Assembly (NCBI GenBank): GCA_002296055.1
Contig: DBHE01000096.1
Span: forward strand, 1-26,557
Direction: 5' to 3'
Source: Pseudomonadaceae bacterium UBA836
Lineage (GTDB): Bacteria; Pseudomonadota; Gammaproteobacteria; Pseudomonadales; Pseudomonadaceae
Length of the DNA: 26,557 nucleotides
Shown here: piece after piece, positions 1-26,557 of the stretch
Position numbering within the stretch: the stretch's first letter is position 1
Layout: the number at the start of each line of letters is the position of its first letter
Translations under genes and position numbers: made by a program
The notes under the pieces: generated by a model
Database searches by the model: none
Seen by the model: only the letters and a program-made list of their open reading frames with translations
What the model was told of the DNA's origin: nothing

Positions 1-1743
<1,743 letters not shown>

Positions 1744-1750
1744 GTCTGAG

Positions 1751-2572
1751 CTAGTCCCACTCCGGCGCAAAGTCGGGGTTGGCGATACGCCCGCCGGCGT
1801 CCAGCCGCTCGATAAAGTTGAGGTCATCGGCGCTCAGTCGCACGCGGTCGGCTGCCAGGTTGCTCTCCAGATGCAGACGCTTGGTGGATGAGGGGATCAC
1901 CGCGATGCCCTGCTGCATCAGCCAGGCCATGGCGACCTGCGGCGGCGTAGCGCCGTGCTCTTCGGCGATGCGGTCCAGGGTCTCATCCTGCATGACCTTG
2001 CCGACCGCCAGCGGCATGTAGGCGGTCAGGTGCAGGCCCTCTTCACGGGCAAATTCCACCAGTTTGCGGTTCTGCAGGAAGGGGTGAATCTCCACCTGAT
2101 TGGTCGCGATATTGTCCGGCCCGACCAGTTCAAAGGCCTCGTTGAGCAAGTCGATGGTGAAGTTGGACACCCCGGTCAGTCGCGTCAGGCCCTGCTCGCG
2201 CGCGTCCATCAGTTGCCCCAGATACACCTGCATCGGCACGTTGCCACCGGGCGAAGGCCAGTGGATCAGGGTCAGGTCTACTTGCTCCAGCTGCAGCTTG
2301 TCCAGACTCTCGCGCAGACTGGGGATCAGCTTGCCCTCGGCAAAGTGATCGGTCCAGATCTTGGTGGTGACAAACAGCTCCTCGCGCGGCACCCCGCTGT
2401 CGGCGATGGCGCGGCCCACATCCTGCTCGTTGCCGTAGATCTGCGCGGTATCGATATGGCGATAACCGAGCTTGAGAGCCGTGCGCACCGCGTTGTAGGC
2501 GTCTTCACCCTTGAGACGGAAGGTGCCCAGGCCCATCGCGGGGATTGGCGTGTCGTCGTTTGTCGTGTGCAT
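1751..2572 (-). CDS. dkgB: Aldo/keto reductase, 2,5-diketo-D-gluconate reductase B type
   Basis: Monomeric (alpha/beta)8 NADPH-dependent carbonyl reductase, 273 aa, the usual size. The AKR tetrad is visible: Asp41 and Tyr46 in DTAQIYGNE, Lys71 in TTKIW and His104 in LIHWP. The C-terminal IPSSTK segment is the NADPH phosphate contact. Family members reduce 2,5-diketogluconate, methylglyoxal and small beta-keto esters, so the physiological substrate is open; closeness to DkgB is judged by eye. The ATG start is supported by GGAG six bases upstream on the minus strand. It is divergent from the TetR gene across a 153-bp spacer with palindromes, so the TetR protein may control it. Confidence 0.85.
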   Translation of the reverse strand: MHTTNDDTPIPAMGLGTFRLKGEDAYNAVRTALKLGYRHIDTAQIYGNEQDVGRAIADSGVPREELFVTTKIWTDHFAEGKLIPSLRESLDKLQLEQVDLTLIHWPSPGGNVPMQVYLGQLMDAREQGLTRLTGVSNFTIDLLNEAFELVGPDNIATNQVEIHPFLQNRKLVEFAREEGLHLTAYMPLAVGKVMQDETLDRIAEEHGATPPQVAMAWLMQQGIAVIPSSTKRLHLESNLAADRVRLSADDLNFIERLDAGGRIANPDFAPEWD

Positions 2573-2634
2573 GCGAGTCTCCGGTTGCGCGTTGAAGGGA
2601 TAGTGGTGTGACCGCGGCTGGCGTGGTCATGTTC

Positions 2635-2650
2635 CCCGCGGCAGCGCGGG
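2635..2650. other. Perfect 6-bp stem-loop in divergent spacer
   Basis: CCCGCG, a 4-base loop, then CGCGGG. It lies between the divergent aldo/keto reductase and TetR genes. It has no T-run on either side, so it is not an obvious intrinsic terminator. It could be a leader hairpin of the reductase mRNA or an operator; the function is unknown. Confidence 0.3.
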
Positions 2651-2690
2651 CACCTCCTTATCAGTGCTTTACCTGGGTTGGAGTAATGAT

Positions 2691-2707
2691 CTAGAGTGTT
2701 GCTCTAG
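2691..2707. promoter_or_regulatory. Candidate operator palindrome upstream of TetR gene
   Basis: CTAGAG, a 5-base spacer, then CTCTAG: perfect 6-bp arms ending 18 bases before the ATG of the TetR gene. TetR proteins usually bind palindromes of about this size in their own promoter region, so autoregulation and control of the divergent reductase are plausible. No convincing -35/-10 pair was found here, and the role is inferred from position and symmetry only. Confidence 0.4.
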
Positions 2708-2725
2708 TTGGTAAAAGGAAGACAC

Positions 2726-3322
2726 ATGAGCGCGCGTGATCAGTTGTTGGTGGCGGGTCTCGAGATCATCGTCGAGCGGGGCTATGAGCAGGCCACCGTG
2801 GCCGCGATTCGCCAGCAGGCGGAGGTATCGAACGGTAGTTTCTTTCACTGTTTTGCGTCCAAGGAAGCGCTAGCCGGTGAGCTGTATCTGAACGCCATTG
2901 CCAATTACCACGCTGCGCTGTTGCAGGCGCTGGGCGGGGCAGATTCGGCGCGGGCCGGTATAGCGGCGCTGATCAGCGCGCATCTGGACTGGGTAGTGAA
3001 TGAGCGGCTACAAGCGTCTTTTCTGTTCAACCAGTTGCGTGGCGAGTGGCTTGAGGCTATTCGCGATCGGCAGGCCCAGGAAAATGCCGCGCTGGCTGAT
3101 GCCCTGGCCGCCTGGCAAGCGCGGCATAGCGGCGCGGGCACACTGCTAGCGCTGCCGGCGCCAGTGTTGTTCAGCCAGTTGATCGGGCCGGCGCAAATAT
3201 TCTGTCGTGGTTGGCTGTCCGGGCGTACTGCCCAGCCGCCGCATACCTATGCAGCGGAGCTGATTGCCTGCGCGTGTCGGGCCCTGCTGCCGTCTATCGA
3301 GGAGAACACTGATGATCATTGA
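2726..3322 (+). CDS. TetR/AcrR family transcriptional regulator
   Basis: Ligand-responsive DNA-binding repressor of 198 aa. The N-terminal helix-turn-helix lies at about residues 24-43 (TVAAIRQQAEVSNGSFFHCF), followed by the conserved SKEAL segment. The C-terminal ligand domain is not recognisable. I chose the ATG at 2726 because AAAGGAAG sits five bases upstream; a TTG at 2708 in the same frame falls directly after the operator palindrome and has no ribosome site. The 3' end overlaps the amidohydrolase start by 11 bases, so the two are co-translated and the regulator probably responds to a compound handled by that enzyme. The inducer is unknown. Confidence 0.85.
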   Translation: MSARDQLLVAGLEIIVERGYEQATVAAIRQQAEVSNGSFFHCFASKEALAGELYLNAIANYHAALLQALGGADSARAGIAALISAHLDWVVNERLQASFLFNQLRGEWLEAIRDRQAQENAALADALAAWQARHSGAGTLLALPAPVLFSQLIGPAQIFCRGWLSGRTAQPPHTYAAELIACACRALLPSIEENTDDH

Positions 3323-4118
3323 TGCCTGGGCGCAACACCCCACCCTGCGTCACTCGCAGGACCCGATGTTCGAGTCCCTGCGCCGCTGGACCCGCCGGAG
3401 CATCCCCGAGGAGGCGATCCCCTTGTCTGCCACCCTGGATGCAATGCAGGCCGGACAGGTTGACCAGGCCCTGATCAGCGCTTGGTACGCGCCGCGTAAC
3501 GTGATGATTTCCAACGATGAGGTAGCCGAGTTTGTAGCCCAGGCGCCAGAGCGGTTGATTGGCGTTGGTTCGGTGGATATCAGCCGGCCGATGGAGGCGG
3601 TGCGCGAGGTGCGCCGCTGCGTGCAGGAGTTGGGCTTCAAGGCGATCCGCGTGTTGCCCTGGTTGTGGGAGGTGCCGCCGACGGACCGTCGCTTCTATCC
3701 GGTCTATGTGGCCTGCTGTGAACTGGGCATTCCGTTCTGCACGCAGATCGGTCATACGGGGCCATTGATGCCATCGGAGGTTGGCCGGCCGATCTATCTG
3801 GATCAGGTAGCGCTCGATTTTCCGGAGCTGAAAATTGTTGCCGGCCACATTGGTTATCCCTGGACCGATGAAGCTATCGCGGTGGCCACCAAGCATGAAA
3901 ACCTGTTTATCGACACCTCTGCCTACACGGTGCGGCGCTACCCGCCGCAGCTGATCGAGTTCATGCGCGGGCACGGCCGCAGCAAGGTGCTGTTTGGCAC
4001 CAACTACCCGATGATCCCGCCTGCCAAGGCGCTGGAAGGCCTTGAGAACTTAGGGCTGGACGACCAGGCGCAGGGGCTGTTTTTGGCGGGCAATGCCCAG
4101 CGGGTATTCGGACTCTGA
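3312..4118 (+). CDS. Amidohydrolase-2 family protein (ACMSD-like TIM barrel)
   Basis: 268-aa protein of the amidohydrolase-2 family, which holds aminocarboxymuconate-semialdehyde decarboxylase and related (de)carboxylases and hydrolases. Family signs are the N-terminal IDAWAQH segment, QIGHTGP, AGHIGYPW with His179, and LFGTNYP near the end. Two typical metal-ligand positions look changed: the N-terminal HxH is read as WAQH, and the catalytic Asp of the usual GSDYP motif is Asn231. The metal content or reaction may therefore differ from the family norm, though this may be normal for its subfamily. I chose the ATG at 3312, inside the end of the TetR gene, because GGAG lies just upstream; an earlier in-frame start at 3264 lies deep in the TetR coding sequence. 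The substrate is unknown. Confidence 0.8.
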   Translation: MIIDAWAQHPTLRHSQDPMFESLRRWTRRSIPEEAIPLSATLDAMQAGQVDQALISAWYAPRNVMISNDEVAEFVAQAPERLIGVGSVDISRPMEAVREVRRCVQELGFKAIRVLPWLWEVPPTDRRFYPVYVACCELGIPFCTQIGHTGPLMPSEVGRPIYLDQVALDFPELKIVAGHIGYPWTDEAIAVATKHENLFIDTSAYTVRRYPPQLIEFMRGHGRSKVLFGTNYPMIPPAKALEGLENLGLDDQAQGLFLAGNAQRVFGL

Positions 4119-4140
4119 ACCGGCACGGCAGGCACGCGCC

Positions 4141-4170
4141 TTGGTTTTGCGCCCTGTGGCGGTCTAGTAT
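4141..4170 (+). promoter_or_regulatory. Weak sigma-70-like promoter candidate
   Basis: TTGGTT, 18 bases, TAGTAT, in the 85-bp spacer ahead of the nitronate monooxygenase gene; three and four of six consensus positions match. It would start transcription about 25 bases before the ATG at 4204. The rest of the spacer holds only the ribosome site GGGAGA. The gene could equally be read through from the TetR-amidohydrolase pair. Confidence 0.25.
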
Positions 4171-4203
4171 CCCTGCACAGCCAATACGCATGGGAGACGT
4201 TGG

Positions 4204-5250
4204 ATGACATTGACCGATCTGCTGGGCAGCACCTTGCCCTTGATTCAGGCACCCATGGCCGGTGTGCAAAATAGCGCGCTGGCGTTGGCGGTATGCCGCG
4301 CTGGCGGACTGGGTTCGCTGCCCTGCGCGATGCTCGGCGCCGAGGCGTTAGAGGCTGAGCTGCAGACGCTTCAGCGTGAGGCCGCCGGCCCCTGGAACCT
4401 GAACTTTTTTGCCCACCAGACACCGCCGGCGGACGCGCAGCGCGAGCAGCAGTGGCGTAGCGCGCTGGCGCCCTACTATGCCGAGCTGGGGCTGGATATC
4501 GAGGCGATCAAGCCGGGGGCGGGGCGTCGGCCGTTCGACGCCGACACGCTGGAGTTGATCAGCGCCTACCGCCCGCCCGTGGTGAGCTTTCACTTTGGCT
4601 TGCCGGGCGCGGCGATGATCGAGCGCATTAAGGGCTGGGGCGGTAAGGTGCTGTCCAGCGCCACGACCGTTGCCGAAGGGCGCTGGCTGCAGGCCCACGG
4701 CGCAGACGCGGTGATCGCTCAGGGGTTGGAAGCCGGTGGGCATCGGGGGCACTTTCTGTCGACCGATCTGAGCCTGCAGATGGGCACCTTTGCGCTGCTG
4801 CCGCAGCTGGTCAGAGCCCTGGATATCCCCGTCATTGCCGCTGGTGGCATCGCCGACGCCGATGGCGTGCGGGCCGCTATGCAACTTGGCGCTGCTGGCG
4901 TGCAAATCGGCACCGCCTACCTGCTTTGCGCCGAGGCGACCACCACGGCGCTGCACCGTGCTGCGCTGCAAAGCGAGGCGGCGCAGCACACGGCGTTGAC
5001 TAACCTGTTCTCCGGCGGCGCGGCGCGCGGCATCGTCAATCGGGTGATGCGTGAGCTGGGGCCGCTTAGCGCCTTGCCGCCACCCTTTCCGCTGGCCGGT
5101 ACGGCCATCACGCCCTTGCGTGGGGCGGCAGAGCAGCTTGGTAGCAGCGCCTTTTCTCCCCTGTGGGCCGGGCAGAACGTCAGTGGCTGCGAGGCGACTG
5201 GTGCCGAGCAGCTGACCCGCAAGCTGGCGTCCGCCTGCTCAGGCCGGTAG
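4204..5250 (+). CDS. Nitronate monooxygenase, class I (2-nitropropane dioxygenase family)
   Basis: FMN-dependent TIM-barrel enzyme that oxidises alkyl nitronates such as propionate-3-nitronate to carbonyl compounds and nitrite, a detoxification reaction. The 348-aa length fits the family. Visible motifs are the N-terminal PLIQAPMAGVQ, the catalytic histidine region GLEAGGHRGHF with His180, the FMN phosphate loop AAGGIADADGVRAAMQLGA, and GVQIGTAYL near it. The start has GGGAGA seven bases upstream. It follows the amidohydrolase by 85 bp on the same strand and overlaps the tail of the convergent REC-HDOD gene by 12 bases. Some family members are enoyl reductases (FabK), but the AGGHRG histidine favours a nitronate monooxygenase. 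Confidence 0.85.
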   Translation: MTLTDLLGSTLPLIQAPMAGVQNSALALAVCRAGGLGSLPCAMLGAEALEAELQTLQREAAGPWNLNFFAHQTPPADAQREQQWRSALAPYYAELGLDIEAIKPGAGRRPFDADTLELISAYRPPVVSFHFGLPGAAMIERIKGWGGKVLSSATTVAEGRWLQAHGADAVIAQGLEAGGHRGHFLSTDLSLQMGTFALLPQLVRALDIPVIAAGGIADADGVRAAMQLGAAGVQIGTAYLLCAEATTTALHRAALQSEAAQHTALTNLFSGGAARGIVNRVMRELGPLSALPPPFPLAGTAITPLRGAAEQLGSSAFSPLWAGQNVSGCEATGAEQLTRKLASACSGR

Positions 5251-6363
5251 ACCGATCAGGCGGCGCAGCTGGCGCAGTTGGTCCGGATCTGCGGGTGTAA
5301 ACCCGGTTTCCAGGGCGGCAATGCGCAGCAGGATGCGGTCTTTGCGCAGGCCGGTACGGGGCAGCTGGAATAGTGAGCCGGTGAGTTCGCGCAGCAAAAA
5401 GGGCAGCTGTTGCTGGGTTTTGATGCAGTTGCCAAAGGCTGCCGCGTGTTGATTGATCAGGGTATCCAGGCTGCTCTCATCAATCTGCTGACCGTAGTTG
5501 AGAAAGTGCTGAACCGCGCTGATCACCGCTAGCTCGCCCAGCCGGCTGCAGCTGATGGCCGCCCGCAGCGGGCCGACAGGAATGGCCTGCTCGGCGCTGT
5601 GGCGTCCGAGTGCGTCGCTCAGGGCTTGCTGCTGGCTGGCAAACTCGGTGACCCGCTGTTGCAGCAGCGGGTGCTCCAGTGCAATCCGTGCTTGCGCCAG
5701 GCGCGCTACCAGTTCACGGCAATCGGCCGGCCCCAGGCGCTCCCAGACGGCCTGCAGGCTGAGACAGGTCGCGCGTCCGCGCTCCAGCTGACGGTTGGCG
5801 CGGTTCAGGGCAATCAAGGTGAGCATCGGCTCGGCCTCAGCCAGGGCGTTGAAGCGCTCGAAGTTGAGCTCTTTGGCACTGCTGGCGGCCAACTGTTGCT
5901 GGGCGGGCGAACTCCAGGCCAGTCGCAGCGGCTGCTCCAGACGGGCACGCAGAAAGCTGGGCAGGTCGCCGAGGTTGGCGCTGGCACTGACGTTGGCCGG
6001 GTCGCATTGCAGCAGCTGCGCCAGACGGCCGCGCAGGGCGTCGACCTTAAAGGGCTTGGCAAAGAAATCGGTAATGCCGGCGGCGCGTGCGTCGAGCACC
6101 AGCTGGCGGCTGATATCGGTGGTTGTCAGCAGGCGCAGGCTGTTGGGAGCACGGCGCGCAGCGGTGCGCACTACCTCCAGGCCGTTGCCGTCGGGCAGGT
6201 TGAGATCAGCGATCAGTAGGTCAATGGTGTTGCCACGCAGATAGTTCTGCGCGGCCACCGCGCTGCTGAGGTGCTCAATCTGCAGGTTGGCGTCCAGGTC
6301 GGTGAGTATCAGGCGCAGCAGCTCGGCAATCCAGGGGTCATCCTCGACAATCAACGCGTTCAA
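5239..6363 (-). CDS. Response regulator with REC and HDOD domains
   Basis: 374-aa cytoplasmic response regulator, last gene of the signalling operon. The receiver occupies residues 1-120, with acidic pair Asp8/Asp9, phosphoacceptor Asp53 in LIADLNLP, a Thr in LLTTTD and Lys103 in FFAKPF, so it should be phosphorylatable. Residues about 165-350 resemble an HDOD domain (FNALAEAEPMLTLIALNRANR, then LQAVWERLG), a non-catalytic HD-GYP relative used as a protein-interaction output. Translation starts at TTG: the stop of the upstream GGDEF gene and this start share the bases TTGA, and GGAGA lies six bases before the TTG, so the two are coupled. It may act as a terminal acceptor of the phosphorelay; the output partner is unknown. 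Confidence 0.85.
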   Translation of the reverse strand: MNALIVEDDPWIAELLRLILTDLDANLQIEHLSSAVAAQNYLRGNTIDLLIADLNLPDGNGLEVVRTAARRAPNSLRLLTTTDISRQLVLDARAAGITDFFAKPFKVDALRGRLAQLLQCDPANVSASANLGDLPSFLRARLEQPLRLAWSSPAQQQLAASSAKELNFERFNALAEAEPMLTLIALNRANRQLERGRATCLSLQAVWERLGPADCRELVARLAQARIALEHPLLQQRVTEFASQQQALSDALGRHSAEQAIPVGPLRAAISCSRLGELAVISAVQHFLNYGQQIDESSLDTLINQHAAAFGNCIKTQQQLPFLLRELTGSLFQLPRTGLRKDRILLRIAALETGFTPADPDQLRQLRRLIGLPA

Positions 6364-7463
6364 CTAGCGTCTCCGGCATCTCCGGCATCTCCGGCATCTC
6401 CGGCATCGAGGCAAAGGCGATTGCGGCCGCTCTGTTTGGCGCGGTAGAGCGCGCGGTCGGCGCGCTCCAGCAGTTCCTCGTCGGCCCAGCTATCGGCCTC
6501 GCAGGCGCTGATGCCGGCGCTGAAGCTGCAATTGAACTGATGCCCGTCGGCAGAAAACTGCAGGGCATTAAAGGCTTCGCGGATGTTTTCCAGCAGCTGA
6601 TAGGCGTCTTCGCTGCTGCAGCCGGGCAGCACAGCGACAAATTCCTCGCCACCGTAGCGGCCCAGGCGGTCAATCTTGCGCAGACGCTGGCGCAGCATGT
6701 TGGAGAGTGCGCGGATGACGTTGTCGCCACAGGCGTGCCCGTAGTTGTCGTTAACGCCCTTGAAGTGGTCAATATCAATCATCGCAACGCTGACCGGCGC
6801 CTTGCAGCGTCGCGCCCGCTCGACCTCGACTTCAAGTTGTTCCTTGATATCGGCGTGCTTGAGCAGGCCGGTCAGGCTGTCGCGGGCCAGCGCGTCGCTG
6901 ACCATGCGGGCGCGCTGGGCGCGCGCGTAGACGGTGGTCAGCAGCGCGCTGTCGCTGATCGGTTTGGTGATGAAGTCGTCACCGGCCTTGAGCAGTGCGG
7001 ACATTTGCCGATCGGCGTTGGTTTCGGCCGAGAGATAGACAATCGGGACCCGCAGCCAGTCATCGTCCAGCCGAATCACCTGAGCCAGCTCGGGGCCGCT
7101 GTACTCGGGCATGTTGAGGTCCATCAGCACCACTTCGGGAATGAAGCTGTGCATTTTTTCCAGCAGGTTGTTGGGGTCGGCGACGCTGTCCACCAGCATG
7201 CCGGCGTTGCTCAGCACCAGCTGATAGCGGGCGGTCAGTTCGGCGTCGTCATCGACAATAAGCACGCGGAAGGGGCCGCCCTGCAGGTTGTTGAAACCAC
7301 GTTCCAGCCGGCGCTCCAGCAGGGGCAGGTCTACCGGCTTGGTGAAAAAGCCAATGGCACCGGCGCGTACTGCCTGCAGGCGGCTGGCAAAGGTGTCCTG
7401 CGAGCTGATGATCAGCAGCGGTGGCAACTGGCCGGGTGGCTGTTGAAACACGGGTTCTTGCAT
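6360..7463 (-). CDS. REC-GGDEF diguanylate cyclase portion, downstream of in-frame stop
   Basis: Largest open part after the TAG, 367 aa from the ATG at 7463. It holds the end of a first receiver (FFTKP), a complete second receiver (VDDD acidic triad, phosphoacceptor in VVLMDLNMP, Lys in FITKP) and a full GGDEF domain. The active-site loop is GGEEF and is preceded at the canonical five-residue distance by the RKID inhibitory site, so the cyclase itself looks competent to make c-di-GMP from two GTP and to be product-inhibited. The ATG at 7463 has no recognisable ribosome site and falls inside the first receiver, after its phosphoacceptor Asp. This is therefore better seen as the 3' part of an interrupted gene than as a designed start. 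The protein ends in four Asp-Ala-Gly units. Confidence 0.7.
   Translation of the reverse strand: MQEPVFQQPPGQLPPLLIISSQDTFASRLQAVRAGAIGFFTKPVDLPLLERRLERGFNNLQGGPFRVLIVDDDAELTARYQLVLSNAGMLVDSVADPNNLLEKMHSFIPEVVLMDLNMPEYSGPELAQVIRLDDDWLRVPIVYLSAETNADRQMSALLKAGDDFITKPISDSALLTTVYARAQRARMVSDALARDSLTGLLKHADIKEQLEVEVERARRCKAPVSVAMIDIDHFKGVNDNYGHACGDNVIRALSNMLRQRLRKIDRLGRYGGEEFVAVLPGCSSEDAYQLLENIREAFNALQFSADGHQFNCSFSAGISACEADSWADEELLERADRALYRAKQSGRNRLCLDAGDAGDAGDAGDAS
6371..6406. repeat. Four tandem copies of a 9-bp unit at a gene junction
   Basis: Four perfect contiguous copies of CTCCGGCAT on the plus strand. Read on the minus (coding) strand the unit is ATGCCGGAG and encodes the repeated Asp-Ala-Gly tail of the GGDEF protein. 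Each unit ends in the Shine-Dalgarno-like GGAG, and the copy nearest the next gene supplies the ribosome site for the TTG start at 6363. Being a multiple of three, copy-number change would keep the frame but alter the tail and the number of nearby ribosome-binding motifs. Confidence 0.9.
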
Positions 7464-7553
7464 CAGGCGGCTGCCGGGTGGGCTGTTGTCGACGATCAGT
7501 GCATCCAGCGGTGCGGCGGTACGCAGCTCGTCGGCGGTGCTGAACAGGCTGAC

Positions 7554-7556
7554 CTA
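7554..7556 (-). other. In-frame TAG stop codon within REC1
   Basis: The plus-strand bases are CTA, giving TAG as codon 153 in the frame that starts at 8012. The codon before is TAC (Tyr), the one after GTC (Val). No other stop occurs in this frame until 6360. The next in-frame ATG is 93 bases downstream, at 7463, and lacks a ribosome site. Confidence 0.95.
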
Positions 7557-8012
7557 GTAGCCAAAGCTGTCCAGTGTCTGCCCCATTTGGCTGCCCAGAG
7601 CGCGGTCCGCGATCAACAGGCCGATATGTCGGTTTTCGCTGTCCAGATTGCTGAGCGCGTCCAGCGGCTGCGGTGATGTACTCTCCGCGTCGCTGCGCTG
7701 CAGCAGGGTATGCAGTTGGCCGGTGGCGCTGGCCAGGCTGGCCAGCACGTCAGGCTTGGCGGCGCCGCTGTCCAGCTCGGCCTGGGCCTGCTCTTCCAGG
7801 GTGCGGCAACGGTCGCCCAGTGCCGCATAGCCAAAGGTACCGGCCGAGCCGGCCAGCTTGTGCAGGCGATCGCGCAGCTCGCGGAGTGTGTCCGGACCGT
7901 CGTTGAGGCGCTCGGACAACTGGGCCAGGGTGACAAGCTCCTCGTCCAGTCGTTGTCGGAAGCGAGCTTCCAGCGCGGCCAGCTGCGAGCCGAGCGGATT
8001 GGTTTCAGTCAT
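7554..8012 (-). CDS. Hpt-domain fragment upstream of the in-frame stop
   Basis: 152-aa product if translation stops at TAG 7554. Residues 1-110 are a histidine phosphotransfer domain with phospho-accepting His51 in HKLAGSAGTFGY, the classic Hpt signature. Residues 132-152 are only the first strand and helix of a receiver. The start has GGGAG seven bases upstream and overlaps the preceding receiver gene by 8 bases, so the two are co-translated. As a free Hpt it could still pass phosphate between the stand-alone receiver and other receivers such as REC-HDOD, but it would no longer be tethered to the diguanylate cyclase. Confidence 0.8.
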   Translation of the reverse strand: MTETNPLGSQLAALEARFRQRLDEELVTLAQLSERLNDGPDTLRELRDRLHKLAGSAGTFGYAALGDRCRTLEEQAQAELDSGAAKPDVLASLASATGQLHTLLQRSDAESTSPQPLDALSNLDSENRHIGLLIADRALGSQMGQTLDSFGY

Positions 8013-8391
8013 GCTGTTGCTCCCAGATCTGGCGAATTTGGTCGGGCAGGGTCATAGGGTCGAAGGGTTTTACGATGACCCCGGCGGCGCCGAGGGCGCG
8101 GTAGGCGTCAACCTCTTGAACCTGCGCCTTGGCGGTCATGAAAATAACGGGCACGCCGTCCATGCACGGCAGCTCGCGCAGCTTCTCCAGGGTTTGCGGG
8201 CCATCCATGCCAGGCATCATCACATCCAGTAGCACCAGCTGCGGAGCGAAGCTCTCGGCGCCAGCAACCCCTTCAGCGCCGGACGCACAACTGCGTACGT
8301 TGAAGCCACCAACGACTTCCAGCGCCACGCGGGCGACTTCCTGAATGGACGGGTCGTCTTCAATGTGCATGATGCGTTCTAGTCCGGTCAT
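8005..8391 (-). CDS. Stand-alone receiver (CheY-like response regulator)
   Basis: 128-aa protein that is only a receiver domain. All phosphorylation residues are present: Asp12/Asp13, phosphoacceptor Asp56 in LVLLDVMMPGMDG, Thr86 in FMTAK and Lys108 in VIVKPF. It lies between two kinases that have no receiver of their own and a gene encoding an Hpt, so it fits as the intermediate of a four-step relay, carrying phosphate from kinase histidine to Hpt His51. It follows the second kinase gene by 59 bases and overlaps the Hpt gene by 8 bases. The ribosome site is modest (AGG about seven bases upstream). A direct protein-binding role, as in chemotaxis CheY, is the alternative. Confidence 0.9.
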   Translation of the reverse strand: MTGLERIMHIEDDPSIQEVARVALEVVGGFNVRSCASGAEGVAGAESFAPQLVLLDVMMPGMDGPQTLEKLRELPCMDGVPVIFMTAKAQVQEVDAYRALGAAGVIVKPFDPMTLPDQIRQIWEQQHD

Positions 8392-8450
8392 CGTCTTGCC
8401 TGTCTGTTAGCTATTGATGGTTGTTTGCCGCGCTGGTTCACCCAGCCTCT

Positions 8451-10061
8451 CTACGCTGCCGTTTGGCATAGTGGCAGGCGGAACCAGAAGCAGGCGCCGG
8501 CGCCGCTCTGTGAGCGCACCCCTACCCGACCCTGCATGCGCTCGATCAGCTCCTTGCAGATTGCCAGTCCCAGACCGGTTCCGCCACGTTGGCGTACATT
8601 GCTGTTGTCGAGCTGGGTGAATTTGCGGAACAGCAGCGGCTGTTGATCCTCTGCAATACCTATGCCCTGATCGACGACCTGCACCTCCACCTCGTCACCT
8701 TCGACGAGAATGCGCACCTGAATCAGGTCGCCGGGATGTGAGAATTTGGCAGCATTGGACAGGTAGTTGCCCAGCACCTGCTGCAGGCGACGTTCATCGA
8801 CGTGCACCAGCGGATCAACCTGGCCTGACTCCAGTGCCCAGCTGACCTGATAACGCCCGGCATAGGGTTGGTTGATTTCCAGCGCCTGCTCCACGATAGG
8901 TCGCAGATGCTGGGTGGCAAGGCGCAGATCCAGCTGACCGGCCTCGAGCTTTTCCATATCCAGCAGGTCGTTCACCAGTTCATTCAGGCGCTGGCTGTTG
9001 TCGTGGGCGATGCTCAGCAGGCGGCTGCTGGTGTCTGCCGGCACGCCACCGGCGCTGTTGCGCAGCAGGCCGATAGCACCACTGATGGCCGTCAGGGGGG
9101 TGCGCAACTCGTGGCTGACGGTCGCGAGAAAGTGGCTTTTCAGGCTGCTGGCGCGGCGAATTTCGGTAATGTCATGCATCACCACGATGGCGGCGCCGGA
9201 CCCGCTGCGCTCGGGATACAACTGCCCGCCGCTGCACAGCACATGGCGCAGCGGCTGGCCGGCGGCGGCGATGCTGATCTCCAGGTTGTCCACCGGCTCG
9301 CCGCGCCATGCGCGCAGCAACGGGATGGCATCGCTGGCCAGCGGCGTGCTGCCGTCGGCCTGATAGAGGTCGTAATAGCGTCCCAACTCGCTGGGCGGCA
9401 GATGCATGACGTCGGTGCCATGCCATTGTTTGGCGGTGCGGTTGAAGAGGGTTAGCTGACCGCTGTCGTCACAGGCCACGACGCCGGCCTTGAGGGAGTC
9501 GAGCAGGCGGTGGTTGAGCACCTGTTGGTGCTCCAGCTCGGCGGTGCGTTGCTCGCTGTCGAGCAGGTTGACGCGCAGGCGCAGCTGAAACTCGGCCATG
9601 CGCGCCAGTCGGCGCAGGGTATCTTGCTGTGCGGGCGAGAGCTGGCGTGGCACCTGATCGATCACGCAGAGGGTGCCGATCAGCTCGCCCTCCGGGCTGG
9701 CAATGGGTACGCCAGCGTAAAAGCGGATGTTGGGGTCACCGGTTACCAGCGGGTTGTCGCGAAAGCGGGTGTCGCGGGTAGCGTCGGGGACTTCCAGCAG
9801 CTCACGGGCTTGAATGGCGTGTACGCAGAAGGCCATCTCGCGCGGGGTTTGGTCGGCGTCCAGGCCCACGCGGCTTTTGAACCACTGGCGCTGATCGTCG
9901 ACCAGCGACACCAGGGCGATGGGGGTTTCCAGCCAGCGCGAGGCCAGCTCGGTCAGATCGTCAAAGGCCTGCTCGCTGGGGGTGTCGAGAATCTGCAGGC
10001 GTGCCAACGCCTCCAGCCGGCGCGCTTCGCGATTTTCTGCTGTGTCTTGCTCTTGGTTCAC
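8451..10061 (-). CDS. Soluble GAF-PAS sensor histidine kinase
   Basis: 536-aa cytoplasmic histidine kinase with no membrane segment. A GAF domain spans about residues 30-180 (FDDLTELASRWLETPIALVS through FYAGVPIASPEGELIGTLCV), a PAS domain about 200-310, then HisKA with His317 in SHELRTPL, and a HATPase with N-box NYLSNAAKFSH, DQGIGI and GGTGLGLAI. There is no receiver or Hpt. I chose the GTG at 10061 because GGGAGG lies upstream of it; a longer frame from 10139 would overlap the preceding kinase gene and has no ribosome site. It begins 19 bases after the large kinase gene ends, and its catalytic core closely resembles that of the large kinase. Confidence 0.88.
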   Translation of the reverse strand: MNQEQDTAENREARRLEALARLQILDTPSEQAFDDLTELASRWLETPIALVSLVDDQRQWFKSRVGLDADQTPREMAFCVHAIQARELLEVPDATRDTRFRDNPLVTGDPNIRFYAGVPIASPEGELIGTLCVIDQVPRQLSPAQQDTLRRLARMAEFQLRLRVNLLDSEQRTAELEHQQVLNHRLLDSLKAGVVACDDSGQLTLFNRTAKQWHGTDVMHLPPSELGRYYDLYQADGSTPLASDAIPLLRAWRGEPVDNLEISIAAAGQPLRHVLCSGGQLYPERSGSGAAIVVMHDITEIRRASSLKSHFLATVSHELRTPLTAISGAIGLLRNSAGGVPADTSSRLLSIAHDNSQRLNELVNDLLDMEKLEAGQLDLRLATQHLRPIVEQALEINQPYAGRYQVSWALESGQVDPLVHVDERRLQQVLGNYLSNAAKFSHPGDLIQVRILVEGDEVEVQVVDQGIGIAEDQQPLLFRKFTQLDNSNVRQRGGTGLGLAICKELIERMQGRVGVRSQSGAGACFWFRLPLCQTAA

Positions 10062-10080
10062 GCTGCCCTCCCTTGCTTGC

Positions 10081-13000
10081 CTAGTCAACCAGCGGCAGCC
10101 GCAGCCAGAAGCATGAGCCCTGCTGCGGTATGGAATCAAACCCTACTTCGCCGTGCATGCGCTGGGCCAGCTCGCGGCTGATCGCCAGCCCCAGCCCGGA
10201 GCCGGCGCGTTGCCGGGTATTGGAGCTATCGACCTGGAAGAACTTGTCGAAGATGCGCGCGTGCTCGTGTTCGGGAATGCCGATGCCCTGGTCTTGCACG
10301 CTGATCCGCACCCACCCCTCGGCGACCTCGGCACTCAGGGTAACGCGACCGCCGGCGTGGGAAAACTTGGCGGCGTTGGACAGGTAGTTGCTGAGAATCT
10401 GGCCAAGGCGTTGGGCGTCGACGTTCACCGTTACCTCGTCGACCTGGCCCAGGCACTGCTGAACCTGGTACTGCGCGGCGTAGCTCTGGTTACGCTGCAG
10501 TGCCTGTTCCAGCAATGGCTGCAGAGGTTGTGGCGTCAGCTTCACGGCCAGTTTGCCAGCGGCCAGCTTGTCCATGTCCAGCAGGTCGTTGATCAGGCGC
10601 AGCAGCGTGTCGCTGTTTTGCACCGCGATGTCCAGCAGCGAGCGCATGCGCTCGGGTACCTCGCCCAGCGCGCCGCCGTGCATCAGCTTGAGCGAGCCGT
10701 TGATGGCGGTCAGCGGGGTGCGCAGCTCGTGGCTGACGGTGGAAACAAACTGGCTCTTCATCTGCTCTACGCGTGCCTGCTCGGTCACATCCCAGATAAA
10801 ACCGTCAAAGCTCTGCAGTTGGCCGTTGCTGTCAAACTCGCCACGGCCCTTTTCACGGACCTGCACCAGATGGCCATTGGCGTGGACCAGCCGGTAGGTG
10901 ATCTCGAAGCTGGGGTCATCCTCTGCCAGCTCAAGACACTGCAGGGTTATGGGCAGGTCTTCGGGCAGGATGATGCTGGCGTAGCTGCGCTGGTGGTTGT
11001 CGATAAAGTCGCTGGCCGGGTAGCCGCTGATCCGTTCGATGCCCTGGCTCATGTAGGACATGCGCCAGTCCTCGGAGGCGGGGCAGCGATAGACTGCGCC
11101 GGGCAGGTTGCTGACCATGCTGCGGTAGCGTGATTCGCTGTTCTGCAGGGCGCGTGTGGTGTGGATCAGCTCGGTGATATCGGTCGCCATGCCGAGAAAA
11201 CCGATCAGGTGATCGTGGTCATCGGCAATGCGGGTAATGGTCAGCTTGACCTGGCGACGGCTGCCATCTTTGCGTTGGTAGGTCCAGGCACTTACCCCGG
11301 GCTCGCCACGGCGCGGCTCGTGCAGAAAGACTTCCAAGCCGTCTACCGAGTAACCGAGCTGCTCACTGAGCTCGGCGCTGCGTTCTGCTATTTCGTCGGC
11401 AAGGTGGAAGTGCAGCGGCGAATGGCGGCCGACCACTTCATCGCTGCGGTAGCCGAGCAGGCGCTCTGCGCCGCTGTTGAACAGGCTGATCTGGCCTTGC
11501 GGGTCGGCAGCGATAATGGCGACTTCGGTCGACGCGTTGATGACCGCACTGAGATAGCTGCGTGCTTCGCGAACTTCTTCGTTGGCGCGCATTTCGGCGC
11601 TGACGTCGGTATGAATGCCGCTGAGGGTCAGCGCTTTGCCCTGCGGATCGCGGGCGGTCACCTGGCCCTGGCTTTGAATCCATATCCAGTGCCCCTCACG
11701 GTGCCGGGCGCGGGTCAGGTAGCGCAGGTAATCGGTATGACCGCGCAGGTGCGCGTGCAATTGTTCGAGGGCGTTGGCGACGTCATCGGGGTGCAGCAGG
11801 TCGGTCCAGCGGTCAATCGTCAGTGGGTTCAGGTCTTCGGGCTGATAGCCTAGCATCTGATACCAGCGCGGACTGGCCTCCAGCTGGCGGTTGCCCAGAT
11901 CCCACTCCCAGCTGCCAACGCCGGTGGCGTGGATAATCCGCGCCAGCCGTGCGCGCTCTTCGTCGAGCCGTTGCTGGATATGCTTGCGCACGGTGACATC
12001 GGCGATAAAGCCGTGCCAGATCAGGTCGCCGTTATCCAGGCGCTCGGGACTGGCGTAGCCGGCAACCCAGATCTCACCCAGGCGTGGGTGACGCACGCGG
12101 AATTCCGAGCGCCAATCGCTGAGCTGCTCGCTGGAGCGCTGAATCTCCTGCTCTACCTGTGGCCAGTCGTCCGGGTGAATCAGCTCAATGGCCGGCTGGG
12201 CATCCTGCGCCGCCTGCTCGGGCGTCAGGTTGTAAATATCGCCAATGCCTTCGCTGCTGTAGGGGAACCAGCTGCGGCCGCTGCTGCTGTCGATCTGATA
12301 CTGATAAACCATGCCCGGCAGGTGTTGGGTCAGCTTGTGGAAGCGCTGCAGCAGGGCCTCGCGCTGCTGTTCACCGGCGGCCTGCTCAAGCAGGCTGCTG
12401 CACCAGCGCCCACACAGGCGGACAAAGTCCATGTCCACTTCGTCAAAGGGTTGCGCGCGGGTGTTGGCGCTGGAGAAGTTAAGGGTGCCAAAGCGCTGGC
12501 CGTCGACGATCAGGACGATGCCGATGTAGCTCTCCAGGCCAAACGATTGATAACAGGGGTGCCCGCTGAAGCGCGAGTGCCCCATGCGGTCGATGGCCAG
12601 CGCGTCGTTTGCCTGGCAGGTCAGGGAGCAGTAGGTCTGGGCCAACTCGAACTGGGTGCCGGCCGGGGGAGCGTCGCTATTGCTGCTGGCGGCTTCGACC
12701 CGGTACTGATCCTGCTCGATGTGACTGATCAGCCCGAGGTCCAGCCGCAGGTAGTCACAGCCCAGATCCAGCAAACGTACCATCCGCTGCTGGTAACTCA
12801 GGCCCGGGTCTGCGGCGATCTTGTTGAGTTGTCGCAAGGCCTGGCGCTGACGCTCCAGACCGCGCTGCATGATCTCGTTTTCCCGACGTTGGCGCAGCGC
12901 GTCGAGCAATTGGCCAAGCGCGGTTTGCAGCGGCGCGAGAAAGGCGCGCAGGTCAGGGTTGAGCGGCTGCTCGCCGCCAGACAGCGCCAGCACACCGAAT

Positions 13001-14433
13001 TGGCGGCCGGCAAAAATCAGCGGTAGCACCAGCGCCCGTGGCATGCCCTGTGCCGCGTTGGCCAGGCGTTGCTGTGGATGGGACTCACGCAGCACCTGGG
13101 TGAGCGTTGGCTGCAACGCGGCCGGCACCGGGTCGCTGCTGCTGCTGGCCAGACTCTGCAGTTGCAGTTGGCCGTCGCTGTCTGGCAGCGCCTGCAGAAA
13201 GTCCGCGCGGCCGTAGCCGGTCAGCCCGAGAATCTGTTGCAGCAACTGTTGCAGGCTGGCCGCCATCTCGTTGCGTTGAATGTAAGCTGACTGCGCGTGG
13301 CTGATGATCTCCAGTAGGCGGCGGTCTCGCTCACGGCGCTGGCTTTCGTTACTGATGGCCTCGGCGTGCAGCGCCATCTGACGGCGGGTGACGTGGCGAC
13401 TGTAGACCAGCAGCAGGGTAAACAGGGTGATAGCGGCAAACCAGGCCAGCAGCCAGTTGCCGGCCAGGTGCAGCAAGTCCTGCCGGTGGGCGGCGTAGGC
13501 TTGGGTCATGTCGCGCCACAGCATCAGCGCGGCAGGGTTTTCATCTTCGGTGTCGCTCAATGTATAGGCGGCACGCGGTAACAGCGCAGCCAGCCAGACT
13601 TGTTCGCCGTGCTCAAACAAGTGCGGGTTGGCGATGCTGCGGGTGGCTTTGGCAGCCTGACTGAGCATCTCCAGATCAACGGGTCCGGGGCTGTCAGCCA
13701 GGAGCCAGCGGCCGGCATCCACCCTGGGCAGTGGGCTATTTTGCTGCTCGTCAGCCAGATAGAAAGGGCGTACCAGCAATGCCAGCCCCTGTTCGGTGGG
13801 GCTGCTGTGTTGGGCAAACGCGGGAAAGCCGACCTGCAGGGTGGCGATCACCCGGCTGTTGCTGGCGTCGCTGGCAAACACGGGTGCAACCGCGCTCTCG
13901 CTGGCGCCGCCAGGGTAGAGCGCCAGGCCGTCCACCCGTTCGGCATGCTCCTGACTGTATTGCAGCAACGGGCGCTTGCTGTCGGCACGGTCGGCCCAGC
14001 GCTCCGGCCGTTGCATGCGCAGTAGCGCGGTGCTGCCGGGCGCCAGGTGGATTTGCAGCTCTTTGGCGCCAGCCTGCTGCAGCAGCTGCCAAAAGCCGGA
14101 CAGGTCGCTGGCGATCTGTGCTCGCAGGCGCGCTACTTCGGGGTCATCCAGTCCATATTGGCCCACCAGGTAGGCAATGCGCCGCAGCAGGCGACGCAGA
14201 TCGGGGTCTTCGCTGAGGCCAAACACCGCAATGCTGGCCTGCTGACGCAACGCCAGCTCTTCCTGCTGCAGGCTGCGCAGTTCGCCCTCGATCGCCTGGT
14301 ACTGCTGGTTGCGCCACGTCTCGTCCCGATGTTGCCAGGCACTGGTACCCAGATAGCCAAAGCACAGGGTCACTAGCAGCATACCGAGCGCCAGGGCGAT
14401 GCGTCCGTTGCTTGCGTGGTCTGGTGTGGTCAT
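10081..14433 (-). CDS. Large membrane GAF/multi-PAS sensor histidine kinase
   Basis: 1450-aa kinase, first gene of the signalling operon. Transmembrane helix 1 is at about residues 12-29 and helix 2 at about 325-346, enclosing a roughly 295-residue periplasmic sensor that could be a Cache-type domain (not proven). In the cytoplasm come two GAF-like domains (about 388-520 and 548-688), four PAS domains (about 695-818, 832-951, 958-1090 and 1095-1222), HisKA with His1235 in SHELRTPL, and a HATPase with NYLSNAAKFSH, DQGIGIPE and GSGLGLAI. No receiver follows the kinase core, so phosphate must leave to a separate protein, most likely the stand-alone receiver. The ATG at 14433 has no strong ribosome site. 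The signal is unknown. Confidence 0.88.
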   Translation of the reverse strand: MTTPDHASNGRIALALGMLLVTLCFGYLGTSAWQHRDETWRNQQYQAIEGELRSLQQEELALRQQASIAVFGLSEDPDLRRLLRRIAYLVGQYGLDDPEVARLRAQIASDLSGFWQLLQQAGAKELQIHLAPGSTALLRMQRPERWADRADSKRPLLQYSQEHAERVDGLALYPGGASESAVAPVFASDASNSRVIATLQVGFPAFAQHSSPTEQGLALLVRPFYLADEQQNSPLPRVDAGRWLLADSPGPVDLEMLSQAAKATRSIANPHLFEHGEQVWLAALLPRAAYTLSDTEDENPAALMLWRDMTQAYAAHRQDLLHLAGNWLLAWFAAITLFTLLLVYSRHVTRRQMALHAEAISNESQRRERDRRLLEIISHAQSAYIQRNEMAASLQQLLQQILGLTGYGRADFLQALPDSDGQLQLQSLASSSSDPVPAALQPTLTQVLRESHPQQRLANAAQGMPRALVLPLIFAGRQFGVLALSGGEQPLNPDLRAFLAPLQTALGQLLDALRQRRENEIMQRGLERQRQALRQLNKIAADPGLSYQQRMVRLLDLGCDYLRLDLGLISHIEQDQYRVEAASSNSDAPPAGTQFELAQTYCSLTCQANDALAIDRMGHSRFSGHPCYQSFGLESYIGIVLIVDGQRFGTLNFSSANTRAQPFDEVDMDFVRLCGRWCSSLLEQAAGEQQREALLQRFHKLTQHLPGMVYQYQIDSSSGRSWFPYSSEGIGDIYNLTPEQAAQDAQPAIELIHPDDWPQVEQEIQRSSEQLSDWRSEFRVRHPRLGEIWVAGYASPERLDNGDLIWHGFIADVTVRKHIQQRLDEERARLARIIHATGVGSWEWDLGNRQLEASPRWYQMLGYQPEDLNPLTIDRWTDLLHPDDVANALEQLHAHLRGHTDYLRYLTRARHREGHWIWIQSQGQVTARDPQGKALTLSGIHTDVSAEMRANEEVREARSYLSAVINASTEVAIIAADPQGQISLFNSGAERLLGYRSDEVVGRHSPLHFHLADEIAERSAELSEQLGYSVDGLEVFLHEPRRGEPGVSAWTYQRKDGSRRQVKLTITRIADDHDHLIGFLGMATDITELIHTTRALQNSESRYRSMVSNLPGAVYRCPASEDWRMSYMSQGIERISGYPASDFIDNHQRSYASIILPEDLPITLQCLELAEDDPSFEITYRLVHANGHLVQVREKGRGEFDSNGQLQSFDGFIWDVTEQARVEQMKSQFVSTVSHELRTPLTAINGSLKLMHGGALGEVPERMRSLLDIAVQNSDTLLRLINDLLDMDKLAAGKLAVKLTPQPLQPLLEQALQRNQSYAAQYQVQQCLGQVDEVTVNVDAQRLGQILSNYLSNAAKFSHAGGRVTLSAEVAEGWVRISVQDQGIGIPEHEHARIFDKFFQVDSSNTRQRAGSGLGLAISRELAQRMHGEVGFDSIPQQGSCFWLRLPLVD

Positions 14434-14482
14434 GAGTGAGATCGTCTGGGTCCGCTGCCAGAGGGTTTACCCTTGAAGATAG

Positions 14483-14502
14483 CGGCTTGCCGGGCCGCAA
14501 GC
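14483..14502. other. Perfect 7-bp stem-loop between SDR and kinase genes
   Basis: GGCTTGC, a 6-base loop, then GCAAGCC. It lies in the 97-bp gap downstream of the SDR gene and upstream of the large kinase gene, both on the minus strand. There is no T-run after it, so it may be a weak or Rho-assisted terminator, or a leader hairpin of the kinase operon. A smaller palindrome AGGGT-TT-ACCCT lies beside it at about 14461-14472. Confidence 0.35.
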
Positions 14503-14530
14503 CAGCGGCGCGGCAACAGACCCAGGGGTG

Positions 14531-15304
14531 TCACAGGCTGTTGTTTACGTGTCCGCCGTCCACATTGATGATGGTGCCGGTCATGAACGAGCCGGCCTCG
14601 CTGGCCAGCAGCAGCAGTGGGCCATCTAGCTCTTCCAGTTGACCCAGACGCGCCATCGGCACCTTGCTGCGAACGTAGTTCTGGCCGTGCTCGGTGTCGA
14701 AATAATCCGAGTTCATTTCGGTGCGGAAGTAGCCGGGGGCAATGGCATTGACGCGAATCTTGTTCTTGGCCAGTTCCATGCCCATGGCCTTGGTCAGCTG
14801 TACCACACCGGCCTTGGCAACCGCGTAGTGAGCCAGCGCCTTGCCGACGCGCAGGCCGAGAATTGAGGCGATGTTGATCACACTGCCGCCCTGGCCGCTG
14901 CTGGCCATGGCCTTGCAGCCGCGATGGGCGACGCGCCAGGCGCCGTCCAGGTTGGTGTCGAGCATGCTGCGCCAGTTGCCCTCGTCCATCTCCAGGAAGG
15001 GCACCGGGTCGCCGATACCGGCGTTGTTGACCAGAATGTCACAGACGCCAAAGGCCTGTTCGGCGGCGTTGAAACCGGCGTCGATGCTGTCGGCATCGGT
15101 CACGTCCATGGTCACGGCCAGTGCTTCATAACCCTGTTGCTTGAGTTCATCGACCAGTGCAGACAGACGCTCGGCCCGGCGAGCCGCCACGACCACACGG
15201 GCGCCGGCGGCAGCCAGCACGCGGGCAAAATGGGCACCAAGGCCGCTGGAGGCGCCAGTAATCAGGGCAGTTTTGCCGGTCAGGTCGAAGCGCGAGGTGG
15301 TCAT
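14531..15304 (-). CDS. SDR family NAD(P)-dependent oxidoreductase
   Basis: 257-aa classical short-chain dehydrogenase/reductase. The cofactor motif TGASSGLG is at residues 16-23, NNAG at 93-96, and the catalytic Ser147, Tyr160 and Lys164 are in place (YAVAK). The basic pair Arg42-Arg43 after the second strand suggests NADPH. The length and the C-terminal FMTGTIINVDGG match FabG-like and 3-hydroxyacyl-CoA dehydrogenase-like members; the substrate cannot be read from sequence. AGGAGA lies upstream of the ATG. It is divergent from the glutamate symporter gene across 194 bp and could be read through into the kinase operon, as no convincing terminator separates them. Confidence 0.85.
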   Translation of the reverse strand: MTTSRFDLTGKTALITGASSGLGAHFARVLAAAGARVVVAARRAERLSALVDELKQQGYEALAVTMDVTDADSIDAGFNAAEQAFGVCDILVNNAGIGDPVPFLEMDEGNWRSMLDTNLDGAWRVAHRGCKAMASSGQGGSVINIASILGLRVGKALAHYAVAKAGVVQLTKAMGMELAKNKIRVNAIAPGYFRTEMNSDYFDTEHGQNYVRSKVPMARLGQLEELDGPLLLLASEAGSFMTGTIINVDGGHVNNSL

Positions 15305-15353
15305 GGGCGAGGTCTCCTGTTGTTGTCATCGCGGTCCGGCAGTATCGGCCAAA

Positions 15354-15368
15354 GCACCCGCCGGGTGC
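15354..15368. other. Inverted repeat GCACCC-GCC-GGGTGC
   Basis: Perfect 6-bp arms with a 3-base loop, 50 bases upstream of the SDR start on its promoter side. It could be an operator for the SDR gene or a short leader hairpin. No assignment is possible from sequence alone. Confidence 0.3.
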
Positions 15369-15385
15369 CAGCGCCGTGCGTTTGC

Positions 15386-15437
15386 CTGATGATGGTCAAT
15401 CAGCCCTGGCGCCTGCCCATCAGGTTTAATCTGATGG
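15386..15437. promoter_or_regulatory. Repeated CTGAT/ATCAG elements in the SDR-gltS spacer
   Basis: CTGAT at 15386-15390 pairs with ATCAG at 15399-15403, and CCATCAG at 15417-15423 pairs perfectly with CTGATGG at 15431-15437 across a 7-base spacer. Two nested dyads built of the same half-site in a divergent promoter region suggest binding of a dimeric regulator to both. The spacer of the second dyad contains TTTAAT, and TATATC follows at 15453, but no good -35 could be fixed. Confidence 0.35.
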
Positions 15438-15498
15438 TCTGCCCTGTGGGCGTATATCCTTGTGCCCTGCTACCCACGCCATCACTGCGAGACCTGCC

Positions 15499-16710
15499 AT
15501 GGAAGAGCCTGCCCTGCTGATCAACACGCCAACCACCCTGGCACTGACGGTGATTGCGCTATGGCTGGGCTACTGGATCAATCAACGGGTTGGTTTGCTC
15601 AGCCGCTACAACATTCCGGCTGCGGTCAGCGGTGGCTTGCCGGTCAGTGCGCTGGTGGCGGTGTTGCAGCTGCTTTTTGATCGCGAGATTTTGTTCGACC
15701 TGGAGCTGCGCAATCTGCTGCTGATTGCCTTCTTCAGCACCATCGGGCTGTCGTCGCGCTTGCGACAATTGCTGGCCGGTGGGCGGGCGTTGGCGATTAT
15801 GCTGGGGTTGGCGGTGATCTTTCTGCTGTGCCAGAACATCGTTGGCACGCTGCTGGCGCTGGGGCTGGGCGAAAGCCCACTGTACGGCTTGATTGGCGGC
15901 AGCATCTCGCTGGCCGGCGGCCACGGCACCGCGCTCACCTGGGGTGAGCTGTTCGAGGAGCATTTCGGGCTGGCCGATGCCAGCACCCTCGGCCTGGCGA
16001 TGGCGACTGCCGGGCTGATCAGCGGCGGCCTGTTGGGCGGCCCGGTGTCGGCTTGGCTGATTCGCCGTCACCAGCTCGCCAGTAGCGAGGTGGAGAGCGA
16101 ATTGCCGCAGCTCGAAAGCCACGGCAAGACCACCTACCTGATCGACCTGGACCACCTGCTCACCGCGGTGCTGCTGATCGCGCTGTGTTTTGCCCTTGGC
16201 GCCAGTGTCTATGACTGGCTGTCAGGCCTGGGGCTTCGGCTGCCGGCGTTCCTGACCTCCATGTTCCTCGGCATACTGCTGGCCAACGGACTGGATCTGG
16301 CCGGGGTAGAGGTAGACGAGCGGCCTATTCAGCTGGTGGGCGACCTCAGTCTGCAGCTGTTTCTTGGCATGAGCCTGATCAGCTTGCCGCTGTTGTCACT
16401 GCAGGGTGCGTTCGGGGTGATCGGCGTTATGTTGCTGGTGCAGGCGGTACTGATCACGCTGTTCACCGTGTTTCTGGTGTTTCCGCTGCTGGGTCGCAAT
16501 TACGACGCTGCTTGCATCAGCGCGGGGTTTATCGGCATGGGGCTGGGCGCCACGCCGGTCGGCATCGCGAATATGGATGCGTTGACCAGCCGCTATGGCC
16601 CCAGCCCCAAGGCCTATCTGGTGATTCCGCTGCTTGGCGCGTTCTTTATCGATATTGCCAACGCTACCCTGGTGCAGACGTTGCTTGAGTTCAGGTTGTT
16701 CAGCCCTTAA
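15499..16710 (+). CDS. gltS: Sodium/glutamate symporter, GltS family
   Basis: 403-aa inner-membrane protein matching the GltS family in length and pattern: about ten hydrophobic segments, the early RYNIPAAVSGGL motif, the re-entrant-loop GGHGTALTWGELFEE in the first half, and the inverted-repeat counterpart GLGATPVGIANMDAL in the second. It imports glutamate with sodium. I chose the ATG at 15499, which gives the usual N-terminus; a TTG at 15460 adds 13 residues without support. The ribosome site is weak. A G+C hairpin CGCCC-TGC-GGGCG follows the stop at about 16723-16735 without a T-run. Glutamate specificity is a family inference. Confidence 0.88.
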   Translation: MEEPALLINTPTTLALTVIALWLGYWINQRVGLLSRYNIPAAVSGGLPVSALVAVLQLLFDREILFDLELRNLLLIAFFSTIGLSSRLRQLLAGGRALAIMLGLAVIFLLCQNIVGTLLALGLGESPLYGLIGGSISLAGGHGTALTWGELFEEHFGLADASTLGLAMATAGLISGGLLGGPVSAWLIRRHQLASSEVESELPQLESHGKTTYLIDLDHLLTAVLLIALCFALGASVYDWLSGLGLRLPAFLTSMFLGILLANGLDLAGVEVDERPIQLVGDLSLQLFLGMSLISLPLLSLQGAFGVIGVMLLVQAVLITLFTVFLVFPLLGRNYDAACISAGFIGMGLGATPVGIANMDALTSRYGPSPKAYLVIPLLGAFFIDIANATLVQTLLEFRLFSP

Positions 16711-16768
16711 GAGCCTGGCCCTCGCCCTGCGGGCGCTGTTGATTCATCTGCGGCTCTGTTTCGGTTGC

Positions 16769-16796
16769 TTGCAAACAATCTATTTTTTTATATATT
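16769..16796 (+). promoter_or_regulatory. Sigma-70-like promoter of the sulfur operon
   Basis: TTGCAA, 16 bases, TATATT, matching four and five of six consensus positions, in a conspicuously A+T-rich patch of this G+C-rich window. Transcription would begin near 16803, about 44 bases before the ArsR start. The palindrome at 16776-16797 covers the spacer and -10. Confidence 0.5.
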
Positions 16797-16797
16797 G
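16776..16797. promoter_or_regulatory. Candidate operator for the ArsR-family persulfide sensor
   Basis: Imperfect palindrome: CAATCTAT, six T, ATATATTG; seven of eight arm positions pair. It overlaps the predicted -10 of the operon that begins with the repressor gene, the expected position for autorepression. BigR/SqrR-type repressors are known to bind A+T-rich dyads at their own promoters. Confidence 0.5.
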
Positions 16798-16846
16798 TCG
16801 ATCAACAGACGCTTAACAAAGCGCTGCAAGAGATTTTGGTGCCTTC

Positions 16847-17173
16847 ATGAACAATCAATCTGACCTCCAGCGCCTGCGCAGCTCCGCCGATCAGGCCCAT
16901 CAACTGCTAAAAGCGCTGGCCAATCGTGACCGGCTGCTGCTGCTGTGCCAGCTGGTGGACGGTGAGCGCAATGTCGGCGAGCTGGAAGAGCTGCTGGGCA
17001 TCGTGCAGCCGACCCTGTCGCAGCAACTGGCAGTGCTGCGCCGCGAGGGGCTGGTAGACACCCGCCGTGAAGGCAAGCAGGTCTACTATCGGGTGGCCAG
17101 CCGCGAGGCCCTGGCGATTCTGCATACCCTGTATGGCCTGTACTGTGCCGAGGAGACCCCGGATGAGCATTGA
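16847..17173 (+). CDS. ArsR-family repressor, SqrR/BigR-like persulfide sensor
   Basis: 108-aa winged-helix repressor. The recognition region is [18 protein letters not shown] (about residues 53-70) and the wing [10 protein letters not shown]. Only two cysteines are present, Cys34 in LLLLCQL and Cys100 in GLYCAEE, 66 residues apart. From memory that is the spacing of the redox pair in SqrR (Cys41/Cys107) and BigR (Cys42/Cys108), which form a polysulfide bridge when sulfide or persulfide accumulates and then leave the DNA. The metal-site motif of arsenic sensors (ELCVCDL) is replaced by [10 protein letters not shown]. Co-transcription with sulfur-transport genes agrees with this reading. The ribosome site is weak, and the 3' end overlaps the next gene by 11 bases. 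Confidence 0.85.
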
Positions 17174-17594
17174 CTGGGTCGCCTTCACTCCGTTGTCTGC
17201 GCTGTTGGGCGGCGCGCTGATCGGCGCGGCGGCGGCGCTGCTGGTGCTATTCAACGGCCGTATTGCCGGCATCAGTGGGCTAGTCGGTCGCTTGTTGGCA
17301 CCGCAGGCGGGCAACGGTGAGGCGTTACTCTTTGTGCTCGGCTTGCTGCTGGCGCCCTGGCTGTATCTGGCGTTGGCCGGTGAGCTCGCCGTGCAGGTTG
17401 ATGCCGGGCCGGTTGCGCTGGTCGTTGCGGGTCTGCTGGTGGGGTTTGGCTCGCGGCTTGGCTCCGGCTGCACCAGTGGTCACGGGGTGTGCGGGTTGTC
17501 GCGGCTGTCGCTGCGCTCGTTGGTGGCTACCCTGAGCTTCATGGGCGCGGGCTTTGCTATTGTCTTTTTCCTGCGTCATCTGTTGGGAGTCTGA
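17163..17594 (+). CDS. YeeE/YedE half-transporter, N-terminal type (PmpA-like)
   Basis: 143-aa inner-membrane protein with about four hydrophobic helices. It carries the YeeE/YedE signatures [10 protein letters not shown] near residue 30 and [12 protein letters not shown] with Cys103, His107 and Cys110. Full-length relatives such as E. coli YeeE (TsuA) import thiosulfate through a relay of conserved cysteines; here the protein is split in two genes, as in PmpA/PmpB pairs. The ATG at 17163 lies in the end of the repressor gene with GGAG just upstream, so it is translationally coupled. It probably forms a complex with the next gene product to move thiosulfate or another reduced sulfur species. 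Confidence 0.85.
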
Positions 17595-17597
17595 GCC

Positions 17598-18017
17598 ATG
17601 CGTGGGGTGTTTGCAGTGGTCAGCGGCCTGCTGTTTGGTCTTGGCCTGTTGATTTCCGGCATGGCCAACCCGGCCAAGGTGCTGGGCTTTCTTGATCTGG
17701 CGGGCGCCTGGGACCCATCGCTGGCGCTGGTGATGGTCGGTGCGATTGCTGTGGCCTTTGTGCCCATGCAATGGGTTCAGCGGCGCGGCACCACCTTGCG
17801 CGGCGAGCAGGCCCAGCTGCCGAGCAATCGCCAGATTGATCGGCGCCTGGTTATCGGCAGCCTGTTGTTTGGTGCTGGTTGGGGGGTGGCTGGCTTCTGC
17901 CCGGGGCCGGCGCTGGTGGCGGCCTCGGCCCTGATTCCGCAGGCGCTGGTGTTTGTTGCCGCCATGCTGCTTGGCATGTGGCTGTTCGCCCAGTTTGAGC
18001 GGCGGGTGAGCCTGTGA
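17598..18017 (+). CDS. YeeE/YedE half-transporter, C-terminal type (PmpB-like)
   Basis: 139-aa membrane protein, second half of the split YeeE/YedE unit. It has the N-terminal GLLISGMANPAKVLGFLD motif and GVAGFCPGPALV with Cys101, the two conserved stretches of this half. It follows the first half after three bases and shares four bases (GTGA) with the SulP gene. With its partner it should make the complete sulfur-compound channel. The direction and exact substrate are inferred from the family, not read from sequence. Confidence 0.85.
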   Translation: MRGVFAVVSGLLFGLGLLISGMANPAKVLGFLDLAGAWDPSLALVMVGAIAVAFVPMQWVQRRGTTLRGEQAQLPSNRQIDRRLVIGSLLFGAGWGVAGFCPGPALVAASALIPQALVFVAAMLLGMWLFAQFERRVSL

Positions 18018-19738
18018 GCGAGTCGCCGCGTCTGCAGCCGCCGGGCAGTAATGCGCTGTTTGGCTGGATGCGCCAGTACCGCCGTGCCTGGCTGGCAGGT
18101 GATCTGACCGCTGGCCTGGTAGTGGGCATCATGATTATCCCGCAGAGCATGGCCTACGCGATGCTGGCGGGCTTGCCGGTGCAGATCGGCCTGTACGCCA
18201 GCCTGCTGCCGCTGCTGGGCTATGCGCTGTTTGGCAGCAGCATGACCATGTCGGTCGGCCCGGTGGCGGTCACCGGGCTGATGACGGCCACGCTGCTGGC
18301 GCCCCTGGCGGTGGCCGGGTCGGCGGATTATCTGCAACTGGCGATCTGGCTGGCGCTGCTGTCGGGGGTGATGTTGTTTGCCTTCGGCCTGCTGCGCCTG
18401 GGCTTTTTGGCTAATTTTCTCAGCCACCCGGTGATTAACGGCTTTATCAGCGGCGCGGCGATTCTGATCGTGCTCAGCCAACTGCCCAAGCTGTTTGGCC
18501 TGGCGGACTGGCCGGCCAGCCCGGCCGAGCTGTTCGCCCAGTGGCAGCGCAGCAACACCCTGGTATTGGGTATGGGGCTGCTGGCGCTGGGCTGGCTGCT
18601 GTTTGCGCGTCATGCACTGGCGGGGCTGCTGCAGCGTCTCGGCCTGCCCGAGGGTGTGGCGACGCTGCTGGCCAAGCTGGCGCCATTGCTGGTGGTGGTG
18701 CTGGGTGTGCTGGTGACCTGGCGCGCTGATCTGACGGCGCAGGGTGTGCCGGTGGTGGGCGCGATTCCGGCCGGGCTGCCGGCGCTGGTCTGGCAGACGC
18801 CGGAGGTGTCGAGTTTGCGTGCGCTACTGTTGCCGGCCCTGCTGATCAGTCTAGTGAGCTTCGTCGAAAGTGTGTCCATCGCCCAGTCGCTGGCCCGGCG
18901 CAAGCGCCAGAGTATCGACCCGGACCGCGAGTTGCTGGGCCTCGGTGCGGCCAATCTTGGGTCGGCGTTGAGCGGCGGTTTTGCCGTGTGCGGCGGCTTT
19001 TCGCGCTCCAGCGTGAATATCGAGGCTGGCGCCAATACCCCGCTGGCGGGGGTGTTTGCCGCCGCGGTGATTGGCCTGATTCTGATCAGCTTGGCACCGC
19101 TGCTTGCCTGGTTGCCGCAGGTGGTACTGGCGGCGGTGATTTTGGTCGCCGTGGTGCCCTTGGTTGACTTGCCCAGCCTGCGCCGGGCCTGGCGTTACGA
19201 TCGGGCGGAGGGGTTAACCCTGCTGGGCACGGCAATGGGGGTGCTGGTGCTGGGTATTGAAGCCGGCATTGTGCTGGGTATCTGCTGCTCGATCATTGCC
19301 CAGCTTTGGCGCGGTAGCCGCCCCCATGTGGCGGTGGTCGGCCGTGTGCCCGATACCCAGTACTTCCGCAACACCAAGCGGCACCTGGTGGAGATTGAGC
19401 CGCACCTGCTGGCCCTGCGGATCGACGAGAACATCTTCTTTGCCAATACCAAGGCGGTGGAGCAGGCGATCTACCAGGCGCTGGCCGACTATCCCGACAC
19501 CCGCGATGTGCTGTTGATTCTCTCCGCCGTGAACCATATCGACAGCACCGGGCTGGACATGCTCAGCGAGCTGACCGAGGGCCTGGGCGAGCGGGATATC
19601 CGGCTGCATCTGGCCGAGGTCAAGGGCCCGGTGATGGATCAGCTGCAGCACACCGACTGGCTTGACCAGCAGGTGGGCGAGGTGTTCCCCAGCACCGACA
19701 TTGCCTTCAATACCCTGAGCAAGACGACAGCCCGCTGA
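18014..19738 (+). CDS. SulP family anion transporter with STAS domain
   Basis: 574-aa SLC26/SulP transporter. Residues about 25-420 are the membrane domain, with the family signature GLVVGIMIIPQSMAYAMLAG at its start and the conserved GGFSRSSVN segment in the middle. Residues about 440-560 form the cytoplasmic STAS domain (FFANTKAVEQAI, then HIDSTGLDML). Bacterial members move sulfate, bicarbonate or dicarboxylates, often with sodium or protons. Sitting in an operon with a persulfide-type sensor and thiosulfate-type transporters favours sulfate or a related sulfur oxyanion. The GTG start overlaps the stop of the previous gene (GTGA), indicating coupled translation. Confidence 0.88.
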   Translation: MSESPRLQPPGSNALFGWMRQYRRAWLAGDLTAGLVVGIMIIPQSMAYAMLAGLPVQIGLYASLLPLLGYALFGSSMTMSVGPVAVTGLMTATLLAPLAVAGSADYLQLAIWLALLSGVMLFAFGLLRLGFLANFLSHPVINGFISGAAILIVLSQLPKLFGLADWPASPAELFAQWQRSNTLVLGMGLLALGWLLFARHALAGLLQRLGLPEGVATLLAKLAPLLVVVLGVLVTWRADLTAQGVPVVGAIPAGLPALVWQTPEVSSLRALLLPALLISLVSFVESVSIAQSLARRKRQSIDPDRELLGLGAANLGSALSGGFAVCGGFSRSSVNIEAGANTPLAGVFAAAVIGLILISLAPLLAWLPQVVLAAVILVAVVPLVDLPSLRRAWRYDRAEGLTLLGTAMGVLVLGIEAGIVLGICCSIIAQLWRGSRPHVAVVGRVPDTQYFRNTKRHLVEIEPHLLALRIDENIFFANTKAVEQAIYQALADYPDTRDVLLILSAVNHIDSTGLDMLSELTEGLGERDIRLHLAEVKGPVMDQLQHTDWLDQQVGEVFPSTDIAFNTLSKTTAR

Positions 19739-19752
19739 GACCTGGCGTTAGC

Positions 19753-19772
19753 GGGCGCAGCATGCGGCGCCC
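19753..19772. terminator. G+C hairpin between convergent SulP and hydrolase genes
   Basis: GGGCGC, 8-base loop, GCGCCC fills most of the 34-base gap between the two stops. A competing hairpin GCCCC-TATGC-GGGGC overlaps it at 19769-19783. No T-run follows on either strand, so intrinsic termination would be weak. Confidence 0.35.
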
Positions 19773-20540
19773 CTATGCGGGGCTTGGGGCACCATGCGCA
19801 AACGCCAACAAAGCGTCAGCAACGGCGGCGGTTTGCACCACCTGCGGTACGTGCCCGCAGGGCAGACTGAGCACCTGCGCGCCCGGCACCAGCGCCTGCA
19901 TCTTGCGCTGCGCGGCCAGCACCACTGAGCGGTCTTCTGTGGCTTCTACATACAGTCGTGGCAGTCGACCAAAGCGCTCCGGCGTCCATTCGGCGATCAA
20001 TGCGCGGGTGCCTTCGGGCTGGCTGCAAAAGCGCTGCGCAGCGGCCATGGCTTGGTCTCGCGGCAGGTCCTGCAGAAATACCTCGCACACCGCCTCGGGC
20101 GGCACGCTGGAGGACTGCCGGTCCTCGGCCCACACCAGATGCGGCCAGATGCCTGCTGCTTCCGGGTTGGTCGCAAGCAGCGCGTTGCTCAGCTCGGCAA
20201 AGCCCAAGCCGGAAGGCAGCATCATGCCCGCCAGATACGCCACGCCCACCACCCGCTCGGCGAGCATCTCGGCCGCCTGGGTGACAATCACGCCGCCACC
20301 GGAATGGCCGACCAGCAACAGCGGGCCGTCAATCTCGTCGCAGGCAGCGGCGATGTGCGCCATGCAGCCAGCCATGCTGATGTCGTCTTCTGCCGCTGGG
20401 TGCTGCGGGTTGCCCGGCATGTTGAGCGCTAGCACGGCGTGGCCTGCGGCTTCGAGTTCGGGCTTGAGGGCATCCCACACCCAACTGCCCGCCCAGGCGC
20501 CGTGAATCAGTACAAAGGTGGGTTTTTGTTGCTCAGGCAT
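19773..20540 (-). CDS. Alpha/beta hydrolase (esterase-like)
   Basis: 255-aa cytoplasmic hydrolase with the oxyanion-hole segment LIHGAWAGSWVW at residues 10-21, nucleophile Ser80 in GHSGGG, an acidic residue in the ATEDRSV stretch, and His230 in CGHVPQV. The pattern resembles the methylesterase/hydroxynitrile-lyase branch and many bacterial small-ester hydrolases. I chose the ATG at 20540 because GGAGG lies four bases upstream; it overlaps the end of the oxygenase gene by 8 bases, so both are translated together. It may hydrolyse a product of the oxygenase or the transported substrate; the substrate is unknown. Confidence 0.85.
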   Translation of the reverse strand: MPEQQKPTFVLIHGAWAGSWVWDALKPELEAAGHAVLALNMPGNPQHPAAEDDISMAGCMAHIAAACDEIDGPLLLVGHSGGGVIVTQAAEMLAERVVGVAYLAGMMLPSGLGFAELSNALLATNPEAAGIWPHLVWAEDRQSSSVPPEAVCEVFLQDLPRDQAMAAAQRFCSQPEGTRALIAEWTPERFGRLPRLYVEATEDRSVVLAAQRKMQALVPGAQVLSLPCGHVPQVVQTAAVADALLAFAHGAPSPA

Positions 20541-21501
20541 AGGTCCTCCGGTACATCTCCTGCAAATGGGCTTCAACCGTAGTGACCGGGTAACGCGGCG
20601 CATCACCGGGTTGCAGGCAGACCGGCAGGCAGCGGACTTCGTGATCGGGGTTGCCGCTATAGAAGAAGGGCACCGAGTAGCGCTCTGCGCCCGAGGTGTT
20701 GACCACACGGTGTAGGGTCGAGCGGTAGCGGTCGTTGGTCCAGCGGGCGATCATGTCGCCCAGGTTGACCACAAAGGTGCCGGGGATCGGGTTGGCGTCG
20801 ATCCAGCGCTCGCCGGCTGCGTCCCAGACCTGCAGGCCGGGCTTGTCGTCGAGCAGCAGCACGGTGATGCCGCCAAAGTCGGTGTGCGCGCCGCAGCCCT
20901 TTTCACCCGGCTCGGGGTTGCCGGGCTGGGGCGGGTAGTGCAGCAGGCGCAGGGTGCACAGCGGGTGCTCGCAGAAGTCGGCAAAAAAGTCCTCCGGCAG
21001 GCTCAGCGACAACGCCAGCGCGGCCATGATGCGCGCACTCAGCGCCTCCAATGCTGCGTAGTACTGCTCCATCGCCGGGCGAAAGTCCGCGACACTGTGC
21101 GGCCACTGGTTTGGCCCGGTGTTAAAGCGCGTCAGCGCACGCTCGTCATCGGCGGCCACTTCTTCGCCGATGTAAAAACCTTCTTTCAGATCCGGGGGCG
21201 CGCCAGCTTCCAGCGTTTGCCCGCGCAGCGGCTCATAGCCGCGATTGGCCTTGGACTGCGCCTTGTCGACCAGCAGCTTGTCGGCCATCGGCAGGTCGAA
21301 GAACTGTTTTGATGCATTGAACACCTGTTCGATCAGCGCGCTGTCGATGCCGTGGCCGCTGACGTAAAAGAAGCCGCTGTGCTCGCAGGCCTCGCGCAGG
21401 GTGGTTGCCATCGCGGCCTTGCTCTGCTCACTGCCGCCCGCCATCGGGCTGATGTCGATCACCGGCAGGTTGGCTGCCTGTGCCCCATACTGCTGTGTCA
21501 T
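20533..21501 (-). CDS. Isopenicillin N synthase-like Fe(II) oxygenase
   Basis: 322-aa member of the non-haem iron, mostly 2-oxoglutarate-dependent dioxygenase superfamily. An N-terminal DIOX_N part (LPVIDISPM, ACEHSGFFYVSGHGI) is followed by the double-stranded beta-helix core with iron ligands His206, Asp208 (GAHTDFGG) and His264 (TLHRVV), and the co-substrate pair Arg274-x-Ser276 (RYSVPFF). The Arg-x-Ser suggests 2-oxoglutarate use. I chose the ATG at 21501 because AGGAGA precedes it; an upstream in-frame start at 21537 has no such site. Related enzymes include thymine-7-hydroxylase and many uncharacterised bacterial proteins. The divergent WrbA-like gene and nearby ABC importer suggest a catabolic hydroxylation. 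Confidence 0.85.
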   Translation of the reverse strand: MTQQYGAQAANLPVIDISPMAGGSEQSKAAMATTLREACEHSGFFYVSGHGIDSALIEQVFNASKQFFDLPMADKLLVDKAQSKANRGYEPLRGQTLEAGAPPDLKEGFYIGEEVAADDERALTRFNTGPNQWPHSVADFRPAMEQYYAALEALSARIMAALALSLSLPEDFFADFCEHPLCTLRLLHYPPQPGNPEPGEKGCGAHTDFGGITVLLLDDKPGLQVWDAAGERWIDANPIPGTFVVNLGDMIARWTNDRYRSTLHRVVNTSGAERYSVPFFYSGNPDHEVRCLPVCLQPGDAPRYPVTTVEAHLQEMYRRTYA

Positions 21502-21537
21502 GCGATTCTCCTGAGAGGGAAATATCAACTTGTCCAT

Positions 21538-21545
21538 CTGGTCAG
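21538..21545 (+). promoter_or_regulatory. YTGGTCAG motif, copy A
   Basis: CTGGTCAG in the spacer between the divergent oxygenase and WrbA-like genes; the flank GTATTC extends it to 13 bases shared with copy C at 26384. It is one of five copies in the non-coding DNA of this region. Confidence 0.5.
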
Positions 21546-21560
21546 GTATTCATATTGCAT
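21544..21560 (+). promoter_or_regulatory. Weak -24/-12-like candidate for the WrbA-like gene
   Basis: AGG, ten bases after its GG, then GC inside a perfect TTGCA. The invariant GG-N10-GC spacing holds, but the rest of the -24 element (GGTATT) is poor against TGGCACG. It overlaps copy A of the octamer. Transcription would begin near 21570. Confidence 0.25.
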
Positions 21561-21609
21561 GCCAGCTCATGTAGCGATTTTGTTTACCCTCACTCAGGAG
21601 CACTAATTC

Positions 21610-22266
21610 ATGACCCCATCGCGCATCACCATCGTTGTCGATTCCCGCTACGGCACCACTCTGACCCTGGCCAAAGCCATCGCCGAAGGGGCCGCCAGCG
21701 AGGGCGCCGAGGTGCGTTTGCGCCGGGTGGCATTGTCCGACCCCGAGTTCAGCGTGGATACCGAGCGCGCCGATTTCATCGCCGCGCAGACCGAGTACCG
21801 CGCGCTGACACAGGCCAGCATGGCCGATCTGGAATGGGCCACCGGCATCATCTGGGGCTCGCCCACCCGCTACGGTTTGATGAGCACGCCGCTGCGCGCC
21901 TTTATCGACGAGGTGGCGCCGCTGTGGCGCCAGGGCGCGCTGATCGGCAAGGTGGGCGCGGCTTTCACCTCCACCGGCGGCATGCACTCGGGCAACGAAA
22001 TGACCCTGCTCAACCTGCTGTTGCCGTTCCTGCAGCACGGCATGATCCTCGCGGGCGTGCCGCACAGCGTGCCGGCGCTGGTGCACACCCGCAGCGGTGG
22101 TTCGCCTTATGGCGCTTCAGCGGTGACCGGCTTCAACGGCACCCTGGGGGTGGATGAGGGAGAGAAGGCCATCGCCCAGGCGCTGGGGGCTCGGGTTGCC
22201 CGCCTGGCCGGGCAGGTCATTCCGGAACCCGCCTCGGTTGATCTGGCCGCCGGCGAAGCGCACTGA
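21610..22266 (+). CDS. WrbA-like NAD(P)H:quinone oxidoreductase (flavodoxin fold)
   Basis: 218-aa FMN flavoprotein of the WrbA/flavodoxin-like family, which reduces quinones by two electrons. The FMN phosphate loop is at residues 12-20 (SRYGTTLTL), GSPTRYG near 84 and TSTGGMHSGNE near 120 are the isoalloxazine-contact loops, and the C-terminal YGASAVTGFNG is also typical of WrbA. The start is supported by AGGAG nine bases upstream. It is divergent from the oxygenase. It could recycle quinones, or reduce a flavin or aromatic product of the adjacent pathway. The protein is slightly longer than E. coli WrbA (198 aa), mainly at the C-terminus. Confidence 0.85.
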   Translation: MTPSRITIVVDSRYGTTLTLAKAIAEGAASEGAEVRLRRVALSDPEFSVDTERADFIAAQTEYRALTQASMADLEWATGIIWGSPTRYGLMSTPLRAFIDEVAPLWRQGALIGKVGAAFTSTGGMHSGNEMTLLNLLLPFLQHGMILAGVPHSVPALVHTRSGGSPYGASAVTGFNGTLGVDEGEKAIAQALGARVARLAGQVIPEPASVDLAAGEAH

Positions 22267-22307
22267 GCAAAAAATGAGCCTTCACGGTGCAGCCGGGGCT
22301 TCGAGCG

Positions 22308-22331
22308 ATGCAATCCGGTGCATATTATTTT
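22308..22331 (+). terminator. Possible weak terminator after the WrbA-like gene
   Basis: ATGCA, 6-base loop, TGCAT, followed by ATTATTTT. The stem is short and A+T-rich, so it could instead be an operator dyad. It is too short to be an NtrC box, which needs TGCAC arms at wider spacing. Confidence 0.25.
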
Positions 22332-22332
22332 G

Positions 22333-22340
22333 CTGACCAA
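22333..22340 (-). promoter_or_regulatory. YTGGTCAG motif, copy E (minus strand)
   Basis: CTGACCAA on the plus strand, TTGGTCAG on the minus. It lies about 220 bp upstream of the sigma-54 promoter at 22560, a distance at which enhancer-binding activators often sit. Confidence 0.4.
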
Positions 22341-22437
22341 GTGTTCAAGAAATATTGGCGACAGTGATGGGCGCTTGTCTGATGAGCATAAATGTGCGGT
22401 TGAGCAGCGCTGGAGACAGCGCGGATAGTGCCGCTCA

Positions 22438-22517
22438 CCGTCATTCCCGCGAAGGCGGGAATCCATGTATTTCGGTGCTTACATGGCCGTGGATCCCCGC
22501 CTTCGCGGGGATGACGG
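22438..22517. repeat. REP-type inverted pair (REPIN-like)
   Basis: Two 28-bp arms, 22438-22465 and 22490-22517, in inverted orientation with two mismatches between them. Each arm is itself a hairpin, for example TTCCCGC-GAAG-GCGGGAA, and an inner 7-bp pair (CCATGTA, TACATGG) adds to the fold. The core matches the ATTCCC-N8-GGGAAT pattern seen in dispersed repeats such as dRS3 of Neisseria and in REP elements of many Proteobacteria. It explains the spurious reading frames here that begin with MDSRLRGNDG. It lies about 40 bp upstream of the sigma-54 promoter. Confidence 0.8.
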
Positions 22518-22559
22518 GGGTGTGTAGGTAGAAAGTGCATTCAGGGCGTTTCACGCATG

Positions 22560-22575
22560 TGGCACGGCGCTTGCT
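22560..22575 (+). promoter_or_regulatory. Consensus sigma-54 (RpoN) promoter of the ABC importer
   Basis: TGGCACG-GCGC-TTGCT matches the -24/-12 consensus TGGCACG-N4-TTGCW at every defined position, with the invariant GG and GC ten bases apart. Transcription should begin near 22586, 43 bases before the ATG of the binding-protein gene. Sigma-54 promoters need an AAA+ activator; none is encoded in this window. Confidence 0.85.
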
Positions 22576-22595
22576 GGACAGAAAATGTTGAATAA

Positions 22596-22603
22596 CTGGT
22601 CAG
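22596..22603 (+). promoter_or_regulatory. YTGGTCAG motif, copy B
   Basis: CTGGTCAG about 10 bases downstream of the predicted sigma-54 start site and 26 bases before the binding-protein ATG. With AA before it, ten bases are identical to copy D, which has the same position relative to the other sigma-54 promoter. Confidence 0.5.
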
Positions 22604-22628
22604 CTATCACGCATTTAAGGAGCACCAC

Positions 22629-23639
22629 ATGCGCCACCCCCGCAAGACCCTGACGTCTTCCGCACTGCTCGGCATGGCCGGCGCAGTCCTTGCCGGCACC
22701 CTGTCCAGCCCGCTGATGGCGGCTGAGTTGGATGAGGTCGTCTTTGGCACCAACTGGTATGCCCAGGCTGAGCACGGCGGTTTCTATCAAGCCAAGGCCA
22801 CCGGTCTGTATGAAAAGTACGGCCTGGATGTCTCCATTGAAATGGGCGGCCCGCAGGTCAACGGCATGCAGCTGCTGGTCTCCGGCAAGCGCGACTTCTC
22901 AATGGGCTACGCCGTTGGCGCGGTCAAGGCAGTAGAACAGGGCATGCCGGTCACGACTGTGGCGGCGGCCTTCCAGGGTGACCCACAGGCGCTGATTGCG
23001 CACCCGCACATCACCTCGCTGGAGCAGATCAAGGAGGAAGGTCTGCCGGTGTACATCGCTGCCTTCGCCAACACCACCTTCTGGCCCTGGCTGAAGTCCA
23101 AGTACGGCTACACCGATGACATGATCCGCCCCTACACCTTCAGCGTGGCGCCCTTCCTGGCAGACAAGAACATCGTGCAGCAGGGCTACCTGTCGTCCGA
23201 GCCCTTTGCCATGGAAAAGGCCGGCGTGCAGCCGTCCGTGTTCCTGCTGGCTGACTACGGCTACCCGGCTTACGCCACCACCATCGAAACCACCGATGGC
23301 CTGATCGAGGAAAACCCCGATCTGGTACGCCGCTTCGTGCAGGCGAGCATGGAAGGCTGGGCCAGCTACTTCAAGGATCCGGCGCCGGGCGACGCGCTGA
23401 TCAAAGAAGCCAACCCGGAAATGAGCGACGAGCAGATCGCCTACGGCATCGCCAAGATGCAGGAATACGGTCTGGTCACCGGTGGCGACGCAGCCACCCG
23501 CGGTATCGGCGTGATGACCGACGCGCGCTGGGCCAAGATCCACGAATTCATGCTGGAGGCCGGTCTGGTCGATGCCAGCCTGGATATCAAGGATGTCTAC
23601 AGCCTGGATTACCTGCCCAGCGAACCCGTTCTGCCCTGA
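22629..23639 (+). CDS. ABC transporter periplasmic binding protein, THI5/NMT1 type
   Basis: 336-aa exported solute-binding protein. The signal peptide has a basic start (RHPRK), a hydrophobic core and a cleavage site after Ala32 (PLMAA). The mature protein shows the NMT1/THI5-like pattern NWYAQAEHGGFYQAKATGLY followed by GLDVSIEMGGPQVNGMQLL. Relatives bind hydroxymethylpyrimidine, riboflavin-like or pyrimidine compounds, or sulfonates; the NWYAQAEHGGFYQA stretch looks nearer the pyrimidine/HMP branch than TauA or SsuA. This is a judgement by eye. AAGGAG lies six bases before the ATG. No TPP riboswitch is visible, which argues against a thiamine-precursor importer. The gene is first of a four-gene operon. 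Confidence 0.88.
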   Translation: MRHPRKTLTSSALLGMAGAVLAGTLSSPLMAAELDEVVFGTNWYAQAEHGGFYQAKATGLYEKYGLDVSIEMGGPQVNGMQLLVSGKRDFSMGYAVGAVKAVEQGMPVTTVAAAFQGDPQALIAHPHITSLEQIKEEGLPVYIAAFANTTFWPWLKSKYGYTDDMIRPYTFSVAPFLADKNIVQQGYLSSEPFAMEKAGVQPSVFLLADYGYPAYATTIETTDGLIEENPDLVRRFVQASMEGWASYFKDPAPGDALIKEANPEMSDEQIAYGIAKMQEYGLVTGGDAATRGIGVMTDARWAKIHEFMLEAGLVDASLDIKDVYSLDYLPSEPVLP

Positions 23640-23653
23640 TTAAGCCACCAACC

Positions 23654-23674
23654 GGCGGCCCGCAGCGGGCCGCC
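23654..23674 (+). other. Perfect 9-bp intercistronic stem-loop
   Basis: GGCGGCCCG-CAG-CGGGCCGCC lies in the 48-base gap between the binding-protein and ATPase genes, with no T-run. Such hairpins often protect the upstream message from 3' exonucleases and reduce read-through, giving more binding protein than membrane components. Confidence 0.7.
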
Positions 23675-23687
23675 ACGGGAGATACCG

Positions 23688-24566
23688 ATGACAAGCGCCA
23701 AAGTGACGCCGCTCAAGGCCACGCCGGTCGACGACAGCGCCGCCGAGCATAGCTCAACCGACAGCCACGGCAATCCGCGCCCGGTGCTGCAGGTCGAGGG
23801 CGTCAACAAGGTCTACGCCAACGGCACCGTGGCGCTCAAGGGCGCCGATCTGACCATCCGCCAGGGCGAATTCGTCAGCTTGCTGGGCCCCTCCGGCTGC
23901 GGCAAGAGTACCCTGTTGCGCATCATGGCCGGGCTGGGTGACGTGACCACCGGCACCGTCAAGTTCTGGGAACAGGGCTACGACGTGGTCGGCGACAAGG
24001 GCCGTAAGCTGGCCTTCGTTTTTCAGAACGCGACCCTGATGCCCTGGGCACGGGTGCGCAAGAACGTGCGTCTGCCGCTCGATCTGGAACACCAGAGCGG
24101 GGCAGAGACCGAGCGCAAGATTGACGATGCGCTGGAGATGGTCGGCCTCAAGGGCTTCGACAACGCCTTTCCGCGCGAGCTGTCCGGCGGCATGCAGATG
24201 CGTGCCTCGATTGCCCGCGCCATGGTCACCGAGCCAAACCTGTTGCTGATGGATGAACCCTTCGGCGCACTGGACGAGATGACCCGCAACAAACTCAACG
24301 ATGATGTGCTCAAGCTGTGGCAGAAGAACGGCTGGACCATCGTGTTCGTTACCCACAGCGTCTACGAGGCGGTCTACCTGTCCAGCCGCGTGGTCGTGAT
24401 GGCCGCTCGTCCGGGCCGCATCGTCGACGACATCAGCATCGATCAACCTTTCCCGCGTAACAGCGACTTCCGTGTCTCCACCGAGTTTGCCGGCTACTGC
24501 CGCCAGGTCTCGCAGGCACTGGAACGCGCCAGTGCCATGGGCCAGCCACAGGAGGTCAAGGCATGA
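23688..24566 (+). CDS. ABC transporter ATP-binding protein (nitrate/sulfonate/taurine type)
   Basis: 292-aa ATPase subunit. Walker A GPSGCGKST is at 67-75, Q-loop Gln113, signature LSGGM at 165-169, Walker B LLLMDEP at 185-191, D-loop ALDE at 194-197 and switch His223. The MPWARVRKNV sequence after the Q-loop is typical of the SsuB/TauB/ThiZ subfamily. About 30 extra polar residues precede the domain. GGGAGA lies just upstream of the ATG. The stop shares ATGA with the permease start. It powers uptake of the ligand of the preceding binding protein; there is nothing in it to fix the substrate. Confidence 0.92.
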   Translation: MTSAKVTPLKATPVDDSAAEHSSTDSHGNPRPVLQVEGVNKVYANGTVALKGADLTIRQGEFVSLLGPSGCGKSTLLRIMAGLGDVTTGTVKFWEQGYDVVGDKGRKLAFVFQNATLMPWARVRKNVRLPLDLEHQSGAETERKIDDALEMVGLKGFDNAFPRELSGGMQMRASIARAMVTEPNLLLMDEPFGALDEMTRNKLNDDVLKLWQKNGWTIVFVTHSVYEAVYLSSRVVVMAARPGRIVDDISIDQPFPRNSDFRVSTEFAGYCRQVSQALERASAMGQPQEVKA

Positions 24567-25366
24567 GCGCGCCGCTGATCCACAACGAGAGCTTCGTCAA
24601 GGTAGCCGCGCCGCTGGCTGTGGGCGTGCTGTTTCTGCTGATTTGGGAAATCGCCGTGCAGGCACTGGAGATGCCCAAGTACATCCTGCCGGGGCCGATA
24701 GAGATCTTCAAAGCGCTGATCGACGGCTGGCAGCCGCTGCTGGGCGCGCTCTACATCACCCTCAAGGTCACCTTTCTGGCCTTTCTTATCGCGGTGGTGC
24801 TGGGTGTCGCGGCGTCCTTGCTGTTTGTGCAGAGCAAGTGGATCGAGATGAGCCTGTTTCCGTACGCGGTACTGATGCAGGTAACGCCGGTTGTTGCCAT
24901 CGCGCCGCTGATCATCATCTGGGTGGATGACACCACCTGGGCGCTGACCGTTTGCGCGGTGATCATCGCCATCTTCCCGATCATCTCCAACACCACCCTG
25001 GGCCTGCGCAGCGTTGATCCAAACCTGCTCAGCATGTTCCGCATGTATCGCACCAGCCGCTGGCAGGAGCTGATTCGCCTGCGCATTCCGGGCGCGCTGC
25101 CGTACTTCTTCGGTGGTCTGCGCATCAGCTCGGGTCTGGCGCTGATCGGTGCGGTGGTGGCCGAGTTTGTCGCCGGCACCGGCGGCGCCAAGGCCGGTCT
25201 GGCGTACATGATTCTGCAGTCGGGCTACAACCTGCAGATTCCGCGCATGTTCGCCGCACTGCTGCTGATCACCCTGACCGGTATCGCGCTGTTCGCCTTG
25301 ATGGTCTGGCTGTCTGACCGCGCCCTGCGCAACTGGCACGAAAGCGCCCTCGAAGTGGAGCACTGA
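24563..25366 (+). CDS. ABC transporter permease (SsuC/TauC/ThiX type)
   Basis: 267-aa inner-membrane subunit with about six hydrophobic helices. The N-terminal YILPGPIEIFKALIDGW motif is shared by SsuC, TauC and ThiX-like permeases. The coupling-helix (EAA-like) loop is MYRTSRWQELIRLRIPGALPYFFGGLRIS. It starts inside the ATPase stop (ATGA) and is followed by the EamA gene after one base, so the three are translated as a unit. A homodimer with two ATPases would make the importer. Confidence 0.92.
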   Translation: MSAPLIHNESFVKVAAPLAVGVLFLLIWEIAVQALEMPKYILPGPIEIFKALIDGWQPLLGALYITLKVTFLAFLIAVVLGVAASLLFVQSKWIEMSLFPYAVLMQVTPVVAIAPLIIIWVDDTTWALTVCAVIIAIFPIISNTTLGLRSVDPNLLSMFRMYRTSRWQELIRLRIPGALPYFFGGLRISSGLALIGAVVAEFVAGTGGAKAGLAYMILQSGYNLQIPRMFAALLLITLTGIALFALMVWLSDRALRNWHESALEVEH

Positions 25367-25367
25367 G

Positions 25368-26336
25368 GTGGCCCAGAACGCGACCGCCGGAACCGTCGGC
25401 GGTCACAGCTACGCCTTTGGCCTGGGATACCTGTTGCTGTGCTTCAACGCGCTGGGCTGGGGGCTGAACTTTCCGGTACTCAAGCTCGGCCTGGCGTTCA
25501 GCCCGCCGATGCTGTTTACCTGCATGCGTATGGCACTGGGCACGTTGGCGATGTTTATCATTGCCGCCGTGCTGGGCGTGTTGCGCCTGCCGCGGCGCGC
25601 AGATTTGCCGGTGCTGATCTCGGTTGGTGTGCTGCAGAACATGGCCTTTATCACCCTGGTTACCCTCGGCGTGCAGTATCTGCCGGCGGGTCGCGCGGCG
25701 ATTCTGGCCTACACCACGCCCATCTGGGTGGTGCCGGCGGCGGCGCTGTTTCTTGGAGAGCGCTTTACTCTGCCCCGCGCCATGGGCGTGGGGCTGGGCT
25801 TGGCCGGGCTGCTGACGGTGTTCAACCCGCTGAGCATCGACTGGTCCAATCACGACGTGTTTATCGGCGGCGGGCTGATCATGCTGGGCACCATCCTCTG
25901 GACCGCAGGGCTGATTCACGTGCGTCGGCACCACTGGCAGGGCGATGTGCTGTCACTGATTCCCTGGCAGCTGCTGACCTCGGTTCTCGCGCTGCTGCCG
26001 CTGGCCCTGCTGGTCGAAAGCCCAGCCGAGATCGACTGGCAGCCGCAGTTTATCTGGATGCTGGTGTTCAGCGGGGCGATTGCCTCCGGTATCTGCGTGG
26101 CGGCGCAAGTGGCAGCGATTCGCTCGCTGCCGGCGGTCAGCCTGTCACTGAGTTCGGCCTCGGTACCGGCGGTGGGCATGCTGTCGGCCGCGTGGTTTCT
26201 GCACGAGGTTCCGACCCGCAGTGACCTAACCGGTTTTGCGCTGATCGCGCTGGGCATTCTGGTGGTGGGGCTGGCGGACCGGCGCCAGGCCATGCGCAAC
26301 CGCAGCGCTGCCGCAAAAGCGACACCGGCCAGCTAG
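25368..26336 (+). CDS. EamA/DMT family transporter
   Basis: 322-aa inner-membrane protein with about ten hydrophobic helices arranged as two EamA repeats; LNFPVLKLGLAFSPPMLFTCMRMALG begins the first and GGGLIMLGTILWTAG the second. The DMT superfamily contains exporters of amino acids, purines and drugs. The GTG start lies two bases after the permease stop with GGAG seven bases before it, so it belongs to the importer operon. It might export a metabolite or an excess of the imported compound. Finding a DMT exporter as fourth gene of an NMT1-type importer operon is not a standard arrangement that I know. Confidence 0.88.
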   Translation: MAQNATAGTVGGHSYAFGLGYLLLCFNALGWGLNFPVLKLGLAFSPPMLFTCMRMALGTLAMFIIAAVLGVLRLPRRADLPVLISVGVLQNMAFITLVTLGVQYLPAGRAAILAYTTPIWVVPAAALFLGERFTLPRAMGVGLGLAGLLTVFNPLSIDWSNHDVFIGGGLIMLGTILWTAGLIHVRRHHWQGDVLSLIPWQLLTSVLALLPLALLVESPAEIDWQPQFIWMLVFSGAIASGICVAAQVAAIRSLPAVSLSLSSASVPAVGMLSAAWFLHEVPTRSDLTGFALIALGILVVGLADRRQAMRNRSAAAKATPAS

Positions 26337-26383
26337 ATAGACGCACGACTCTGGTTCACGCCGCACCAAAAGCGAGCGGCGCG

Positions 26384-26391
26384 TTGGTCAG
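26384..26391 (+). promoter_or_regulatory. YTGGTCAG motif, copy C
   Basis: TTGGTCAG, with GTATTC following as in copy A. It lies 100 bp upstream of the -24 element at 26484, in the 221-base non-coding stretch after the EamA gene. This stretch also holds the dyad TGGT-N9-ACCA at 26352-26368. Confidence 0.45.
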
Positions 26392-26483
26392 GTATTCCAG
26401 CGGGTTGCTCGCTGCAGCGTTGTTCCCTCTCCAAGGCCCTGAAAACACGGGGCTTTCGGCCAATATCCAGGTTTTTTGAAAGC

Positions 26484-26499
26484 TGGCCCGCAATTTGCT
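26484..26499 (+). promoter_or_regulatory. Second sigma-54 promoter, facing out of the window
   Basis: TGGCCCG-CAAT-TTGCT differs from the -24/-12 consensus at one position and is preceded by C as the consensus asks. Transcription would begin near 26510, so a gene should start on the plus strand soon after the window edge. It is probably part of the same regulon as the importer. Confidence 0.7.
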
Positions 26500-26522
26500 C
26501 AATACAAACAAAACCTGCCCAA

Positions 26523-26530
26523 CTGGTCAG
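26523..26530 (+). promoter_or_regulatory. YTGGTCAG motif, copy D
   Basis: CTGGTCAG about 13 bases downstream of the predicted start of the second sigma-54 promoter, the same relative place as copy B. The preceding AA is shared with copy B. Confidence 0.5.
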
Positions 26531-26557
26531 GATAAAAAGCCAAGCACATCACACTGG

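What the first reader, a model, noticed from the sequence alone, without database searches (positions are those of the whole stretch)
7554..7556. A single TAG severs an Hpt phosphotransfer domain from its REC-REC-GGDEF partner
The frame from 8012 to 6360 encodes Hpt-REC-REC-GGDEF with one internal stop, TAG at codon 153, in the second strand of REC1 (Gly-Tyr-stop-Val). All downstream motifs (Asp175, Lys225, Asp298, I-site RKID, GGEEF) are intact and no ribosome site precedes the next ATG at 7463. Either a recent CAG-to-TAG mutation has silenced the c-di-GMP branch of an otherwise intact relay, or the stop is suppressed, or it is a sequence error. If real, the strain would keep Hpt and REC-HDOD signalling but lose cyclase output, a switch with likely effects on biofilm or motility.
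Basis: partly seen in the sequence, partly recalled or inferred. Interest (0 to 1): 0.75.

Follow-up and report, generated by a model that had tools for sequence, protein, structure and literature searches.

The report
Signalling enzyme gene cut by stop
One stop codon interrupts a conserved bacterial signalling-enzyme gene in this assembly, while a nearly identical allele and the relatives examined carry it whole, so it is most likely an ordinary, very recent gene loss or else a sequencing error.

Summary
In detail: minus-strand frame 8012-6360 encodes Hpt-REC-REC-GGDEF with one internal TAG (codon 153, start of REC1 strand 2) and no evident restart site. The gene is one open frame in the other 25 same-genus genomes in which it was found (26 of 37 with this one), and no other of 98 family copies shows a stop in its matched body. 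A near-identical intact protein differs only at residue 85, at codon 153 and in a tail repeat. So the stop is private and very recent; the DNA behind it still shows purifying selection (omega 0.105). Recoding is unlikely: no CUA tRNA among 29 found, RF1 present, TAG ends other genes here. Among 124 candidate genes compared with the nearest genome, this was the only convincingly broken one, so the draft is not generally error-ridden; without reads, error stays possible. Most likely a fresh loss-of-function allele that leaves a 152-residue Hpt stub and no cyclase. That downstream signalling is kept is unproven, since that gene's start overlaps the cyclase's stop. Ordinary; low interest.

The parts
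7554..7556 (-). In-frame TAG, codon 153, first residue of strand 2 of receiver domain 1
   Evidence: no stop here in the relatives matched
7557..8012 (-). Open 152-codon piece: complete Hpt domain (His51 intact), linker, first strand and helix of REC1
   Evidence: (Hpt E=3.5e-10); its ATG overlaps the stop of the upstream REC gene
6360..7553 (-). Piece behind the stop: rest of REC1, REC2 (canonical), GGDEF with RxxD I-site and GGEEF, terminal TGA
   Evidence: Response_reg 3.1e-24, GGDEF 1.3e-42; dN/dS 0.105 versus G008 over codons 154-535
7461..7463 (-). Next in-frame ATG after the stop (codon 184); no Shine-Dalgarno-like 4-mer before it
6370..6407 (-). 9-bp tandem repeat, 4.2 copies, encoding the Gly-Asp-Ala tail; the near-identical allele P0002 has two units fewer
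5239..6363 (-). Downstream REC protein with a helical C-terminal domain (possibly a diverged HDOD); its TTG start overlaps the cyclase's TGA stop, with GGAG 7 bases before it
8005..8391 (-). Upstream single-domain receiver; its stop overlaps the ATG of the cyclase gene
8451..10139 (-). GAF-HisKA-HATPase histidine kinase (weak PAS match)
   Evidence: no stop versus G008
10081..14433 (-). Large GAF/PAS histidine kinase, 1450 aa

Best explanation
A strain-private, very recent nonsense allele of a conserved Hpt-REC-REC-GGDEF diguanylate cyclase (PleD-like, with an added N-terminal phosphotransfer domain) in a Halopseudomonas. Shown: the stop is in the sequence; close relatives and a near-identical allele are intact; no strong restart signal or suppressor tRNA was found. 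Inferred: translation ends after the Hpt domain, leaving a 152-residue product with a dangling piece of REC1 and no receiver or cyclase output; ribosomes no longer reach the overlapping start of the downstream REC gene, so its expression may also fall unless its own GGAG site suffices. The intact protein most likely works by phosphoryl flow from the two linked kinases, by way of the separate REC and the Hpt domain, to its receivers; the canonical REC2 then helps GGDEF dimers form (inference from domain order and from PleD and WspR).
For: In the genus 26 of 37 genomes hold the gene, G000 included, and the other 25 have it in one open frame. In the family 97 of 298 genomes hold 98 copies; apart from G000, four rows were flagged for a stop, and in those tblastn aligns without a stop through residues 533-535. 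P0002 (544 aa, longest contig 2.15 Mb) differs at residue 85, at 153 and in tail-repeat number. No second record of the 152-aa truncated protein was found (4 hits, 37-66% identity). dN/dS behind the stop 0.105, REC2 0.034. Of 124 candidate genes of this assembly compared with G008, no other was convincingly broken. No Shine-Dalgarno-like 4-mer before 13 in-frame starts. RF1 present; no CUA tRNA among 29; TAG is a used stop.
Against: No reads are available; a single wrong base in the assembly would look the same. The genome is a fragmented draft (275 contigs, 83.9% complete; runs of N in 12 of 35 sequences taken). The TAG was seen in no second record. That P0002 is the same species is inferred from its near-identity. 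Loss of function is not shown by any experiment.
Confidence: 0.6

Rival explanations
1. Sequencing, assembly or strain-mixture error: the organism carries the intact gene and the TAG is a wrong or minority base.
For: Draft of 275 contigs at 83.9% completeness with runs of N in 12 of 35 sequences taken; a near-identical intact allele exists; the TAG was seen in no other record.
Against: No other convincing disruption in 124 candidate genes (42,243 codons) compared with G008, so a high general error rate is unlikely; the window has no N; P0002 also differs at residue 85 and in repeat number, as a different strain would.
Confidence: 0.29
2. Split but working system: the stop leaves a free Hpt protein, and a second start behind it gives a REC2-GGDEF (WspR/DgcR-like) cyclase.
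For: Hpt is whole; REC2-GGDEF alone has the architecture of DgcR and WspR; a GTG at 7265 lies at the start of REC2.
Against: No Shine-Dalgarno-like 4-mer before 13 in-frame starts, only a GGAA before codon 287 inside REC2; no relative matched encodes two proteins.
Confidence: 0.08
3. TAG is read through by a suppressor tRNA or a changed code.
For: The frame behind the stop is unspoiled.
Against: No CUA tRNA among 29 found; RF1 present; TAG ends 6 of 21 window ORFs listed; stop not shared by relatives. The genome is incomplete, so a missed tRNA is possible.
Confidence: 0.03

Closest known systems
PleD of Caulobacter (REC-REC-GGDEF diguanylate cyclase)
   Same: Two receivers followed by GGDEF with I-site; the ten best Foldseek matches of the intact protein's model are PleD chains (TM-scores 0.26-0.39, as the domain arrangement differs or is uncertain), and PleD is among the best PDB sequence matches. 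PleD and WspR are activated by phosphorylation (PMC8457831, passages).
   Different: Adds an N-terminal Hpt domain; here REC2 is the invariant receiver (Asp254, Asp255, Asp298 in 24 of 24 rows, window and P0002 included) while REC1 varies (Asp175 22 of 24, Lys225 17 of 24). That PleD is phosphorylated on REC1 is recalled. Score 193 against the NCBIfam PleD cut-off of 474.
DgcR (REC-GGDEF; NCBIfam DiguCycDgcRLepto)
   Same: REC2-GGDEF half matches over residues 242-533 and 250-533.
   Different: The match has no Hpt or REC1; 193 bits against a cut-off of 500.
Natural truncations and pseudogenes of c-di-GMP turnover genes (review PMC10333796, passages only)
   Same: The review describes strain-level polymorphisms and truncations of such genes, e.g. 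ycgG in E. coli, and pseudogene formation in other lineages.
   Different: Another gene and genus; no phenotype known here.
P0123, 85-aa Hpt protein recorded from Halopseudomonas pachastrellae
   Same: A shortened record of the same gene in a related species (66% identity over 53% of the 152-aa query).
   Different: Breaks off inside the Hpt domain with an unrelated tail, so a separate event or error.

Membership tests
Recent loss-of-function (nonsense) allele | In-frame stop in a gene that is intact in relatives | tested here: met
Recent loss-of-function (nonsense) allele | Intact allele within the species | tested here: met
   P0002, (same species inferred from near-identity of the protein)
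Recent loss-of-function (nonsense) allele | Little further decay, constraint until recently | tested here: met
   dN/dS 0.105 behind the stop
Recent loss-of-function (nonsense) allele | Stop confirmed by reads; no full-length or restarted product | not testable with these tools
   no reads or expression data
PleD family (NCBIfam NF007135) | REC-REC-GGDEF domain order | tested here: met
   intact allele P0002:
PleD family (NCBIfam NF007135) | Score above curated equivalog cut-off (474) | tested here: not met
   193 bits
Programmed stop read-through or recoding | Stop conserved in relatives | tested here: not met
Programmed stop read-through or recoding | Decoding tRNA for UAG | tested here: inconclusive
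   none among 29 tRNAs in an 84%-complete genome

The most novel reading that the evidence does not exclude
The stop turns a fused phosphorelay cyclase into a free Hpt protein that still takes phosphoryl groups from the linked kinases and passes them to the neighbouring single REC and REC-HDOD-like proteins, rerouting the relay rather than just silencing it.
Probability: 0.07. Interest if true: 0.4.

Novelty: new member of a known kind. Interest (0 to 1): 0.13.

Why it matters
If real, it is one more instance of strain-level loss of a c-di-GMP cyclase while the rest of its relay stays intact, with a near-identical intact allele for comparison. It teaches no new mechanism. If it is an error, it is only a caution about reading pseudogenes from one draft assembly.

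Tried and rejected
Recoding or suppression: judged unlikely (RF1 present, no CUA tRNA among 29 found, TAG used as a normal terminator). Two-gene organisation in relatives: not found. Restart behind the stop: no strong signal. Old pseudogene: rejected. Error-ridden assembly: of 124 candidate genes 12 were flagged. Three flags were runs of N in the assembly; five stops lay in front of the evident start of the gene (judged from the printed translations); three lay in frames that overlap longer, better conserved frames, so shadow frames; one was the cyclase gene. In the reverse direction, as a control, 118 candidate genes gave 4 flags in G008: one is a shadow of the large kinase gene; the other three stops lie within the first 44 residues of the G000 frame and were not resolved further. 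HDOD in the downstream protein: no Pfam match even at E 10; the 50 Foldseek rows shown are mostly receiver matches; 2 of 70 hits carry PF08668, so HDOD is only possible. The one scan of genome contigs kept 80 loci at 28-47% identity (best segment), too distant, and they were not used further.

Literature: Halopseudomonas with c-di-GMP (1 paper), Hpt/REC/GGDEF/PleD/Pseudomonas (20 papers, 15 listed), diguanylate cyclase with premature stop codon and natural isolates (1), diguanylate cyclase with nonsense mutation, Pseudomonas and histidine phosphotransfer (1), Halopseudomonas with nonsense mutation (0): listings with abstract starts only; none of these listings names this gene. Passages only were seen of PMC10333796, PMC9600634 and PMC8457831; PMC9600634 was not used.

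Full report
Observation. The minus-strand frame from ATG 8012 to TGA 6360 has one internal stop, TAG at 7556-7554, codon 153. The 152-aa piece before it holds an Hpt domain; the 397-aa piece after it holds a receiver and a GGDEF domain. In the AlphaFold2 model of the near-identical intact protein P0002 (mean pLDDT 77, pTM 0.48, so the domains are usable but not their arrangement) residue 153 opens the second strand of REC1, and REC1 has a complete alternating fold.

Relatives. The window is the whole contig C102 of a draft genome (275 contigs, 3.56 Mb, 83.9% complete). The genus is Halopseudomonas, judged from the names of protein relatives. In the genus, 26 of 37 genomes hold the gene at E 1e-80 or better, G000 included. 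Of the other 25, 24 have one frame of 546-593 codons without a flagged stop; the 25th (G029) was flagged for one TGA, where the match ran into the tail, but shows none over residues 2-543 (frame of 593). In 11 of 37 genomes no match reached the threshold. In the family, 97 of 298 genomes have 98 copies at E 1e-100 or better (up to four candidates scored per genome; a few matches are partial). Five rows carry a stop flag. G000 is one; in the other four (G162, G171, G212, G236) tblastn runs without a stop through residues 533-535, so the flagged stop lies in the variable tail or at the gene's end. Among the copies matched, G000 alone is broken in its body. A protein search listed P0002, 544 aa, longest contig 2.15 Mb: it differs from the window at residue 85, at the stop and, at the tail, by two Gly-Asp-Ala units. 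An intact allele of what must be the same species exists (species inferred). A search with the 152-aa piece found no second record of the truncated protein (4 hits, 37-66% identity); since that database is clustered at 90% identity, a truncated record hidden within P0002's cluster of 8 members cannot be excluded.

Age and constraint. G008, the nearest genome, is colinear with the window at 91-93% identity except for 15410-16766 and about 200 bases at 22354-22559. Against G008, dN/dS is 0.269 for codons 1-152 and 0.105 for codons 154-535, with REC2 at 0.034 and GGDEF at 0.095. The part behind the stop was kept by selection over the divergence from G008, and P0002 dates the stop to within the species.

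Is the assembly to be trusted? I compared 34 stretches of G000 plus the window (621,557 bases) with 1.24 Mb of G008; about 143 kb aligned, 25 kb of it the window. Of 124 candidate genes (42,243 codons) 12 were flagged: three at runs of N, five in front of the gene's evident start, three in shadow frames that overlap longer and better conserved frames, and the cyclase. The reverse control gave 4 flags among 118 candidate genes, one a shadow frame and three within the first 44 residues. So there is no sign of a high substitution or indel error rate, but one wrong base cannot be excluded without reads.

Recoding or restart. None of 27 tRNAs called by ARAGORN, nor the two cut tRNAs at contig ends (anticodons GTC and GCC, read by eye), has anticodon CUA (21 of the 29 tRNA loci were given to ARAGORN, the other eight genes lie within the same stretches). 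RF1 is present. TAG ends 6 of the 21 window ORFs that I listed. None of 13 start codons in frame within codons 153-330 has AGGA, GGAG, GAGG or AAGG in front of it; a GGAA precedes codon 287.

Neighbourhood and consequence. Order on the minus strand: 1450-aa GAF/PAS kinase, 562-aa GAF kinase, 128-aa receiver, the cyclase, a 374-aa REC protein. The cyclase's ATG overlaps the stop of the receiver gene, and its own stop overlaps the TTG start of the REC gene, with GGAG 7 bases before that start. By my reading of the sequences printed, 10 of the 22 relatives shown there (of 25 loci) have a receiver gene starting at the cyclase's stop. That protein has a helical C-terminal domain; HDOD is annotated in 2 of 70 hits. 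The kinase was found in 13 of 37 and the REC protein in 15 of 37 genus genomes (one of them partial), the cyclase in 26 of 37; the thresholds differ (1e-100, 1e-20, 1e-80), so the comparison is rough. The genome has many other GGDEF matches (75 matches to REC or GGDEF parts, itself included), so the effect of losing one is unknown.

Known kinds. The intact protein resembles PleD with an added Hpt domain, but scores far below the PleD and DgcR equivalog cut-offs, so I do not file it as either. In 24 rows of the genus alignment (22 relatives, the window and P0002) REC2's Asp254, Asp255 and Asp298 never vary, while REC1's residues do. Loss and truncation of c-di-GMP genes between strains is described in print (PMC10333796, passages). 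The finding is an ordinary instance of that, or an error.

Noticed in passing
window 6370-6407: A 9-bp tandem repeat (4.2 copies) at the end of the cyclase gene, right before the downstream start, differs in copy number from the near-identical allele P0002 (two units fewer).
   Followed up: partly
window 15410-16766: The segment with a sodium/glutamate symporter gene (15460-16710) is missing from the otherwise colinear region of G008.
   Followed up: no
P0123: A Halopseudomonas pachastrellae record of the same gene is only 85 aa with an unrelated tail, perhaps an independent break or an error.
   Followed up: partly
G000:C170:1383-1799: Another response-regulator-like match of this genome was flagged with one TGA inside.
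   Followed up: no
G000 stretches L151-L164, L194-L213: 19 runs of N, several of about 360-400 bases, in 12 of 35 sequences: a scaffolded draft, or withheld stretches.
   Followed up: partly
genus survey: The cyclase gene was found in more genomes (26 of 37) than the adjacent kinase (13 of 37) or the downstream REC gene (15 of 37), at different thresholds.
   Followed up: no
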